Assembly (NCBI GenBank): GCA_947458265.1
Contig: CANGYF010000003.1
Coordinates: 1 to 64,000 of the forward strand
Direction: 5' to 3'
DNA length: 64,000 nucleotides
From: Betaproteobacteria bacterium
GTDB taxonomy: Bacteria; Pseudomonadota; Gammaproteobacteria; Burkholderiales; CAIKXV01
Under the pieces are notes generated by a model, which had not been told where the DNA came from, made no database searches, and saw nothing but the letters and a program-made list of their open reading frames with translations. Below, piece after piece: positions 1 through 64,000 of this stretch (position 1 is the stretch's first letter; each line of letters opens with the position of its first letter). The position numbers and the translations under genes were made by a program.

Positions 1-1
1 G

Positions 2-2773
2 CTCGCGGTGAGCTTCGTGCAGTACCTGCGCCGTCCCGGAGACGAGGCGCCGGAGGGTGGCGCCTTCGTGGCCGCATCCGACAGCCCGAACGGAAAGGCG
101 CTGCTGGTGGTCGCCAACGAAACGTCGAACACCCTCAGCGTCTACCAGAACCAGACCTACACGCTGCAACTCCTGCATCTGGCCGACGGTGAGGCAGGTC
201 TACTGGCTTCGACGACTGCGCCGCGACTCGCGGCGATGATCGACCGCTTCGAAGATTCCTACGCCAACAGCATCACGCTGGCCGGGGGCGACAACTTCAT
301 TCCCGGACCGTTCCTCGCGGCAGGCACCGACAGCTCGGTGATCCCGGCGCTCAACGCCGTGAGTGGATCGACGCTCGCGGCGACCGCGACGGTACCGATC
401 GCCGCCGCCGATATCGTGATTCACAACCTGCTGGGCGTCGAGGCTTCGACCATCGGTAACCACGAGTTTGATCTCGGCTCGCGGGTGTTCCGTGACTCGT
501 TCATCTCCGGCAGCGGCTATGTCGGCGCGCAGTTCCCCTACCTGTCGGCCAACCTGAACTTCAGCGGCGATACCGACCTGTCCGGCCGCTTCACGAACAC
601 CACGGCCACCGCGGGACTGGAGCTCGCAAGCGCGAACAAAGGTCGTATCGTGCCCTCGGCGGTGCTCGATGAAGGGGGGCAGAAGATCGGCCTGGTGGGC
701 GCGACCACGCAGCTGCTCGAGGCCATCTCCTCGCCGTCGGGTACCGAAGTACTCGGCTTCCCCACTGGCCCGGGCGCGAACGGGGAGGTCGACAACATGG
801 ACCTGCTCGCCACCCAACTGCAGCCGGTGATCGACGACCTGATCAGTCAGGGCGTGAACAAGATCATCCTGATGTCGCACCTCCAGGTGCTGGCCAACGA
901 GCGTCTGCTTGCGACCAAGCTGTCCGGCGTGGACATCATCCTCGCCGCCGGCTCGAACACGCGGCTCGGTGACGCGAACGATACGGCGGTGGCGTTCCCG
1001 GGGCATGCAGCAAACTTCGCCGATACGTACCCGGTGGTCATCCGTGACAAGACCGGGGGCAATACGCTTCTGGTCAACACCGACAACGAGTACACCTATC
1101 TTGGTCGGCTGGTGGTGGATTTCGACAACGCCGGCCAGATACGGCTAAGCAGCCTCGCTGCCAACACGGGCATCAACGGCGCCTATGCAGCGACCGATGC
1201 CAACGTCGCAGCGGCCTGGGGCGTGGACGCTGCCCAGCTTTCTACTACGGCCTATGCCGCAGGTACCCGCGCCGGCAACGTGAAGACCCTGACCGATGCG
1301 GTCAAGGGCGTGATCGACAGCAAGGACGGGAACATCTACGGCCAGTCAACGGTGTATCTCGAAGGTGAGCGTGCGAAGATACGCTCCGAAGAGACCAACC
1401 TCGGCAACCTGACCGCCGATGCCAACCGTTATGCGACTGTCCAGGCCCTGGGTGCAGACGCTGCAGGCAGCTTCATCGTCTCGCTCAAGAATGGTGGCGG
1501 CATCCGGGCTCAGATCGGCACGATTTCTTCGCCCAAGCCCGACGGCACGGTCGATTATCTGCCGCCGGATGGTGGCGTCTCCCAACTCGACGTCGAGAAC
1601 TCGCTGAGATTCAACAATCAGCTGATGGTGTTCGACACCACGCCCGAAGGACTCAAGGTGATCCTCGAGCATGGAGTGGCGGCGGGCACCCTTCAGGGGC
1701 GGTTCCCGCAGATCGGCGGCGTAGCTTTCTCGTGGGATCCCGACTTCACCGCCGGCGCACGGGTGAACGACATCGCGCTGGTGGGCGACAACTACAGGGT
1801 CAATCTCTACAACGACGGAACCCGGCTGGCCTCGGCACCTGCGAAGATAACGGTGGTCACGCTCAGTTTCCTGGCCAATGGCGGCGACAGCTACCCCATC
1901 AAGGCCAATGGCGAAAACTTCCGCTACCTCGTCGAGGGTGCAGGGGGCACGCGCACGCTCAGCGCAAGTGTCGATGAAGCGCTCGACTTTGTCGCCGCCG
2001 CTACCGTCCAGCAGTATGTGACCGCCCCTGGGGCCGCGGTGCTTGGTGAACAGTCTGCATTGAGGAGCTACATGCAGACCTTCCATGCCACCCCGGCAGA
2101 TGCATTCGCCCAACCGGACACGGCGGCAGCGCTGGACACTCGCATCCAGAACCTCAACGCCCGCAGCGAGAACGTGCTGTCGACGTTGCTGGATGTCGGC
2201 GACTTGCGCTTCGTGGCCGCAAACGCTGACAACGTCGATGCGTTGTCCTTCATGCTTCTCAAGCCAGTCGTGGCTGGAACCCAGGTCGGCTTCACCGACC
2301 GCAACTTCGTCGAGGCGGGCGGAATGCCAGCGTCCGGCGAAGGGGCGTACCTGTGGACGGCAGACCGTGCCTATGCGGCGGGCACCATTGTCACGATCCA
2401 GCCCGACGTCGCGACGGGTACGAATCCTCTGGTGGACAAGGGCACCGTCCGTGGAGCAGGCGATGGACTGTCGGCTACCGGCGAGACGATCTACGCATTC
2501 CAGGGCGGCATCGCCGGCCTGGTCGCCGGTGGCGCGGGCGCGATCTCGATCGACCGCCTGCTGGCGAGCCTGAACGTGGGCGGCGCTGCGGCGGGTGATA
2601 TCCCGACGGGCATCGCCACGACTTCGCAGAGCTTCAATGCAGACAATGCGAAGTACACGGCGTCCACCAGCGCGACCGATATCGCCGCGCTGAGCGCGTC
2701 GGTCGCCAACTCGGCGAACTGGACGCTCAACGACACGACGGCATTCGCGCTGAGTAACGGCAGTCTGTTCTGA
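2..2773 (+). CDS. Secreted metallophosphatase/5'-nucleotidase, probable type I secretion cargo (5' partial)
   Basis: The frame is open to the left edge, so the true start lies outside the window; 923 residues are visible. The order seen is: a short strand-rich piece (the tail of what is probably a choice-of-anchor I beta-propeller), a calcineurin-like metallophosphatase with HLADGEAG (about residue 58), GGDNF and GNHEFD (about 150), then a 5'-nucleotidase C-terminal domain with NGGGIRA (about 497), and a last domain from about 730 of a type I recall from large secreted proteins (DVGDLRFVAANADN start). The family hydrolyses phosphate esters or nucleotides outside the cell. No GGxGxD calcium-binding repeats are visible. 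A complete type I exporter operon starts 56 bp downstream on the same strand, which suggests this protein is its cargo; that link is inference. Confidence 0.82.
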   Translation, partial: LAVSFVQYLRRPGDEAPEGGAFVAASDSPNGKALLVVANETSNTLSVYQNQTYTLQLLHLADGEAGLLASTTAPRLAAMIDRFEDSYANSITLAGGDNFIPGPFLAAGTDSSVIPALNAVSGSTLAATATVPIAAADIVIHNLLGVEASTIGNHEFDLGSRVFRDSFISGSGYVGAQFPYLSANLNFSGDTDLSGRFTNTTATAGLELASANKGRIVPSAVLDEGGQKIGLVGATTQLLEAISSPSGTEVLGFPTGPGANGEVDNMDLLATQLQPVIDDLISQGVNKIILMSHLQVLANERLLATKLSGVDIILAAGSNTRLGDANDTAVAFPGHAANFADTYPVVIRDKTGGNTLLVNTDNEYTYLGRLVVDFDNAGQIRLSSLAANTGINGAYAATDANVAAAWGVDAAQLSTTAYAAGTRAGNVKTLTDAVKGVIDSKDGNIYGQSTVYLEGERAKIRSEETNLGNLTADANRYATVQALGADAAGSFIVSLKNGGGIRAQIGTISSPKPDGTVDYLPPDGGVSQLDVENSLRFNNQLMVFDTTPEGLKVILEHGVAAGTLQGRFPQIGGVAFSWDPDFTAGARVNDIALVGDNYRVNLYNDGTRLASAPAKITVVTLSFLANGGDSYPIKANGENFRYLVEGAGGTRTLSASVDEALDFVAAATVQQYVTAPGAAVLGEQSALRSYMQTFHATPADAFAQPDTAAALDTRIQNLNARSENVLSTLLDVGDLRFVAANADNVDALSFMLLKPVVAGTQVGFTDRNFVEAGGMPASGEGAYLWTADRAYAAGTIVTIQPDVATGTNPLVDKGTVRGAGDGLSATGETIYAFQGGIAGLVAGGAGAISIDRLLASLNVGGAAAGDIPTGIATTSQSFNADNAKYTASTSATDIAALSASVANSANWTLNDTTAFALSNGSLF

Positions 2774-2829
2774 AAATCAGCCGTACGCATCATCGTTGCC
2801 TCGAGTCTGCACCGCGGGGGCGCAAGGAA

Positions 2830-4089
2830 GTGGGGACTGTCCGCTGCTTCCTGCGCCCGGCGTGGGCTGCCCTGTCGATCGCCCTGATACTTCTGCCTGG
2901 CAGCGCCCGGGTTTTCGCTGCCGATGACCTGCAGCGATTGCTCGTACAGGCGCTGGCTTCGCACCCGACGATCGCCGGGCGTGAGGCGGCGCTCGGGGCC
3001 AGTCGTGCCGAGCGGGAGGGTGCTGACTGGCAGCGGTTTCCGACGCCATCCTTGGAGGCCTCGACCCGGGATTCAGCTTCGTCTGCGAGTCTGCTCGCGC
3101 TCGAGCAGCCGCTCTGGACCGGTGGCCGCATCACCTCCGGCATCCGTGCAGCCGGCTTTCGCGAGGAGGCCGCAAGATCGGCGCTCGCCGAGTCGCGCGA
3201 GACCATCGCACTACGCCTGCTCAATGCATATGGCGAAGTCGTGCGCCAGCAGCAGCGGCTCGTGCATGCAGAGATTGCGGTGCTTGAACATGAAAGGCTG
3301 GCCGCACTCATCGGTCGCCGAGTGGCTCAGGAGGTGAGTCCGCCGTCCGATCGCGAGTTTGCACAAGCGAGGCTGGCCCAGGCCCGCGTGGAACAGTCAC
3401 TGGTCAGGCAAGCGCTGCAGGCCGCCCGCGTACAGGTGTCGCAACTGGTCGGAGCGCCAGTGAACACCGTCGGTGAGCCGGCACCTGGGCTGAGGCCGCT
3501 ACCCGTGTCTCGGGAATCGGCCGTTGAAACTGCGTTGGCGCGATCGCCTGTCCTGGAGCGCCTCGACCGCGCAGCGCTCGCCGCCGGTGCAGATGTCGAG
3601 GCCCGTCGCTCCGTGCTCTACCCGCAACTGGCGTTCCGCCTCGAAAAACAGTTCGGCACGGCAGCCGATAACCGTGCGCTGGTCGTGCTGCGCGCCCAGC
3701 CCGGTGCAGGGTTGTCCGCAGGCACCGCCGTGGCCGCCGCCCAGCGCCGTGTCGAAGAGGCGATGCAGGCGCGCGCGGAAGCCGTGCTTGCCCTTCGAGA
3801 GCAGGTGGAAACAACCTGGGTGCAGTACGGCTCGGCCCTCGAACGGCTCGAGGGCGTCCGCCAATCGGTCGACATGAGCCAGGCGGTCTTCGAATCCTAT
3901 GCCCGTCAGTATGTGGCGGGTCGGAAGACCTGGATCGATGTCCTCAACGCCGTGCGCGAAGTCACGCAATCACAGTTTGCGCTCGTCGATGCCGGCGCCC
4001 AGGCAAGAACTGCCGGCCTGACACTCTGGCTGCTCACCGGCGGCCTCGATGGCATGACAGCCGTTCCCGTCGATGCGAGGCAGCCATGA
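2830..4089 (+). CDS. TolC-family outer-membrane efflux/secretion protein
   Basis: 419 residues with a GTG start preceded by AAGGAAG that runs into the start codon. A hydrophobic signal peptide (about residues 10-30, ending VFAAD) is followed by a periodic, Ala/Gln/Arg-rich helical sequence with two similar halves, as expected of the TolC/OprM trimeric outer-membrane channel. The C-terminal half carries the QYVAGRKTWIDVLNA segment, a usual signature in type I secretion TolC partners of the LapE/AggA kind. It overlaps the next gene by 4 bp (ATGA), so translation is probably coupled. It should be the outer-membrane duct for the ABC/HlyD pair that follows. The family call is firm; the cargo is inferred from position. 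Confidence 0.88.
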   Translation: MGTVRCFLRPAWAALSIALILLPGSARVFAADDLQRLLVQALASHPTIAGREAALGASRAEREGADWQRFPTPSLEASTRDSASSASLLALEQPLWTGGRITSGIRAAGFREEAARSALAESRETIALRLLNAYGEVVRQQQRLVHAEIAVLEHERLAALIGRRVAQEVSPPSDREFAQARLAQARVEQSLVRQALQAARVQVSQLVGAPVNTVGEPAPGLRPLPVSRESAVETALARSPVLERLDRAALAAGADVEARRSVLYPQLAFRLEKQFGTAADNRALVVLRAQPGAGLSAGTAVAAAQRRVEEAMQARAEAVLALREQVETTWVQYGSALERLEGVRQSVDMSQAVFESYARQYVAGRKTWIDVLNAVREVTQSQFALVDAGAQARTAGLTLWLLTGGLDGMTAVPVDARQP

Positions 4090-6176
4090 GCGACGTCATC
4101 ACCGAAGCGGCCCGCTTGTCCGGCCAGCGGATTGCACGTGCCCGGCGAGACGCAGTCCGCCAGGCGGTAGAGCGCATCGACCCTGCTGCACCCGCTCTGG
4201 GGTTCAGCGCGGCCTGGCGGCTGGCAGGTCTCGCAGGAGAGCCACGGGCGGTACAGTCTGCAGCGGTTGCCGACCTGCCGCTCGCGTGTTGGCTGCCTGG
4301 CGGCGAGATCTGTCTGCTCACATCGCCCGGTCCCGACGGACGCTTCGCTGGCCGCCGACTGGATGGCCGTGCGATCCACGTCGACCCGGCCGAACCCGAA
4401 GCGCGTTTCGTCCGTATCGTGTCGAAGGCGGATGCAGCCCGCAGGTCCAGCGCACTGGCTGTAGTGACCGCAGCCATCTGGAAGCGGCGCGGCACGCTGC
4501 TCGAAGCCGTCTGCGCGACGGCCATCGTCAGCCTGCTCGGGCTCGGCGTCTCGCTCTACTCGATGCAGGTCTACGATCGGGTCATCCCGAACCAGGGGTA
4601 TCAGTCGCTCTGGGTCCTGACTGTCGGCGTCGGCGTGGCGCTGTTGCTGGAATGGATCCTCAAGCAGGTACGCGCCTGGATCGTCGACCAGGCCGGCGTG
4701 GCCATCGATGGCGAGCTGTCGCGCTGGCTGTTCGACCGACTGCAGCATTCCCGACTCGATGCGCGCCCGCCGACCGTCGGCTCGCTCGCCGCGCAGGCGA
4801 AGGGGCTCGAGACCGTGCGGACGATGCTCACCTCGACCACCCTCTATGTGCTCGCCGATGTCCCTTTCGCGATCTTCTTCCTGCTCGTGATTGCCGCCAT
4901 CGGCGGTGCCCTGGTCTGGGTACCGCTGCTGGTACTGCCGCTGGCGCTGGGCGCCGGCTTCCTGTTCCAGCGCGTCATCGCGAACGAAGCCAAGCGGATG
5001 ACCGTCAGCGGCTACCGCAAGAATGGCCTGCTGGTGGAGACACTGGAAGGTGCGGAGTCCGTACGCGCGGCTCACGCCGAGTGGCAGCTCGCCACGCGCT
5101 GGAACCATCTGGTCGACGAGGTCGCCACCGCGGATGCCCGCATCCGCAACGCGTCGGCCTGGTCGCAGAACCTGGTGGCCTTGTTCCAGCAGGGCGGCTA
5201 TGTCGCTACCGTGGCGTTCGGCGCATGGTTGATCGTCGACAACAAGTTGACCATGGGGGCACTGCTCGCGATCACCATCATTGCCAACCGTGCAATGGCG
5301 CCCATCATCCAGCTGCCCGGGCTCATGGTCCAATGGGCTCACGCGCGGGCTGCGCTCGACGGCATCGATCAGATCGTCGTGTTACCGAACGACCTCGACC
5401 CGGAAGCCGGGCGGACCGCGCCGGAGACGCTCGCCGGAGACCTTCGGCTGGAGGCCGCCACGTTCGCCTATGGCGGGCAACGCGTCGTGCTCGACGTGGA
5501 ATCGCTGCAGATTACCGCCGGAGAGCGGGTGGGTGTGCTGGGTACCATCGGTTCAGGAAAGTCTGCACTGATCAAGGTGCTGTCCGGGCTGTACCGGCCG
5601 ACTGCCGGCAGGGTTCTGCTGGGCGGCGTCGACATGGCAGCGCTGGACCCCGCCTACTCACGCGAAGCCATCGGCTATCTTCCGCAGGAATCCCGACTCG
5701 TGAGCGGCACCCTTCGCGAGAACATCCTGCTCGGCCTGCCCGATCCGGGCGATGAGGCGATCCTCGAGGCTGCGCGAAAGACCGGCCTGATCGACCTGGT
5801 GAGCCGGCATCCCCAGGGCCTGGCGCTGGGCATCACCGAGGGTGGACGAGGCGTGTCCGGTGGGCAGCGACAGCTGATCGCCCTTACCCGTCTGGTGCTG
5901 GCCAAGCCCCGGATCTGGCTGCTGGACGAGCCGACCGCGTCGATGGACAACGAGTCGGAGCTGCGAGTCCTCCAGCTCCTGCAGTCGAGCGTCGGCCAGC
6001 AGGACACGCTGGTGGTCGCCACGCACAAGAGTGCCTTCCTGCCGCTGCTCACCCGGATCATCGTGATCCGCGATGGACGCGTGGCGATGGACGGCGCGCG
6101 CGACCTTATCCTGGCGGCACTGCAGTCCCGGGTGCCGGCCAACGGCGGGCCGCCGACGCAGCGAGGACAGGGATGA
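4086..6176 (+). CDS. Type I secretion ABC transporter permease/ATPase
   Basis: 696 residues. An N-terminal region of about 130 residues lies where peptidase C39-like domains sit in this family, but shows no catalytic Cys-His pattern that I can recognise, so it is probably a degenerate docking domain as in HlyB/LapB. A six-helix ABC exporter membrane domain follows (about 135-420), then the nucleotide-binding domain: Walker A GTIGSGKS (about 485-492), signature VSGGQRQ (about 588), Walker B IWLLDEP (about 612) and the switch His in ATHK. All catalytic motifs are intact. It powers export of an unfolded protein across the inner membrane. It starts within the stop of the TolC-like gene and overlaps the adaptor gene by 4 bp, so the three genes form one operon. 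Confidence 0.92.
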   Translation: MSDVITEAARLSGQRIARARRDAVRQAVERIDPAAPALGFSAAWRLAGLAGEPRAVQSAAVADLPLACWLPGGEICLLTSPGPDGRFAGRRLDGRAIHVDPAEPEARFVRIVSKADAARRSSALAVVTAAIWKRRGTLLEAVCATAIVSLLGLGVSLYSMQVYDRVIPNQGYQSLWVLTVGVGVALLLEWILKQVRAWIVDQAGVAIDGELSRWLFDRLQHSRLDARPPTVGSLAAQAKGLETVRTMLTSTTLYVLADVPFAIFFLLVIAAIGGALVWVPLLVLPLALGAGFLFQRVIANEAKRMTVSGYRKNGLLVETLEGAESVRAAHAEWQLATRWNHLVDEVATADARIRNASAWSQNLVALFQQGGYVATVAFGAWLIVDNKLTMGALLAITIIANRAMAPIIQLPGLMVQWAHARAALDGIDQIVVLPNDLDPEAGRTAPETLAGDLRLEAATFAYGGQRVVLDVESLQITAGERVGVLGTIGSGKSALIKVLSGLYRPTAGRVLLGGVDMAALDPAYSREAIGYLPQESRLVSGTLRENILLGLPDPGDEAILEAARKTGLIDLVSRHPQGLALGITEGGRGVSGGQRQLIALTRLVLAKPRIWLLDEPTASMDNESELRVLQLLQSSVGQQDTLVVATHKSAFLPLLTRIIVIRDGRVAMDGARDLILAALQSRVPANGGPPTQRGQG

Positions 6177-7348
6177 GGCAGACGAGGTTGGTATCCTGCA
6201 AGGGACGTGCCGCGGTTCATGTGCTGCTCTGGCTGTCGATCGGCGCGGTCATCGCCTTCGTGATCTGGACGCGCTGGGCGATGGTCGACGAGATCACCCG
6301 CGCGCCAGCGCAAGTGATCACGACCTCGCGCAACCAGGTCATACAAGCGCCGCCCAACGGCGGCGTGGTCGAGGCCATCCTGGTACGGGAAGGCAGCACG
6401 GTCACAAGAGGCCAGTTGCTGGTCCGCTTCGAGCGGCCGCGTCTCCAGGCTACCGTCGATGAGGTTGCGGCCCGGGTGGCGGCCCAGCGCGCCACCATTG
6501 CCCGTCTCGAGGCCGAGGTGTTCGGCCGGCCAGAGCCCGTCTTTCCGCGAGACCTCGATCCGTGGCCCCAGTTCCGAACGAACCAGCTCGCACTGTTCCA
6601 GCGGCGCGGCAAACTGCTGGCTGAGGAGTTGTCCGCCCTCGACCGGCAGCGTGAACTCGCCCAGCAGGAACTCGACCTGAACATGCCGCTGCTGGCCAGT
6701 GGCGATGTCAGCCGGGCGGAGATCCTGCGCCTCCAACGCCAGGTCGCCGATTTCGCCGGGCAGATCGTGAACAGGCGAAACCGTTATCTGCAGGACAGCC
6801 AGGCGGAGCTGGCCAAGGCGCAGGAGGACCTCGCAGGTACCACTCAGCTCGTCGCACAGCGCCGCGAGGAGCTCGACCTGACCGAAGTGCATGCGCCCAT
6901 GGACGGCGTCGTGCGCAACGTACGTATCACCACGCGCGGTGCCGTCGCCAGGCCGGGCGACGAGCTGATGCAGATCGTGCCGGTGGACGATCGCCTGTTG
7001 ATCGAAGCCAAGGTCCGACCGACCGACATCGGATTCGTGCGCACCGGCCTGCCGGCGAGCGTGAAGCTCGATGCATTCGACTACGCGATCTATGGCGCCC
7101 TTTCGGGAAGCACCACCTTCGTGAGCGCGGATACCCTTACCGAGCAGGTGGGTGGCCAGGAAGTCGCCTACTACCGAGTGCATGTGCGCATCGACGAGTC
7201 TCGCCCGCGCACCGGGCGCGGCGACCGGATCCTCCTGCAGCCCGGCATGACCGGCACCGTGGAGATACGCACTGGCGAGCGCAGCATCTGGCGGTATCTG
7301 ACCCGTCCGATCACGCGCACGCTGGACGAGGCGCTGCGCGAGCGCTGA
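6173..7348 (+). CDS. HlyD-family periplasmic adaptor (membrane fusion protein)
   Basis: 391 residues. One transmembrane helix near the N-terminus (about residues 15-35) is followed by a biotinyl-lipoyl-like half (NGGVVEAILVREGSTV), a long coiled-coil hairpin (about 85-230) rich in Gln, Arg and Leu, the second lipoyl half (VHAPMDGVVRNV) and a beta-barrel domain with PGMTGTVEIRTG near the C-terminus. This is the HlyD/LapC/PrtE layout that links the inner-membrane ABC exporter to the TolC channel. The start ATG overlaps the ABC gene stop (ATGA). It is the last gene of the secretion operon. Confidence 0.92.
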   Translation: MRQTRLVSCKGRAAVHVLLWLSIGAVIAFVIWTRWAMVDEITRAPAQVITTSRNQVIQAPPNGGVVEAILVREGSTVTRGQLLVRFERPRLQATVDEVAARVAAQRATIARLEAEVFGRPEPVFPRDLDPWPQFRTNQLALFQRRGKLLAEELSALDRQRELAQQELDLNMPLLASGDVSRAEILRLQRQVADFAGQIVNRRNRYLQDSQAELAKAQEDLAGTTQLVAQRREELDLTEVHAPMDGVVRNVRITTRGAVARPGDELMQIVPVDDRLLIEAKVRPTDIGFVRTGLPASVKLDAFDYAIYGALSGSTTFVSADTLTEQVGGQEVAYYRVHVRIDESRPRTGRGDRILLQPGMTGTVEIRTGERSIWRYLTRPITRTLDEALRER

Positions 7349-7673
7349 GCGCGCACCCGGGCGGAGAGCCCCTCGGCTATAGCCCGCCTGGTGAGACTTG
7401 CGTCGGGCATCGCCGCCTCGCGCACGATGGACACTGGGTGGACCGCCGCAGGACTCGGCGCCCGTCCGCGAACGTCATCGCATCCAGGATGGTCAATGCC
7501 ACTGGAGAAGACACCAAACCCGCGGTGGTTTGCCCGAGAGGCTCATCTGGTGATGCGGGAGCCGTCTTCAATGTGTGTCTGCGCCACAAGGGATCTCACC
7601 CGGAAGGCGCGCGACCACGCGCCTGTCCAGTTACCGGTCTGTAGCGGGATGGCGCTCCACCAAAGGAGAAGAC
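7349..7673. other. Intergenic region without a convincing gene
   Basis: This 325-bp gap between the secretion operon and the beta-barrel gene has only short open frames with no recognisable product. An imperfect inverted repeat (CCGGGCGG at 7357-7364 with CCGCCTGG at 7384-7391, one G-T pair) lies just after the adaptor stop and could end transcription, but it has no T-run. The promoter of the next gene must lie in the right half; I cannot place a clear -35/-10 pair. Confidence 0.5.
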
Positions 7674-8351
7674 ATGATTCGCGCACGCTTGATCGCCTCG
7701 CTGCTCGCTGTTGCCAGTACCGGGTCCCTCGCACAATCGTCCGTATACATCGCCGCCGGCCTCGGCGCCGCGCGCGTGGAAAGCGACATCACGAACCAGT
7801 CGCAGACCAGCGGTAACCTCACGTTCACGCAGAGCGCCGATACCAGCGCCACTGCGTTCGGCCTGCTGGTCGGCCACAATTTCAACAGCCAGTGGTCTCT
7901 CGAAGGTGGCTACCTCAATATTCGGAGCCTGTCGGCGAACGCCTCCCTCGTCGCGACGAACGCGGTCGTGCAGGGCAACGTCTTGAACGGATCGATCAGC
8001 CTGCGGCAGGAGATATCCGGCTACGCCCTGACCCTGACGCCGCGCTTCACGCATCGCATCGGACCCGTCGACCTTTTCGTCCGCGCAGGCCTCGCGCACG
8101 TCAAGGTCGAGAACGATGTCACGCTCAGTGGCAGCGGAACGGTCAACGGTAATCCCGCCACGGCCATTGCACGGCAGACTTTCAAGGACAGCAGCACCGT
8201 ACCCATGATCGGTATCGGCGCGCAGTTCTTCGCCACGCGGAATATCGCCGTGCGTGGCGATTACACGTACATCAGCAAGGTCGGAGATCGTGCCACGACT
8301 GGCGAGTCCTCGATCAACCTGTTCATGATCTCGGGCGTCTACCAGTTCTGA
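7674..8351 (+). CDS. Outer-membrane beta-barrel protein (OmpW/OmpA-barrel-like)
   Basis: 225 residues. I chose the ATG at 7674 because it follows AAAGGAGAAGAC and opens a standard signal peptide (cleavage probably near SLAQS), whereas upstream in-frame starts have neither. The mature part alternates polar and hydrophobic residues in strands with Gly/Asn turns, for example YIAAGLGAARV and WSLEGGYLNI, and ends YQF, the C-terminal aromatic expected for insertion by the Bam complex. It would be an eight-stranded small barrel; the specific function is unknown. It stands alone after the secretion operon and could be separately transcribed. Confidence 0.78.
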   Translation: MIRARLIASLLAVASTGSLAQSSVYIAAGLGAARVESDITNQSQTSGNLTFTQSADTSATAFGLLVGHNFNSQWSLEGGYLNIRSLSANASLVATNAVVQGNVLNGSISLRQEISGYALTLTPRFTHRIGPVDLFVRAGLAHVKVENDVTLSGSGTVNGNPATAIARQTFKDSSTVPMIGIGAQFFATRNIAVRGDYTYISKVGDRATTGESSINLFMISGVYQF

Positions 8352-8569
8352 AGGGGCGGTAACCCGGTGCAGCACTGGTTCGCACAATCCCGAACGCTGA
8401 GAACCGGGCTCGTCCCTTGAATGGTGAGGCAGCGATCGTGACAGTCCCGGCGCTAGGAGGGCGCGCCGGGAGCTGTGCTTGACGCGGGCGTGCAACCGTT
8501 CCTACACTGTGCCGTTTCCTGCATCTTCACGCGCCGCGACAGACGGTGCCAAGGTCCGGAGGAGAACCG

Positions 8570-9601
8570 ATGTCCCAGTCCCGTTTGCCCCGCCGGCTGC
8601 GGTGCCGCGCACGTCTGCCCGTCCTGCTTGCCTCGCTGATGGCCCTGCTTCTGCCGACCGCGATGCCTTCTGCGGTGCATGCGCAGGACTTCCCGGCAAA
8701 GCCGATCCGCCTGATCGAAGGCTTCGGTGCTGGCGGCGTCGTCGACCTTGTGGCGCGGCTGGTGATGCCTAAGCTGTCGGCGGCACTCGGCCAGCCGATC
8801 GTGCTCGAGAACCGGGTCGGCGCCGCCGGTGTCATCGCCAGCAGCGCCGTCTCGAAGGCGCCGCCCGATGGCCATACCTGGCTGATCACCACCGGTTCGC
8901 ATACGTCCAACACGGCGTTCAATGCAGCCAACGTCCCCTACGATCCGATCAAGGACTTCACCCCGATCACGCAGATCGCGCGCACCTACGGCATGGTGCA
9001 CCTGGTGCATCCGTCGATCCCCGCGCGAAACGTCAAGGAGTTCGTCGCAATCGCGCGCAAGCATCCTGGAAAGCTGAATTACGGCGCCGCGGGTGTCGGC
9101 AATATCCTGTTCATTGGCGCCGAGATGCTGAAATCGGTGACCGGTACCGATATCCGCTACGTGCAGTACAAGGGCGCCGCGCAGGCCACCAACGACCTGA
9201 TGGGTGGCCATATCGACACCCTGTTCCTGACCACGCCGGTGGCGATGCCGCTGATCAAGGGCGGCAAGGCAAGGCCGCTCGCAATCACCGGGCCGATCCG
9301 CTGGAAGGGGCTGCCCGACGTTCCAACGATGCGCGAGTCGGGGTTCCCGGACTTCGACCTGATCGGCTGGTTCGGGCTCTGGCTGCCGCCCAACACGCGC
9401 CCGGAGATCGTCGCCCGCCTGCATGCCGAAGTCGACCGTGCCCTTGCCGACCCGGACCTCCGCAACCGCTTCGATGAACTCGGGCTGTTGCCCGGTGGCA
9501 TGAGTACCGCGGAGTTCGCGCGCTACGTGGTGCAGGACCTCGCGCAGATGCGCGATCTCGCAGCCCGCATCGCCAAGGCCGGCGGGCTCAAGCAGGAATG
9601 A
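8570..9601 (+). CDS. Bug-family TTT substrate-binding protein (1 of 9)
   Basis: 343 residues. The ATG at 8570 is favoured by CCGGAGGAGAACCG just upstream. It has an Arg-rich N-terminus, a hydrophobic signal stretch ending VHAQDF, then the Bug hallmark start FPAKPIRLIEGFGAGG with the pyrrolidine-loop Gly and Asp (VVDLVARL), the VLENRVGAAG strand and a PDGHTWL segment. Bug proteins bind carboxylates or other small organic acids in the periplasm and deliver them to TctA/TctB membrane proteins, which are absent from this window. The gene is followed 46 bp later by a CocE-type hydrolase, which may act on an imported compound or precursor. The ligand cannot be read from sequence. Confidence 0.92.
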   Translation: MSQSRLPRRLRCRARLPVLLASLMALLLPTAMPSAVHAQDFPAKPIRLIEGFGAGGVVDLVARLVMPKLSAALGQPIVLENRVGAAGVIASSAVSKAPPDGHTWLITTGSHTSNTAFNAANVPYDPIKDFTPITQIARTYGMVHLVHPSIPARNVKEFVAIARKHPGKLNYGAAGVGNILFIGAEMLKSVTGTDIRYVQYKGAAQATNDLMGGHIDTLFLTTPVAMPLIKGGKARPLAITGPIRWKGLPDVPTMRESGFPDFDLIGWFGLWLPPNTRPEIVARLHAEVDRALADPDLRNRFDELGLLPGGMSTAEFARYVVQDLAQMRDLAARIAKAGGLKQE

Positions 9602-9647
9602 GCTGTACGACCTTCACCGCTATCACCATCCGTCCGCAGGCCCGCAC

Positions 9648-11423
9648 ATGAGCACGACCCCGAACCCTGAAGATCCCTACCGCAACGCCTGCCGCAGCGA
9701 AGTGCGCGATGGCATGCAGGTCGACTGGGATGTTCCGATCACGATGGACGACGGGGTGGTGCTCCGCGCCGACGTTTTCCGCCCGATCGGCGGCGGCCGC
9801 CATCCGGTGATCCTGTCGAGCGGTCCCTATGCCAAGGGCCTCGATTTCCAGGAAGGGTACCCGAGCCACTGGGCCCGGCTGGTAAAGGCTGCGCCCGAGA
9901 TCCTCGAAGGGTCGAGCAACAAGTACCAGAACTGGGAACTGGTCGATCCGGAGAAATGGGTACCGGACGGCTATGCCTGCGTACGCGTCGATTCGCGCGG
10001 TGCGGGGCGTTCGCCCGGCGTGATCGACTGCTGGTCGCCGCGCGAGACGCTCGACATGAAGCTGTGCATCGAGTGGGCGGGCGAGCAGCCGTGGAGCAGT
10101 GGCAAGGTCGGTCTGAACGGCATTTCGTACTACGCGATGAACCAGTGGCAGGTCGGCGCGCTCAGGCCGAAACACCTGGCCGCGATGTGCATCTGGGAGG
10201 GTTCGTCCGACTACTACCGCGAGCTGTCGCGTCATGGCGGCATCCTGTGCGGCTTCCTCGACGGCTGGTACCGGCGGCAGGTGAAGTCGGTGCAGCACGG
10301 CCTGGGCGCGCGCGGACCGAAGAGCAAGGTGACCGGCGAGCCGGTCGCCGGTCCGCTTGAACTGAGCGAGGCGGAACTCGAAGCCAACCGTGTAGACCTA
10401 GGCGGCGAAGCGCTCGCGCGGCCACTGATCGACGACTACTACCGCGCGCGCATGCCGCGCTTCGAAGACATCGAGGTGCCGCTGGTGTCCTGCTCGAACT
10501 GGGGCGGCATGGGCCTGCACCCGCGCGGCAACTTCGAGGGCTACCTGCGCGCGGGCTCGAGCGAGAAGTGGCTCGAGATCCATGGCGACACCCACTTCAC
10601 GCATTTCTACACGAGCTACGGCATCGGCGTGCAGAAGCGCTTCTTCGGCCATTTCCTGAAGGGCGAGGACACTGGCTGGGCGAAGCAGCCGCGCGTGTCG
10701 GTCAACGTGCGCCACCCGGGCGAGCGCTTCGAACTGCGCGATGAGCAGGAATGGCCGCTAGCCGGCACCCGCTTCACGCCGTTCTACCTCGACCCGGCCA
10801 GCCGTACGCTGACCACCACGCGCCCGTCGGCCAGCACCACCCTCGACTACGAAGCGATGGGCGAAGGGCTGACCTTCAGCACGCCGCCGCTCCAAGCACC
10901 GCTGGAGATCACCGGCCCGGTCGCGGCGAAGCTCTGGCTGTCCTCGCGCACCCGTGATGCAGACGTATTCTTCGTGGTGCGCGTGTACGACCCGCAAGGC
11001 AAGGAAGTCACCTTCATCGGCGCCAACGATCCGCGCGTGCCGGTGGCCATCGGCTGGCTGCGCGCATCGCAGCGCAAGCTCGATGCTGGCGAAAGCCGCC
11101 CATGGCGGCCGTGGCACACGCATGACGAAGCCTGGCCGCTGCAACCAGGCGTGCCGGTGGAACTCGATGTCGAAGTGTGGCCGACCTCCATCGTCGTGCC
11201 GGTGGGTTATCGGCTGGCAGTCACCGTGCTCGGACGCGACTACGAGTTCGACGGCACGGATGCCTCGCCACCGAATGGCCCGTACCCGATGAAGGGCGTG
11301 GGCCCGTTCCTGCACAACGACCCGGTCGATCGCCCGCCCGAAGTGTTCGGCGGAGTGAACACGCTGCACTTCGATCGCGAGCGGGCGCCGTATGTGTTGT
11401 TGCCGGTGATCGGGGCACGGTAG
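9648..11423 (+). CDS. CocE/NonD-family alpha/beta hydrolase with X-Pro dipeptidyl-peptidase C-terminal domain
   Basis: 591 residues without a signal peptide, so probably cytoplasmic. The N-terminal S15-type hydrolase begins at about residue 25 (VPITMDDGVVLRADVFRP) and carries the nucleophile in GISYYA (Ser160). The C-terminal half from about 370 is a beta-sandwich of the PepX_C type, with PLEITGPVAAKLWLSS. The family includes cocaine esterase, glutaryl-7-ACA acylase and X-Pro peptidases, all cleaving ester or amide bonds. It lies between two Bug genes on the same strand, which suggests hydrolysis of an imported ester or amide; the substrate is unknown. Confidence 0.9.
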   Translation: MSTTPNPEDPYRNACRSEVRDGMQVDWDVPITMDDGVVLRADVFRPIGGGRHPVILSSGPYAKGLDFQEGYPSHWARLVKAAPEILEGSSNKYQNWELVDPEKWVPDGYACVRVDSRGAGRSPGVIDCWSPRETLDMKLCIEWAGEQPWSSGKVGLNGISYYAMNQWQVGALRPKHLAAMCIWEGSSDYYRELSRHGGILCGFLDGWYRRQVKSVQHGLGARGPKSKVTGEPVAGPLELSEAELEANRVDLGGEALARPLIDDYYRARMPRFEDIEVPLVSCSNWGGMGLHPRGNFEGYLRAGSSEKWLEIHGDTHFTHFYTSYGIGVQKRFFGHFLKGEDTGWAKQPRVSVNVRHPGERFELRDEQEWPLAGTRFTPFYLDPASRTLTTTRPSASTTLDYEAMGEGLTFSTPPLQAPLEITGPVAAKLWLSSRTRDADVFFVVRVYDPQGKEVTFIGANDPRVPVAIGWLRASQRKLDAGESRPWRPWHTHDEAWPLQPGVPVELDVEVWPTSIVVPVGYRLAVTVLGRDYEFDGTDASPPNGPYPMKGVGPFLHNDPVDRPPEVFGGVNTLHFDRERAPYVLLPVIGAR

Positions 11424-11607
11424 GCGTAGCCTGACGCGAGGCATACCTCCGCACGTATGCCGTGCTGCCGCGGGGTTGTCTGGTCTTCGGATCCCCTGTG
11501 GCCGAGTCTTCTGCCTGGTTGCCTGTCGTCGCGGCGCTTGCCGATGGCCCTGATGCCACGGTAACCTGAGCCGATGGCGCACAGACGCCGACGGAGGAGG
11601 AGAAGCG

Positions 11608-12594
11608 ATGTACAACCGGATCCGCATCGGGACGGTGCTGCTGCTGGGCGCGATCGTACCTGCAGCGGCACACGCGCAGGCTCCGGCCGCGGGATACCCG
11701 GCCAAGCCGATCCGCATGGTCATCGGCTTCTCCCCCGGCAGCAACAGCGATTCGCTGGCACGGCCGATGGCGCAGCGCCTGTCGGAACTGGTCGGGCACC
11801 AGGTGATCGTGGATAACCGCCCGGGGGCTGCCGGCAACATTGCCATGGAGATGGTGGCCCGTGCCGCGCCGGATGGCTATACCGTGTTCAGCGGGCCGGG
11901 CTCGTCGATCACCGTGAACCCGCACATCCAGGCGAAGATGCCGATCGACGTGCTGCGCGACCTGCTGCCGATCGTACCGACCGGCCAGTTCTCGGCGCTG
12001 CTGGTCGTGCATCCATCGCTGCCGGTGAAGTCCGTCGGCGACCTGGTCGCGCTGGCGAAGCGAAAGCCCGGGCTGATCAGCTTCGGATCACCCGGCCACG
12101 GCACCGGCTTCCACCTGGCGACCGAGCTGTTCAAGGTCCGCGCCGGCATCAATGCCACCCACGTGCCCTACGCCAACGCCAGCGCGATGACGTCCGACCT
12201 GCTTGCGGGCCGTGTCGAGATGATGATCTTCTCCGCGATCGTGATGCAGCCTCATGTAAAGACCGGCAAGCTGCGTGCCCTCGCCACTACCGGCCGCGAA
12301 CGCAGCAGCGTGATGCCGGAGCTGCCCACGATCGCCCAGGCCGGCGTCGCCGACTACGAATACACCGGCTTCCAGGGCGTGTTCGGCCCGGCGGCGATGC
12401 CGCGCGAGGTGGTCGACCGGCTCAACATGCTGGTCCTGAAGGTACTGGCGCTGCCGGACGTGCGCGAGTTCTATGCGACGCAGAACGTCGATCCGATGGT
12501 CCTGAACCCGGCGGAGTTCGCGGCCAGGGTGCGGCAGGAGCACGACAAGTGGGGCAGGCTGATCCGGGAAGCCGGTTTGAAGGGCGGGCAGTGA
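11608..12594 (+). CDS. Bug-family TTT substrate-binding protein (2 of 9)
   Basis: 328 residues, ATG start after GGAGGAGGAGAAGCG. The signal peptide ends near AHAQA. The mature protein starts YPAKPIRMVIGFSPGSNSD, then VIVDNRPGAAGN and PDGYTVFSG, all standard Bug positions; here the usual Asp at the substrate loop is followed by Ser (NSDSLARPM). Its stop is 12 bp before the MmgE/PrpD start, so the two are probably co-transcribed and may handle the same compound. A 184-bp spacer separates it from the upstream hydrolase, so it may have its own promoter. Confidence 0.92.
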   Translation: MYNRIRIGTVLLLGAIVPAAAHAQAPAAGYPAKPIRMVIGFSPGSNSDSLARPMAQRLSELVGHQVIVDNRPGAAGNIAMEMVARAAPDGYTVFSGPGSSITVNPHIQAKMPIDVLRDLLPIVPTGQFSALLVVHPSLPVKSVGDLVALAKRKPGLISFGSPGHGTGFHLATELFKVRAGINATHVPYANASAMTSDLLAGRVEMMIFSAIVMQPHVKTGKLRALATTGRERSSVMPELPTIAQAGVADYEYTGFQGVFGPAAMPREVVDRLNMLVLKVLALPDVREFYATQNVDPMVLNPAEFAARVRQEHDKWGRLIREAGLKGGQ

Positions 12595-12606
12595 CTGAGG
12601 ACCGCC

Positions 12607-14004
12607 ATGTCGAATGAAGCTTCCCTGCTGCCCGGTGCCACGCGCGACCTGGCGACCTTCGCTGCCGGACTGACCTACGAGGCGATCCCCGCCGAGGCGG
12701 TCGAGCGCATCAAGTCGAGCGTGCTCGACAGCATCGGTTGCTTCCTTTTCGGCTCCACGCTGCCATGGACGCGCAAGGTGCTGACACTGGCCCGCGCCGA
12801 AGGAGGGACCCCGGTCGCGTCGGTCTATGGCACCGGCGAGCGGACCTCGCTGTCGCTTGCGGCGCTGGTCAACGGCACGTCGGGCCATGCATTCGAACTC
12901 GACGACATCCACAAGGAATCGATCGTGCATGCGGGTTCGATCGCCACGCCGATCGCCTTGTCGTTCGCGGAGAAGCAGGGTGGTGCATCGGGGCGGTCGG
13001 TGATCACCTCGATGGTGGCAGGCTACGAGGTCGGGCATCGGGTGGGCAGTGCAGCGACGATGAGCCTGTTCTTCCGTGGGTTCCATCCGCAGGGCACCTC
13101 CGGCGCGTTCGTCGCGGCCGCAACGGCGGCGCGCGCGATGAACCTGGATGCACATCGGTTTCAGCATGCGCTGGGCATCGTCGGCTCCCAGGCCGGGGGG
13201 CTGATGGCTGCGCAGGAAGGTGCGATGGTCAAGCGCTTCCACAGCGGCCGCGCCGCGCAGAGCGGCATCTATGCGGCCACCCTCGCTGCCGACGACTTCA
13301 CCGGGATCACGGATGTCCTGGAGGCGGGTTACGGGGGCTACCTGAGCTCGTACTCCGACAAGCCGGCCCCGGCGCGGCTGACCGACGGCCTCGGGACGCA
13401 ATGGGAGACCCTCGCGGTCGGCTACAAGCCCCATGCGAGTGTCACGAGCATCCATACCGCGCTCGACGGTCTGGGCGAGATCCTGAAGGAGCATTCGCTG
13501 ACCGCGGACGACGTGGTTCGCGTGGACGCGGGGTTGAGCCCGATGACGCACGTGCACTGCGCCTGGGAGTACAAGGCGCAGGGCGTGACGGCCGCCCAGA
13601 TGAACCTGTACTACGGACTGGCCGTGATCGCGGTCGATGGCATGGCGTTCACCGAACAGTACCGCGAGGACCGGCTCAAGGATCCCAGGCTGCTCGATTT
13701 CATCTCCCGGGTGTCCGCGACCGTCGATCCGGAGATCGAGGCGATGGGTGCCCCGTTCCGGCACGCGGCGCGCATCCGGGTGACGACGCGTGACGGCAGG
13801 GTCATCGAGAAGATGATCCTGCATCGCCGTGGCAGTCCTGAAGCGCCGCTTAAGCCCGAGGACATCGAATACAAGTACCGCCATGTCGTCCGCTCGTGCA
13901 TTCCCGAGGCACGCATGGAGCGCATCCTCGAACTCGTGCGGCGGCTGGAACGCCTGGATACGACCGCCGAGCTGATCGAACTGCTCGCCGCACCCACCCA
14001 CTGA
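12607..14004 (+). CDS. MmgE/PrpD family protein
   Basis: 465 residues, close to the usual length of the family. It begins with the helical MmgE/PrpD domain (LDSIGCFLFGSTLPW; GTSGHAFELDDIHKES at about 95), continues through FHPQGTSGAFVAAATAAR and GTQWETLAVGYKPHAS, and ends in the small alpha/beta domain. 2-Methylcitrate dehydratase and cis-aconitate decarboxylase belong here, but most members, especially those beside Bug genes in betaproteobacteria, have unknown reactions. It follows a Bug gene by 12 bp. A second, divergent member occurs at 42224-43642. Confidence 0.92.
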   Translation: MSNEASLLPGATRDLATFAAGLTYEAIPAEAVERIKSSVLDSIGCFLFGSTLPWTRKVLTLARAEGGTPVASVYGTGERTSLSLAALVNGTSGHAFELDDIHKESIVHAGSIATPIALSFAEKQGGASGRSVITSMVAGYEVGHRVGSAATMSLFFRGFHPQGTSGAFVAAATAARAMNLDAHRFQHALGIVGSQAGGLMAAQEGAMVKRFHSGRAAQSGIYAATLAADDFTGITDVLEAGYGGYLSSYSDKPAPARLTDGLGTQWETLAVGYKPHASVTSIHTALDGLGEILKEHSLTADDVVRVDAGLSPMTHVHCAWEYKAQGVTAAQMNLYYGLAVIAVDGMAFTEQYREDRLKDPRLLDFISRVSATVDPEIEAMGAPFRHAARIRVTTRDGRVIEKMILHRRGSPEAPLKPEDIEYKYRHVVRSCIPEARMERILELVRRLERLDTTAELIELLAAPTH

Positions 14005-14125
14005 ACCGGACGCAAGCGCTGACGCGGAGTTGCGTGGCGGCGTATCGCAGCCACGCCCGAGGCTGCGGGGCCCGCTGCGGCGCAGCCTTATACTGACAGG
14101 CCCGCCACCGACACACGCCCCAGCC

Positions 14126-15301
14126 ATGGACCACGCCCCCGCCTCCCCCTCGTCCGACGAAACCCGCATGCTGCAGGACCTGGTCGCGAAGTTCGTCGAC
14201 CATGACCTGATCCCGCTCGAACCGGCCGTCCTGAAGCGGGAGGCACAGGGCGAGGGCTACCGGCTGACCGAAGACGAAGAGAAGGCGCTGCATGCCCGCT
14301 GTCGCGAACTCGGCCTGTGGGGTCTCGACGTGCCGGAGGAATTCGGCGGCGCCAACCTGCCGCTGCTGTCGCTGGCAGCCGCGGAGGAAGAGATGGGCCG
14401 CGCCTGCGTACCGTTCCTGATCCCGCCCGACAGCCCGAACCTGCACATGATGCTGGCGGTCGCCTCGCCGATGCAGCGCGAGAAATACCTTGCGCCCTAC
14501 GCGAAGGGCGAGCTGAGATCTGCGGTTGCGATCTCCGAGCCGGGCGCCGGCGGCGATCCGGCCGGCATGATCACGCGCGCGGTGCGCGAGGGCGACGAAT
14601 GGGTGATCAACGGGCGCAAGATCTGGGTGTCGGGCATTCCGCGGGCCGACTTCATCATCCTGATGGCGCGTACCGGCGAGGGCAAGCGCCAGGACGGCAT
14701 CTCGGCGTTCATCGTCGAGAAGGGCACGAAGGGTTACATCATCGAGCGCGAGATCCCGATGATCGGCGGGCGCAGGACCTACGAACTGGTGTTCGACGAT
14801 TGCCGCATCCCGGCAGGCAACCTGCTCGGCGAACTCGACCGGGGCTACGCCCCGATGCAGTTGCGGCTGAATGTGCGCCGCATGCAGATGGGTGCCCGAT
14901 GCGTCGGCATGGCACGCCGCGCGCTCGACGTCATGGCCGAGCATGCGCGTCAGCGCGTGACCTGGGGCGTGCGCCTCGCCGACCGGCAGGCGATCCAGTG
15001 GTTCGCGGCCGAGGCCGCGATGGAGATCCACGCCTGCCGGCTGATGGTCAACGACCTCGCGATGAAGATGGACGCGGGCATCGACGTGCGCAGCGAAGCG
15101 TCCATCCTGAAGGTGCGTGCGACCGAGATGGCGCAGTCGGTGATCGACAACGCGATGCAGACGCTCGGTGCGATGGGCATGACCAAGGAGCTGCCGCTGC
15201 AGCTCATGCACCAGCAGGTGCGCGTGATGCGCATCTACGAGGGCCCGACCGAGGTGCATCGCAGCGCCATCGGCCGGCGGGTCCTGGGGTCCAAGGTCTG
15301 A
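14126..15301 (+). CDS. Acyl-CoA dehydrogenase
   Basis: 391 residues; I use the ATG at 14126 because residues before it are not family-like. An N-terminal helical domain (WGLDVPEEFGGANLP) is followed by the FAD/substrate middle domain (AISEPGAGGDPAGM, WVINGRKIWVSGIPRADF) and a C-terminal four-helix bundle with RVTWGVRLADRQAIQW. Near the end IYEGPTEVHR contains the Glu at the catalytic-base position of medium-chain enzymes. The reaction is alpha,beta-desaturation of an acyl-CoA with electrons passed to ETF. It sits 121 bp after MmgE/PrpD and could belong to the same degradation path; substrate chain is not predictable. Confidence 0.93.
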   Translation: MDHAPASPSSDETRMLQDLVAKFVDHDLIPLEPAVLKREAQGEGYRLTEDEEKALHARCRELGLWGLDVPEEFGGANLPLLSLAAAEEEMGRACVPFLIPPDSPNLHMMLAVASPMQREKYLAPYAKGELRSAVAISEPGAGGDPAGMITRAVREGDEWVINGRKIWVSGIPRADFIILMARTGEGKRQDGISAFIVEKGTKGYIIEREIPMIGGRRTYELVFDDCRIPAGNLLGELDRGYAPMQLRLNVRRMQMGARCVGMARRALDVMAEHARQRVTWGVRLADRQAIQWFAAEAAMEIHACRLMVNDLAMKMDAGIDVRSEASILKVRATEMAQSVIDNAMQTLGAMGMTKELPLQLMHQQVRVMRIYEGPTEVHRSAIGRRVLGSKV

Positions 15302-15320
15302 CGGCGGCTCGTCCGGCCCG

Positions 15321-15971
15321 GTGGATCCCGATACCGAACGCTACTACCGGCTGAACGCCAGCGACGTCGCCGGCCGCTACGAGGCGGTGGCGAGCCCGGT
15401 CGCCCCCTACTTCGGGCTCGCCTTCCCGGAAGGCGGGCGTGTGCTCGATGTCGGTGCCGGCTCAGGGCGCGACCTCGCGGAGCTGCTCGCGCTCGGCTAC
15501 GACGCCTGGGGCGCCGAGCCGATCGGAGAGATGGCGTCGGCCGCCCGGGCTGCCCATCCGCAGCTGGTGGGCCGCCTCGCCGATGCTGCGCTACCGGCGC
15601 TCGGCCAGCCGTTCGGCGGCGGCTTCGACGGCATCCTGTGCAGTGCGGTGTTGATGCACTTGCCCGAGGCCGACCTGTTCGACGCGGCATTCGCGCTGCG
15701 CAACGCACTGCGTCCGCATGGCCGGCTGCTGCTGTCTCTGCCGCTGTCGCGCGGCGACGTGGCTGGAGGCGAACGCGGCGCCGATGGGCGGCTGTTCAAG
15801 TCGTACGCACCGGAGTACCTGCAACTGCTGTTCGAGCGCATCGGGTTCCAGCAGGTCGGACGGTGGGATTCCGACGATGCGCTCGCGCGTGCCGGGACGC
15901 GGTGGTACACGTTGCTGCTCGAACTGCGCGCTGGCGGGCCGATCCACGCGCGCCGGCCTGGAGTACAGTAA
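15321..15971 (+). CDS. Class I SAM-dependent methyltransferase
   Basis: 216 residues, GTG start 19 bp after the acyl-CoA dehydrogenase. The SAM-binding loop DVGAGSG is at residues 43-49, followed by AWGAEP (acidic residue for the ribose) and LCSAVLMHLPE, the motif II/post II region. The fold is the Methyltransf_11/25 type that modifies small molecules. The acceptor is unknown. No membrane segment or extra domain is visible. Co-transcription with the upstream gene is likely from spacing alone. Confidence 0.85.
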   Translation: MDPDTERYYRLNASDVAGRYEAVASPVAPYFGLAFPEGGRVLDVGAGSGRDLAELLALGYDAWGAEPIGEMASAARAAHPQLVGRLADAALPALGQPFGGGFDGILCSAVLMHLPEADLFDAAFALRNALRPHGRLLLSLPLSRGDVAGGERGADGRLFKSYAPEYLQLLFERIGFQQVGRWDSDDALARAGTRWYTLLLELRAGGPIHARRPGVQ

Positions 15972-16021
15972 TGCCCGACCGACCCGGCACAGACCGGGCG
16001 GCCCACCCGAGGAGGAGCGTC

Positions 16022-17005
16022 ATGCCAGGACCGTACCGTTCAACGGCAGCCGTGGTGCCGGCCGCCGCCATCGCCCTTGCCGCCGCATGCCTGCCAGTGC
16101 TCGCGCAGGACTATCCCGTGAAACCGATCCGCATGGTCGTGCCCTTCGCGCCCGGCGGTAACACCGACATCATCGCGCGAGCGATCGCACCGGGGATGGC
16201 ACAGGACCTCGGGCAGCCGGTGATCATCGAGAACCGCGGTGGCGCCGGCAGCACCCTGGGCACTGCGATCGGTGCGAAGGCACCATCGGACGGCTACACG
16301 CTGCTGATGGTGTCCAGCGCGCACGTGATCAACCCGGCGGTTCGCAAGAGCCTGCCCTACGATTCGGTGAAGGACTTCGCGCCGGTGACGCTCGTGGCCG
16401 ACGTCCCGAACGCCCTCGCGGTGCACCCGTCGGTCCCGGTGAAGGACGTGCGCGGTCTGATCGCGTTCGCGCGCAAGCGCCCGGGTGACCTCACCTATGC
16501 GACGCCGGGCGCTGGCACCTCCTCCCACCTCGCGGTCGAGATGCTCGCCGCGGCCGAGAAGCTCAACCTCGTGCAGATTCCCTACAAGGGGGTCGGCCCA
16601 GCCACCGCGGATGTCGTCGGCGGCCATGTGCACATGATCTTCTCGAGCATGCCGGCACTGATCGAACACGTGCGCGCCGGGCGCCTGCGCATGCTCGCCC
16701 AGGCAGGCCTGAAGCGCACGTCGGCCGCACCGGATGTGCCGACGATGATCGAGGCCGGCTACAAGGACTTCTACGTCTCCAGCGGCTTCGGCATGTTCGC
16801 GCCGGCCGGCACGCCGCGGCCGATCATCGACCGTGTCAACGCCTCGGTGCGCAGGGCGCTGGCGGACCCGGGCGTACGCAAGCAGCTCGCCAGCCAGGGT
16901 GCGGAGCCGGTGGGCAACTCGCCCGATGAATACGACCGCTACAACCGGTCGGAGATCGAGCGCTGGGCAGCGGTAGCCAGGCAGGCGAACGTGCCGATGG
17001 AGTAG
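16022..17005 (+). CDS. Bug-family TTT substrate-binding protein (3 of 9)
   Basis: 327 residues. An in-frame ATG at 15971 also exists, but GAGGAGGAGCGTC precedes the ATG at 16022, which opens the signal peptide (to about PVLAQD). Hallmarks: YPVKPIRMVVPFAPGGNTD, VIIENRGGAGS, SDGYTLLM, and IPYKGVGPATADVVGG. The Asp of the GGNTD loop, which contacts the ligand carboxylate in structurally known Bug proteins, is present. It is followed after 74 bp by another Bug gene, so two binding proteins lie in tandem. No membrane partner is nearby. Confidence 0.93.
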   Translation: MPGPYRSTAAVVPAAAIALAAACLPVLAQDYPVKPIRMVVPFAPGGNTDIIARAIAPGMAQDLGQPVIIENRGGAGSTLGTAIGAKAPSDGYTLLMVSSAHVINPAVRKSLPYDSVKDFAPVTLVADVPNALAVHPSVPVKDVRGLIAFARKRPGDLTYATPGAGTSSHLAVEMLAAAEKLNLVQIPYKGVGPATADVVGGHVHMIFSSMPALIEHVRAGRLRMLAQAGLKRTSAAPDVPTMIEAGYKDFYVSSGFGMFAPAGTPRPIIDRVNASVRRALADPGVRKQLASQGAEPVGNSPDEYDRYNRSEIERWAAVARQANVPME

Positions 17006-17079
17006 GGTGGCGGCATGAATGCGTGCGTTGAGTCGGTTTTCTGCCTTCGCAGACCTGACTGTCCCTGGATAAAGTACAC

Positions 17080-18066
17080 ATGATCTCTTACTGGGCGATC
17101 GCCCTGCTGATGCTTGTGTCGTCGTCCTCCGCTCTCGCCCAGGGCGGATCCGCCCCGGCGCCGGCAGCCACCTGGCCCGACCGCCCGATCCGCCTGATCG
17201 CCCCGGTCTCCCCCGGCGGCGGCGGCGACTTCTCCGCGCGGCTGCTGGCGAAGTCGCTGGCCGCGTCGCTGCGCCAGCCGGTGCTGGTCGACAACCGCCC
17301 CGGTGGCGGCGGCGTGCTGGGTACTGCACTGGCCGCACAGGCCCCGGCCGACGGGTACACGGTGCTCTGGGTGTCGGGCTCGCATGCGATCAGTGCCGCG
17401 TTCGAGCGCAACCTTCCCTATGACCCGGTGAAGTCGTTCGAGCCGGTCGCGCTGTTCGCGAAGCTGCCGTTCATTCTGGTGGTGAGTCCATCGCTCAACG
17501 TCTCGACGATGCCGGAACTGATTGCCCGACTGCGTGCGAACCCGGGCAAGCTCAACTATGCCAGCAGCGGCATCGGCAGCATCTCGCATGTCGGTCTCGA
17601 GATGCTCAAGCTGATGGCGAAGGTCGACATGGTCAACGTGAACTTCAAGGGTGCGGCCCCGTCGATTGCGGCGCTGCTGTCCGGGGAGGTCCAGATGGCG
17701 ATGCTCGGCCCGCTTTCGGTGAAGCCACAGATCGCCAACGGCCGGCTGCGGGCGCTGGCGGTGAGCACTGCGAAGCGCTCACCCGCATTGCCTGGCGTGC
17801 CGACCTTCGCGGAATCCGGCGTGCCGGGCTACGACATCGCATCCTGGTACGGCATGGTTGCGCCGCGCGGTACGCCGCGGGCCGCGATCGAACGGCTCAA
17901 CGCAGCGATCAACGCCGCAGCGGACGAGTCCGTCGTGCGCGAGGCGCTGGCCGAGGAAGGCGCGGAACTGGTGAAGGGCACGCCTCAGGCGTTCGACACT
18001 TTCCTGCGCGCGCAGGTCGCACAGTTCGTCGCGCTGCGCGGCAAGATCGACCTCCAGCTGCGCTGA
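17080..18066 (+). CDS. Bug-family TTT substrate-binding protein (4 of 9)
   Basis: 328 residues. The ATG at 17080 is not preceded by a clear Shine-Dalgarno sequence, but opens a short signal peptide ending SALAQG. Mature motifs are WPDRPIRLIAPVSPGGGGD, VLVDNRPGGGG, ADGYTVLWV and VNFKGAAPSIAALLSG. The Asp after the Gly-rich loop is kept (GGGGDFSARL). It lies between a Bug gene and an M20 peptidase gene on the same strand, 55 bp before the latter, and may supply its substrate. Confidence 0.92.
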   Translation: MISYWAIALLMLVSSSSALAQGGSAPAPAATWPDRPIRLIAPVSPGGGGDFSARLLAKSLAASLRQPVLVDNRPGGGGVLGTALAAQAPADGYTVLWVSGSHAISAAFERNLPYDPVKSFEPVALFAKLPFILVVSPSLNVSTMPELIARLRANPGKLNYASSGIGSISHVGLEMLKLMAKVDMVNVNFKGAAPSIAALLSGEVQMAMLGPLSVKPQIANGRLRALAVSTAKRSPALPGVPTFAESGVPGYDIASWYGMVAPRGTPRAAIERLNAAINAAADESVVREALAEEGAELVKGTPQAFDTFLRAQVAQFVALRGKIDLQLR

Positions 18067-18121
18067 CGCGACCGCTGCAAAGCCTGTACCGTAGCGCGGT
18101 AATGCATCCCGGAGCCCCAGC

Positions 18122-19522
18122 ATGACCCGTGAATCCGCCGTCTCGCGCGCCACGCGCCATTTCGATGAAGGTCGCTTTATCGAGGACCTCGCGCGCCGCG
18201 TCGCGATCCGCACCGAGAGCCAGGTGCCGGCGAGCCGTCCCCACCTCGATGCCTACCTGCGCGAAGAGATGACCGGTGCCTTCGAGGCGATGGGCTTCCG
18301 TGTCGACATCCTGCCGAACCCGGTGGAAAGTGCCGGGCCGATCCTGCTCGCCGAGCGCATCGAAGACGAATCGCTGCCCACCATGCTCTGCTATGGCCAC
18401 GGCGACGTGATCCGCGGCCTCGAGGGTCAATGGCGCGACGGCCTGTCGCCCTGGGTCCTGAAGCAGGAGGGCGAGCGCTGGTACGGACGCGGCTCGGCCG
18501 ACAACAAGGCGCAGCACTCGATCAACATGGCTGCGCTCGCGATGGTGATCGCCGAGCGCGGCCGGCTCGGCTTCAATGCGCGCTTCATGCTCGAGACCGG
18601 CGAGGAGATGGGCTCGCCCGGCCTGCGCGAGTTCTGCGACCAGCATCGCGACCGGCTGCGTGCCGACGTGCTGATCGCCTCCGACGGACCCAGGCTATCG
18701 GCGTACAGGCCGACGCTCTACCTGGGTTCGCGCGGTGTGATGAACATCGACTTCGCGATCGATCTGCGCGAGGGCGCGCACCATTCGGGCAACTGGGGCG
18801 GGCTGCTGGCCAACCCGGGCATCGTGCTGGCGCATGCGCTGGCGAGCATCGTGACGCGCGATGGCAAGGTACTGGTGCCGGGCTTGCTGCCCGACGGGAT
18901 CCCGGACAGCATCCGCGAAGCCCTGGTCGACTGCGCACCACGACCCGAGCCGGGCGAACCGTCGATCGACGAAGGCTGGGGCGAGCCGGGCCTGACCACC
19001 GCCGAGAAGCTGTACGCCTGGAATACGTTCGAGGTGCTGGCATTCCGCACCGGCAACCCGGACAACCCGGTCAATGCGATCCCCGGCCGCGCGACGGCGA
19101 CCTGCCAGGTCCGCTTCGTGGCCGGCTGCGATCCCAGGACCTTCGTGCCGATCCTGCGCAGCCACCTCGATGCCGCGGGATTCCCGACGGTCCGGGTGAG
19201 CCCGGCGCGCTCGAGCTTCATGGCGGCTACGCGCATGGACCCGAAAGATCCGTGGGTGCAGTGGGCCGCCGAGTCGATGGAGCGCACCACCGGCGAGCGC
19301 CCGGCGATCCTGCCGAACATCGGCGGCTCGCTGCCGAACGACTGCTTCGCGCACCTGCTGGGCCTGCCGACGCTGTGGGTGCCGCACTCCTATGCCGGCT
19401 GCTCGCAGCATGCACCGGACGAGCATGTGCTCGCGCCGGTCCTGCGCGAAGGACTGCAGCTGATGACCGGGCTGTTCTGGGATCTCGGCGAGAAGGACGC
19501 GGGGGCCGCCGTTCGGGCTTGA
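18122..19522 (+). CDS. M20-family metallopeptidase (ArgE/DapE/CPG2-like)
   Basis: 466 residues, cytoplasmic by the lack of a signal peptide. The di-zinc amidohydrolase motifs are visible: YGHGDV (first His/Asp, about residue 92), GRGSADNKAQHS (bridging Asp), LETGEEMGSPG (catalytic Glu and metal Glu), SDGPRLS, and the late His in WVPHSYAGCSQHAPDE. An inserted dimerisation domain lies at about 200-340. These enzymes cleave terminal amino-acid or N-acyl amide bonds. It follows a Bug gene, consistent with scavenging of amides or peptides. The next gene is convergent. Confidence 0.92.
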   Translation: MTRESAVSRATRHFDEGRFIEDLARRVAIRTESQVPASRPHLDAYLREEMTGAFEAMGFRVDILPNPVESAGPILLAERIEDESLPTMLCYGHGDVIRGLEGQWRDGLSPWVLKQEGERWYGRGSADNKAQHSINMAALAMVIAERGRLGFNARFMLETGEEMGSPGLREFCDQHRDRLRADVLIASDGPRLSAYRPTLYLGSRGVMNIDFAIDLREGAHHSGNWGGLLANPGIVLAHALASIVTRDGKVLVPGLLPDGIPDSIREALVDCAPRPEPGEPSIDEGWGEPGLTTAEKLYAWNTFEVLAFRTGNPDNPVNAIPGRATATCQVRFVAGCDPRTFVPILRSHLDAAGFPTVRVSPARSSFMAATRMDPKDPWVQWAAESMERTTGERPAILPNIGGSLPNDCFAHLLGLPTLWVPHSYAGCSQHAPDEHVLAPVLREGLQLMTGLFWDLGEKDAGAAVRA

Positions 19523-19554
19523 TGTCGGCGGCTCTCCTGCCCACCGAGCATCGC

Positions 19555-20301
19555 TCAGCCCCCGGTTTCCAGCCTCGAAGCGAGTTCCGGAGCGAGCCCG
19601 AGCGTGGAGACCGGCTCGGGCCGGGCGTACGTGCCGGCAACCGCCTTCTGCAGCGCGAGCCCGCCCAGGGCTTCCGCGGCGCTCACCACCGCATGCACTG
19701 AATCGATGAGCGGGACGGGGACGCGATGCGCGATGCGCGATGCTAGCCCGGCCAGCCCGGCACCGCCGAGTATCACGGCTTCGGCACCGTCCTCCTCGAC
19801 AGCCGCCACGCATTCCGCTGCGAGCAGCGCAAGGGCGGACTCGGGGTCGGCGGCGATGGCCGCACCGGTTGGTGCCACCGTGCGTACCGAGGCGAGCCGG
19901 CTGGACAGGCCGATCGACCCCACGAACTCCTCCAGCATCGGGCCCCAGCGCGTACCGCCGGTGACGATGGAGAACCGGGCGCCGCGCGACGCCGCCAGCA
20001 TGCAGGAGGCTTCGGCCATGCCGACGACGGGTTGGGTCGCCAGCTCCTTCAGGGCGGCGAGCCCGGGGTCGCCGAAGCAGGCAAGGACGATGACGTCGGC
20101 CGTGTCCCCGTGCAGTGCGTAGGCATCGAGCGCGGCGTGGGCCGCGATCGCGGCGGCGGAGCGCGTGCTGATGTAGCGCGCTCCGAACCGGCCGGTGGCG
20201 CCGGCGACCGTCGTCCCGGGACGGGCGACGGCGCGGGCGGCCAGGACGACCTTGTCCGTGATCTCGGGACTGGTATTGGGATTGATCAGGAGAAGGTTCA
20301 T
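19555..20301 (-). CDS. Asp/Glu racemase-superfamily protein (hydantoin racemase-like)
   Basis: 248 residues; the start at 20301 gives the family N-terminus MNLLLINPNTSPEITD. The first catalytic Cys is present (ACFGDPG, Cys75). The partner site, expected as LGCAG in hydantoin racemases, reads ILGGAGLAG with Gly180, so the two-base racemase mechanism is incomplete. The protein may therefore be a decarboxylase or isomerase of this superfamily, or an inactive relative. It is divergent from the Bug gene at 20500 with 198 bp between them, where both promoters must lie. Convergent with the M20 peptidase gene. Confidence 0.85.
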   Translation of the reverse strand: MNLLLINPNTSPEITDKVVLAARAVARPGTTVAGATGRFGARYISTRSAAAIAAHAALDAYALHGDTADVIVLACFGDPGLAALKELATQPVVGMAEASCMLAASRGARFSIVTGGTRWGPMLEEFVGSIGLSSRLASVRTVAPTGAAIAADPESALALLAAECVAAVEEDGAEAVILGGAGLAGLASRIAHRVPVPLIDSVHAVVSAAEALGGLALQKAVAGTYARPEPVSTLGLAPELASRLETGG

Positions 20302-20499
20302 GTTCGGCGATGCGTGACGGAGCGTCCATGCATTAGACATCATCGGGCAGGGGCCAGCCAGCAGGCGCGGCAGCCTTGCGGACGTGCACTCCCTCGTAGT
20401 GCAGCCTCGCGGACGTTGACACGGCCAGCCGCGCAACCCCAAGCTCTGGTAGCCGCGCCGGCGCATCCGCCAGGCGCATCCCGTGCGAAAGTGCCTCCG

Positions 20500-21498
20500 A
20501 TGTCCCGTCGTCTTCCCGTGCCGTGCCTGCAGTCGGCGATCGTCCTGCTGCTGGCCGGACTGCTGCCCCCATCGCTGGCGCCGGCGCAGGCGCAGGCCTG
20601 GCCTGCAAAGCCCATCCGCATGATCGTGCCGGTTGCACCGGGTGGTGGCGCGGACATCACGTCCCGGCTGGTCGCGGCGAAGCTGTCCGAGCGCTTCGGA
20701 CAGCAGGTGATCGTCGACAACCGTTCCGGGGCGGGCGGCATCGTCGGACTGGAGATGCTCGCGCGTGCGAACCCGGATGGCTACACGATCTCGCAGGGCG
20801 GGGTGGGTCCGCTCGCGGTGAACCCGAGCCTGTACGCGAAGCTGCCCTACGATCCGCTGAAGGATTTCGCGCCGATCCTGCGCGCGGTGTCGGCGCTCAA
20901 CGTGCTGGTGGTACATCCGTCGGTGCCGGTGCAATCGGTCAAGGAGCTCATCGCATTCGCGCGCGCGAATCCGAACAAGCTCAACTACGGTTCATCGGGC
21001 GCGGGGCGCGCCGACCACCTCGCCGGTGAACTGTTCTCGATGATGGCCGGCGTGCGCATGCAGCATGTGCCGTACAAGGGCGGCGGTCCGGCGATGACCG
21101 ACCTGGTCGGCGGCAACCTGCAGCTGATCTTCGCCACCGTGTCGACTGCGGCCAGCCACATGAAGAGCGGCAAGGTACGCACCATCGCCAACACCTCGGC
21201 CGTGCGATCGGACCTGTTCCCCGACCTGCCGACGATCGGCGAATCGGGCGTGCCCGGCTTCGCGATCGACAACTGGTACTCGTTCATCGCACCCGCCGGC
21301 ACGCCTGCGCCCATCATCGACACGCTCAACGTCGAGATCGCCCGCACGCTGTCGCTGCCGGACGTGAAGGAGCGGCTGCAGGTGCTGGGCATCGTGCCGT
21401 TCACCACGGCGCGGCCGGCCGAGTTCGCGCAGTACCTGCGCGCCGAGATCGTGAAGTACGCGAAGCTGGTAAAGGCCGTCGGCATCACGCCGGAGTAA
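20500..21498 (+). CDS. Bug-family TTT substrate-binding protein (5 of 9)
   Basis: 332 residues. I chose the ATG at 20500 because it begins the signal peptide (hydrophobic core LLLAGLLPPSL, end AQAQA). Mature motifs: WPAKPIRMIVPVAPGGGAD, VIVDNRSGAGG, PDGYTISQGG, VPYKGGGPAMTDLVGG. It is divergent from the racemase-family gene, an arrangement often seen for Bug genes and catabolic genes under one regulator, though no regulator gene is here. Only 4 bp separate its stop from the SbcD-like start, which is probably chance crowding. Confidence 0.93.
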   Translation: MSRRLPVPCLQSAIVLLLAGLLPPSLAPAQAQAWPAKPIRMIVPVAPGGGADITSRLVAAKLSERFGQQVIVDNRSGAGGIVGLEMLARANPDGYTISQGGVGPLAVNPSLYAKLPYDPLKDFAPILRAVSALNVLVVHPSVPVQSVKELIAFARANPNKLNYGSSGAGRADHLAGELFSMMAGVRMQHVPYKGGGPAMTDLVGGNLQLIFATVSTAASHMKSGKVRTIANTSAVRSDLFPDLPTIGESGVPGFAIDNWYSFIAPAGTPAPIIDTLNVEIARTLSLPDVKERLQVLGIVPFTTARPAEFAQYLRAEIVKYAKLVKAVGITPE

Positions 21499-21502
21499 CC
21501 CG

Positions 21503-22639
21503 ATGCCGCGCTTCCTGCACACCGCCGACTGGCAGATCGGCCGCCAGTACAGCCAGTTCCCGCCGGACGACGGCGTGCCGCTGGCCGAGGCGCGGCTCGA
21601 AGCGGTCGGCACGATCGCACGGCTGGCCACGGATCATGCGGTCGATGCGGTGCTGGTGGCCGGCGACGTGTTCGATGCGCAGGCGGTGTCCGAGCGCACG
21701 ATCCGCCGGCTGTTCGCGCAGCTCGCCGGCTTCGCGGGTCCCTGGCTGATGATTCCCGGCAACCATGATGCCGCGCTGGCCGAGAGCGTCTGGACCTGCG
21801 CGCGGCGCATCGGCGCGGTGCCACCCAACGTCCACCTGGCCCTCGAACCGGGCGTTCTCGACTTCGCGGCGCTCGGCTTCGTCGCGCTCGCGGCACCGCT
21901 GACCCAGCGCCACACCTACAACGACCTCACCGAGTGGTTCGATACGGCAACGACGCCCCCGGGCCTGCTGCGCATCGGCCTGGCGCACGGCTGCGTCCAG
22001 GGCCAGCTGGCTGAGGACATCGATTCGCCGAATCCGATTGGCGCCGACCGGGCACGCCAGTCGCGGCTCGACTACCTCGCGCTCGGCGACTGGCATGGCT
22101 GCCGCCGGATGGACGAGCGCACCTGGTACAGCGGCACGCCGGAGCCCGACCGCTTCCGCGACAACGATCCCGGCCATGTGCTGCTGGTGGAGATCGATGC
22201 ACCCGGGGCGCTGCCGGTGGTCACGCGTGTCGCGACCGGCCGCTACTGCTGGCGCACGCTCGAGGCGCCCCTGTCGGTCGCGAGCGACGTCGAGCAGCTG
22301 GCCGCGACGCTCGCCGCCGCACGGCCGTCGGACGTGCTCTCGCTACAGGTTGCCGGCGAAGTGGACCTGCCGGGGCTGGTACGCCTGCGCGAGGCGATCG
22401 GCCTGGCCGAGGCGGGTGTGCGCCACCTGCAGCAGGATCTCTCCGCCCTGCGGCTGGTGCCGACCGCGGAGGACATCGCCGGGCTGGACGCGGACGGCTA
22501 TCTCGGCGAGCTGATCGCCGAGCTTCGGGATGCGCAGTCGCAGCGTACCGACCCCGAGGCGGCGCGGGTGGCCAGCCATGCGCTGACCCTGCTCGCCACC
22601 TTACTGCTCGAGGGCCGAGGCGTGGAGTCCCCGGCATGA
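21503..22639 (+). CDS. SbcD/Mre11-like DNA repair nuclease (YhaO-type metallophosphoesterase)
   Basis: 378 residues. The calcineurin-like phosphoesterase core shows HTADWQIG (residues 6-13), VAGDVFD (about 50), IPGNHDAA (about 86-93), LAHGCVQG and LALGDWHGCR (about 195-202). The first motif has Gln where SbcD/Mre11 usually has the metal-binding His; I recall this variant in the shorter SbcD-like relatives. The C-terminal part is a capping domain. Its ATGA overlap with the following SbcC-like ATPase gene shows they work as a nuclease/ATPase complex on DNA ends or structures. Shorter partners than canonical SbcCD suggest the YhaO/YhaN type. Confidence 0.87.
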   Translation: MPRFLHTADWQIGRQYSQFPPDDGVPLAEARLEAVGTIARLATDHAVDAVLVAGDVFDAQAVSERTIRRLFAQLAGFAGPWLMIPGNHDAALAESVWTCARRIGAVPPNVHLALEPGVLDFAALGFVALAAPLTQRHTYNDLTEWFDTATTPPGLLRIGLAHGCVQGQLAEDIDSPNPIGADRARQSRLDYLALGDWHGCRRMDERTWYSGTPEPDRFRDNDPGHVLLVEIDAPGALPVVTRVATGRYCWRTLEAPLSVASDVEQLAATLAAARPSDVLSLQVAGEVDLPGLVRLREAIGLAEAGVRHLQQDLSALRLVPTAEDIAGLDADGYLGELIAELRDAQSQRTDPEAARVASHALTLLATLLLEGRGVESPA

Positions 22640-25284
22640 GGCTGCAGCGGCTCAAGGTCGAGCAGCTGCGCCAGTTCCGCGCGCCGTTCGAGATCGACGG
22701 CATCGAACCGGGGCTGAACCTGTTCGTCGGCGAGAACGAGGCGGGCAAGAGCACGCTGGTGCGGGCGATCCGCGCTGCCTTCTTCGAGCGGCATCGGTCG
22801 TCCACCGTCGAGGATCTTCGGCCGTGGGGCGAGACCGCCGCGGCACCGACCGTCGAGCTCGACTTCATGGTGGGCGACACCGCTTTCCAGCTGCGCAAGT
22901 CGTTCCTGCAACGCAAGCGCTGCGAGTTGAAGTACGGGGCCCGCACGCTCGATGGCGAGGATGCGGAACAGTATCTCGCCGAGCTGCTGGGTTTCAGCTT
23001 CTCCGTCAAGGGTGCCAGCCGTCCCGAGCACTGGGGCATCCCCGGGCTGCTCTGGATCGAGCAGGGGCAGGGACACATCATCAAGTCCTCGGTCGAGAAT
23101 GCGGCCGACCACCTGCGCAAGGCACTGGATGCGTCGGTCGGCGAGGTCGCGAGCACGCAGGGCGACGCACTGATCGCGAAGGTACGTGCCGAGCGCGACC
23201 TGCTGCTGACCCCGAAGGACGACAAGCCGCGTGGTGAACTGAAGCGTGCGCTCGACGAGCGCGACGAACTGCAGGTGCAGCTCGCCGAGCTGGATGGGCG
23301 GATCGAGGCCTACCGCCGGCAGGTGGACCAGCTTGCCGCGCTGAAGGCGGAACATGCACTGGAGCAGGCTGCGCGGCCGTGGGATGCGCTGCGGCTGCAG
23401 CAGCAGGCGGCGGAACAGGCGCTTGCCGCGAGCGAGGTCCTCGCGCAGCAGCTCGACGCGGAGAAGGCATCGCTGCAGAGGGTCGAGGAGCGGCTGCAGA
23501 TGGTCGAACAGCAGCTGGCCGGCTTCGAGGAAGATCGGCGTGCACTGGCGCAGCGCGAAGCCGGGCTGTCCGAGGCGGCGCAGCGCCTGGAGGCGGCGAC
23601 GGCGATCGAGGCGCGCCGTGCCAGCGAACAGACCCAGGCCGAAGCCGCCTGCGGCCTGACCGCGGCCGCGCTCGAGCGGGCGCGCCAGGACGACCTGCGC
23701 CGCGACCTGGCCGAGCGCGCTGCCGACGCCGACACGCGCGTACGGGAGCTGGACACGCTGCTGCAGCGCGCAGTCGCGGAGCAGGCGCGCATCGAACAGT
23801 TGCGCCAGCAGGCCGCAGCCGCTGCGATCGACCCGGCGGATGTCGAACGGCTGCGCAGCCTGGCCGCGGAACTCGAGGCCTTGCGCATCCGGCAGCAGGT
23901 CGTTGCAACCCGGATCCGCTTCCGGCTCGCCGACGGCGCCCGGGTGACGCTCGCTGGCGAAGCCCTGCAGGGCGAGGGTGAGCGTATGCTCACTTCCGCG
24001 GCATCCATTGAAATACCAGGAGGCCATCTCGAGGTCGTGCCCGGCGGCGATGCGCTGGGCGCACTCGCGCGGGACGAGGCCGATGCCCGCGCGGCCTGCG
24101 ATGCGCTGCTGCAGCGCTGCGGCGTGGTGACCGTCGCGGACGCTGAAGCGCGCCTGTCCGGGCATCGGCAGGCGCTGCAGGACGGTGCCCAGGCGGCGCG
24201 GACCCTGGCGAGCCTGGCGCCGAAGGGCATCGATGCGCTGAAGGCCGACCGGGTCGGGCTGCTCGCCCGGATCGAGGCGGTGCAGCAGCAGATGGCGGCA
24301 CTTCCGGTGGACGACCGGGCCGCCGGCGACCAGGGCATGACAGCCTCGCTCGCCGAGGTCGAGACCAGGCACGAGATTGCGCGCGCCCAGGCCGCGACCA
24401 TCGGTACGCAACTGGCCCAGGCGACGCAGGCGCGCCTGGTCGCGCATGAACAGCATGCCGCGGCGATCCGGGAGCACGCTCTGCTGCAGGTCCGTCTCGG
24501 CGCGGCCGACCGGCAGTCGAGGGAGCAGGATGCAGGCCGGCAACTGCTCGCCGCCCGTGCCGAGCGGCAGGCACTGCTCGCGTCGATCGCGTCGAAGTCG
24601 GAAGCGGTCGCGGGTACGCAGCCCGACATCCTGAGGCAGTCGGTGGAACGCTTCCGGCGCAGCGCAGACCTCGCCGAGCGCGCGCACCACGACCGCGAAC
24701 TGGAAATCACGCGGCTCAACGGCATGCTGCAGGAGGCCGGCGCGCAGGGCTTCGAGGAAGCCCGCGCCGCGCTGGCCGTGCGCCTCGAGGCCACACGGCG
24801 CCGCCAGCGAGAACTCGACCTGCGCGCCAGGGCGCTGCACCTGCTGCTCGAACGGCTCGAGGCGAGCCGCCGCGAACGCACGCGCCAGTTGCGCGCGCCG
24901 CTGCAGGCGCGCATCGACCACTACATCCGGCTGCTTTTTCCGAAGGCCGCGCTGGAGATCGGCGACGACCTGCTGCCCGGCCTGCTTACCCGTCCGGCGA
25001 TGCAGGGCAACGAGTCCGGCGCGGTCTCGGAACTCAGCCACGGTGCGCGCGAGCAGATGGGCGTGCTGACCCGGCTCGCGTATGCCGACCTGCTGCAGGA
25101 GGCCGGTCGCCCGACGCTGTTGATCCTCGACGATGCCCTGGTGCACAGCGATACCCAGCGGCTCGACCGGATGAAGCGCGTTCTGTTCGATGCGGCGCAG
25201 CGCCACCAGGTGCTGCTGTTCACCTGCCATCCGGCGGCGTGGCGCGACATGGGCGTGGTGGCGCGCACGATCATGCGCGGGTAG
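22636..25284 (+). CDS. SbcC/Rad50-like SMC-type ATPase (YhaN-type)
   Basis: 882 residues. Walker A GENEAGKST is at 32-40, the ABC signature region LSHGAREQ at about 799 and Walker B LLILDDA at about 828, so head domains lie at both ends with long coiled coils between them (about 180-420 and 480-780). The coils are rich in Gln, Arg, Glu and Ala. No CxxC zinc hook is present at the apex; instead a short beta-rich segment (about 422-470, RIRFRLADGARV) interrupts the coil. Family knowledge: these ATPases gate an Mre11-like nuclease. The start lies in the stop of the nuclease gene. Confidence 0.88.
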   Translation: MRLQRLKVEQLRQFRAPFEIDGIEPGLNLFVGENEAGKSTLVRAIRAAFFERHRSSTVEDLRPWGETAAAPTVELDFMVGDTAFQLRKSFLQRKRCELKYGARTLDGEDAEQYLAELLGFSFSVKGASRPEHWGIPGLLWIEQGQGHIIKSSVENAADHLRKALDASVGEVASTQGDALIAKVRAERDLLLTPKDDKPRGELKRALDERDELQVQLAELDGRIEAYRRQVDQLAALKAEHALEQAARPWDALRLQQQAAEQALAASEVLAQQLDAEKASLQRVEERLQMVEQQLAGFEEDRRALAQREAGLSEAAQRLEAATAIEARRASEQTQAEAACGLTAAALERARQDDLRRDLAERAADADTRVRELDTLLQRAVAEQARIEQLRQQAAAAAIDPADVERLRSLAAELEALRIRQQVVATRIRFRLADGARVTLAGEALQGEGERMLTSAASIEIPGGHLEVVPGGDALGALARDEADARAACDALLQRCGVVTVADAEARLSGHRQALQDGAQAARTLASLAPKGIDALKADRVGLLARIEAVQQQMAALPVDDRAAGDQGMTASLAEVETRHEIARAQAATIGTQLAQATQARLVAHEQHAAAIREHALLQVRLGAADRQSREQDAGRQLLAARAERQALLASIASKSEAVAGTQPDILRQSVERFRRSADLAERAHHDRELEITRLNGMLQEAGAQGFEEARAALAVRLEATRRRQRELDLRARALHLLLERLEASRRERTRQLRAPLQARIDHYIRLLFPKAALEIGDDLLPGLLTRPAMQGNESGAVSELSHGAREQMGVLTRLAYADLLQEAGRPTLLILDDALVHSDTQRLDRMKRVLFDAAQRHQVLLFTCHPAAWRDMGVVARTIMRG

Positions 25285-25345
25285 CGCCGTCGTGGGCGGC
25301 GGCGTGTAACCTGCTACGCTCGCCGGCTTCGAGGATGGCACGCAC

Positions 25346-26458
25346 ATGAGCAGCAAGACTGGCCGCAACGATCCCTGCCCCTGCGGCAGCGGACGCAAGT
25401 TCAAGCTCTGCCACGGCCGCGACCCCGGCCCGGATGCGGCAGGCGACGGTTCGCATGCCGATGCCGGCCGGCGCGCACTCGAGTGGATCGGCAACCGGCA
25501 CCGCAAGGCGCTCGAACGCGAGACGACCGATCTGCTGTTCGAGGATCTCTGGCCCGAGGACGGTCCGCATCCCGAGGACGTCGACCCACCGTTGATGCAG
25601 CAGATCATCACCAACATCAACGAGTGGATGCTGGCCGCCGGATCGATCGAGATCCGGAAGGAGATGCACCGGCTCAATGACATGGTCCTCGCCGACGGCG
25701 GGCCGCCACTGAATCCTGCGCAGCGTGAGTACCTGCAGCAACTCGGGACCACCCCGCTCGGCCTCTACTACGTGACCGACGTCACCGAACGCGCCGGCGT
25801 GACCCTGGTCGATGCACTGGAGCCCGGGCAGCCGCCGGTGTTCGTCAACGACGTGGCGCTCTCGGATACCGCTGATCCAGGCCTGCTGCTCGGTTGCCGC
25901 ATCCTGAAGCTCGGCGATCGACACGAGCTGTCCGGGTCGGTCTATCCGTTCCCGGAGCTCGGGGCCGGACACGCCATCGACGGCGTGCGCGAGCACATGG
26001 CGCACGAGGACATTCCCGCCGACGAGCGTCAGTACGAGCAGGGCTGGGCGATCATGGCGATCTGGCTCGACCATGTACTGATGCCGGTCGAACCTTCGGA
26101 ACTCCTGGACGTATCGACCGGCGAGCCGCTGGCGTTCGTGACCGACCACTACCGCGTGCCGGATGCCGGTGCGCTGAAGGCCGTGCTCGACGCGTGTCCC
26201 GATCTCGAGGCCGATGGCCAGGGTGGCTGGGTGAAGCTCTCCGTCGCCGAAGACGGCACCCAGCGCGCCGCACTTCAGGTCCATCCGGGCAAGGTCGCGT
26301 CGCGGCTGGAAGTGTTCTACCGCACCGAGGCCCTGGCAGATGAAGGCCGGCCGTGGTTCGAGGGCGTGGCCGGAGATTCGGTAAAGCACCTCAGCCGGGA
26401 TCGCACCGACCCGCTCGAAGTCCTGCGCGGTGGGCTCGAGCAGGACGACGAGCGCTGA
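25346..26458 (+). CDS. SEC-C motif protein of unknown function
   Basis: 370 residues. The N-terminus carries a canonical SEC-C zinc motif, NDPCPCGSGRKFKLCHG, with Cys11, Cys13, Cys22 and His23 as ligands. The remaining roughly 340 residues are acidic with no catalytic motif or membrane segment that I recognise. SEC-C motifs occur in SecA, YchJ and many uncharacterised proteins, where they bind zinc and mediate protein contacts. It follows the SbcCD-like pair by 61 bp and is convergent with the deacetylase gene. A role in nucleic-acid or protein quality control is only a guess. Confidence 0.8.
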   Translation: MSSKTGRNDPCPCGSGRKFKLCHGRDPGPDAAGDGSHADAGRRALEWIGNRHRKALERETTDLLFEDLWPEDGPHPEDVDPPLMQQIITNINEWMLAAGSIEIRKEMHRLNDMVLADGGPPLNPAQREYLQQLGTTPLGLYYVTDVTERAGVTLVDALEPGQPPVFVNDVALSDTADPGLLLGCRILKLGDRHELSGSVYPFPELGAGHAIDGVREHMAHEDIPADERQYEQGWAIMAIWLDHVLMPVEPSELLDVSTGEPLAFVTDHYRVPDAGALKAVLDACPDLEADGQGGWVKLSVAEDGTQRAALQVHPGKVASRLEVFYRTEALADEGRPWFEGVAGDSVKHLSRDRTDPLEVLRGGLEQDDER

Positions 26459-26483
26459 GGCGCAGCGCGCCGGGCCGCCTCGA

Positions 26484-27380
26484 TCAGATACTCGCTGGCT
26501 GCTGCCCTTGGGGTAGCGCCGCGTAGTGGGCTGCGATGTCCTTCGGCATCGCGACCCAGACATCGTCGCGGTGCGACAGCATGTGCTGCAGCGCGCGCCG
26601 CAGCCGCGCCAGCCGGTAGGGCTGCCCGACGACGAAGGTGTGGATCGAGATCGCGAAGACGAGCGAGGTGTCCTTCGAATTGCGCAGCATCTCGTCGAAG
26701 TTGTCGACCAGCATCTCGGCGTACTCCGCGCCGGTGTTGCGCCGGTAGACCACCGCCGGCTGGTCGTTGAGTTCGATCGGATAGGGCATCGCCAGCATGC
26801 TGCCGGTCGCCGACTTCACCCAGAACGGCTGCTCGTCGCAGATGCCCCAGTCCATGCAGTACTGGTATCCACTCTCGGCCAGCAGGTCGGTCGTGTGCTC
26901 GCTTGGCGTGAGGTAGGGCGACATCCAGCCCACCGGCTTGACGCCGTTGCGCTCGGTGAAGGTACGGGTGACGTCCTGCACCATCTCGCGCTCCTGCTCG
27001 AGCGTCATCTCGATCTGGCGCTCGACCTGGTTGCGGCCGTGCGCGATCAGCTCGTCGCCGCGCTTCACGTGCGCCTCGAGTACCTCCGGGCAGTGGTCGT
27101 AGATTGCAGTGTTCGCGATCACGCCCACTGGCAGGGCGAGTTCATCGAACAGGTTCATCAGGCGCCAGGCGCCGACGCGGTTGCCGTATTCGCGCCAGAG
27201 CCAGCTGCGCTGGCTCCAGGGCAGCGTTGGACGGTCGAGGTCGGGGCCGGAGTTCTGGCCCCAGGGGAAGTGCTCGACGTTGACCGACACGTAGAGCGCG
27301 AGGCGCTTGCCGTCCGGCCAGGTGAACGCGGGCCTGCGCGAGACCGGCGAATAGCCGAACCGCTCGGGTTCCTTCAGCAT
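26484..27380 (-). CDS. PuuE/NodB-like polysaccharide deacetylase-family protein (copy 1)
   Basis: 298 residues, no signal peptide. The NodB-homology barrel is recognisable, but the usual catalytic Asp-Asp strand reads VSVNVEHF, with Glu, as in allantoinase-like PuuE proteins, and the metal His motif reads AHGRNQVERQ. Other conserved stretches are VGWMSPYLTPSEHT, PIELNDQPA and FAISIHTFVVGQPYR. The family hydrolyses C-N bonds such as amides or cyclic ureides. The gene lies 29 bp downstream of a signal-less NMT1-like binding protein on the same strand. A second copy at 61859-62767 shares all these blocks. Confidence 0.85.
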   Translation of the reverse strand: MLKEPERFGYSPVSRRPAFTWPDGKRLALYVSVNVEHFPWGQNSGPDLDRPTLPWSQRSWLWREYGNRVGAWRLMNLFDELALPVGVIANTAIYDHCPEVLEAHVKRGDELIAHGRNQVERQIEMTLEQEREMVQDVTRTFTERNGVKPVGWMSPYLTPSEHTTDLLAESGYQYCMDWGICDEQPFWVKSATGSMLAMPYPIELNDQPAVVYRRNTGAEYAEMLVDNFDEMLRNSKDTSLVFAISIHTFVVGQPYRLARLRRALQHMLSHRDDVWVAMPKDIAAHYAALPQGQQPASI

Positions 27381-27409
27381 GGTGTCCTCGGTGTCTTGTT
27401 CGGGGTGGT

Positions 27410-28330
27410 TCAGATCGACGGCGGGTCTTCGCGCACGATGCGCTCGGCGAACCGCAGGTCGACATAGTCTTCGTATGCGCCGGGCTTCGAGATCGCGCCG
27501 CACGACAGCATCGCGTCGCGCTTCCACTCGAGCCCGGCACGCTGGACGATCGGGTCGGTGCTCCAGACGCCGGTGGCCTTGTAGCCGTCGAAGCACGCGG
27601 CCAGCATCTCGCGTGGGACATCGGGCAGGTAGCCGGACACGACGGCGGCCAGTTCCGCCCCCGAGTGTGCCGCGATCCACTTCTGGGTGCGGTACATCGC
27701 CCGCGTCACGCCCAGCACCGTGTCCGGATGGCTGCGGATGAACGCCCGCGTCGTGTTGAGCGTGGTGTAGCAGGCCAGGCCGCGGTCGGACGCGCGGTAC
27801 CAGACATGGCCGATGCCCTCGTCGAGGGCCGCCTGCGCGAACGGCTGGAACACCTGGATCGCGTCGACCTCGCCCACGCGCAGGGCAGCCACGTTCTCGG
27901 CCATCGTACGCTCGGGCGCGCGCGTCACCTGCTTCGGATCGATGCCTGCCAGCACGAGGTCGCGCTGCAGGCAGATCCAGGGCGTGGGTACTTCGCTCAC
28001 CGTGGCGACTCGCGACCCGACCAGGTCCTTCATCGTGAACCCGGGGTTCGGCGTGCGCCCGATCACGAAGAACGGATCGCGGCCGACCACTTCGCAGAAG
28101 GCCACCGAGTCGGACGCCGGATCCTTGTCGAGCGCGATCATCAGGCGCATCGGGCCGCCCCAGGAGACTTCGGCGCCGCCGGCTGCGAGGATCTGGATCG
28201 TCTCGGCCGAGGTCTTCGGCGTGATCATGCCCACGTCGAGGTCCTCGGCGCGCCACGCACCGAGTTCGGCGGCGGCGTAGAAGGGCGCGTAGAACAGGGC
28301 GCGGAAATTCTCGATCAGGGTGAGCTTCAT
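27410..28330 (-). CDS. NMT1/THI5-like substrate-binding protein lacking a signal peptide
   Basis: 306 residues that read as a periplasmic binding-protein fold of the NMT1/THI5/SsuA type (FRALFYAPFYAAAELG, ILAAGGAEVSWGGPMRLM, GSRVATVSEVPTPW, VGEVDAIQVFQPFAQ). The start MKLTLIENFRALF leads directly into the first strand, with no hydrophobic export sequence, and no better upstream start is present. It may be cytoplasmic, either binding a small molecule or, like the yeast THI5 enzyme, acting catalytically. No ABC permease or ATPase gene is nearby. It sits between an uncharacterised gene and the deacetylase gene. Confidence 0.8.
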   Translation of the reverse strand: MKLTLIENFRALFYAPFYAAAELGAWRAEDLDVGMITPKTSAETIQILAAGGAEVSWGGPMRLMIALDKDPASDSVAFCEVVGRDPFFVIGRTPNPGFTMKDLVGSRVATVSEVPTPWICLQRDLVLAGIDPKQVTRAPERTMAENVAALRVGEVDAIQVFQPFAQAALDEGIGHVWYRASDRGLACYTTLNTTRAFIRSHPDTVLGVTRAMYRTQKWIAAHSGAELAAVVSGYLPDVPREMLAACFDGYKATGVWSTDPIVQRAGLEWKRDAMLSCGAISKPGAYEDYVDLRFAERIVREDPPSI

Positions 28331-28475
28331 CGGGGCGTGTGCTGCGGACGATATGAGCGTGATTGACGATCCTACAATGCATCCTCAGGGCGTGCTCCGA
28401 TCACGCCGGCCACCGATGCTCAGGCGTACATCGCCAGCCATGGCTGGCAGCCGGGCAAGCACGCGCGATGAAGCC

Positions 28476-29513
28476 TCAGCCGACCGCGCGACTCACCGCG
28501 CGGGTCGGCCCGCTCCAGCTCGGGATGTAGGCCGCCTTGCGGCCGACGCCGCCGCAGACCACCAGCAGCAGGTCTTCCGGCGTCGCGCCGACGGGCAGCC
28601 CGCCATGCGTGAGCGCCGCACCCTGTTCCGCCAGCGAGCGGCGTACCGGTTCGCCCAGCCAGTCCAGGGGCAACCGTGCGCGCGCGTGGATCAGTGCTGC
28701 GGCCTGTGCCTTGCTGCAGCCGCCGCGCTGGAACAGCAGCGCGTGCTCTGGCGGCACCAGCAGCACCGCCTGTCCGCCACCAACGGTACCGCCCGAGCCG
28801 ACATTGCCTGCCGCCGGCATCGAACCGGCATAGGTTTGCGCGAGGTCGGCCGGGTCGCGGCTGGAACTGTCGTTGATCTCGATGCTGCCCGCGGCGCCGA
28901 CGACGGTGACCACGCCCTGCGCCGGATCGAAGCCGCGGTCGACATGCAGCGCCGTCCACGGGCTCTCGGCCTCGTTCTCGGCGACGCAGAAGCTGTACTT
29001 GCCCGGCTGCCCGAGCGTGGCCATGTCGACCTCGCCGGGTATCGCGCCGCCTACATTGCGCAGCACCAGGCCGACCGCGCGGCCGATCGATGCGTTGGCC
29101 GCGTTGCCCGGGCCGAGCGCGTTGGCGCCCGCGTTCATTCCCGCTGCAACGGCGGCAGGCCCGTTGACGATGATCATCGGGCAGGCCGAGCCGGTCGTGG
29201 TGGCAATGCCTAGCAGGTTGAACTCGTCAGCGCACATCGCGGCGATGGCAGCGCCGACGATGCCGAGGCAGGGCGGCGTGCACCCGGCCATGACCGCATT
29301 GATCGCGACCTGCTGCCAGGTGACGTCGACATAGGTCGGCGGAAGCACGCCCAGCGTGCCTGCCGGGTCCAGCCCGGCAGACTCGAGCATGCGCGCGACC
29401 CGGTCGGCGGTTGGCGGGATCGCCGGCAGCCCGTCGGTGATGCCCGCGGCCAGCAGCGCGGCCTGGGTGAGTTCATAGTCCGACGACGGGCCCGTCCAGC
29501 ATTCCATATGCAT
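28476..29513 (-). CDS. Conserved protein of unknown function
   Basis: 345 residues with ATG start at 29513 (another ATG two codons on). I recognise a pattern, DGLPAIPPTADRV near the N-terminus, then QVAINAVMAGC, TTTGSACPMIIVNGP and NAANASIGRAVGLVLRNVGG, which I recall from uncharacterised proteins that lie near UGSC-domain or Asp/Glu racemase-like genes; this memory is not verified. The sequence is rich in small residues, with no signal peptide or transmembrane segment, and has the Cys residues of AGCTPPC. It lies 36 bp after a Bug gene on the same strand and before the binding-protein/deacetylase pair, so a shared path is likely. Confidence 0.72.
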   Translation of the reverse strand: MHMECWTGPSSDYELTQAALLAAGITDGLPAIPPTADRVARMLESAGLDPAGTLGVLPPTYVDVTWQQVAINAVMAGCTPPCLGIVGAAIAAMCADEFNLLGIATTTGSACPMIIVNGPAAVAAGMNAGANALGPGNAANASIGRAVGLVLRNVGGAIPGEVDMATLGQPGKYSFCVAENEAESPWTALHVDRGFDPAQGVVTVVGAAGSIEINDSSSRDPADLAQTYAGSMPAAGNVGSGGTVGGGQAVLLVPPEHALLFQRGGCSKAQAAALIHARARLPLDWLGEPVRRSLAEQGAALTHGGLPVGATPEDLLLVVCGGVGRKAAYIPSWSGPTRAVSRAVG

Positions 29514-29549
29514 TCCCCGGCAGTGATACCGCAGCGCCGCCGCCCGCGG

Positions 29550-30524
29550 CTACTGCAGCGTGATCTTCGCAGCCTTGATCACCTTGCGCCACGCTTCGAA
29601 CTCTGCGCGCATGAACTTGGCCAGCCCTTCGGGCGAAGTCGGTGCCGGTTCCGCGCCCTGGCTCGCGAACAGCTCGGACATGTCGGGCTGGTTGAGCGCT
29701 TTCACCGTTTCGGCGTTGACCTGGTTGATGATGTCCTTCGGCATTGCAGCTGGGCCGAACAGCCCGTACCAGGTCGTGTACTGGAAGCTCTGCAGCCCCG
29801 GTGTCTCGGAGACGGTGGGCACGTCCGGCGCGGCCGGGGAGCGCTTTGCACTGCCGACGGCGATGGCGCGCAGCCGTCCCGACTTGATGTGCGGCAGCAC
29901 CGACGGCATGCTGTTGAACAGCAGCGAGACCTGGCCGGATATGACATCGGTCATGGCCGGCGTGGTGCCTTTGTAGGGGATGTGCACCATGTCCATGCCG
30001 GTCATCGATTTCAGCAGTTCCATCCCCATGTGGTTCGGGCTTCCCGGCCCGACCGATGCATAGTTGATCTGCCCCGGCTTCGACTTCGCGAGCTTGACCA
30101 GCTCGCTCACCGTTCGCACCGGCAGCGACGGGTGCACCACCAGGATCTGTGGGTTGATCACCAGCAGGGCGATCGGTGCCAGGTCGGTGAACACGTCATA
30201 GGGCAGCTTGCTGACCGCCGGCGCTACGGCCATCGAGCCCGATGTGCCCAGCAGCAGCGTGTGCCCGTCGGGTGGCGAGCGCAGCACCAACTCGACGCCG
30301 ACCACGCCGCCGGCGCCGGGGCGATTCTCGATCACCACCGGCTGCTTCCAGGCATCGCTCAGGCGCTGCCCGAGCGCACGGGCGACGAAATCCACCGGGC
30401 CCCCGGGCGGGAAGTGCACGACGATACGCAGCGAGCGGTTGGGAAAACTCTGCGCATGGACGGACGCCGCCCCGGCCAGCAGGCCGATGGCAACGCCCAG
30501 GCGCAACGACCTGGACCTGTACAT
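29550..30524 (-). CDS. Bug-family TTT substrate-binding protein (6 of 9)
   Basis: 324 residues. The ATG at 30524 follows CGGAGGAGCATCGA on the minus strand and starts the signal peptide ending ASVHAQS. Hallmarks are FPNRSLRIVVHFPPGGPVD, VVIENRPGAGG, PDGHTLLLG and IPYKGTTPAMTDVISG. It is the first gene of a minus-strand row (Bug, unknown, NMT1-like, deacetylase) and divergent from an amidase gene. The Bug protein probably takes up the compound that this cluster converts. Confidence 0.93.
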   Translation of the reverse strand: MYRSRSLRLGVAIGLLAGAASVHAQSFPNRSLRIVVHFPPGGPVDFVARALGQRLSDAWKQPVVIENRPGAGGVVGVELVLRSPPDGHTLLLGTSGSMAVAPAVSKLPYDVFTDLAPIALLVINPQILVVHPSLPVRTVSELVKLAKSKPGQINYASVGPGSPNHMGMELLKSMTGMDMVHIPYKGTTPAMTDVISGQVSLLFNSMPSVLPHIKSGRLRAIAVGSAKRSPAAPDVPTVSETPGLQSFQYTTWYGLFGPAAMPKDIINQVNAETVKALNQPDMSELFASQGAEPAPTSPEGLAKFMRAEFEAWRKVIKAAKITLQ

Positions 30525-30653
30525 TCGATGCTCCTCCGGACGATCTGTTCTTGTATGCATTGAATCTAGCACGCCGTGCCGCTGCCGCTGCCGGAACACG
30601 CTGCGGGACGATTCGTGTACTGTCGATCGACCGCATTCGACGAGACTGGCTCC

Positions 30654-32096
30654 ATGTCATCGCTGTCCCGGCAGTCGCCGCATCCCTGGCAATCGACAGT
30701 CATCGAACTGTCCGCACTCATGGCGCGCAAGGCACTGTCGCCGGTCGAACTGCTCGAGATGTACCTCGCTCGAATCGAGCGCATCAATCCGGTACTCAAT
30801 GCGATCGTCGCCTTCGACATCGACGGCGCGCGAGCCGCCGCGCAGGCCTCCGAGCAGCGGATGATGTCCAGCACCCGCCTGGGCGTGCTCGACGGCATTC
30901 CCGCGACCATCAAGGACAACCTATTCGCGAAAGGCCTGCCGGCGACCTGGGGCAGCCGGCTGTTCGAAGGATTCATGCCGGCGGACGACGATCGCGTCGT
31001 CTCGTACCTGCGCGCGGCGGGCGCGGTGATCGTCGGCAAGACCAACACGCCGGAACTTGCCCTGGCCTCGCACACCGACAACCTGCTGTTCGGCAAGACA
31101 CGCAATCCGTGGGATACGGCGCTCACGCCCGGCGGCTCCAGCGGCGGCGCGGTCGCGGCGATCGCGGCCGGGCTGGCGCCGATCGCGATCGGCACCGATG
31201 CCGGCGGCTCGATCCGGCGTCCGGCGGGCTATACGGGCATCGTCGGCCTGCGCCCGTCGACCGGTCGTATACCGCGCCGGCATGGATTCCCGGCGCTCGC
31301 CAACGATTTCCAGGTGATCGGCCCGGCGGCACGCACGGTGGCGGAACTGTACGAGGTGTTCCGCACCGTGGCGCAGCCGGAGGCCGCGGATCGGGCCTCG
31401 CTGGCCTTCGGCGACCAGCCGCTGCCGCCGGCGCTGCAGCCCGGGACGTTGCGCAGGCTGCGCATCCGGTACGTGTCCGGCATCGGCAGCGAGCCGGTCG
31501 ATCCGCAGGTGCGCGCCGCGATCGCCAACGCAGCGCAGCAGGTGGCCGCGCTCGGCCATGAGGTGGTCGAGGGCCCGGTGCCGTTCGACATCGACCAGGT
31601 TGATGCGATCCGTGGCGTGCTCAGCGGCGCGGCCGTGGCGCGCGTGGTCGAGAAGCATGCCGACTGGCGCGAGAAGGTCGGCGAAGCCATCCTGGACTGG
31701 GGCACGAAGGGCCTGCGCCTGACGGCGACAGACTATGTGAACGCCCTCGATTCGCTGCAGGCGCTGCGCGCCCGCGCGACCGCGGAGTTCGAGACGTTCG
31801 ACATCCTGTTGACCGCGACGTCGACCGCGATGCCCTGGCCGGTCGAGCATCCGTTCCCGAAGGAGATCGATGGCCGTCCTGCGGCCGCGCGCGGTTCCGG
31901 GCTGTTCTCGGGCTACGTAAATGCTGCGGGGCTGCCTGCGATCAGCGTGCCGGTCGAGTCGTCGTCAGCCGGCCTGCCGATCGGCATGCAGCTGGTGGGT
32001 GCGTTCGGCGACGACCTGTCCGTGCTGCAGCTCGCGCAGCAGTTCGAGGATGCGCATCCGTGGGCGCACCGCTGGCCCTCGATCGCGACCGCGTGA
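30654..32096 (+). CDS. Amidase signature family enzyme
   Basis: 480 residues from the ATG at 30654 (an earlier in-frame start exists but adds non-family residues). The Ser-cisSer-Lys triad is complete: Lys87 (ATIKDN), Ser162 in GGSSGG and Ser186 in DAGGSIRRPA. The rest follows the amidase fold to the C-terminal IGMQLVGAFGDD. It hydrolyses a carboxamide to the acid plus ammonia. No GatC/GatB context and no Asp/Glu-tRNA features, so a catabolic amidase is more likely than GatA. Divergent from a Bug gene at 30524, so the two could share regulation. Confidence 0.93.
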   Translation: MSSLSRQSPHPWQSTVIELSALMARKALSPVELLEMYLARIERINPVLNAIVAFDIDGARAAAQASEQRMMSSTRLGVLDGIPATIKDNLFAKGLPATWGSRLFEGFMPADDDRVVSYLRAAGAVIVGKTNTPELALASHTDNLLFGKTRNPWDTALTPGGSSGGAVAAIAAGLAPIAIGTDAGGSIRRPAGYTGIVGLRPSTGRIPRRHGFPALANDFQVIGPAARTVAELYEVFRTVAQPEAADRASLAFGDQPLPPALQPGTLRRLRIRYVSGIGSEPVDPQVRAAIANAAQQVAALGHEVVEGPVPFDIDQVDAIRGVLSGAAVARVVEKHADWREKVGEAILDWGTKGLRLTATDYVNALDSLQALRARATAEFETFDILLTATSTAMPWPVEHPFPKEIDGRPAAARGSGLFSGYVNAAGLPAISVPVESSSAGLPIGMQLVGAFGDDLSVLQLAQQFEDAHPWAHRWPSIATA

Positions 32097-32373
32097 CGCA
32101 TCCACCGGCTGCGCGACTTCGCGCCGATTAATCAGGTCGATTGAGCCGGGACGGACCGCCCGCCGACTGGTCGTCGAGCCGACCATACGTTCGGACCGTT
32201 ACCGGCTCCGGATCGGACCGGCGCAGTCGATAGACGGACACGCCATGCCCGGTGCCTGTCGGCGTGCCGGCGTAGTACCATCCGCGCCTTTGCCCTGCAA
32301 CCCGCAGGCAATTATAGAGGCGCGACCGTGTCGCTGCCGCCAGAGCCCGCCCGGAGACAGCATCCTGCCCGCC

Positions 32374-32895
32374 TTGCGCTACCTGCCACCTGCCCGATGG
32401 TTGCACTGGATCACCGCCGCCCTGATGCTGGTGATCATAGTCGCTGGGCTCTGGATCGTATACTTCGAGCCGGCCGACCAAGCGTTCAAGATGCGCCTTT
32501 ACAACGTGCACGAGAGCCTGGGGGTGATCGTATTCGTCCTGGCACTGGCGCGCATCGTCTATCGTCGGCTGAATCCGCCGCCTCCGCTGCCAAAAGATAC
32601 GCCGGCATGGGTCCGCGTGTGCGCGCATTTGACCCATGGCGCGTTATACGCCCTGCTGCTCCTGATGCCGGTGATCGGATTCCTCGCGACCAATGCCTGG
32701 GGTTTCCCGCTGTCGGTATTCGGCGTGCTGCCGCTGCCATCTCCGATTGGCAAGAATGAGTCGTTGGCGCAATGGCTTTCGCTGTTCCACTGGTGCGGGG
32801 CGATCACGATCATCCTGCTGATCGGAGGCCATCTGGCCGGCGTGGTGTACCACACGTTCGTCCGCCGGGACGGCCTCCTGAAACGAATGACCTAG
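32374..32895 (+). CDS. Cytochrome b561-type di-heme membrane protein
   Basis: About 173 residues from a TTG at 32374; the start is uncertain because no ATG or GTG is in frame nearby (a CTG at 32365 lies 7 bp after GGAGA). Four transmembrane helices carry the expected heme His residues: RWLHW in helix I, NVHESLG in helix II, LTHGALY in helix III and GGHLAGVVYH in helix IV. The family moves electrons across or within the inner membrane, between quinol and periplasmic acceptors. It is 12 bp before the OpgH-like gene and heads the long plus-strand row to 40.0 kb. Confidence 0.85.
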   Translation: MRYLPPARWLHWITAALMLVIIVAGLWIVYFEPADQAFKMRLYNVHESLGVIVFVLALARIVYRRLNPPPPLPKDTPAWVRVCAHLTHGALYALLLLMPVIGFLATNAWGFPLSVFGVLPLPSPIGKNESLAQWLSLFHWCGAITIILLIGGHLAGVVYHTFVRRDGLLKRMT

Positions 32896-32907
32896 CAGGC
32901 GATACAG

Positions 32908-34707
32908 ATGTCGAACGAAACACCCTCCGCCGACCAACTGGCCGCGGCTCCCGATAGCAACCGCCCCTCGATGACGTGGCGCCGCGTCGGCTTTGCCACG
33001 CTGGTCCTGTCGACCTCAGGCGCGCTGCTCTGGTTGATGGCGCTGACCCTTTTCGTCGAAGGTGTCGACCCGATCGGACTGCTGATGCTGGCGCTGTTCG
33101 CGCTGACCCTGCCATGGACCGCGATCGGATTCTGGAACGCGGTGATCGGCTTTGCCGTAATGACCTTCAGCCGCGACCCGGCCCGGGCCGTATCGCCTGA
33201 CCTGTGCGACGTTCCGGACGACCTGCCGATCGACACCACCACCGCGCTGCTGGTGTGCATCCGCAATGAGGATACGCGGCGGCTGCAGCGAAACCTCGAA
33301 TGGATGCTGCAGGGAATCGTCAGCACCGGCCATGCGTCTGCCTTTCACCTCTACATGCTGAGCGACAGCGACGACGCAGCCATTGCCGCTGCCGAAACGG
33401 AGACGGCCGCGGCGCTGTCCGCGCGCTTCGACGGCCTTGTGCAGGTGACCTACCGGCAGCGTGCCGTCTGCACCGGCTATAAAGCGGGCAACATCCGCGA
33501 CTTCTGCGAACGCTGGGGCGACCGCCATCCATTCGCGATCGTTCTCGATGCCGACAGCGTGATGACCGCGCAGTCGATGCTGCGGCTGGTGCGCATCATG
33601 CAGGCGCGTCCGCACCTCGGCATCGTGCAGACGCTGGTGACCGGCCTGCCGAGCGCGAGCCCGTTTGCACGGGTGTTCCAGTTCGGCATGCGCCTTGGCA
33701 TGCGGTCGTACACGCTCGGCTCCGCATTCTGGCAGGGCGATTGCGGTCCGTACTGGGGCCACAACGCGATCCTGCGTGTCGCGCCGTTCACCGCGCACTG
33801 CCACCTCCCGGTGCTGCCCGGCGGCGCGCCGCTCGGCGGCCATGTGCTCAGCCACGACCAGGTCGAGGCGGTGCTGATGCGGCGCGCCGGCTTCGAGGTG
33901 CGTGTGCTGCCGGTCGAGGATGGCAGCTGGGAAGAGAACCCGCCGGCGCTGCCCGAGTTCATCCGTCGAGACCTGCGCTGGTGCCAGGGCAACATGCAGT
34001 ACCTGAAGCTGCTCGGGCTGCGCGACCTGCTGCCGGTCAGCCGCGTCCAGCTGGTGCTGGCGATCGCGATGTACTTCGGCTCGCTCGCCTGGCTGCTGCT
34101 CATGTTCGCGGGGCTGGTGCGACAGATGCCGCTGCGCCCCGACACCGGGTTGATGCTGTTCGCGGCCATCCTTACGATGACCTTCGCGCCGAAGCTGGCC
34201 ACGCTGTTCAACGTGCTGGCGCGCGCGCGGCTGCGTGCCGCCTTCGGCGGGACGCTGCGCATCCTGGCCAGTGCCTTCATCGAACTGCTGCTGACCACGC
34301 TGCTGGCGCCGGTCTCGGCGGTCGCCATCAGCATCTTCCTGGTCGGACTGCTGTTCGGCCGCCGCGTCGGCTGGACCTCCCAGCAGCGCGACGCCGCGCA
34401 GGTGCCGCTGTCTGTGGCGGTGCGCTGCCTCTGGCCACAGGCGCTGACCGGCCTGGTCCTGGCTGGCGCGACGCTATGGATCGCGCCCGGGGCGTTCTGG
34501 TTCGGCCTGCCGATCTACCTCGGCCTGTTGCTGGCGATACCGCTCGCGATGGCTACGGCCTCGCCCGCCCTCGGTCGGACGATGGCGCGCGCCGGTCTTT
34601 GCCGCACGCCCGACGAGACATGGCCGGCTGCGGCGGTGGCGACCGACGCCGTTGCCGCCGAACTGTTCGCACCGGGCCTCGAGCCTTCACTGGCGGGGAA
34701 CGGCTGA
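32908..34707 (+). CDS. opgH: OpgH/MdoH-like glucans biosynthesis glucosyltransferase
   Basis: 599 residues, shorter than the enterobacterial OpgH (about 850). Two N-terminal transmembrane helices precede a GT2 domain with IRNED, LDADS (Asp214, Asp216), QGDCGPYWGHNAIL, GGHVLSHDQVEA and the acceptor-binding RRDLRW (Arg357, Trp358). Several helices follow (about 370-570). This pattern is specific for the osmoregulated periplasmic glucan synthase, which makes beta-1,2-linked glucose chains from UDP-glucose and exports them. No opgG is adjacent; instead an unknown exported protein starts at the stop codon. Confidence 0.9.
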   Translation: MSNETPSADQLAAAPDSNRPSMTWRRVGFATLVLSTSGALLWLMALTLFVEGVDPIGLLMLALFALTLPWTAIGFWNAVIGFAVMTFSRDPARAVSPDLCDVPDDLPIDTTTALLVCIRNEDTRRLQRNLEWMLQGIVSTGHASAFHLYMLSDSDDAAIAAAETETAAALSARFDGLVQVTYRQRAVCTGYKAGNIRDFCERWGDRHPFAIVLDADSVMTAQSMLRLVRIMQARPHLGIVQTLVTGLPSASPFARVFQFGMRLGMRSYTLGSAFWQGDCGPYWGHNAILRVAPFTAHCHLPVLPGGAPLGGHVLSHDQVEAVLMRRAGFEVRVLPVEDGSWEENPPALPEFIRRDLRWCQGNMQYLKLLGLRDLLPVSRVQLVLAIAMYFGSLAWLLLMFAGLVRQMPLRPDTGLMLFAAILTMTFAPKLATLFNVLARARLRAAFGGTLRILASAFIELLLTTLLAPVSAVAISIFLVGLLFGRRVGWTSQQRDAAQVPLSVAVRCLWPQALTGLVLAGATLWIAPGAFWFGLPIYLGLLLAIPLAMATASPALGRTMARAGLCRTPDETWPAAAVATDAVAAELFAPGLEPSLAGNG

Positions 34708-35693
34708 TGCGCAAGATCCTTGTCTGCTCGCTGGCGGCCGCTGCGCTGGCTGGAACGGTCGGCTGTACGATCATCGACCCGGCGCGCCGGGCGACGATGC
34801 CGGTGCAGGCCGAGTTCATCAACGCGAGCCAGCCGACGCTGTGCGCGGAAGAAGACAACGTCTATGTGAAGGTCGTGGGCACCGGCATCTCCGCGTTCCG
34901 GATCGTGGCCGAGCATCCGCCCTACATCGCCTCGGTGGTCAAAGACAGCACGGAGCCCGACTTCACGAACTGTGACATGTCGAACGACCCGGTCTTCAAG
35001 TTCGAACCTCGGACGGTGACCCTGTACGAGGACGCCCATACACGGCTGGTGGGCCACGCATTCCCGACGTTCTGGCGGCCGGAGTCGGTCGACTTCCGCG
35101 TGGGTGACCGCGTGGAACGCGGCCTGCATCTCGTGCAACTGGTGCGACTGGCGGTTCCCGGCCCGGAGCCCAAGCCGCGCGATGTCGAGATCCTCGTGCT
35201 CTATCCGTCGGACGGCTACTGGCGTCCGAAGCCGTTGCCGCCATCGACGCTGCCCGACAGTGCCTATGGCAGTTCCTTCCTGTTCGGCCCGGTCGAGCAC
35301 GACGGTCGCCCGTATGTGGCACTGCGCGAAGTCACCTTCGACCCGGTACGCGAGAACTTCGACCTGGTGTTCCGCGATGGTTCGCGCGGGCGCCTGGCCA
35401 TCACCGAGGTATCGCGCAAGCAACTCGTACTGTCGATGTCGCTCGACACGCCGGTGTCGTCCGGCCGGCCGTTCGCGGCGCTGCGGTCGATGTTCGTCAC
35501 GACGGAGCAGTCGGACGTGGCGCTGGTCGCCTGGAACGCCGGGGCTGCCGGCAAGCCGTCGACCGCACCGGTTCTTTCCTTCGAGAGCATGCGCGCGCCA
35601 GCCGCGCGCTTCGGCCGCAGCGAGCCCTCGCACCACAACCTCAGCGCCCCGGATATCGTGTTCGATGGCTTCACTGCCGTCGCTCCCCGCTGA
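34707..35693 (+). CDS. Uncharacterised exported (possibly lipoprotein) partner of OpgH
   Basis: 328 residues. The ATG overlaps the OpgH stop by one base (TGATG), so translation is coupled. The N-terminus MRKILVCSLAAAALAGTVGC is a signal peptide with a Cys at residue 20 in a weak lipobox (TVGC). The mature part is strand-rich, without catalytic motifs that I recognise; two Cys (about 46 and 91, the latter in FTNCDMSND) could pair. It does not resemble OpgG, OpgD or OpgC in the parts I can recall. The coupling suggests a role in making, transferring or decorating periplasmic glucan. Confidence 0.75.
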   Translation: MRKILVCSLAAAALAGTVGCTIIDPARRATMPVQAEFINASQPTLCAEEDNVYVKVVGTGISAFRIVAEHPPYIASVVKDSTEPDFTNCDMSNDPVFKFEPRTVTLYEDAHTRLVGHAFPTFWRPESVDFRVGDRVERGLHLVQLVRLAVPGPEPKPRDVEILVLYPSDGYWRPKPLPPSTLPDSAYGSSFLFGPVEHDGRPYVALREVTFDPVRENFDLVFRDGSRGRLAITEVSRKQLVLSMSLDTPVSSGRPFAALRSMFVTTEQSDVALVAWNAGAAGKPSTAPVLSFESMRAPAARFGRSEPSHHNLSAPDIVFDGFTAVAPR

Positions 35694-35726
35694 TATCCCG
35701 CCCGCACCCGATCCGAACACCGACAC

Positions 35727-36554
35727 ATGCCGCCCGAAATCGACGTGACTGCCCATCCTTCCGCTGAGCCGGAGCCTGCCGGCGGCGTGCAATGGCAGGC
35801 ACTCCTCGATGGCGACATCGAGGCGCTCGCGCAATGGCCGCACGACCCGCTGGTGTCGTTGTATGGACCGCTGTGTGCGGGACCACGGGACCGGCCGCTG
35901 GTGGTGGGCCATCTCGCGCAGAGCCTGGACGGCCGCATCGCAACCGCCAGCGGTATTTCGCGCTGGCTCAGCGGTGCCGAAGACCTGCTGCACACCCACC
36001 GCATGCGCGCGATTTCGGATGCCGTCCTGGTGGGCGTGAATACCGTCCTGCACGACGATCCGCAACTGACTGTGCGCCTCTGCCTCGGCCGCCATCCGGT
36101 GCGGGTCGTGATCGATCCCGAGCGGCGCCTCGATGGCACGCAGCGCGTGTTCATGGACGATGTCGCGCCGACGCTGCTGCTGGTGGCAGCGGGTTTCGGA
36201 CATGAAGGCGAACGCCTCGGCCATGCGCAGGTCGTGCCGATCGAACGCGGCGCATGCGGCCTCGATCCTCGGGAGATCTGCCGTGTCCTCGCCCAGCGTG
36301 GCCTGCATCGGCTGCTGGTCGAAGGCGGCGGCATCACCGTGTCGCGATTCCTCGACGCGGGCGCGCTGCACCGGCTGCAGGTCACGGTGGCGCCGGTGAT
36401 CCTGGGTTCGGGCCGTCCCGCCATCACGTTGCCCGAGATCAGCGATCTCGAGCAGAGCCTGCGTCCGCGCACCCGGCGCGTGATGCTCGGCGAAGACGTG
36501 ATGATCGAATGCGATTTCGAGGCAGTCGACGCAGTACAGGCTGGCGATGGCTGA
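35727..36554 (+). CDS. RibD C-terminal/DHFR-like pterin or pyrimidine reductase
   Basis: 275 residues. After about 60 variable residues comes the RibD_C fold: [61 protein letters not shown] and [17 protein letters not shown], which together bind NADPH and a pyrimidine or pterin substrate. There is no deaminase domain, so it is not the full riboflavin RibD. It opens a run of five coupled genes that includes a PTPS homologue, so reduction of a pterin-like intermediate is plausible. It overlaps the next gene by 8 bp. Confidence 0.85.
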
Positions 36555-37563
36555 TCGCGATGCCGGCGATGCCGGCGGGGCCGCTGCCCCGGTCGCGTCG
36601 TCGAGGTCGTTCTGGACCACCGGGCCGTCCCGTGGCGAACTGCGCGACGCACCGCTGCCACCGCCCGGGCCGGGCGAGGTGCTCGTGCGCGCGCTGTACA
36701 GCGGCATCAGCCGCGGTACCGAGTCGCTGGTGTTCCGCGGCGAGGTGCCTTCTACACAGTGGCAGGCGATGCGCTGCCCCTTCCAGCAGGGCGACTTTCC
36801 GGCGCCGGTGAAATACGGCTACTGCTCGGTCGGTGTCGTCGAGGCCGGCGTCGATGAACTGGTCGGGAAGCACGTGTTCTGCCTGCACCCGCACCAGGAT
36901 CGCTACGTGGTGCCGGCTGCGTGGACCACGGTGCTGCCCGGGTCGCTTCCCGCACCGCGCGCGGTGCTTGCAGCGAACATGGAGACCGCTGTGAACGGTC
37001 TCTGGGACGCCGGTCCACGCGTGGGCGACCGGATCACGGTCGTCGGTGGTGGCGTGGTCGGCCTGCTGGTCGCGACGCTGGCAGCGCGCATCCCCGGGAC
37101 CGAGGTCGAACTGGTCGATCCAGACCCGCAGCGGGCGGCGGTCGCCGGCCGCCTGGGTCTGCGCCACGTGCTGCCCTTGGATGCCGCTGGCGACCGCGAC
37201 ATCGTCGTGCATGCGAGCGGCCATCCGGACGGCCTCGCCACCGCACTGGCGCTTGCCGGCTTCGAGGCGACCGTGCTCGAGATGAGCTGGTACGGCGACC
37301 GGCGGGTGCCGGTGCCGCTGGGCGAAGCGTTCCACAGCCGCCGTCTGGTGCTGCGCTCGTCGCAGGTGGGCAGCGTCGCCACCGCGCAGCGCGCGCGCTG
37401 GGACCACCGCCGGCGCATGGCGCTGGCTCTCGACCTGCTCGCCGACGACGCCTTCGATGCACTGGTCGAAGCACGGGTTGCCTTCGACACGTTGCCGGCC
37501 GCGATGGCCCGGCTCGCCCACTCGCCCGACGGAGCCTTGTGCACCGTCGTGACCTACCCCTGA
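36547..37563 (+). CDS. MDR-superfamily (zinc-type alcohol dehydrogenase-like) oxidoreductase
   Basis: 338 residues; a GroES-like N-domain ([16 protein letters not shown]) then a Rossmann domain with [15 protein letters not shown] (about 160-174) for NAD(P)H. The catalytic zinc Cys of alcohol dehydrogenases is replaced in GISRGTES, so no active-site zinc is expected; related sequences with GISTGTE occur in BchC. It is therefore a reductase or dehydrogenase acting without the classic zinc site. The 8-bp overlap with the RibD-like gene and 15-bp gap to the PTPS homologue place it firmly in the operon. Confidence 0.85.
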
Positions 37564-37578
37564 TCCTGGAGCATCCGC

Positions 37579-37983
37579 ATGTACAGCCTTGCCGTTTCCG
37601 ACCACATCATGATCGCGCACAGCTTCACCGGAGAGATCTTCGGCCCGGCGCAGCAGTTGCACGGCGCCACCTACGGGGTGGAGATCGACGTGAGGCGCGA
37701 GGCGCTCGACGAGAACGGGCTGGTGTGCGACATCGGCCTTGCGTTGCAGGCCCTGCGCGACGTACTCGCCGGGCTCAACTACAAGAACCTCGACACGCTG
37801 CCCGAACTGGCCGGCCGCAACACCACCACCGAGTTCATGGCAGGCGAGATCTTCCGCCGCCTGCAGGTGCGCATCTCCGCCGGTGACTTCGGGCCCGGTA
37901 CCGCCGGGCAACTCGCGTCGATGCGGGTCACGCTGCGCGAGTCGCCAGTGGCCTGGGCGAGCTTCGAAGGCGCATTGCGTTGA
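37579..37983 (+). CDS. Divergent 6-pyruvoyl-tetrahydropterin synthase/QueD homologue
   Basis: 134 residues, the normal length of the family. The T-fold start (HIMIAHSFTGE) and the helix/strand order fit, and TTTEFMA matches the conserved pterin-binding Glu region. Key residues differ: the zinc motif HGH reads HGATY (His28, Gly29, Ala30), no Cys occupies the nucleophile position just before it (FGPAQQ), and the catalytic His of LDHxxLN is absent (LNYKNLD). The fold probably still binds a pterin-like ring, but the textbook reaction is unlikely. It overlaps the glycosyltransferase start by 4 bp. Confidence 0.8.
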   Translation: MYSLAVSDHIMIAHSFTGEIFGPAQQLHGATYGVEIDVRREALDENGLVCDIGLALQALRDVLAGLNYKNLDTLPELAGRNTTTEFMAGEIFRRLQVRISAGDFGPGTAGQLASMRVTLRESPVAWASFEGALR

Positions 37984-39077
37984 TCGGAGCGCCAATCGCG
38001 ATGGTCGTGCCGGGCGCGCTGGACCAGTTCACCGGCGGCTATCTGTTCGACCGCCGGGTGGTCGACGGCCTGCGCGCCGCCGGGCGCAGCGTGCGCGTGG
38101 TCGAGTTGCCCGGCTGCTATCCCGACGTCGACGCGTCGACCCGTGCCGCCGCGGCAGCGGCCCTGGAGGCACTGCCTGGCGACAGTGTCGCGGTGATCGA
38201 CGGGCTGGCCCTGCCGGGATTCGCAGACTGCCTCGATACGCAGGCTCGCCGCCTCCGGCTGCTCGGCTTCATCCATCATCCCCTGTCGCTCGAGACCGGC
38301 ATCGCGCCGGCGTTCGCCCGGCGCATGGATGCGACCGAGCGGCGGCTGTGGCCGATGCTGCGCGGCCTGCTCTGCCCGAGCGCACATACTGCCCGCTGCA
38401 TCGCCGACGCGGGCATCGACCCGGCGCGCATCGAGATCGTGCCGCCTGGCAATGACCTGCCGGTGTACAAGCGGCCGGGTGACGACCGGCCGGGGTACGA
38501 CCAGCCGCCAGCTGGCGAACACGATGCGGACACACTGCGGCTGCTGATGGTTGGCAGCGTCGTTCCGCGCAAGGGACACCTGTCCCTGGTCGAGGCGCTG
38601 GCCGGACTGAAGCACCTGCCCTGGCGGTTGACCTGCATCGGCAGCCTGGAGCGCGACACGGCAGCGGTGGTCGCATTGCGCGCCGCGATCGAACACCATG
38701 GACTCGGCGACCGGGTGGACCTTGCCGGCGAGCGTCCACCGGCAGCGCTGGCCGATGCGTGGCACGACGCCGACGTGTTCGTGCTGCCGTCCAGCCACGA
38801 GGGTTATGGCATGGCCTATGCCGAAGCGATGGCCCATGGTTTACCGGTGATCGGCACCACCGCCGGTGCCATCCCGGACACCGTGCCCGAGACGGCAGGG
38901 TTGCTGGTCGCACCTGGCGACGTCGCCGCGCTGCGCGAAGCGCTGCACCGGATGCTGGTCGATCCACCGTTGCGCAGGCACCTGGCTGCCGGCGCGCGGC
39001 AGGCCGCCGCGGCGCTGCCAGACTGGCCGGCTGCGGTACGGCGCTGGGCCGAAGCCGCCGATCGGCTCGCGTCATGA
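37980..39077 (+). CDS. Glycosyltransferase family 4
   Basis: 365 residues, with a TTG start overlapping the upstream stop (TTGA). An in-frame ATG lies at 38001. GT-B fold: VPGALDQFTGGYLFDRR at the N-terminus, VVPPGNDLPVYK between domains, LLMVGSVVPRKGHL at the start of the donor domain, and SSHEGYGMAYAEAMAHG with the Glu pair of the ExxxxxxxE nucleotide-sugar motif. It transfers a sugar from an activated donor, retaining configuration. In this operon the acceptor could be the pterin-like product or the glucan made by OpgH upstream. It overlaps the methyltransferase gene by 4 bp. Confidence 0.88.
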   Translation: MIGAPIAMVVPGALDQFTGGYLFDRRVVDGLRAAGRSVRVVELPGCYPDVDASTRAAAAAALEALPGDSVAVIDGLALPGFADCLDTQARRLRLLGFIHHPLSLETGIAPAFARRMDATERRLWPMLRGLLCPSAHTARCIADAGIDPARIEIVPPGNDLPVYKRPGDDRPGYDQPPAGEHDADTLRLLMVGSVVPRKGHLSLVEALAGLKHLPWRLTCIGSLERDTAAVVALRAAIEHHGLGDRVDLAGERPPAALADAWHDADVFVLPSSHEGYGMAYAEAMAHGLPVIGTTAGAIPDTVPETAGLLVAPGDVAALREALHRMLVDPPLRRHLAAGARQAAAALPDWPAAVRRWAEAADRLAS

Positions 39078-40015
39078 CAGGCTTCGATGCAGGCTGGCTT
39101 GCGCTGCGCGAGCCGTTCGATGCCGCCGCGCGCGACGGTGAACTGGCGGCACGGTTCGTGGAGGCAGTCGTTGCACGTGCTGACGCACGCAGCGGATCGC
39201 AGGCTCCCTCCAGGCCGGCATCCTGGCGGCCGCATGCCTGCCGGCTGGTGGACCTCGCGGCCGGCAGCGGCGCCAACCTGCGCGTGCTGGCACCGCTCGT
39301 GCCCGGCGACCAGGACTGGCTGCTGGTCGACCACGATCCCGAGCTGATCGCGGCCCAGGCGCGCGAACTGGGGCGCTGGGCAGTCGCGAACGGCTGGAGT
39401 TGCCGTGTCGCTGAAGGGGGGCTGGTGATCGATGCCGGCCGCGCTCAGTGGCGCGTGCGCGCGCGTCGGCTCGACCTGCAGGGATCGTTCGATCAGCTCG
39501 TGCTCGGATCCTTCGATGGCGTGACCACCACCGCCTTCCTCGATCTCGTCTCGGACGCATGGCTCGGACGGCTGGCCGATGCCATTGCACGCGCGGCAGT
39601 ACCGCTGCTGGCGACCCTGACCGTCGATGGCCTGCGCGAATGGTCTCCGACCGACGCCGGCGATGCCGCGATCGCGTCCGCGTTCGAGCGTCACCAGCAG
39701 GGTGACAAGGGGTTCGGTGCTTCGCTCGGCCCAGCGGCCACCGAGCGCCTGCGGGCGAAGCTCGATGCGCGGGGCTGCATCACCAGTGCCGTGCGTGCAG
39801 ACTGGCAGGTCGGGCCGGGCCGCGGCGAGCCAGCAGGCTCGATGCTGATCCGGATGATCGACGAGGCTGCTGCGGTCGCGCGCGAAGTGGAGCCTGCAGC
39901 CACACCGGAGATCGACGCATGGGTTGCCCGGCGCAGGGCGCAGGTCGCGCAAGGGACGCTGTCGCTGTGCGTCGGCCACCAGGACCTGCTCGGGCTACCG
40001 CACGTCGAAGACTGA
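39074..40015 (+). CDS. Class I SAM-dependent methyltransferase, last gene of the pterin-type operon
   Basis: 313 residues; ATGA overlap with the glycosyltransferase. SAM-binding motif VDLAAGSGANLRVL at about 60-73, then WLLVDHDPEL with the acidic residue for the ribose, and LVLGSFDGVTTTAFLDLVSDAW. The C-terminal part (PTDAGDAAIASAFERHQQGDKGFG) looks like a substrate cap seen in small-molecule methyltransferases. The acceptor is unknown. Its place after a GT4 gene fits a late modification step. It is convergent with the binding-protein gene at 40055. Confidence 0.82.
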   Translation: MTGFDAGWLALREPFDAAARDGELAARFVEAVVARADARSGSQAPSRPASWRPHACRLVDLAAGSGANLRVLAPLVPGDQDWLLVDHDPELIAAQARELGRWAVANGWSCRVAEGGLVIDAGRAQWRVRARRLDLQGSFDQLVLGSFDGVTTTAFLDLVSDAWLGRLADAIARAAVPLLATLTVDGLREWSPTDAGDAAIASAFERHQQGDKGFGASLGPAATERLRAKLDARGCITSAVRADWQVGPGRGEPAGSMLIRMIDEAAAVAREVEPAATPEIDAWVARRRAQVAQGTLSLCVGHQDLLGLPHVED

Positions 40016-40054
40016 ACCCCAGCCGCCTGCGACCTGTTGCGTGGGCGCGGTGTC

Positions 40055-40789
40055 CTAGGCTGGCGGTGCGACCGTCAGCCCGTGCCCGACGTTGTTCTGT
40101 TCGATCAGCTTCGCCACCAGGCCAGACGCCTTCGCATCCTCGATGAAAGCGCACAGGAAGGCGTTGCCCGCAGCGCGGCCCTTGGGCGTGCCTGCGGCCT
40201 GCTGCACGGCGGCGAACTGCCCGGGGATCAGGTGCGTGCCGGGGATCTTCTTCACGTCCTGGACCAGCCGGTCCTTCAGGCCGGCGAGCGCATCGAACTT
40301 CTCGTCGACGAAGCGCTGCGCGGCCGTATCGGCGGTGTCCACGCCGGTGAGCTTCGCCTGCTTCAGGTTGGCGGCGAGCCAGAGCCCGTAGGCGGCCTTG
40401 GCCGGAACGACCACCGACACGCCGTCGCGGTCGACATCGGCGATCGCCTTCAGCGGCGAACCGTCGCGTACCAGGTAGGTGGCTTCGATCTCGACATAGG
40501 CGGCGGAGAAGTCGATGAGCACCGCCCGTGCCGGCTCGGAGCCGAGGAAGCCGACATCCCAGATACCCTTGTCCGCGCTCTCGGCGAGCTTGCCCGGGTT
40601 GGGGAACTCGACGATCTCGACTGGTACGCCGAGCCGGCGGCCGAGTTCATGCGCCAGGTCGAGCGCGACACCCTTGGGTGTGCCGTCCGGCGCGCGCGCG
40701 GTCAGCAGGAAGTTGGAGAAGTTGATGCCGGCGCGCAGCTTGCCGGTGGGTGCCAGGTCGGCGAGCACTTCAGGGGTTGCGGCGGTCAT
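40055..40789 (-). CDS. Amino-acid-type (SBP_bac_3) substrate-binding protein lacking a signal peptide
   Basis: 244 residues. The start ATG at 40789 follows GGAGCAAGAGAAG. The fold of polar amino-acid binding proteins is visible: LRAGINFSNFLL, GVALDLAHELGRRLG, WDVGFLGSEPARA, DFSAAYVEIEATYLV. The first residues MTAATPEVLADLAPTG lead straight into strand one, without a hydrophobic export sequence. It is thus probably cytoplasmic, a sensor or enzyme-like use of the fold. It is 48 bp downstream of an alpha-hydroxy-acid oxidase gene on the same strand, so a product or substrate of that enzyme may be its ligand. Confidence 0.82.
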   Translation of the reverse strand: MTAATPEVLADLAPTGKLRAGINFSNFLLTARAPDGTPKGVALDLAHELGRRLGVPVEIVEFPNPGKLAESADKGIWDVGFLGSEPARAVLIDFSAAYVEIEATYLVRDGSPLKAIADVDRDGVSVVVPAKAAYGLWLAANLKQAKLTGVDTADTAAQRFVDEKFDALAGLKDRLVQDVKKIPGTHLIPGQFAAVQQAAGTPKGRAAGNAFLCAFIEDAKASGLVAKLIEQNNVGHGLTVAPPA

Positions 40790-40837
40790 CTTCTCTTGCT
40801 CCAGCGGGTCGGTGGGCGACGTGCCCCGTGCGGATGC

Positions 40838-42100
40838 TCAGCGTGGCTTCGATGCCTCTGCCGCGGGTGCGGCGGCGAGATCGGCTGCCGGCACGGCCTG
40901 CAGCGGACGGCGGACGTACTTCGGCGCGCGCAGGGTCGGGTCGACCAGCTTCAGGTACTGCGGTCCCAGTTGCCCGAGGTGGTGCACGCCGAGCAGTGCC
41001 TGCACGCGGTGGATCTCTTCGCGGAAGATCTCCAGCGCACGCGCCGCCCCTGCCTCGCCACCGGCGGCCACGCCGTAGAGCGTGGCACGGCCAACCATCA
41101 CCGCGTCGGCCCCGAGCGCCAGCGCCTTGACCACGTCGCTGCCGCGGCGCACGCCGCTGTCCATGAAGATGGTCGCGCGGCCAGCGACCGCATCGACGAT
41201 CTCCGGCAGGGCCTCGATCGGCGAGATGATGCCGTCGAGGTTGCGCCCGCCGTGGTTCGACACGCCGATGCCGTCGGCGCCGTGCTCGACCGCGCGCACC
41301 GCATCGGCCGGGTCGAGCATGCCCTTGACGATCAGCTTGTGCGGCCAGATCTTGCGCAGCGCGTCCAGGTCGTCCCAGTTGATCGAATCCGAGCGCAGGC
41401 TGGAACGGCCGACCGGGCCGGCGGTGAGTTTCGCGCGCGCAGCGGCCGGATAGTTCGCGTAGGTCGGCATGCCGCTGGTCGCGAGGTAGCGCGCCATCGT
41501 GCCGAACAGCCAGGCCGGGTGCTTCATCATGTCGACCATGTTGCGGGTCGAGAAGGTGAACGGGATGGTGAAGCCGTTGCGGATGTTGTATTCGCGGTTG
41601 CCCGAGGACACGCCGTCGACGGTCACGATCAGCGCCTTGTAGCCGGCGTCGCGCGCGCGCATCACCAGTTCATGCGACAGCGAGCGGTCGGGCCACATGT
41701 AGAGCTGGAACCAGAGGTCGCCGCCGGCTTCCTTCGCCACCTTCTCCATCGGCGTCACCGAACCGGTGGCCAGCGTGAACGGGATGCCGGCCGCACGCGC
41801 CGCCCTGGCCAGCGCGACCTCGCCCTCGTACCACATCAGGCCGGCGACCCCGGTGGGGGCGATCGCGATCGGCATCTTGTGGTTCACGCCGAAGATCGTC
41901 GTCGCCTGGGTACGCTTGGACACGTCGACCAGGGTGCGCGGCTTGAAGCGGATGCCGTCGAAGATCGACCGGTTGTTCTTCAGCGAGACTTCATCCTCGG
42001 TACCGCGGTCGGTGAACTCGAACAGGCCTTTCGGTACCCGGCGCAGGGCCTGCTCGCGCAGGTCGAAGATGTTGTAGGCGTTCAGCTTGTCGTTGGCCAC
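40838..42100 (-). CDS. FMN-dependent alpha-hydroxy-acid dehydrogenase (LldD/glycolate oxidase-like)
   Basis: 420 residues. I chose the GTG at 42100 because GAGGAGACATCC precedes it and the sequence then matches the family start (NAYNIFDLREQALRR). Motifs of the TIM barrel: ATGSVTPMEKVA, FQLYMWPDR, VKGMLDPADAVRA (flavin Lys), GVSNHGGRNLDG (catalytic His and Arg), MDSGVRRGSDVVKALALGADAV. It oxidises an (S)-2-hydroxy acid to the 2-oxo acid. Lactate, mandelate or another acid are possible; the sequence does not decide. It is within a minus-strand row with MmgE/PrpD and a Bug gene. Confidence 0.92.
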   Translation of the reverse strand: MANDKLNAYNIFDLREQALRRVPKGLFEFTDRGTEDEVSLKNNRSIFDGIRFKPRTLVDVSKRTQATTIFGVNHKMPIAIAPTGVAGLMWYEGEVALARAARAAGIPFTLATGSVTPMEKVAKEAGGDLWFQLYMWPDRSLSHELVMRARDAGYKALIVTVDGVSSGNREYNIRNGFTIPFTFSTRNMVDMMKHPAWLFGTMARYLATSGMPTYANYPAAARAKLTAGPVGRSSLRSDSINWDDLDALRKIWPHKLIVKGMLDPADAVRAVEHGADGIGVSNHGGRNLDGIISPIEALPEIVDAVAGRATIFMDSGVRRGSDVVKALALGADAVMVGRATLYGVAAGGEAGAARALEIFREEIHRVQALLGVHHLGQLGPQYLKLVDPTLRAPKYVRRPLQAVPAADLAAAPAAEASKPR

Positions 42101-42223
42101 GGATGTCTCCTCAGGTCGCTGTCCGGGCGTCGTCGGTCGCGGGTGCACGGATGGCAGCCCAGATGACGTTTGCCCTCAATGTCCGGATGGTAGCGCGATG
42201 TACAGATGTGAGCGCACGCTCAC

Positions 42224-43642
42224 TCAGTCGGCGGCCAGCAGTGATGACAGGGCGTCGAGGTCGTCGAGCGTATCCAGCCGGTCGACCGCCTCGGCCAGCG
42301 TTCGGGCGCGGCCTTCGCCGAGCACCGGGGAGGCCAGCCCGAGGAACTTGTGGCGCAGTTCCCCGGCGGTCATCGGGTCCTCGTTGCTGCCCTTGCGGAA
42401 CAGCACTTCGGTCTCGTGCAGGCGCCCGTCGCGGGTCTGTACCTGAAGTCGGCAGCCCACTCGATAGATGCCGCCGTGGCCGTCGTACTTCGGCTCGTGC
42501 TCGACATGGATACGCGGCAGGAAGGCCATCGTCTCCGGTGCGAACAGGCGCTCCGGGGCGAACTGGGCGGCGGTAGCCTCGCGTTCCAGGGCCATCACCG
42601 CCAGCCCGTAGCGCAGGTTCATCTGTGCGGCCAGCACGCCCTGCACCTTGTCCGGGGTGTACTCCCAGCCGCAGTGGCCGAGCGTATTGCTGCTGACATG
42701 CGCGGTGATGCGCTCTATCTGTCCCGCGTCGATCGCGTGTTCGCGCATGATCGTGTCGAGGGCGGTCATCGCGCTCACGCTGCCGTTGGAGGCTGGCGCC
42801 GGCTTGTAGCCGACGTTCAGGATTTCCCAGCGCTCGCCCAGCCCGGCCGTGAGCATCGTGCCGTCGCATTGCGCCGGGATGGCGATGGTGCTCAGGAAGC
42901 CGCCGTAGGGTTCCTCCAGCACCTGAGGGATGCCGGTGTACCCGAGGGCGGCGAGCTTCGCGGCATAGACGCCGCCCTGCGAGGCGCGCCCGCAGTGGAA
43001 GCTCTTCGCCATCGCACCTTCCTGCACGGCCATCAGCCCGGCGGCCTGCGAGCCGGCAATGCCCAGCGCATGCTGCATCTGCAGCGCATCGAGGCCGATC
43101 AGTCGTCCGGCCGCGACCGCGGCGGCCAGCGCGCCGGTGGCGCCCTGGTTGTGGTAGCCGCGCGTGAAGATGGAGCCGCGCGCAGCCATCCCGGTGCGCA
43201 GCGCCGTCTCGTAGCCGGCAACCAGCGCGGTGATCGCTTCGCGCCCGCTGACTGGCCGCCCGGCGCACTGCGCCACGGCCAGCACCGCCGGCAGCGCTGC
43301 CGAGCCGGGGTGCAGCGTCGCCTGGATGTGGATTTCGTCGAGCTGGAAACTGTGCGCAGCGGTCGCGTTGACCAGTGCCGCCATCGAGGCGCTGGCGCGT
43401 CGTGCTGTCCCCATGAGGATCGCGCCGCCGCCACTGTCTTCACCGGCGGCCATGGCGGTCAGCTTGCGCACCGACGGCTGCGTCGATCCGAACAGGCAGC
43501 AGCCGAGGGTATCGAGCACGCAGGTCTTCGTGCGTTCGACCACTTCCGCCGGCAACTGGTCGAACGCCAGTGCGGACGCGAAGCGCGCCTGGGCCACCGT
43601 GGCGCCGGCGGCGCCGGGAATCCCGTCGTGTGCTGCGCTCAC
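42224..43642 (-). CDS. MmgE/PrpD family protein (second member)
   Basis: 472 residues from a GTG at 43642, which has GGAGG five bases before it; a further upstream in-frame ATG at 43711 would run through a repeat and the stop of the Bug gene and lacks such a site. Conserved blocks match the copy at 12607: LDTLGCCLFGSTQPS, NATAAHSFQLDEIHIQ, YHNQGATGALAAAVAAGR, WEILNVGYKPAPASNG. Reaction unknown, presumably dehydratase- or isomerase-like on a carboxylate. It follows the Bug gene by 61 bp. Confidence 0.9.
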   Translation of the reverse strand: MSAAHDGIPGAAGATVAQARFASALAFDQLPAEVVERTKTCVLDTLGCCLFGSTQPSVRKLTAMAAGEDSGGGAILMGTARRASASMAALVNATAAHSFQLDEIHIQATLHPGSAALPAVLAVAQCAGRPVSGREAITALVAGYETALRTGMAARGSIFTRGYHNQGATGALAAAVAAGRLIGLDALQMQHALGIAGSQAAGLMAVQEGAMAKSFHCGRASQGGVYAAKLAALGYTGIPQVLEEPYGGFLSTIAIPAQCDGTMLTAGLGERWEILNVGYKPAPASNGSVSAMTALDTIMREHAIDAGQIERITAHVSSNTLGHCGWEYTPDKVQGVLAAQMNLRYGLAVMALEREATAAQFAPERLFAPETMAFLPRIHVEHEPKYDGHGGIYRVGCRLQVQTRDGRLHETEVLFRKGSNEDPMTAGELRHKFLGLASPVLGEGRARTLAEAVDRLDTLDDLDALSSLLAAD

Positions 43643-43671
43643 CGGAAGCCTCCCGTGCGCTGCGCCAGGAT

Positions 43672-43716
43672 GTTCATTCGACCGACGTTCATTCAACAGA
43701 CCTTCATTCAATCTTC
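43672..43716. repeat. Three imperfect 15-bp tandem repeats
   Basis: Units GTTCATTCGACCGAC (43672-43686), GTTCATTCAACAGAC (43687-43701) and CTTCATTCAATCTTC (43702-43716) share the core TTCATTC. The last unit includes the stop codon of the Bug gene on the minus strand. The array lies between that gene and the MmgE/PrpD gene, upstream of the start chosen for the latter. Confidence 0.75.
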
Positions 43717-44681
43717 GCGCCGGTCAGCGCGATCAGCTTGCCGTATTTCTCGAAGTCCACGCGCAGGATGCGGTTGAACTCGTCGACCGTGGTCGGTGCC
43801 GGATCGAGTGCCTGCTTCGCGAGGGTGGACATCACCTCCGGGATCGATAGCGCCTGGTTCATCTCGGTGTTCAGCCGGTCGATGATTGCCCTCGGTGTCC
43901 CGGCCGGCGCGAACACGCCGATCCAGGGGTTCATGTCGTAGCCGGGCAATCCCGCCTCCGAAATCGTGGGTACACCCGGCAGGGCCTTCGCGCGCGAAGA
44001 CGAGCCGACGCCGAGCGGGCGCAGCTTGCCGGCCTGGATCTGGCTGATCACCGTGCCGAGGGTGGCGAACGACGCCTGAGTCTCGCCCCCCAGCAGCGCT
44101 GCGACCTGCGGCGCACCGCCCTTGTACGGCACATGGGTGATGTCGATGCCGGCCATCGAGATCAGCAGCGCCATCTGCAGGTGCGGTGCGCTGCCGTTAC
44201 CCGACGAGGAATAGTTGATCTGGCGCGGCTTCGCCTTCGCCAGCGCGATGAAGTCCTTCAGCGTCTTCACCGGCAGCGCGGGGTGGACTGTCAGCACTCC
44301 AGGCTGCGAGGAGAGCATGCCGACGCCGGTGAAGTCCTTCATCGTGTCGTAGGTCAGCTTCTTGCCGTACAGGTGCGCATTGCCGACATGGGTGGTCGAG
44401 TGGACCATCAGCGTGTAGCCATCGGCCGGCGCCTTGGCCACCAGGTCAGCACCGACTACGCCCGATGCGCCGGCCCGGTTGTCGATCACGAACTGCTGGC
44501 TGAGGGTGCGCGACAGCTCCTGCATCACGACGCGGCCGACGATATCGTTCGAGCCGCCGGCAGGCCAGGGGATCACCACGCGCACCGGCTTGGCAGGCCA
44601 GGCCTGGGCGAGGGTGATCGAGGGCAGGGCGATACAGGCAGCGGCCAGTGCCGCGGCTGTGCACGACAGCGGTGTGTTCAT
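43704..44681 (-). CDS. Bug-family TTT substrate-binding protein (7 of 9)
   Basis: 325 residues; ATG at 44681 after GGAGGAGAAGCACC. Signal peptide to about ITLAQA. Motifs: WPAKPVRVVIPWPAGGSND (Asp in the ligand loop kept), FVIDNRAGASG, ADGYTLMVHS, VPYKGGAPQVAALLGG. It leads a minus-strand row: Bug, MmgE/PrpD, alpha-hydroxy-acid oxidase, signal-less binding protein. It is divergent from the Bug gene at 44947, so two Bug genes share a 265-bp promoter region. Confidence 0.93.
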   Translation of the reverse strand: MNTPLSCTAAALAAACIALPSITLAQAWPAKPVRVVIPWPAGGSNDIVGRVVMQELSRTLSQQFVIDNRAGASGVVGADLVAKAPADGYTLMVHSTTHVGNAHLYGKKLTYDTMKDFTGVGMLSSQPGVLTVHPALPVKTLKDFIALAKAKPRQINYSSSGNGSAPHLQMALLISMAGIDITHVPYKGGAPQVAALLGGETQASFATLGTVISQIQAGKLRPLGVGSSSRAKALPGVPTISEAGLPGYDMNPWIGVFAPAGTPRAIIDRLNTEMNQALSIPEVMSTLAKQALDPAPTTVDEFNRILRVDFEKYGKLIALTGAKIE

Positions 44682-44946
44682 GGTGCTTCTCCTCCGGATC
44701 CGGTTTGCCGCCCTCGCCGCGCGGGATCGGAACGGGCGCCGGCGCGCCATCCGTTCGTCACGCCTTCATCGGCGTCCTGTACTGGGACAGGTCGCCTGAA
44801 TAAGGACGGTTGTTCCATGCGACTGTACCGGAGTGTGGCAGTCGGTGCCGGCACGGGCCGGATGTCATCGGGCGGGCTTTCGCCATTCGCGCGCTCGGGT
44901 AGTATCGCGCCCCCGCGCCGGAGCGCGCGATCGACCGGAGGATGAC

Positions 44947-45930
44947 ATGGAACGTTGGGTGCATCGCACTGGAGGATGGCTGGGCGCGGTTTTCGCAGCG
45001 GCGGCTGCGTCGGCCGCATGCGCGCAGGCGCCGGCCTATCCGGCCAAGCCCGTCCGCCTGCTGGTGCCATTCGCTGCCGGCGGCGCGACCGACGTACCCA
45101 CGCGCATCCTTGCCACGAAGCTCGCCGAGCGCATGGGCAGCCCGTTCATCATTGACAACCGCCCCGGCGCCGGTGGCGCCATCGGCACCGCGACCGTGGC
45201 CAGGGCCGAGCCCGACGGTTACTCGGTGCTGGTCACTGCCACCCCATTCGTGGTCAGCCCCCATGTCTATCCCAAGCTCGGCTACGACGCGCTGAAGGAC
45301 TTCGCGCAGGTTGCGATGTTCGCGTCCTCGCCGAACGTGCTGGTGGTGCATCCGACCCTGGCGGTGAAGTCGGTGAAGGAACTGATCGCGCTCGCGCGTC
45401 CCCAGCCCGGCAAGCTCGACTGGGCTTCGTCGGGCGTCGGCGGCGGGCAGCACCTGTTCGGCGAACTGTTCATGTCGATGGCCGGCATCAAGGTCACCCA
45501 TGTCTCGTACAAGGGCAGCGGTGCCGCGATCGCAGACGTGCTCGGCGGACAGGTGAAGATCGGCTTTCCGGGTATCGCGATCGCGCTGTCCCACCACAAC
45601 GCTGGCCGGCTGCTGGCACTGGGCGTCACGACCGCGCAGCGCTCGGCGCAGATGCCGGACGTGCCGAGCCTCGCCGAGGCGGGGGTGCCCGGCTACGACG
45701 CGACGTTCTGGATGGGCCTGTCGGTACCGGTGAAGACCGCGCGCACGGTCATCGACGCCTTGCATCGCGAGACGGTTGCGCTGGTGAAGGCGCCCGACGT
45801 GGTCGAGGGCTTCCGCAAGGCCGGTACCGACATCGCCCCGTCGGGCCCGGATCAGTTCCGCGCGTTCGTGCTGTCCGAGTACGAGAAGTGGGGCAAGGTG
45901 GTGCGTGCGGTGGGCATCAAGCCGGAGTGA
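44947..45930 (+). CDS. Bug-family TTT substrate-binding protein (8 of 9)
   Basis: 327 residues; the ATG at 44947 follows GGAGGATGAC. The signal peptide ends near ACAQAP. Motifs: YPAKPVRLLVPFAAGGATD, FIIDNRPGAGG, PDGYSVLVTA, VSYKGSGAAIADVLGG. It is followed by a strong palindrome and a convergent racemase-family gene. No regulator or membrane component is adjacent. Confidence 0.93.
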   Translation: MERWVHRTGGWLGAVFAAAAASAACAQAPAYPAKPVRLLVPFAAGGATDVPTRILATKLAERMGSPFIIDNRPGAGGAIGTATVARAEPDGYSVLVTATPFVVSPHVYPKLGYDALKDFAQVAMFASSPNVLVVHPTLAVKSVKELIALARPQPGKLDWASSGVGGGQHLFGELFMSMAGIKVTHVSYKGSGAAIADVLGGQVKIGFPGIAIALSHHNAGRLLALGVTTAQRSAQMPDVPSLAEAGVPGYDATFWMGLSVPVKTARTVIDALHRETVALVKAPDVVEGFRKAGTDIAPSGPDQFRAFVLSEYEKWGKVVRAVGIKPE

Positions 45931-45938
45931 TCGGGCAG

Positions 45939-45960
45939 CCGGCCTGCCCAGGCAGGCCGG
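45939..45960. terminator. Bidirectional hairpin between convergent genes
   Basis: CCGGCCTGCC (45939-45948), a CA spacer, then its exact reverse complement GGCAGGCCGG (45951-45960). It lies 9 bp after the Bug stop and 12 bp before the end of the convergent racemase-family gene. A perfect 10-bp GC stem in this place fits a transcription stop for both genes, although no T-run follows on either strand. Confidence 0.6.
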
Positions 45961-45972
45961 TACCTCTGCAGC

Positions 45973-46635
45973 TCAGCGGTCGAGCAGGCGGCGCATCTTC
46001 GCCACGGCCGCGCCCGGCGAATTGAAGATCGGCAGCGGGCTCACCCCGGACACCGCCGGCACCGCCCGCGACAGCGTGAACTGCGCCAGCACGATCGCGT
46101 CGCAGCCCGAGATTTCCCTCGCCTTCTCCGCGACCAGCGAATCGTGCCGGGCCGGGTCGCCGCCGGCCAGCGCATCGAAGGCACCGTCGACCACGTACGG
46201 CACGAGTTCGATCTTCCGGCCGCGGGCGGCTGCGACATCGAGCATCTCGGCCGAGAACGACGGGATGGTCGGCCCGACGGTGGCCATCACCGCGAACTTC
46301 GAACCGGCGTCGAGCGCCTGTTCGATCATCGCCTCATTGGGCCCGATCATCGGGATCGGGAACTCCTTCGCGCAGGCGTCGATCACGTCGCGGAAGGCCG
46401 AGCAGGTGAACACGATGCCATCGGCGCCGCGCGAGATCGAGTAGCGCACCAGCGTGCGGAACGCGTCGTACATCTCCGGCACGACGCCCCCGGCGCTGCG
46501 CACCCAGTTGAACAGCCCGTCATCGAGCAGGTTGCTGGTGCGGGCCTCCGGCCAGTCGCTGGCGAAGGCGCGCACGGCTGCGTCCATGGCGTCCTTGTGG
46601 ACGCTGAACAGGACGACGTTCGGTTGCGTCGGCAT
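45973..46635 (-). CDS. Asp/Glu racemase-superfamily protein (second member)
   Basis: 220 residues, start ATG at 46635. The first catalytic Cys is present in VFTCSAF (Cys78). The opposite site, which would hold the second Cys, reads IVLAQFTLS with Gln185; Cys178 nearby is not at the aligned position. A one-Cys member could be a decarboxylase, isomerase or hydrolase of the superfamily rather than a racemase. It shares little sequence with the copy at 19555. Convergent with Bug protein 8; divergent from the patatin gene. Confidence 0.82.
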   Translation of the reverse strand: MPTQPNVVLFSVHKDAMDAAVRAFASDWPEARTSNLLDDGLFNWVRSAGGVVPEMYDAFRTLVRYSISRGADGIVFTCSAFRDVIDACAKEFPIPMIGPNEAMIEQALDAGSKFAVMATVGPTIPSFSAEMLDVAAARGRKIELVPYVVDGAFDALAGGDPARHDSLVAEKAREISGCDAIVLAQFTLSRAVPAVSGVSPLPIFNSPGAAVAKMRRLLDR

Positions 46636-46752
46636 GGTCTGACCTCCTCTGATATGGGCAGGAGGATAGCGCATCGGCCTGTGTGCGCCGCCGTCTGGAA
46701 CCCCCAGGGGGCCATGCAAGAATGATGGCCCACAGCCGATGCGGAGCCTGCC

Positions 46753-47937
46753 ATGGCACGGTACAGAACCTTCGCCGAACACCTCGACCCGCAGGTCGGG
46801 CCCAAGCGCATCCTGGCTCTCGACGGTGGCGGGCTGCGCGGCGTGCTGACCCTGGGCATGCTGCGCGAGATCGAGACGCTGCTTCGCACGCGCCATGGCG
46901 GCGATCCCGACTTCCGGCTGTGCGACTACTTCGACCTGATCGCGGGCACCTCCACTGGCGCCATCATCGCCGCCGCGCTGTCGGTCGGCATGAGCGTCGA
47001 CGAGGTGCATGAGCACTACATGGCCCTGGGAAACGTCGTGTTCAAGCGCAGCCTGCTGCGCTGGGGCGCCCTGCGCGCGAAGTTCGACGGCGACAAGGTT
47101 CGCGACGCACTGATCGGCGTGCTGGGCGAGCGCACCATGGACAGCAAGGACTTCCGCACCGGCCTGCTGGTGGTGACCAAGCGGCTCGACACCGGCAGCG
47201 CCTGGCCGATCACCAACAACCCGAAGGCGCGCTACTTCCGCGGTGGCACGCAGTCGACCACGATCCCGAACGCCGAGTACCCGCTGTGGCAGGTGGTTCG
47301 CGCAAGTACGGCGGCGCCGTACTTCTTCGATCCCGAGACCCTGCGTATCGGGCGTGCCTCGGGCGGACTGAAGGCGGTGGTCGGGGACTTCGTCGATGGC
47401 GGGGTGACGCCGTCGAACAACCCGGCCCTGCAGGCGCTGATGACCGCGACGATGGAGGGCTACCGACTCGACTGGCCGGTGGGCGAGGACCGCATGCTGG
47501 TGGTGTCGGTCGGCACCGGCAAGGCCAATGCCGAGGTCGGGCATGCCGGCATCGTCAAGGGCACCGCCGCGATCCACGCGGTGATGTCGCTGAGCGCCCT
47601 GATGGAAGACTGCGCCGACCAGGTGGAGACCGTGATGCAGTGGCTGTCGCGCAGTCCGACCGCGCGCAGCATCGATGGCGAAATCGACAAGGCCCAGCCA
47701 CCACTCGGCGGCGCGCCAATGCTCAGCTACCTGCGCTACAACGTGCTCCTGCAGGAGGAGTGGTGCGCGGCGAACCTCGGCGAGGCGCTCGGCGCGAAGG
47801 CGCTGAAGAACCTGCAGGCGATGGACAAGCCTGAGAACATCCCCGAACTCGATCGCATTGGCCGCATCGCCGGGAAGAATCTGGTGAAGGCGGCGCATTT
47901 CGTCGATGCGTTCGATACGCCGGCGAGGCAAGGCTGA
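46753..47937 (+). CDS. Patatin-like phospholipase
   Basis: 394 residues, no signal peptide. The patatin elements are all present: the oxyanion loop DGGGLRG (24-30), the nucleophile elbow GTSTG with Ser67, and the catalytic Asp215 in VDGGV. A C-terminal region of about 150 residues follows. The protein would be a soluble Ser/Asp acyl hydrolase releasing fatty acids from lipids. It stands alone: no cyclic-nucleotide synthase, NLR or toxin partner is adjacent, so a defence role is not indicated by context. Confidence 0.92.
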   Translation: MARYRTFAEHLDPQVGPKRILALDGGGLRGVLTLGMLREIETLLRTRHGGDPDFRLCDYFDLIAGTSTGAIIAAALSVGMSVDEVHEHYMALGNVVFKRSLLRWGALRAKFDGDKVRDALIGVLGERTMDSKDFRTGLLVVTKRLDTGSAWPITNNPKARYFRGGTQSTTIPNAEYPLWQVVRASTAAPYFFDPETLRIGRASGGLKAVVGDFVDGGVTPSNNPALQALMTATMEGYRLDWPVGEDRMLVVSVGTGKANAEVGHAGIVKGTAAIHAVMSLSALMEDCADQVETVMQWLSRSPTARSIDGEIDKAQPPLGGAPMLSYLRYNVLLQEEWCAANLGEALGAKALKNLQAMDKPENIPELDRIGRIAGKNLVKAAHFVDAFDTPARQG

Positions 47938-48233
47938 TCACGGTTGACGCAGGCTTCATCGAGCGCTGCCTGGCCAGGGTGGCCGGCGGATCCAGAGCCG
48001 ATGGTTGCCCGTGCGGCGCATCGGTCGCCATGCGTTCCGGCAGACTTGATGAAGCGCTGTTCCAGCGCTGCGCCGGGATTCGTGGCCAGGTCCTGGCTGC
48101 CTGCTTAGCTCGTATCATCAGCCAGGTTCGATGATCTTTACGTCAAGCGATTGAGCCTTCAACCATCGATCAGACGAGTTTTCAGACAACCTCCTCAGCT
48201 GAACCTTTTCGCAATCGCCTTGCCGGAACCCCC

Positions 48234-48908
48234 ATGAAAACATCAGGAATCCTCGTTATCGCTGCCGCTCTGACTCTCGCCGCGACCCTGTCCGGTTGCG
48301 CTGGCAGCCAGAAAGACAAGGGTCAGCCCATTCCGCAGTCTGGTTTCCTGCCCAATTACAACCTCCTGACTGAAGTCGGTGGAACGCCGAAAGACGTCAA
48401 GCTGTGGCGTTACCGCGATGCGTCGGTCAACCCGGCGACCTATACCTCGATCATCATCGATCCGATCGACATCAAGCATGTCGCCTACACCAAGGAAATC
48501 ACGCCCGAAATCGTCGCTCAGACCAAGGCAACATTGCAGGCCGCGATCCACGAAGCGGTTGGTAGTCGCGGCGCGATGAAGATCGTGACCGCCCCTGGCC
48601 CTGGCGTCGCCCGTATCTCGGTTGCCATCACCGGTGCCGAGATCGACCCCGCGGGACTGAGGCTCTACGACTTCACGCCGATTGGGCTGGTGGTCAATGC
48701 TGCATCGTATGCCGGCGGCGTCAACTCGAGGATCCCGGCCATGGTGGTCGAGAGCAGGATCGTTGACAGCATGTCCCGTGCCTTTCTGGGCGGCGGCGTG
48801 GTGACTGTCCAGGGCGATTCTTTCCGAACCGGCAGCGGATCGGTCGAATCCTTCCAGAACATGGCAAAGAAGGCGGTTCAGGCAGCGGTGATGACCCCCG
48901 CTCAATAA
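48234..48908 (+). CDS. DUF3313-family lipoprotein
   Basis: 224 residues. A lipoprotein signal with lipobox LSGC (Cys22) is followed by a Gly/Ser/Lys-rich linker and the DUF3313 pattern SGFLPNYNLLTE, KLWRYRDASVNPATYTSIIIDPI and a C-terminal amphipathic segment ending in an Ala-rich helix. DUF3313 proteins are outer-membrane or periplasmic lipoproteins of unknown role. The 296 bp before it hold no gene; a promoter could lie in the AT-richer stretch at about 48120-48200. The 280 bp after it hold only the relic end of an insertion sequence. Confidence 0.82.
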   Translation: MKTSGILVIAAALTLAATLSGCAGSQKDKGQPIPQSGFLPNYNLLTEVGGTPKDVKLWRYRDASVNPATYTSIIIDPIDIKHVAYTKEITPEIVAQTKATLQAAIHEAVGSRGAMKIVTAPGPGVARISVAITGAEIDPAGLRLYDFTPIGLVVNAASYAGGVNSRIPAMVVESRIVDSMSRAFLGGGVVTVQGDSFRTGSGSVESFQNMAKKAVQAAVMTPAQ

Positions 48909-49188
48909 ACGCCAACGCTGCAATAACCTGAAGAGCGCCAGCAATCGCCCCAACACGCCATCAAGCCCGGCACAAGCGGTGAGGCCAGCCCCGGGAAGAG
49001 CGGCATGGTCCCGTCCCAGGGCAGTCACTCAGTGCCGGTGCTGGTACCGCCCCGCGCAGACACCTTGCCTTAATGAATGCCTTTCGCGTCCATCAAGGCA
49101 GGTCGCTCGGCGCCAAACGCGAGGGACTGCAGTTTCCCGCCTGCAGCTCTGGTAATCCCCCCGCTTTTCGTGGCCGTCAGAAGTAGAC

Positions 49189-49527
49189 CTACGTGGCCAT
49201 GGCCAGCCGCTGTTTCGGGGTGATGCCGCCCAAGGCCATGTTCGAGCGTTCGTGATTGTAGGACCACATCCATCGCGTAGCGAAGCCCGGGACTTCAACC
49301 AGATCGTCGAAGTGATACTGGGCCAGCCACTCGTAGCGCACAGTCCGGTTGAATCTCTCGACGTACGCGTTCTGCTGCGGCTTGCCAGGCTGGATGTATT
49401 CGATCTTGATCGAGTGCTTCGCAGCCCAAGCCAGTAGTTCGCCCCTGATGTGTTCCGGTCCGTTGTCGCACTGGATCACAGAAGGCGTGCCACGCCACGG
49501 AATCACTTGCTCCAGACTGCGGATCAC
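49189..49527 (-). pseudogene. IS3-family transposase (OrfB integrase core), 3' fragment
   Basis: 112 codons of the C-terminal half of an rve-type integrase core. The last two catalytic acids are present with the family spacing: Asp21 (QCDNGPE) and Glu57 (YVERFN), 35 residues apart, but the first Asp and the whole N-terminal part are missing; the similarity stops at about 49530. The sequence ends GGITPKQRLAMAT, typical of IS3 elements. About 40 bp further on the minus strand, a reading KSGGITRAAG resembles the usual non-coding tail of such elements. It is a dead remnant and marks an insertion-prone spot. Confidence 0.85.
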
Positions 49528-49828
49528 GCGCTACCGTGTGATTCAGTGGTGTGATGCTGCCTGGAGGGCGCGGGCAGATCGGGAGGAAACCCTGCGCGGG
49601 CGCTGCAGTGCCGCGGGGCGGGTCGTGCTGCGCTCGCCGAGCGCGCTCGGGTGAGGGCGATGAATTCGATGGCCATCCTGCACAGTGTGGCCGGGTTGGC
49701 CGCCAGATTCAGGGGCCACAACAGTGCGCGTGCAGCGCGTCGGCGCGACGATTGCGCCCTCGAGGCCACGGCCAAGCGCTCGCAGGGGTGTCCGAAAGTG
49801 CTATTCGCACAGCTACAGCGAGCACGAC
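49528..49828. other. Region between the transposase relic and the broken DUF6998-like gene
   Basis: About 300 bp with short frames on both strands, none matching a family that I recognise. It is bounded by two gene remnants and is probably debris from insertion and deletion events. No terminal inverted repeats were found by eye. Confidence 0.5.
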
Positions 49829-50149
49829 CGCCACTTTACGCTTGATGGCCGCCTGATCGGCGACATCGGCGAAGTGCTGGCCGTGCAGCACTAGGCGATC
49901 ACGCTGACCACCACCCAGACTGCCGTACACGACGCCGTGACCGCCGACGGCCGAAAGGTCCAGATCAAGGCCGCGATGAAGGAGAGCCTGACTTTCCCTT
50001 GGGGCGATGCGCCGGACTACTACATCGGACTCAAGATCCTCGAGGACGGCACGCGCCTGGAGGTCTGCAAAGGCCCGGGGGCGATCATTAAGGAGGCGCT
50101 CGCCGGTCGGAAGACTAGGCCGAAGACGGGGAATCATGTCGTGTCATAA
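49829..50149 (+). pseudogene. DUF6998-like gene interrupted by an in-frame amber codon
   Basis: Reading frame 2 gives FTLDGRLIGDIGEVLAVQH, then TAG at 49892-49894, then AITLTTTQTAVHDAVTADG and VQIKAAMKESLTFPWG up to the stop at 50147-50149. The pattern (a Gly-rich strand, DIGE, then DGRxVQIK) is that of DUF6998 proteins, which I recall as small nuclease-like proteins of unknown role in accessory DNA. The amber codon falls where a Tyr or similar residue would be, and the N-terminus is missing. An ATG-like restart at 49937 (GTG) would give a 70-residue protein, but I think the gene is dead. Confidence 0.65.
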
Positions 50150-50288
50150 ACAGCGTTATGCGATCTAAATCAGTGGGTTGCCGATATCGACCGCGTGTTG
50201 CCGCCGGTTGGTGGCAAATGGTCTGAACGGATACGCCCGAAAAGCACCCCAAGTGGCCAAAGGGGGTCTGTAAGTGAGATTTCGGAAC

Positions 50289-50333
50289 TTAATAACCCCA
50301 TACTTGACACTGGGGTTATTAAACGATTAGGAT
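50289..50333 (+). promoter_or_regulatory. Promoter embedded in a perfect 11-bp inverted repeat (probable operator)
   Basis: Left arm TTAATAACCCC (50289-50299) and right arm GGGGTTATTAA (50312-50322) are exact reverse complements with a 12-bp spacer. A consensus -35 TTGACA (50304-50309) starts in the spacer, and TAGGAT (50328-50333) lies 18 bp on as a -10. A repressor dimer on the repeat would cover the -35 and the spacer to the -10. The first gene downstream encodes a ribbon-helix-helix-like protein, so autoregulation is likely. Confidence 0.7.
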
Positions 50334-50358
50334 GCCCCCACGATTGATGGGAGGCCCC

Positions 50359-50892
50359 ATGCCAAAGCGAAACATCTATTTCACCGACGACCTCGTCGCG
50401 CAAATGAAAAAGCACCCCGACGAGAAGTGGAGTGCGGTCTGCCAAGAAGCCGTGGAGACGCGGCTCCGGTACCTCGAACTCCGGTCCGATATCGCGAGCG
50501 ACGCAGTCCAACGCGCCAAAGCGCGGCTCGCGACGGAAAGAGCCGCATACATCGCCGATGCCTACGACCGCGGGGAACGCGCCGGAATCGCTTGGGCGGC
50601 AGATCACGCCGCCTTCGATGAATTGCGCGGGATTGTGGACGGCGGACCGGAAGACGAGCCCTTTGACGGCCTGTTCGACGACGGCGAGGACAGCCTCCGT
50701 ATGATCGCAAAGCTTGCCTGCGGTGCGCCGCCAGACACTCTAGGTGATGAAACGCTGACGGCCGACGAGCACGCTTTCATGGTTGGTCTATGTAACGCCA
50801 TCGGACTACGGATGGATGGTGGCGACATCGACTCCGCGCGATATTGGGAGGGCTTCTTCGCAGGCGCTCTCGCCATCTTCAGGCAGCTGTAA
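50359..50892 (+). CDS. Ribbon-helix-helix-like protein, candidate antitoxin/repressor
   Basis: 177 residues; the ATG at 50359 follows GGGAGGCCCC, better than the upstream ATG at 50332. The first 40 residues read like an RHH DNA-binding domain: RNIYFTDDL (strand) then EKWSAVCQEAVETRL (helix). The rest is acidic and helical, with no known motif; two regions (DGGPEDEPFDGLFDDGED; YWEGFFAGALAIF) are distinctive. It lies 26 bp after the -10 of the palindromic promoter and 3 bp before the DUF4258-like gene. RHH protein first and small basic protein second is the usual toxin-antitoxin order. Base composition is visibly lower in GC than the surrounding genome. Confidence 0.72.
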   Translation: MPKRNIYFTDDLVAQMKKHPDEKWSAVCQEAVETRLRYLELRSDIASDAVQRAKARLATERAAYIADAYDRGERAGIAWAADHAAFDELRGIVDGGPEDEPFDGLFDDGEDSLRMIAKLACGAPPDTLGDETLTADEHAFMVGLCNAIGLRMDGGDIDSARYWEGFFAGALAIFRQL

Positions 50893-50895
50893 GCC

Positions 50896-51204
50896 ATGAC
50901 TATTCACCACCGACGTCGACACCAGGACGTGCGTACCAGCTGCTCCGATCATGCTGTCCGTCGGATGCGGCAGCGCTGCATCTCCTTCCGCCGGATGGAT
51001 GCTGCGATTAGGTATGGCGACGAGTACCGTACCCACTCCGGCTATATCTACTTCCTCAGCAGCCGCACCTGCCGCAGCCTGCAGCGAACGCTCCCGCCCG
51101 CGGAGGCGAGAGAGATCGCGCGGTTTGAAAACTGTTATGTCGTTGAAGGTGACGATGGCATGATCGTCACGGTCGGTCACCGCACGAAGCGAATTCGCCG
51201 CTGA
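50896..51204 (+). CDS. DUF4258-like small basic protein, candidate toxin
   Basis: 102 residues, very basic. It starts 3 bp after the RHH-like gene. The sequence fits the DUF4258 pattern: SDHAVRRMRQRCIS (His and Arg of the first helix), MDAAIRYGDEYR, SGYIYFLSS, and a last strand pair GMIVTVGHRTKRIRR. DUF4258 folds like RelE/BrnT ribonuclease toxins, as far as I recall. The family match is by eye. With the upstream regulator it makes a compact two-gene operon. A small phage-derived protein is the alternative. Confidence 0.68.
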   Translation: MTIHHRRRHQDVRTSCSDHAVRRMRQRCISFRRMDAAIRYGDEYRTHSGYIYFLSSRTCRSLQRTLPPAEAREIARFENCYVVEGDDGMIVTVGHRTKRIRR

Positions 51205-51214
51205 GGTAGTCACG

Positions 51215-51346
51215 ATGACAGCGACTCGACATCGACGAGCGATTGCCCGCTATACGCGGCCCCTGTGCTCGCTGATGTTGGTTGGGCTGCTTTCCGCGCC
51301 CACCTCCGTTGGCGGCGCTGGTGCCGGCCTCCGTGCAGGCACCTGA
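51215..51346 (+). CDS. Possible small hydrophobic protein (43 aa)
   Basis: An ATG at 51215, 10 bp after the DUF4258-like stop, opens 43 codons: a basic start (MTATRHRRAIARYTR) and a hydrophobic stretch with Leu and Val (SLMLVGLLSAPTS). It could be a single-span membrane peptide or a signal peptide left from a lost gene. The upstream stop is followed by GAGGTAG, a possible ribosome site. Coding is not proven. Confidence 0.25.
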   Translation: MTATRHRRAIARYTRPLCSLMLVGLLSAPTSVGGAGAGLRAGT

Positions 51347-51570
51347 CGCGCTATCACCGGGTGTTGGCACCTTACGGTGGCATGGATGCAAACTTCGTAC
51401 TGGATAAGAGCGAACGTCGAGACGCAGAAAGTTCCTGTCCCGGGCAAGCAGGACGGACCGACTGACCCTCTGCTCGAGGCTGTCGGATAGAAGAGATACC
51501 GCGAACGCGGCTGGTCCAACCGCACCGCGCCCGGTCGGAGATATCGGCCACCATCACGGAGGAGAACGTC

Positions 51571-53646
51571 ATGCAAGGTCATTCGTCAGGCGCCCTTGCG
51601 CGCTTGTTGAGCTTCGCCACGCTGGCCTTGCTGGTTGCCGGCTGCGCGATCACCCCCGCGCCGCTGGAGGAAAGCAGCCGGCCGATCGCCGGCTATCTCG
51701 ACTACTCGTGGGACAAGAACTCGGTGCTGTTCAATACCCGCGAGCGCAGCCGGCAGACGGTGTTCATGGACACCTTCTATCCCTTCGATCCCTCGCTGCG
51801 CTACAACAACGCCGAGGCGTTGGTGCGCCATGAACTCGAACATCGGCCATTCATGCAGGACGGCGTGCTGATGGTGGCCCTGTCGGACCTGCGCAGGATC
51901 TACGCGCCGTTCATGAGCTACTCGGTCGACGCCACGACTCAGCGCTTCACGGTGCAGCACCATTTCTTCCGCAAGCGGGTGGCGGCGGGCTCGGGTTCGC
52001 GCGCGCCGACGATCGAATACACCAGGATCGCCTGGCAGGGGACCTATGCGCTCGGCAGCACGGCGGCGATCTCCTCGTCGGCCACCCACGCCATGGTCAC
52101 CGACCGCAACCAGATCGACAAGGCCCCGGTGGCCAATGCCGGTGCGGCCGCTGCGGCGACGCTGGCCGCGGCGCCGGTACAGCGGAACGGGCGCATCTAT
52201 GTGCCCGTGGCGAGCTTCATGCGCACCCTCGGCAAGACCATCACCGACGATACCGCCGGCAGTGGCTATCTGGCGGTGAGCCATGTCGCCCCGCAGGACA
52301 CGGCAGATGACCTCTTCAACCCGGGATACGCCAGCCGCGGCCTGCCCAATACGCCGATCACGCCGGCGCGGGTGAAGACCATGAACGGCCTGCTCGACGG
52401 CAGCATCGACCGCGGCAACCTGTGGCTCTCGATGTATCTGGGCGATATCCGGGTGTTCAGCGGCAAGGCCGATGCGAACGGGCAGGATACTCACGTGATG
52501 TCGGCGGTGGACCGCATCGTCCCCTATCGGTTGTATGTGCCGGCGCGCTACGACTCGCGGCAGCCTTCGAAGTTCACCTTCAACCTGCACGGCGCCACCG
52601 GCAACGAGAACGCCCCGTTCGAACGGCCGAACGACCATCTGAAGAACCATCCTTCGGCGCTCGGGCTGAACAGCCTCGAAGCCTATGCCGACCACTACAA
52701 CTACATCATCCTGTCACCCAACGGCTGGACGCGCGGGCCGGTGTGGGGCAGTGGACCCGGCGAGCAGATCATGCTGGCCGCGCTGGAGCAGGTCCGGCAG
52801 CGGTACAGCATCGACCCCCAGCGCATGTTCATCTTCGGAAACTCCGCCGGCGCTGCGGGCGCGATGAGCTTCGTGCGGCGCCACGGCCACCTGTTCAAGG
52901 CCATGGCGCCGACCGCGCCGGGCGGCAGCAAGCCCTACGCCGCGGACCTCAACGACCGCATCCTCGACATGCCGACCGTCCTTTCGTGCTTCACCGCCGA
53001 TGTGACCGTTTTCTATGCGGGCAACGCCAGGAACTCCTGCCAGACCTGGTACGCGGAGAACCTGCGCGGCCGGATGCGCAACCTCACCACGATCACGGTC
53101 GAGAACGGCCACCACTCCTTCGGCCCGGCCTCTCTCTACCAGATCACCTTCGACCATTTCGAGCGCGCGCTTGATCGGACGCCGCCGAGGAACATCACCG
53201 CGGTGCGACTGGGCGCGGGCCAGGCCACCGCCACGGTGGCGGAATCGGGTGGCGCGACGTCCCGCGTCAAGCTCGCCACGGCGCCGGTGCGCGAAGGGGG
53301 CGCGCTGATGGTGGCGCTGGACGATCTGGCCCGCATCTACGGCGAAAGGGATTTCCGCGTCTACGATGTACATGCCTACAACCAGAAACCCGCGGACATG
53401 GTGTCGGTCAAGACGGTGCTGTTCAACCAGGTTTCCGTGAACATCAAGCCCGGCGAGCGCTTCCTGCGTGTGGGTGGCACCATCCATCCCGGCGATACTA
53501 TGGACGGAAAGACCCGCGTGGCGGCGGACGACCCCCGCGTGGACAAGCGCAGCCTGTCGGTGCCGGCGCGCGACAGCAGTGGCAGGATCATGGTGCCGGT
53601 GGTCGAATTCATGCAGCTGTTCGGCAAGACCGTGACCGTGGAATGA
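51571..53646 (+). CDS. Lipoprotein alpha/beta hydrolase (PHB-depolymerase-like) between duplicated accessory domains
   Basis: 691 residues; ATG after GGAGGAGAACGTC. Lipobox VAGC places lipidated Cys at about residue 27. Residues about 95-230 and 570-690 are copies of one domain: GVLMVALSDLRRIYA and GALMVALDDLARIYG; GRIYVPVASFMRTLGKT and GRIMVPVVEFMQLFGKT. This pattern resembles the copper-amine-oxidase N-terminal-like (stalk) domain of secreted proteins. Between them lies an esterase core with FNLHGATGN, IFGNSAGAAG (nucleophile Ser425) and a His near GHHSFGP. It probably cleaves an ester outside the cell while held on the outer membrane. The next gene is an MBL hydrolase. Confidence 0.82.
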   Translation: MQGHSSGALARLLSFATLALLVAGCAITPAPLEESSRPIAGYLDYSWDKNSVLFNTRERSRQTVFMDTFYPFDPSLRYNNAEALVRHELEHRPFMQDGVLMVALSDLRRIYAPFMSYSVDATTQRFTVQHHFFRKRVAAGSGSRAPTIEYTRIAWQGTYALGSTAAISSSATHAMVTDRNQIDKAPVANAGAAAAATLAAAPVQRNGRIYVPVASFMRTLGKTITDDTAGSGYLAVSHVAPQDTADDLFNPGYASRGLPNTPITPARVKTMNGLLDGSIDRGNLWLSMYLGDIRVFSGKADANGQDTHVMSAVDRIVPYRLYVPARYDSRQPSKFTFNLHGATGNENAPFERPNDHLKNHPSALGLNSLEAYADHYNYIILSPNGWTRGPVWGSGPGEQIMLAALEQVRQRYSIDPQRMFIFGNSAGAAGAMSFVRRHGHLFKAMAPTAPGGSKPYAADLNDRILDMPTVLSCFTADVTVFYAGNARNSCQTWYAENLRGRMRNLTTITVENGHHSFGPASLYQITFDHFERALDRTPPRNITAVRLGAGQATATVAESGGATSRVKLATAPVREGGALMVALDDLARIYGERDFRVYDVHAYNQKPADMVSVKTVLFNQVSVNIKPGERFLRVGGTIHPGDTMDGKTRVAADDPRVDKRSLSVPARDSSGRIMVPVVEFMQLFGKTVTVE

Positions 53647-53680
53647 TGGCCCGGCACCACCCATTACCCAGGAGGACACC

Positions 53681-54670
53681 ATGACCACCCATCCATTTGC
53701 TGCGCCCGTCGTCGACGCCCTTTCCGTACGCGTGCTGGTGGATTCGCGCTATGAGCGCTTCCTGCCGAGGATGGACCATCCGCACGTGAAGATCGAGCAC
53801 GTCGGCCGCATCGTCGGCCGGCCGGAGAGCACTTTTGCCTGCGAGTGGGGCCTGTCGCTGCACCTGACCTCGGAGAAGGACGGTGCGAAAGCGCAGTACG
53901 TGCTCGACTTCGGTTACACGCCGGAAATCATCAACCGCAACTTCGAACTGCTCGGCATCGAACCCGGCAAGATCAACGGCCTGATCCTCAGCCACGGCCA
54001 CCTCGACCACTTCGGCGGTCTGCAGGGTTTCGTCAGGCAGCATCGCGGGCAGATGCGCGACGACCTCGCGCTGTATGTCGGTGGCGAGACCATCTTCCGC
54101 ACCAAGTGGGTGAAGGAAGGCGGCGAGACCCTGCCATGGTGCACCCTCGACCGCGCGGCGCTGGAGGCGCAGAAGGTGCTGCCGGTGTGCTGCCCGCAGC
54201 CGCAGGCGCTGGATGGCGCCTTCACCTCGGGCTACATCGAGCGCAGTTCCTTCGAGACCGTGACTGGCGGCTCGCTGGTGGTGGACGACCATTTCACGCC
54301 GACCGAGCGCGCGGGCAACCTGGTCAAGGACACCCATCCCGACGAACACGCCACCTGCTACATCGTCAAGGGCAAGGGCCTGGTGGTGATTTCATCCTGC
54401 GGCCACACCGGCATCATCAACACGGTGAGGAGCGCGATGAAGGCCGCCAACACCGACAAGGTACACGCCGTGATGGGCGGCTTCCATCTGGGCCCTGCGC
54501 CGGTGGATTACCTGCAGCACACGCTGAAGGAACTGCAGGCGATCAATCCCGACGTGATCGTGCCGATGCATTGCACCGGCGAGCGCTTCATCGACATGCT
54601 GCGCCAGCAGATGCCGGATCGCGTGGTGTATTCGAACGTGGGCAGCCGCTATACCTTCGGCCTGCAGTAA
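53681..54670 (+). CDS. MBL-fold metallohydrolase
   Basis: 329 residues. The metal motif SHGHLDHFGG (His105, His107, Asp109, His110) is intact; further ligands lie in HPDEHATC and SSCGHTGIINT, and a last His in MHCTGE. The pattern resembles the group annotated as 7,8-dihydropterin-6-methyl-phosphate-like or PqsE-type hydrolases; substrates are diverse. It starts 34 bp after the surface lipoprotein hydrolase with AGGAGGAC upstream, so the two may be co-transcribed, but it lacks a signal peptide. Confidence 0.88.
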   Translation: MTTHPFAAPVVDALSVRVLVDSRYERFLPRMDHPHVKIEHVGRIVGRPESTFACEWGLSLHLTSEKDGAKAQYVLDFGYTPEIINRNFELLGIEPGKINGLILSHGHLDHFGGLQGFVRQHRGQMRDDLALYVGGETIFRTKWVKEGGETLPWCTLDRAALEAQKVLPVCCPQPQALDGAFTSGYIERSSFETVTGGSLVVDDHFTPTERAGNLVKDTHPDEHATCYIVKGKGLVVISSCGHTGIINTVRSAMKAANTDKVHAVMGGFHLGPAPVDYLQHTLKELQAINPDVIVPMHCTGERFIDMLRQQMPDRVVYSNVGSRYTFGLQ

Positions 54671-54685
54671 TCCACGGCCGGGCGC

Positions 54686-54717
54686 GGGATGACGCGCACG
54701 GGCTGCGCCGCCATCCC
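54686..54717. terminator. Possible hairpin terminator after the MBL gene
   Basis: GGGATG (54686-54691) pairs with CATCCC (54712-54717), and GCGC (54694-54697) with GCGC (54705-54708) inside, giving a 10-bp interrupted stem 16 bp after the stop codon. No T-run follows, so it is weak evidence. Confidence 0.35.
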
Positions 54718-54774
54718 CGGTTGACGGACGCAGTATGCTGTCGTGCGTTACCGCACTGACTCGGATCCTTCTCC

Positions 54775-55995
54775 ATGACAGAAAGACTTGGTCGCAAGCA
54801 TTACCCCGCAGGGAGTGTCATCTTCTCCCAGGGCGAAGCAGGGTATAGCGCGTTCCTGATCACAGACGGACTGGTGGAAATCGCGGACGGCGCCAATGGC
54901 ATCGTGCGGGCCCGTATCGGCCCCGGCGAGTTGATCGGCGAGGTTGCGCTCATCGACCACCAGCCGCGAACCGCCACGGCGCGCGCGGTCACGGACACAG
55001 TGCTGATCGAGGTGTCACGCGACCTGGTCGAGCGCCTGTTGATGGACACCAACCCGATCATTCGCCACATCCTCAACGTGGTGCTAGGACGCTTCCGCAA
55101 GACGGTAAGCCACCCCGATTCCCAGGACACTGAACCACCAGCCGGTCCACGAACGCGGCAGGCCATGGACCTGCGATCCAAGGCCACGGACAGTCTCACG
55201 CTGCTGCGCGACATGCGGGACGCGCTGGTCAGCGAACAGTTCGTGCTGCACTACCAGCCGATCTATCTCCTCGAAGGGCGTCAACTGGCGGGCTTCGAGG
55301 CCCTCATCCGCTGGCGGCACCCGACCCGTGGACTGGTACCGCCATTGACTTTCCTGGATCTGGCCGAGGAGTCCGGCCTGATCTGCGACATGGGTCTGTG
55401 GGTCGTTCAGAGGGCTTGCGGGGACTGGCCGGCCTTGCGCAGGCTGACGGTGACGCAACGGCCGTTCCTCAGCATCAATATCTCGCCGGCGCAGTTGGCC
55501 GACGGGACCTTTGCCGATGTCGCCATGGGCATCCAGCGGTCTGCCGGCATGGATCCTGCGGAACTGAAGCTCGAACTGACCGAGTCGACCTTCATCCAGA
55601 ATCAGGCAGTCGCCCAGGAGCAACTGCACCGGCTGAGCGAATTCGGGAACTCGATCGCGCTCGACGACTATGGCACCGGGTTTTCCGGCCTGGCGCACCT
55701 CCAGAACTACCGCTTCCACACCCTGAAGCTGGACCAGTTGTTCATCCGTGAGATCCAGTACTCCAGCCTGAGTTTCCAACTCGTGATGAGTACCCTGGAC
55801 ATGGTTCGGGCGCTGCACATCAACGCGGTCGGCGAAGGTATCGAGACCGATGCGGTCGCGGACATCCTGCAACAGCTCGGCTGCCAGTATGGTCAGGGCT
55901 TCCTGTTTGGCAGACCCTTGGCGCTGGAGGACCTGCTGGTCCGCAATGCCGACCATACCGCCGCCGGGACCGCACCGTCCGGCGCAGGCGCATAG
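54775..55995 (+). CDS. Cyclic-nucleotide-binding domain fused to EAL c-di-GMP phosphodiesterase
   Basis: 406 residues, soluble. N-terminal Crp-like sensor (1-110): GSVIFSQGEAG, and a phosphate-binding cassette GELIGEVALIDHQPRTATA close to the cAMP/cGMP consensus. Residues about 150-400 form an EAL domain: FEALIRW (metal Glu), NISP, LELTEST, DDYGTGFS (both metal Asp), KLDQLFI, VGEGIE and GQGFLFGRP, so all catalytic residues appear intact. There is no GGDEF domain. It should degrade c-di-GMP under control of cyclic mononucleotide or another small ligand. Likely transcribed alone. Confidence 0.9.
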   Translation: MTERLGRKHYPAGSVIFSQGEAGYSAFLITDGLVEIADGANGIVRARIGPGELIGEVALIDHQPRTATARAVTDTVLIEVSRDLVERLLMDTNPIIRHILNVVLGRFRKTVSHPDSQDTEPPAGPRTRQAMDLRSKATDSLTLLRDMRDALVSEQFVLHYQPIYLLEGRQLAGFEALIRWRHPTRGLVPPLTFLDLAEESGLICDMGLWVVQRACGDWPALRRLTVTQRPFLSINISPAQLADGTFADVAMGIQRSAGMDPAELKLELTESTFIQNQAVAQEQLHRLSEFGNSIALDDYGTGFSGLAHLQNYRFHTLKLDQLFIREIQYSSLSFQLVMSTLDMVRALHINAVGEGIETDAVADILQQLGCQYGQGFLFGRPLALEDLLVRNADHTAAGTAPSGAGA

Positions 55996-56140
55996 CCTGC
56001 AAGCTGAATACAGTAGACGCTGAGTTTGATGAGTCTACGGGGAGCCAGGGTCCGGCAAGACCTGCTCGACCGCACTGCGCAGACCAGCCCATTGGTCCCG
56101 TGCCAGCTCCCGCATGCCCGCGTGAAAGTACTGTTCGCGA

Positions 56141-56851
56141 TCAGCGTGCGGCAGGTTCCAGCCCTGTCGCACGGATGTCGTCGGCCGCCTCCGCCGAGGC
56201 GAGGAACTCGATCGCGCGTGCCGCCGCTTCGGGATGCACGGCGCTCACGCCGACTGCCGCGCTGAAGGTCGTGAACAGCTGGACTGCGTCCGGCAGCGGG
56301 GTGATGTGCGCAATGCCCTCGATCGGCAGCAGTTCGCTCACCTGCTGGAAGCCGATTTCGAGCTCGCCATTGGCGATGAATGTGCCGACGCGCTGGCCGT
56401 TGCCGACGAACTGGCACTTAGGCATCACTTCGTCATGGATGCCCAGCCGCCGCAACAACTCGTTGGTGACGTAGCGCCCGCTCACGCTTGCGGAATAACC
56501 GATAGAGGCGGCGCGCAACAGGGTGTCGCGCAGGGCGTCGACCGTGCCGATGTCGGGTGCAGGCGCTCCGGCCCGTACCGCGACCCCGATCACCGACTGT
56601 GCCAGCAGCACACGGCCTTCCGCCCGGACGAGGCCGTCGCGGATGAACCCCTGCATGACGCTGTCGTCGCAGATCACGAGGTCGGCGACTTCGCCGCGTT
56701 TCAGCCGGTTGGGGATCGAAATGTCCCCGGTGCCGATAGACGTGGTGACGGTGACGACCTTCAGTCCAGTGATGTGTTCGACGGAGGGCAGCAGCCGGAG
56801 GTGGGCGGCGGTGAATGCGCCTGAAGTCATTACCCGCAATTCTTTGCTCAT
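56141..56851 (-). CDS. ModA-like substrate-binding protein lacking a signal peptide
   Basis: 236 residues from ATG at 56851 (a GTG at 56863 adds four residues). The type II binding fold of ModA-like proteins is visible: LRVMTSGAFTAAHLRLLP, LKRGEVADLVICDD, AQSVIGVAVRAGAP and GELEIGFQQVSELLP. The N-terminus MSKELRVMTSGAF goes straight into the first strand, so no export signal. No ModBC-type transporter is near. I infer a cytoplasmic ligand-binding or sensing role. It is divergent from the Bug gene at 57033 with 181 bp between. Confidence 0.85.
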   Translation of the reverse strand: MSKELRVMTSGAFTAAHLRLLPSVEHITGLKVVTVTTSIGTGDISIPNRLKRGEVADLVICDDSVMQGFIRDGLVRAEGRVLLAQSVIGVAVRAGAPAPDIGTVDALRDTLLRAASIGYSASVSGRYVTNELLRRLGIHDEVMPKCQFVGNGQRVGTFIANGELEIGFQQVSELLPIEGIAHITPLPDAVQLFTTFSAAVGVSAVHPEAAARAIEFLASAEAADDIRATGLEPAAR

Positions 56852-57032
56852 GGATTCGCCCACACGCTATGTCGGGGCGGAAGGATAGCACCGTGACATT
56901 GCGGCGATGGCAGCGCAGCGCGGCGTACTTCCGCCCGGCAGCGCGACGTCCTCCGGCCGAGGAGCGTTGTGTTCCGGGGGCGCCCGTTCCGGGGTATTCT
57001 TTCCCTGTTCGCCGTGCAGAGGAGGCCAGTGC

Positions 57033-58052
57033 GTGACCCAGAATGACAAGACCCGTCGCCCGGTTCCGGCAGTTCCCCTGGCTGGACAGGCCGCATTGGC
57101 TGCACTGGCTGCCACCACCCTGCTCACCGCCGCTGGTGCGACCCGGGCCGCGGATGCACCCTATCCGACAAGGCCGATCCGTATCATCGTGCCGTTCGCA
57201 ACCGGCGGTGGCAACGACATTGCTGCGCGCTTCCTTGCGCAGATGTTCCAGGATTCGTTCGGCCAGCAGGGGCTGGTCGACAACCGTCCCGGCGCCGGCA
57301 GCACGCTGGGCACCGCGATCGCCGCCCAGGCCCAGCCGGACGGCCACACCATCCTGGTCACGCACAACGCGATAGCCATCAACGAAAGCCTGTATGCGAA
57401 GCTGCCATACAGCGTGCGCGACTTCGCTCAGGTCGCGTTCATCGGCGAGACCACCAACGTGCTGGTGGTGCATCCATCGATGAACGTGAAGAGCGTGAAG
57501 GAACTGCTGGTGCTGCTGCGCTCCAAGAAAGGCGTGTTCAACTACGCGAGCACCGGCGCTGGCGGCACCTCGCACCTGGCGGCCGAATACTTCAAGCAGA
57601 TGACCGGCACCGACATGGTCCACGTGCCGTACAAGGGCACCGGTCCGGCACTGGCCGACCTGGTCGGCGGAGCGACTCAGTTCATGATCTCGGGCGCACC
57701 GGGCACGCTCGGCTTCATCAAGGGCAACCGCCTGGTGCCGCTGGCCACCACGGGCGCGAAGCGCTGGGCGCAGCTGCCCGACCTGCCGACGCTGTCCGAA
57801 GCCGGCGTCCCCGGCTACCAGTTCGACCTCTGGTACGGCGCGCATGCCCCGGCGAAGACGCCGCGCTACATCGTCAACAGGCTCAACGCCGAGATCAACA
57901 AGTCGCTGCAGGTGCCGGCGCTACGCGCCCGGCTCGTCGATGCAGGCCTCGATCCGGTGGCCTTGTCGCCGGAAGAGTTCACGAAGTTCGTGCGCATCGA
58001 GACCGAGCGGGCGCGCAAGATCATCCAGGCGTCGGGCGCCAGGCCAGAGTAG
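57033..58052 (+). CDS. Bug-family TTT substrate-binding protein (9 of 9)
   Basis: 339 residues, GTG start at 57033 after AGAGGAGGCCAGTGC. The signal peptide ends near TRAADA. Motifs: YPTRPIRIIVPFATGGGND, GLVDNRPGAGS, PDGHTILVTH, VPYKGTGPALADLVGG. Divergent from a signal-less ModA-like gene, so both may respond to one ligand. The 169 bp after it, before the convergent RlmN-like gene, hold no gene. Confidence 0.93.
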   Translation: MTQNDKTRRPVPAVPLAGQAALAALAATTLLTAAGATRAADAPYPTRPIRIIVPFATGGGNDIAARFLAQMFQDSFGQQGLVDNRPGAGSTLGTAIAAQAQPDGHTILVTHNAIAINESLYAKLPYSVRDFAQVAFIGETTNVLVVHPSMNVKSVKELLVLLRSKKGVFNYASTGAGGTSHLAAEYFKQMTGTDMVHVPYKGTGPALADLVGGATQFMISGAPGTLGFIKGNRLVPLATTGAKRWAQLPDLPTLSEAGVPGYQFDLWYGAHAPAKTPRYIVNRLNAEINKSLQVPALRARLVDAGLDPVALSPEEFTKFVRIETERARKIIQASGARPE

Positions 58053-58221
58053 GGACCTGGCAGGGGAGGGTGCGCCGGTTCCGGCCACTGCGCGGTTGGT
58101 CGGTCCAGGCCGGAAAGACCTCCTCGACTATCTGCGTTCAGTCTGCGATCTCGAGAACCAAACGGCCGTATCGCGATGCTCAATATAATGCCGCCAGCGC
58201 GGTAGCCAGCCGGTTGCGGGT

Positions 58222-59295
58222 TTAAGCCGGCTGAATGGCAATGCGCCGCGCCGATGCCGCGCTGACCTGGGCCTCGCTGGTTTCGCCGCGCGCCCGCAGT
58301 TGGCCGCAGCCACCGTCCACGTCCTGCCCGGCCGAATGGCGCAGCTTGGTGAGGATGCCGCGGCCCTTCAGCAGCCGCGCCATTTCGGCCGCACGTTCCC
58401 AGCTGGGCCGCTGCCAGGGCAAGCCAGGCACGCTGTTGTAGGGAATCAGGTTCAGCACCGCGTACTGGCCGTGCAGCAGTTGCACGATGCCGTCAATCTC
58501 GTCGTCGCCGTCGTTCACGCCCTGCATCAACGTCCACTGGTACTGGATGGGGTAGCCAGTGGCCCGCGCGTAGGCAGTACCTGCGGCCACCAATTCGGCC
58601 GGCGTGACGCGGGCAGCACGGGGCAGCAGCTGTTCGCGCAGGCCCGGCTTGGTGGTGTGCAGGCTCAGCGCCAGCGCCGGGCGCACCTGGCCTTCGCGTA
58701 GCGCCATCAGGCGTTCGAAGGCGCGCGGGTCGCCCACGGTGCTGAAAACGAGGTTCTTGTGGCCGATGTTGCCCACCGTGCCCATCAGCTCAATGGCCTC
58801 GAGCACAGCATCCAGGTTGTGCGCCGGCTCGCCCATGCCCATGAACACCACTTTCTTCACTGGCCGCAGCGCGCGCGCCAGAGCCAGCTGCGCCACGATC
58901 TCGGCGCTGCCCAGCTGGCGCAGCAGGCCACCCTGCCCCGTCATGCAGAAACCGCAGCCCACGGCACAACCCACCTGGGTGCTGACGCACAGGCCGGGAA
59001 TGCGCTCGGGCGTCAGCAGCACGCTCTCCACGGTCTTGCCGTCGGCCAGTTTCACCAGCAGGCGTTCGCTGCCGTCCTCAGCCGGATGGCGCTGTTGCAG
59101 TGTGGCCAGGCCCTGCAGCATGGCTTGCCAGGCGGGCAAGCCGTGCCGCACGCGCTGGGGCAGGAAGTGCTCGGGCTGGCTGCGGCGCGGGCCCTGCGGC
59201 AAGGCCTGAACCCACAGGCGCAACAGGTGCGCCACATGGCGCGGGCCCGCGCCATGGCTGTGCAGATGGGCAATGAGTTCCTTGATCTGGTTCAT
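58222..59295 (-). CDS. RlmN-like radical SAM RNA methyltransferase
   Basis: 357 residues. The radical SAM cluster CAVGCGFCMTG (CxxxCxxC) is at about 116-126, preceded by LCVSTQVGC. The other conserved parts are VFMGMGEPAHNLD, FSTVGDP, LALSLHTTKPGLRE, TLMQGVNDGDDE, LIPYNSVPG and the C-terminal second catalytic Cys in DVDGGCGQL. RlmN methylates C2 of A2503 in 23S rRNA and A37 in some tRNAs; this one is somewhat divergent from the housekeeping type and could be a paralogue. Start MNQIKELIAHL. Its ATG overlaps the stop of an upstream remnant frame (ATGA). Confidence 0.88.
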   Translation of the reverse strand: MNQIKELIAHLHSHGAGPRHVAHLLRLWVQALPQGPRRSQPEHFLPQRVRHGLPAWQAMLQGLATLQQRHPAEDGSERLLVKLADGKTVESVLLTPERIPGLCVSTQVGCAVGCGFCMTGQGGLLRQLGSAEIVAQLALARALRPVKKVVFMGMGEPAHNLDAVLEAIELMGTVGNIGHKNLVFSTVGDPRAFERLMALREGQVRPALALSLHTTKPGLREQLLPRAARVTPAELVAAGTAYARATGYPIQYQWTLMQGVNDGDDEIDGIVQLLHGQYAVLNLIPYNSVPGLPWQRPSWERAAEMARLLKGRGILTKLRHSAGQDVDGGCGQLRARGETSEAQVSAASARRIAIQPA

Positions 59296-59560
59296 GGCAA
59301 AGGATTGGTAACGGCCGCAGGCCACGCGCCGCGCTGCTTCAAGCCGGGATTTGCGGATGTTGACCCGATACCAACGCTCCGTGCGTCACGAAATTGACAC
59401 AATAGCAACTCAGCATCGCGCAGGCGGCAGACGTTGCCTTGCGCCGTGCCCAAGGTCGTAACTGCGAGTCCGGGCTTGATGGGTTCACCACGGGCGTCGG
59501 TGGTGGGCTTGAACAGGCTGATCCACCCCGGCTGGGGCGGGTGTGCTTTTGTCCAGAATT
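59292..59560 (-). pseudogene. 3' remnant of a gene formerly coupled to the RlmN-like gene
   Basis: On the minus strand a frame reads WISLFKPTTDARGEPI, then KPGLAVTTLGTAQGNVC, then RLRDAELLLCQFRDA, and ends in a TGA that overlaps the ATG of the RlmN-like gene. The composition looks coding, but stops occur just upstream near 59570 and no start is present. I do not recognise the family. The broken end lies where the low-GC EAL gene begins, suggesting that insertion of that segment cut it. The rest of the 307-bp gap has no gene. Confidence 0.35.
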
Positions 59561-59602
59561 GATCTCATTGTCAAATCGCAAGCCTTGGTCAGGCCAGATC
59601 AC

Positions 59603-61606
59603 ATGAGCACGCGCTCCTCGAATTCAGGTTCACATTCGCCAACGCAAGAAACACTTGAGGATGTACTTTTCCAGGCAAAGTCATTAATTAGCGAGCTTGA
59701 GCCTGTGAATCAGGCGGAATCACAGCTGTCTGCCTCGATATTATCCCGAGTTTTCCTGTTGGCGGCTGTGCTGATCTGCATGATCGGAGCCTACGGGTCT
59801 GTATTTGGCCTTGGAGAAGTGCGTCATCCTCTGGCATCTTTTCTGTCTGTCGTTGTGCTGGCTGCAGTTTCAGTCTTTCTGTGGAATCGACGGAGCTTTG
59901 GAAAAGCTGCTGTTGTCAGCATTACGATCAGTCTTCTGTTGTTCACGGTAGTTACCGTCTACTTCAATGGCGTCTATCCTTTGTATTTTCTTCCGGCGCT
60001 ATTGATTCTTCTGCACGGCATTGGCTCGCCTCAGTTGGCATTGTCTGCGAGTCTGTTTGCCTTGATCTTTGCCAGCTTTGTTTTTTTGACGCACGGTCAG
60101 GATATTGAATTTCGTGTGGCGACTCGTGTTCTAGCGAGTGGTTTGATCTGTTTGGTGGTTTGTCAGGCAATCAGTCGTCACAACCGCCGGATTTTTCAAG
60201 CTGCTGAATATGTGACAAGCAGGCTTGAAAAGCTGGTCAGCTCTCTGGAGGCTGATCTGAGGCAAGCCATGATTGAACGAGATTTTGCCAAGACCAGAAA
60301 TTCAAACAGTGGACTTCTCAATATATTTGGTTTTCACGAAAAACTATCCCAAAGAATCCATGAGAGCTCTCCAGATCAACCGCTGGCCGTGGTGATTGTT
60401 CAGTTTCCGCCATCGGATCTTGTTCTGAGTGCTGAATTATCAGAGGATTCTGACAAAGGCTTTGACAAGCTGGTCTTCGAGTTGAAAAAAATCTTCGAGT
60501 CTGAATCGATCGGCCATCCAGGTCCGTGGGAATTTGTGGGGGTCATGAAAGTTCAAGCCCCGCAAGAAGAATTCATAAACTCGATCGTTCAGAAGTTGGA
60601 CGCCATGTTGCAGTCCTTGAACTTGAGGCGTGGCACCAGATCCATTCCATATCACGTGGGTATCGCGATCTGGCCAGTCGATGGTCTGTCGCCCAGAGTG
60701 CTCACAACTCGTGCCAATCGGGCATTGCTTCACGCAATTGATGCGAACATGCGCACGCCGCTTGTCTACGGCGAGGATATTGATGCGCTGATTTCTCGAA
60801 GAAAGCAACTGGCCGCTTCGCTCAAGGGCGCCTTTGAAAGGAATGAATTTGAGCTTTATTATCAACCCATTGTGGGATTGAATCCCAAGGGGTTACAGGG
60901 CGCAGAGGCTCTGGTGCGCTGGAATCACCCTGAGCAAGGGCTTTTGTTTCCTGGCGCTTTTTTGCACTTGCTTGAATCTCATGGGTACATGATCGAGCTC
61001 ACTCATTTCTGCTTGCAATCGGCAGCGCAAACGGTCAAGCAATGGCGAGAATCCATTTCCCCTGACTTCCAGATCAGCGTCAATGTTCCGCCCATGTATC
61101 TGGCGTGGTGTACCAGTCACCGCAGTGACGCGCTTGAGTTCTTCAGATCATTGGACGTGGATCGAGGGGCCATCAAGTTGGAGATCACGGAAGACTCACT
61201 GATGGATGTGAACGCATCCACGCTCGAGGTGCTGGCGGAGCTCAAAAGCAAAGAGTTTCTTCTGGCTTTGGACGATTTTGGAACGGGTTATTCGTCTTTT
61301 GGCCGTATGCAAGAGCTGCCGCTTGACGTCATCAAGATCGACAAGTCTCTGGTCGATGATCTGGAGCATTCGCCCAAGAAGCTGCGGGTGTGCACCGCCA
61401 TCATTCACCTGGGCCATGAGTTTGGTTTTCAGGTGGTGGCAGAGGGCGTTGAGCACATCGCCCAGAAGGAGCTTCTGGAGCAGGCGGGTTGTGATTTCAT
61501 ACAGGGTTACCTGTATTCCAGACCCATCAGCAAGGACTGTTTTGAGTCTTACGCTGCAAACTTTGGACGTGTGCCAGACGCCCCCGCAGCATACGCAATG
61601 AGTTGA
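59603..61606 (+). CDS. Membrane-anchored degenerate GGDEF-EAL c-di-GMP phosphodiesterase, low-GC
   Basis: 667 residues from ATG at 59603 (a GTG at 59543 is possible). Five or six transmembrane helices at about 45-185 form a MASE-like sensor; a coiled-coil linker follows. The GGDEF domain is degenerate, with GPWEFVGV where GGDEF should be. The EAL domain (about 415-660) keeps EALVRW, KLEITEDS, DDFGTGYS, IKIDKS, AEGVEH and QGYLYSRP, so phosphodiesterase activity is expected. Base composition is about half G+C with many T-rich codons, unlike all neighbours (for example 28 of 60 bases at 59941-60000), which marks it as recently acquired or from another source. Confidence 0.9.
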   Translation: MSTRSSNSGSHSPTQETLEDVLFQAKSLISELEPVNQAESQLSASILSRVFLLAAVLICMIGAYGSVFGLGEVRHPLASFLSVVVLAAVSVFLWNRRSFGKAAVVSITISLLLFTVVTVYFNGVYPLYFLPALLILLHGIGSPQLALSASLFALIFASFVFLTHGQDIEFRVATRVLASGLICLVVCQAISRHNRRIFQAAEYVTSRLEKLVSSLEADLRQAMIERDFAKTRNSNSGLLNIFGFHEKLSQRIHESSPDQPLAVVIVQFPPSDLVLSAELSEDSDKGFDKLVFELKKIFESESIGHPGPWEFVGVMKVQAPQEEFINSIVQKLDAMLQSLNLRRGTRSIPYHVGIAIWPVDGLSPRVLTTRANRALLHAIDANMRTPLVYGEDIDALISRRKQLAASLKGAFERNEFELYYQPIVGLNPKGLQGAEALVRWNHPEQGLLFPGAFLHLLESHGYMIELTHFCLQSAAQTVKQWRESISPDFQISVNVPPMYLAWCTSHRSDALEFFRSLDVDRGAIKLEITEDSLMDVNASTLEVLAELKSKEFLLALDDFGTGYSSFGRMQELPLDVIKIDKSLVDDLEHSPKKLRVCTAIIHLGHEFGFQVVAEGVEHIAQKELLEQAGCDFIQGYLYSRPISKDCFESYAANFGRVPDAPAAYAMS

Positions 61607-61622
61607 GGTAGGATCACGGTCG

Positions 61623-61895
61623 ATGCCAACCGACGCGCTGCCGCCCCTGCCCCCCACGCCCACCGGCCACTACCGCCACTACAAGGGCAACGAATACGAG
61701 CTCGTCGGCGTCGTCCGCCACAGCGAGACGCTGGAGGCGCTGGTGCTCTACCGGCCGCTGTACAACGACAGCGGTCTTTGGGTGCGTCCTCACGCCATGT
61801 TCTTCGGCGAAGTCGAGGTCGACGGCTTGCGCCAGCCCCGCTTCGCCTTCCTCGGCGATCAGCTTCCCGGCAGGATGCCCGGCGCCAGCGTGTAG
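61623..61895 (+). CDS. DUF1653-family small protein
   Basis: 90 residues. GHYRHYKGNEYELVGVVRHS, LEALVLYRPLY, GLWVRPHAMFFGEVEVDG and PRFAFL follow the DUF1653 pattern closely; the family is small, soluble and of unknown function. The stop lies inside the convergent deacetylase gene, so the two overlap tail to tail by 37 bp. The last residues (GDQLPGRMPGASV) go beyond the usual family end. Confidence 0.82.
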   Translation: MPTDALPPLPPTPTGHYRHYKGNEYELVGVVRHSETLEALVLYRPLYNDSGLWVRPHAMFFGEVEVDGLRQPRFAFLGDQLPGRMPGASV

Positions 61896-62767
61896 CAGTA
61901 GTCCGACACATCGCCGGGCTTGCAGAACCAGACGCGATCCTTCAGCGGATGGTTCACGCAGTGCGCGAGCGCGTTACGGAGCACGCGCAGGCGAAACGGC
62001 TGGCCGAACACGTACGGGTGGATCGACAGGTTGCACACCAGCGGCGCGTGCTCGCTCTGTTCGACCATCTCGTCGAACTGGTCGACCAGCATGTCGCAGA
62101 ACTCGTGCGCGCTGTGCTGGCGATGCACGACCGCCGGTGAGTCGTTGAGTTCGACCGGATAAGGTACCGACAGGATCGGGCCGGAGCGGGTACGCAGCCA
62201 GAACGGCTGGTCGTCGCACGGCCAGTCCATCAGATAGCGGTAGCCGGCTTCCTTCAGCAGGTCGGGCGTGGTGGCGTTCTCGTAGGCGCCGGCACCCATC
62301 CAGCCGGTGGCCGGCACGCCGGCGGCGGCAAACGTGTCGGCGACCTCCTTGATCACCCGCGCCTCGTCCTCTTCCCAGAGGAAGTCCTTCAGGTTCTCGG
62401 CATTGGTGCGGCCGTGGCCGACGACCTCGTCGCCGCGCTTGCGGATTGCGTCGATGATCTGCGGGTAGTAGTCGCAGAGCAGGCTGTTGGCGTTGTGTGC
62501 GGCCGGCAGCTTGAACTGGTCGAACATGTCGAAGAAGCGCCAGATGCCGATCCGGTTGCCGTAGTCGCGCCAGGAATAGTTGCGCTGGGTCTGCGGCTCG
62601 CCATGCTTCGCGTTGTCGTGCCCGCGGCCCTTGCCGAACGCGAATACCTCGACGTTGGTGGTGATGCAGAAGGCCAGGCGCTTGCCGCCGGGCCAGTTGT
62701 AGTCCTTGCGCTCGTTGAGCGGCACGTAGTCGTAGCGGGTGTGCGTGGGCACCAGTCCCTTTTTCAT
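61859..62767 (-). CDS. PuuE/NodB-like polysaccharide deacetylase-family protein (copy 2)
   Basis: 302 residues. The same blocks as the copy at 26484: ITTNVEVFAFGK in the Asp-Asp position, GHGRTNAENL for the metal His, TGWMGAGAYENA, PVELNDSPA and CNLSIHPYVFGQPFR. The two copies differ in much of the rest, so they are old paralogues, probably with different substrates. No signal peptide. The start ATG at 62767 is 99 bp from the divergent MFS gene, so an imported compound may be its substrate. Confidence 0.87.
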   Translation of the reverse strand: MKKGLVPTHTRYDYVPLNERKDYNWPGGKRLAFCITTNVEVFAFGKGRGHDNAKHGEPQTQRNYSWRDYGNRIGIWRFFDMFDQFKLPAAHNANSLLCDYYPQIIDAIRKRGDEVVGHGRTNAENLKDFLWEEDEARVIKEVADTFAAAGVPATGWMGAGAYENATTPDLLKEAGYRYLMDWPCDDQPFWLRTRSGPILSVPYPVELNDSPAVVHRQHSAHEFCDMLVDQFDEMVEQSEHAPLVCNLSIHPYVFGQPFRLRVLRNALAHCVNHPLKDRVWFCKPGDVSDYCYTLAPGILPGS

Positions 62768-62865
62768 GCTCGATGCTCCGGCGAAAGGCGGGGGGGCAGG
62801 ATATCAGTTGGCCGCGTCCATTCGGCTAAACTTCACGCCCCGGTACCCGAAGCCAGGAAGACGGT

Positions 62866-64000
62866 TTGATTCCCCCCAGCGCCCCCAGCGTGAACCGCTC
62901 GCGGCGGCAGCCCTCGCTGGCCTTCCTCGTCTTCACGCTAACCTTCAGCCATGCGATGGCGGTAGGGTCGGTGCTGGTGCTGCCGGCCATCGCGCCGGTG
63001 GTCGCAGCCGAGTACGGTATCGACGCCTCGCTCGTCGGCTATCACATCAGTGTGGTGAGCATCGGGCTGATTGCATCGCTGGCCATGTGCGTGGGTCTGA
63101 GCAGGCGGCTGGGTGCGGCCCGCACGGCCCAGATCGGGCAGTGCCTGGTGGCGTGCGGGATGCTCTGCGCGATCATTCCCTCGCCCGGCTTCCTGCTGCC
63201 CGGCTCGCTGGTGATCGGCCTGGGCTTTGGCCTGCTCGCCCCACCAGCCTCGGCCTTGATGATGCGCTTCGCACCGCCTGGCCGGCGCAACCTGGTGTTT
63301 TCCATCCAGCAGACCAGCGTCCCGCTGGGCGGGGTGATCGCCGCGCTGGCCGCCCCGGCGATCACGGTCAACTTCGGCTGGCGCTGGGCCTTCCTGCAGG
63401 CGGTTTTCATGCTGGGCCTTGCGATCATCCTCCTGCAGGTCGGACGTCCGTCCTGGGACGACGACGTCGAGCCGGAGCATCCGGCCTTCGCGCGCGATCC
63501 GCTGGAGGGCCTCCGCGCCAACTGGCGCGACCGCAACCTGCGGTTGCTGTCGCTGGCCGGCATGTCGTTCTGCTGGGCACAGTTCTGTGTGGCGACCTTC
63601 GCGGTGGTGGCCTGCGTGGCGGTGCTCGACATGACCCTGGTGCATGCGGGGCTGGTGCTCACCGCAGTGCAGGTGGCGAGCACCCTGGGCCGCATGCTTG
63701 CCGGCTGGATCGCCGACCGCACTGGCAGTGCCGGCCGGCTGCTGCTCTGGATGTCGTGGACGATGCTGGCCCTGAGCATCGGCTTCATCTGGCTCTCGCC
63801 GGGATGGCCACTACCGCTGGTGTACACGCTGTTCGCCCTGCTCGGCATCGCTTCGGGCGCCTGGGCAGGCGTCCTGATGGCCGAAGTCGGCAAGGGCGCA
63901 CCGCCGGGGCGCGTGGCTGCCGTGGTCGGCGGCATGCTGCTCTACGTCAACATCGGGAAGCTCGTCGGTCCCGCGGTGTTCTCGCTGTCCTATGCGCTCA
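62866..64000 (+). CDS. MFS transporter (3' partial)
   Basis: At least 378 residues, cut by the right edge. The start may be TTG at 62866 (AGGAAG five bases before it) or GTG at 62890, which has no ribosome site. The frame has twelve-helix MFS character: FLVFTLTFSHAMAVGSVLVL, LIASLAMCVGLSRRLGAARTAQ (cytoplasmic loop between helices 2 and 3), LGFGLLAPPASALMMRFAP, FGWRWAFLQAVF, then a long loop with DDDVEPEH, and the second half with TLGRMLAGWIADRTG. It resembles the CynX/NimT-type or sugar-phosphate-type members; substrate unknown. Confidence 0.85.
   Translation, partial: MIPPSAPSVNRSRRQPSLAFLVFTLTFSHAMAVGSVLVLPAIAPVVAAEYGIDASLVGYHISVVSIGLIASLAMCVGLSRRLGAARTAQIGQCLVACGMLCAIIPSPGFLLPGSLVIGLGFGLLAPPASALMMRFAPPGRRNLVFSIQQTSVPLGGVIAALAAPAITVNFGWRWAFLQAVFMLGLAIILLQVGRPSWDDDVEPEHPAFARDPLEGLRANWRDRNLRLLSLAGMSFCWAQFCVATFAVVACVAVLDMTLVHAGLVLTAVQVASTLGRMLAGWIADRTGSAGRLLLWMSWTMLALSIGFIWLSPGWPLPLVYTLFALLGIASGAWAGVLMAEVGKGAPPGRVAAVVGGMLLYVNIGKLVGPAVFSLSYAL

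Follow-up and report, generated by a model that had tools for sequence, protein, structure and literature searches.

Gene content of the locus and its relatives

The window, a stretch of 64,000 nucleotides from a Betaproteobacteria bacterium, carries five co-directional open reading frames between positions 35,727 and 40,015. Their spacings, recomputed from the coordinates, are -8, 15, -4 and -4 bp, in agreement with the sequence-only reading, and three further genes on the same strand precede them:

32245..32895, + strand: cytochrome b561 (Ni_hydr_CYTB; PF01292, 3.6e-32), possible accessory member; open reading frame listed from 32236
32908..34707, + strand: MdoH-like membrane glycosyltransferase (GT2); two NCBIfam MdoH models above cut-off
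34707..35693, + strand: secreted protein or lipoprotein, companion of the MdoH-like gene; signal peptide judged by eye
35727..36554, + strand: RibD_C reductase, stand-alone, no deaminase domain (PF01872, 1e-38)
36547..37563, + strand: MDR-type NAD(P) oxidoreductase, BchC-like; weak ADH_zinc_N match, BchC the best NCBIfam relative
37579..37983, + strand: PTPS-IV (COG0720) homologue with the signature FGPAQ (PF01242, 1e-21)
37980..39077, + strand: GT4 glycosyltransferase, TTG start (PF00534, Glycos_transf_1, 5.9e-29)
39074..40015, + strand: class I SAM-dependent methyltransferase, by the fold of an AlphaFold model

The start of the cytochrome b561 gene is an in-frame ATG picked by eye, from which the frame is open. 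The gaps are 12 bp from this gene to the MdoH-like gene, -1 bp from there to the secreted-protein gene and 33 bp on to the RibD_C gene, and the unit probably extends upstream over all three. A search for promoters and terminators gave no signal exceeding that of shuffled sequences.

Homologous loci were collected with the window MDR as query, so that MDR is present in 80/80 by construction; the 80 named loci are the best 80 of at least 582 and are biased towards the window's MDR. By the organism names of the records, they belong to Proteobacteria, Actinobacteria, Gemmatimonadetes and Acidobacteria, with Halomonas and Betaproteobacteria among the carriers. The mdr, ptps, gt4 and mt genes occur all together in 65 of the 80 loci, and in each of these 65 they share identical order and strand. 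Five of the 80 have MDR without PTPS, and in seven no more than one other core gene is present. Some clusters are truncated at contig ends, which makes the counts of absent genes upper bounds, and divergent genes may be missed by the profiles at E<=1e-10. The sets of 85 PTPS proteins and 95 loci used below count both L021 and L027, which are one contig (their lengths are equal and a 300-base piece is shared). The Pfam names of the cluster families were confirmed on L053 and six annotated records. Among nine same-genus genomes, an MDR match is absent from one (G104, 84% complete). The distance matrices of ten gene pairs are correlated with r of 0.56-0.85, and 0 of 999 permutations were as high (shared species descent left in).

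A coincidental run of unrelated genes might be suspected, given that all five families are common and that no single pathway is known to hold all of them, but the order kept across phyla in 65/65 four-gene loci and the correlated distances rule it out, leaving it a negligible chance. The five window genes form a real unit, part of a cluster family found in many kinds of bacteria. The sequence-only reading had named a failure to co-occur elsewhere as its refutation; the genes are found together in other genomes, and its claim of one unit holds. Its count of five genes proved too narrow, as the family-wide cluster often adds GTP cyclohydrolase II (GCH II), creatininase, CDP-alcohol phosphatidyltransferase and flippase-like genes, and the window adds the MdoH-like and secreted-protein genes.

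Predicted functions of the cluster proteins

The RibD_C protein (275 aa) consists of the RibD_C domain alone according to Pfam and scores below the NCBIfam equivalog cut-off. Its best PDB relatives, 6p8c (7.8e-28) and 2azn (2.1e-23), are named as reductases of ribosylaminopyrimidine intermediates. The single domain and the similarity to solved members place it with the stand-alone diaminopyrimidine reductases of archaeal/fungal type. A bifunctional RibD is ruled out for the window protein, in which the N-terminal deaminase domain is missing, and a simple pattern for the deaminase motif matched 0 of the 57 cluster RibD_C open reading frames. Without a deaminase domain in the reductase, the 2-amino group should be retained, and the likely precursor is a diaminopyrimidinone that is in this respect pterin-like.

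GCH II is encoded in 38 of the 80 loci, a creatininase-family protein in 34 and RibD_C in 57, and at least one of the three is present in 69 of the 75 loci with PTPS. The chemistry on a GTP-derived ring that the sequence-only reading had proposed is likely. That reading was also correct that a GTP cyclohydrolase is absent locally; relatives do carry one, and the companion is the riboflavin-type GCH II, not GCH I. The residue of GCH II at the position of E. coli Tyr105, aligned to 2bz0, is Tyr in 24 and Met/His in 13 of 37 loci (L022 included; L035, Tyr by eye, and L091, broken off, were left out). All 24 Tyr-type loci carry RibD_C, whereas all 13 Met/His-type loci carry creatininase and 11 of them lack RibD_C, 7 of the 11 being Streptomyces by organism name. 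In these 11 loci the reductase must therefore come from elsewhere or is not essential.

A creatininase-family protein, BrbF, is described in PMC9478397 as deformylating a formylated intermediate of riboflavin synthesis, and a formamidase role of the cluster protein may be guessed by analogy. MftE and creatininase models give the cluster creatininases their best scores and ArfB gives much lower ones, all below the cut-offs (the L053 protein has 19.2 bits against the ArfB model, cut-off 180), and creatininase is also present in 13 of the 24 Tyr-type loci, where a formamidase should be unneeded.

The window cluster has no PF00925 cyclohydrolase, which elsewhere is a frequent rather than a defining neighbour. 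A dedicated GCH II is missing from the window genome, whose two PF00925 genes both lie on other contigs, RibBA on C14 and a degenerate copy in the riboflavin operon on C24. A folE-like open reading frame was seen by eye beside RibBA.

The MDR protein matches ADH_zinc_N at 0.00096, under the Pfam cut-off, and BchC of NCBIfam at 9e-15, far under cut-off. Residues 21-25 of the PTPS protein are FGPAQ, a signature found in 82 of 85 homologues. Compared with the genome's own QueD-like protein, the third zinc His is replaced (HGH to HGA) in 83 of 85 homologues, and Ala stands at the Cys position, likewise in 83. The C-terminal Glu, the anchor of the pterin ring in relatives, is kept in 85/85. Because the third zinc His and the catalytic residues of relatives are missing, the reaction of PTPS-IV cannot be read from homologues. 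Six annotated records label PTPS-IV genes as queuosine-type enzymes. The roles of QueD and of PTPS-I, II and III were ruled out, as the protein lacks a CxxxHGH, CxxxxxHGH or ExxHGH motif, and the window protein, having no canonical PTPS motif, does not fit the tetrahydrobiopterin pathway either.

The glycosyltransferase and methyltransferase of the sequence-only reading are both borne out. An EX7E-type motif is found by simple pattern in 65 of 73 GT4 relatives. Neither Pfam nor NCBIfam gives a match for the fifth protein, and its AlphaFold model (pLDDT 92.9) shows a class I SAM methyltransferase fold with 431 PDB matches at E<=0.001; its relatives match Methyltransf_12/25, above cut-off in L139, and 53 of 65 have the motif I pattern.

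Many relatives carry membrane genes. CDP-alcohol phosphatidyltransferase is found in 60 of the 80 loci, with its motif in 60/60, a flippase-like protein in 40 and an MdoH-like protein in 16; among 95 cluster loci, sulfatase-like genes occur in 22, YceI-like genes in 15 and cytochrome b561 in 14. The window's MdoH-like protein scores 540.5 bits (cut-off 419) and 494.3 bits (cut-off 328) against the two NCBIfam MdoH models, and such a gene adjoins the cluster in L015-L017, L019, L021, L022 and others. Relatives of the secreted protein are found in 5 of the 80 named loci and also in L015-L019 and L021. This protein has no Pfam match, and its beta-rich model, of middling pLDDT (71.8), has no PDB fold match at E<=0.001.

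The missing partners were also sought elsewhere in the window genome (97% complete), as unlinked copies: no cluster-type phosphatidyltransferase was found, only a short 25-bit match, and no PF03706 flippase, and its one creatininase is unlinked to the cluster. The window cluster is a variant with the MdoH-like and secreted-protein genes and without cluster cyclohydrolase, phosphatidyltransferase and PF03706 flippase. MdoH-like genes and phosphatidyltransferase/flippase genes tend to exclude each other (P = 0.003, Fisher's exact test, loci related), but the idea of mutual exclusion is weak because the loci are related and seven loci hold both, all of them Halomonas or near kin by organism name.

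A proposed pathway and its alternatives

From the gene content, order, conservation, motifs and absences observed in the searched sequences, we infer every reaction, the reaction order and the product of the following scheme. To judge by its sequences, the PTPS-IV cluster probably converts GTP into a glycosylated, methylated pterin-like product that is membrane-linked or exported. GCH II would open GTP to 2,5-diamino-6-ribosylamino-pyrimidinone 5'-phosphate, the enzyme being cluster-borne in many relatives and most likely the housekeeping RibBA in the window genome. The stand-alone RibD_C would then reduce the ribose to ribityl with the 2-amino group staying in place, and MDR and the PTPS-IV protein would process the reduced compound or a pteridine derived from it. 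The sugar would come from GT4 and the methyl group from the methyltransferase; for the modified end product suggested by the sequence-only reading, both enzyme families are present and the product itself is a proposal. In many relatives the CDP-alcohol phosphatidyltransferase and flippase-like protein may place the product in or across the membrane, for which the MdoH-like GT2 and secreted protein may substitute in the window lineage.

A more specific form of this scheme is rather unlikely as a whole: the CDP-alcohol phosphatidyltransferase would link the ribityl chain of a ribityl-pterin, or of its pyrimidine precursor, with phosphatidic acid, and the compound, a membrane-anchored pteridine of a new class, would be glycosylated, methylated, flipped outward and redox-active with the recurring cytochrome b561 and YceI neighbours; in the window lineage an MdoH-like exported glycan would have replaced the phospholipid anchor. 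If the membrane reading is true, the product would be a lipid-linked cofactor or pigment of a new class.

The accessory set, dominated by membrane genes at the counts given above, could also point to a ribitol-containing glycan or glycolipid instead of a pteridine. Ribitol phosphate would then come from RibD_C, a glycolipid of the cell surface would be built by GT4 or the MdoH-like GT2 together with the phosphatidyltransferase, and the PTPS-fold protein would serve for binding or as a scaffold. We consider this unlikely, since GCH II would not obviously help to provide ribitol, the closest resemblance of RibD_C is to reductases of the pyrimidine intermediate, and the Glu that serves as pterin anchor in relatives is invariant. 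Very improbable is a role of PTPS-IV in the synthesis of F420 or another deazaflavin. It is favoured by the chemistry of GCH II and RibD, which also supplies the F420 chromophore, and by a remark on PTPS-IV, given as unpublished and without data in a passage of PMC5041015. Yet none of the families in at least 10 loci looked like a radical-SAM FO synthase (by eye, one representative each), and the clusters are also present in Halomonas and Betaproteobacteria.

The cluster is a widespread orphan pathway of which the family has been glimpsed before. PTPS-IV genes occur in several phyla, and a product for them was not found in the literature or records examined. Once GCH II, creatininase, reductase, phosphatidyltransferase and flippase-like protein are viewed as members of a single conserved cluster, a loosely defined orphan family yields a stepwise hypothesis that can be tested.

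Comparison with known systems

In agreement with the sequence-only reading, we found no named pathway with this gene set in the open-licence literature, nor a paper on the full cluster there, subscription papers being outside its scope. That the unit is undescribed did not hold. The PTPS-IV subfamily with the FGPAQ signature and a PF00925 and RibD_C neighbourhood is in print as AGeNNT cluster-node 62, in a section of PMC5445326, and the structure of a member is deposited. The window resembles node 62 in its FGPAQ and its adjacent RibD_C, two genes away with MDR alone between, and relatives share the PF00925 gene. The node 62 section of PMC5445326 names just PF00925 (there called FolE2) and PF01872, and MDR, GT4, methyltransferase, CDP-alcohol transferase, flippase and creatininase are unnamed in that section; the window differs further in having no GCH II and in its MdoH-like and secreted-protein genes. 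SCO6650 of Streptomyces coelicolor belongs to the same PTPS subfamily (E 6.7e-42, residues 1-133 aligned, FGPAQ included), and its solved structure, 3d7j, was deposited as uncharacterized.

The upstream MdoH-like GT2 recalls MdoGH periplasmic glucan synthesis. MdoG has no match in the window genome (G000) or in G012, G144, G293 and G670, the last two probably one assembly, with the E. coli control positive, and a match is present in three Halomonas-type genomes (G671-G673). Classical MdoGH glucan synthesis was therefore rejected for the window, as the MdoG partner was not found. The toxoflavin genes include GCH II, RibD and a methyltransferase and thus combine a GTP-derived ring with methylation as the cluster would; they are not known to include PTPS-IV, GT4 or MDR. 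The three precursor genes share their enzyme families with the start of the riboflavin pathway (GCH II, BrbF/ArfB formamidase and RibD), but the cluster reductase is without the deaminase domain, and the cluster continues with MDR, PTPS-IV, GT4 and methyltransferase.

Gene layout and conservation among close relatives

The five ORFs of the cluster, ribD-mdr-ptps-gt4-mt (window 35727-40015), are all on the forward strand, with spacings of -8, 15, -4 and -4 bp as recomputed from the ORF coordinates. Pfam and NCBIfam searches gave matches for RibD_C (PF01872), PTPS and GT4, and a weak MDR/BchC-like match. The fifth protein has no match in the Pfam search; its homologues do match Pfam, and a confident AlphaFold model assigns it the fold of class I SAM methyltransferases. 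Three further genes precede the cluster:

ends at 32895, + strand, cytochrome b561, 5′ of the MdoH-like GT2 gene
32908-34707, + strand, MdoH-like GT2, 5′ of the secreted-protein gene
34707-35693, + strand, secreted protein with no Pfam match, immediately 5′ of ribD

ORFs for periplasmic solute-binding proteins of the Bug/TctC type (assigned by eye) flank the region at 29550-30599, 43704-44750 and 44833-45930, and homologues of the first were found again in related loci.

At E ≤ 1e-10, an MDR match is present in 12 of 300 genomes sampled from the order of the window genome, and in 8 of 9 genomes of its genus, the window genome counted. The full order mdoH-secreted protein-ribD-mdr-ptps-gt4-mt is shared by four same-genus genomes (loci L015, L016, L017 and L019) and by G293, a genome of another family; the contigs of L018 and L020 hold part of this order, and that part matches. 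L022, in the same-genus genome G144, differs in layout: fkbM, mdoH, mdr-ptps-gt4-mt, ribD on the opposite strand, and then genes for GTP cyclohydrolase II (GCH II, PF00925) and creatininase. Since this divergent version (L022:6912-15967) has an MDR about 53% identical and its own GCH II and creatininase, two cluster versions exist within one genus. In L023 (G140), a CDP-alcohol transferase gene accompanies ribD, mdr, ptps, mt and gt4.

Distribution and gene content

An MDR-alignment scan of 84,980 species genomes found at least 582 relatives, and the best 80 of these make up the locus set; in a phylum sample, MDR was found at E ≤ 1e-40 in 27 of 398 genomes, the window genome counted. Among these best 80 of at least 582 loci, mdr (the query itself) is found in 80, ptps in 75, gt4 in 73, mt in 65 and ribD in 57, and all five are present in 51. 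The sequence-only reading had proposed a GTP-related unit, and this is borne out: mdr-ptps-gt4-mt are all present in 65 of the 80 loci, in identical order and strand in all 65, and of the 75 loci with PTPS, 69 also hold GCH II, creatininase or RibD_C, singly or in combination. Its count of five genes was too low, as loci also carry GCH II (38), creatininase (34), CDP-alcohol phosphatidyltransferase (60, with the catalytic motif in all 60) and a flippase-like LPG_synthase_TM protein (40; PF03706, Pfam 1.7e-38 on L053). FkbM methyltransferase (17), MdoH-like (16) and secreted-protein (5) genes are also found. In seven of the 80 loci, no more than one of the other four core genes accompanies MDR, and five of these seven lack PTPS. 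No nearby PTPS-IV gene was found beside MDR in L030, L032, L039, L046 and L089; all but L039 carry the phosphatidyltransferase. L029, from a record titled Chitinophaga pinensis, has an MdoH-type cluster, elsewhere mainly in Betaproteobacteria, and is possibly a mislabelled bin.

PTPS was also found in 20 plasmid records, six of which were examined (L137-L142: Thiodictyon, Methylosinus with mdoH, Agrobacterium, Microbacterium, Streptomyces and a Rhodobacteraceae strain). In all six, MDR and PTPS are followed downstream by a methyltransferase, which in Methylosinus is a hypothetical protein that matches methyltransferases weakly; the Rhodobacteraceae record lacks GT4 and the Streptomyces record lacks RibD.

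Proposed precursor chemistry and the PTPS-IV protein

GCH II, a formamidase and RibD carry out the first steps from GTP to riboflavin. Because the cluster reductase lacks a deaminase domain and most resembles stand-alone reductases, the ring intermediate would be expected to retain its 2-amino group and be pterin-like. BrbF, of the creatininase family, is described in PMC9478397 as a proven formamidase acting on the formylated intermediate. The cluster creatininases score weakly against the ArfB model. We read the GCH II residue at the E. coli Tyr105 position, by alignment to 2bz0, in 37 loci. Tyr occurs in 24, with RibD_C in all 24 and creatininase in 13. Met or His occurs in the other 13 (L048, L049, L066, L067, L080, L082, L084, L087, L096, L098, L099, L101 and L103), with creatininase in all 13 and RibD_C missing in 11. 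As all 13 are actinobacterial by record title, this pattern may reflect one or few evolutionary events. A Met-type GCH II of S. coelicolor has reportedly been shown to release the formylated intermediate; the presence of a creatininase in those clusters would be consistent with this.

The PTPS-IV signature FGPAQ is present in the window protein and in 82 of 85 homologues. In comparison with the QueD-like protein that the window genome itself encodes, Ala replaces the third zinc His in 83 of 85 and the Cys in 83 of 85, and the C-terminal Glu, which anchors the pterin ring in relatives, is retained in all 85. The protein therefore probably binds a pterin-like ring but works by a chemistry other than that of PTPS or QueD. 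The nearest solved protein, SCO6650 (3d7j), was deposited as uncharacterized. All six plasmid records call the PTPS-IV protein 6-carboxytetrahydropterin synthase, and four of them add a queuosine term; as the family lacks the QueD motif, this is a likely misannotation.

Membrane partners and relation to known systems

In the window genome (completeness 97.22%), searches turned up no phosphatidyltransferase of the cluster type beyond a single local match of 25 bits, no PF03706 protein and no MdoG; the MdoH-like GT2 and the secreted protein are present. No dedicated GCH II was found among its two PF00925 genes: one is RibBA by both domain models and adjoins a folE-looking ORF, and the second, a degenerate frame resembling RibBA, neighbours ORFs that look like riboflavin synthase and full-length RibD. 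We infer that the MdoH-like GT2 and the secreted protein could form an alternative, second route by which the product is exported or anchored. Halomonas-type genomes keep both the MdoH-like and the phosphatidyltransferase/flippase sets, and have MdoG. Recurrent neighbours in 95 loci include sulfatase-like (22), YceI-like (15, an assignment made by eye) and cytochrome b561 (14) genes.

The gene set had been thought to match no named pathway, and we likewise found none. It had also been taken as unnoticed, which is incorrect: PMC5445326 already reports a PTPS-IV neighbourhood with PF00925 and PF01872, and PMC5041015 mentions an unpublished link between PTPS-IV and archaeal F420. Since that neighbourhood is in print and no account of the fuller cluster was found in the open-licence literature searched, we class the window cluster as a variant within a functionally orphan type that was already known.
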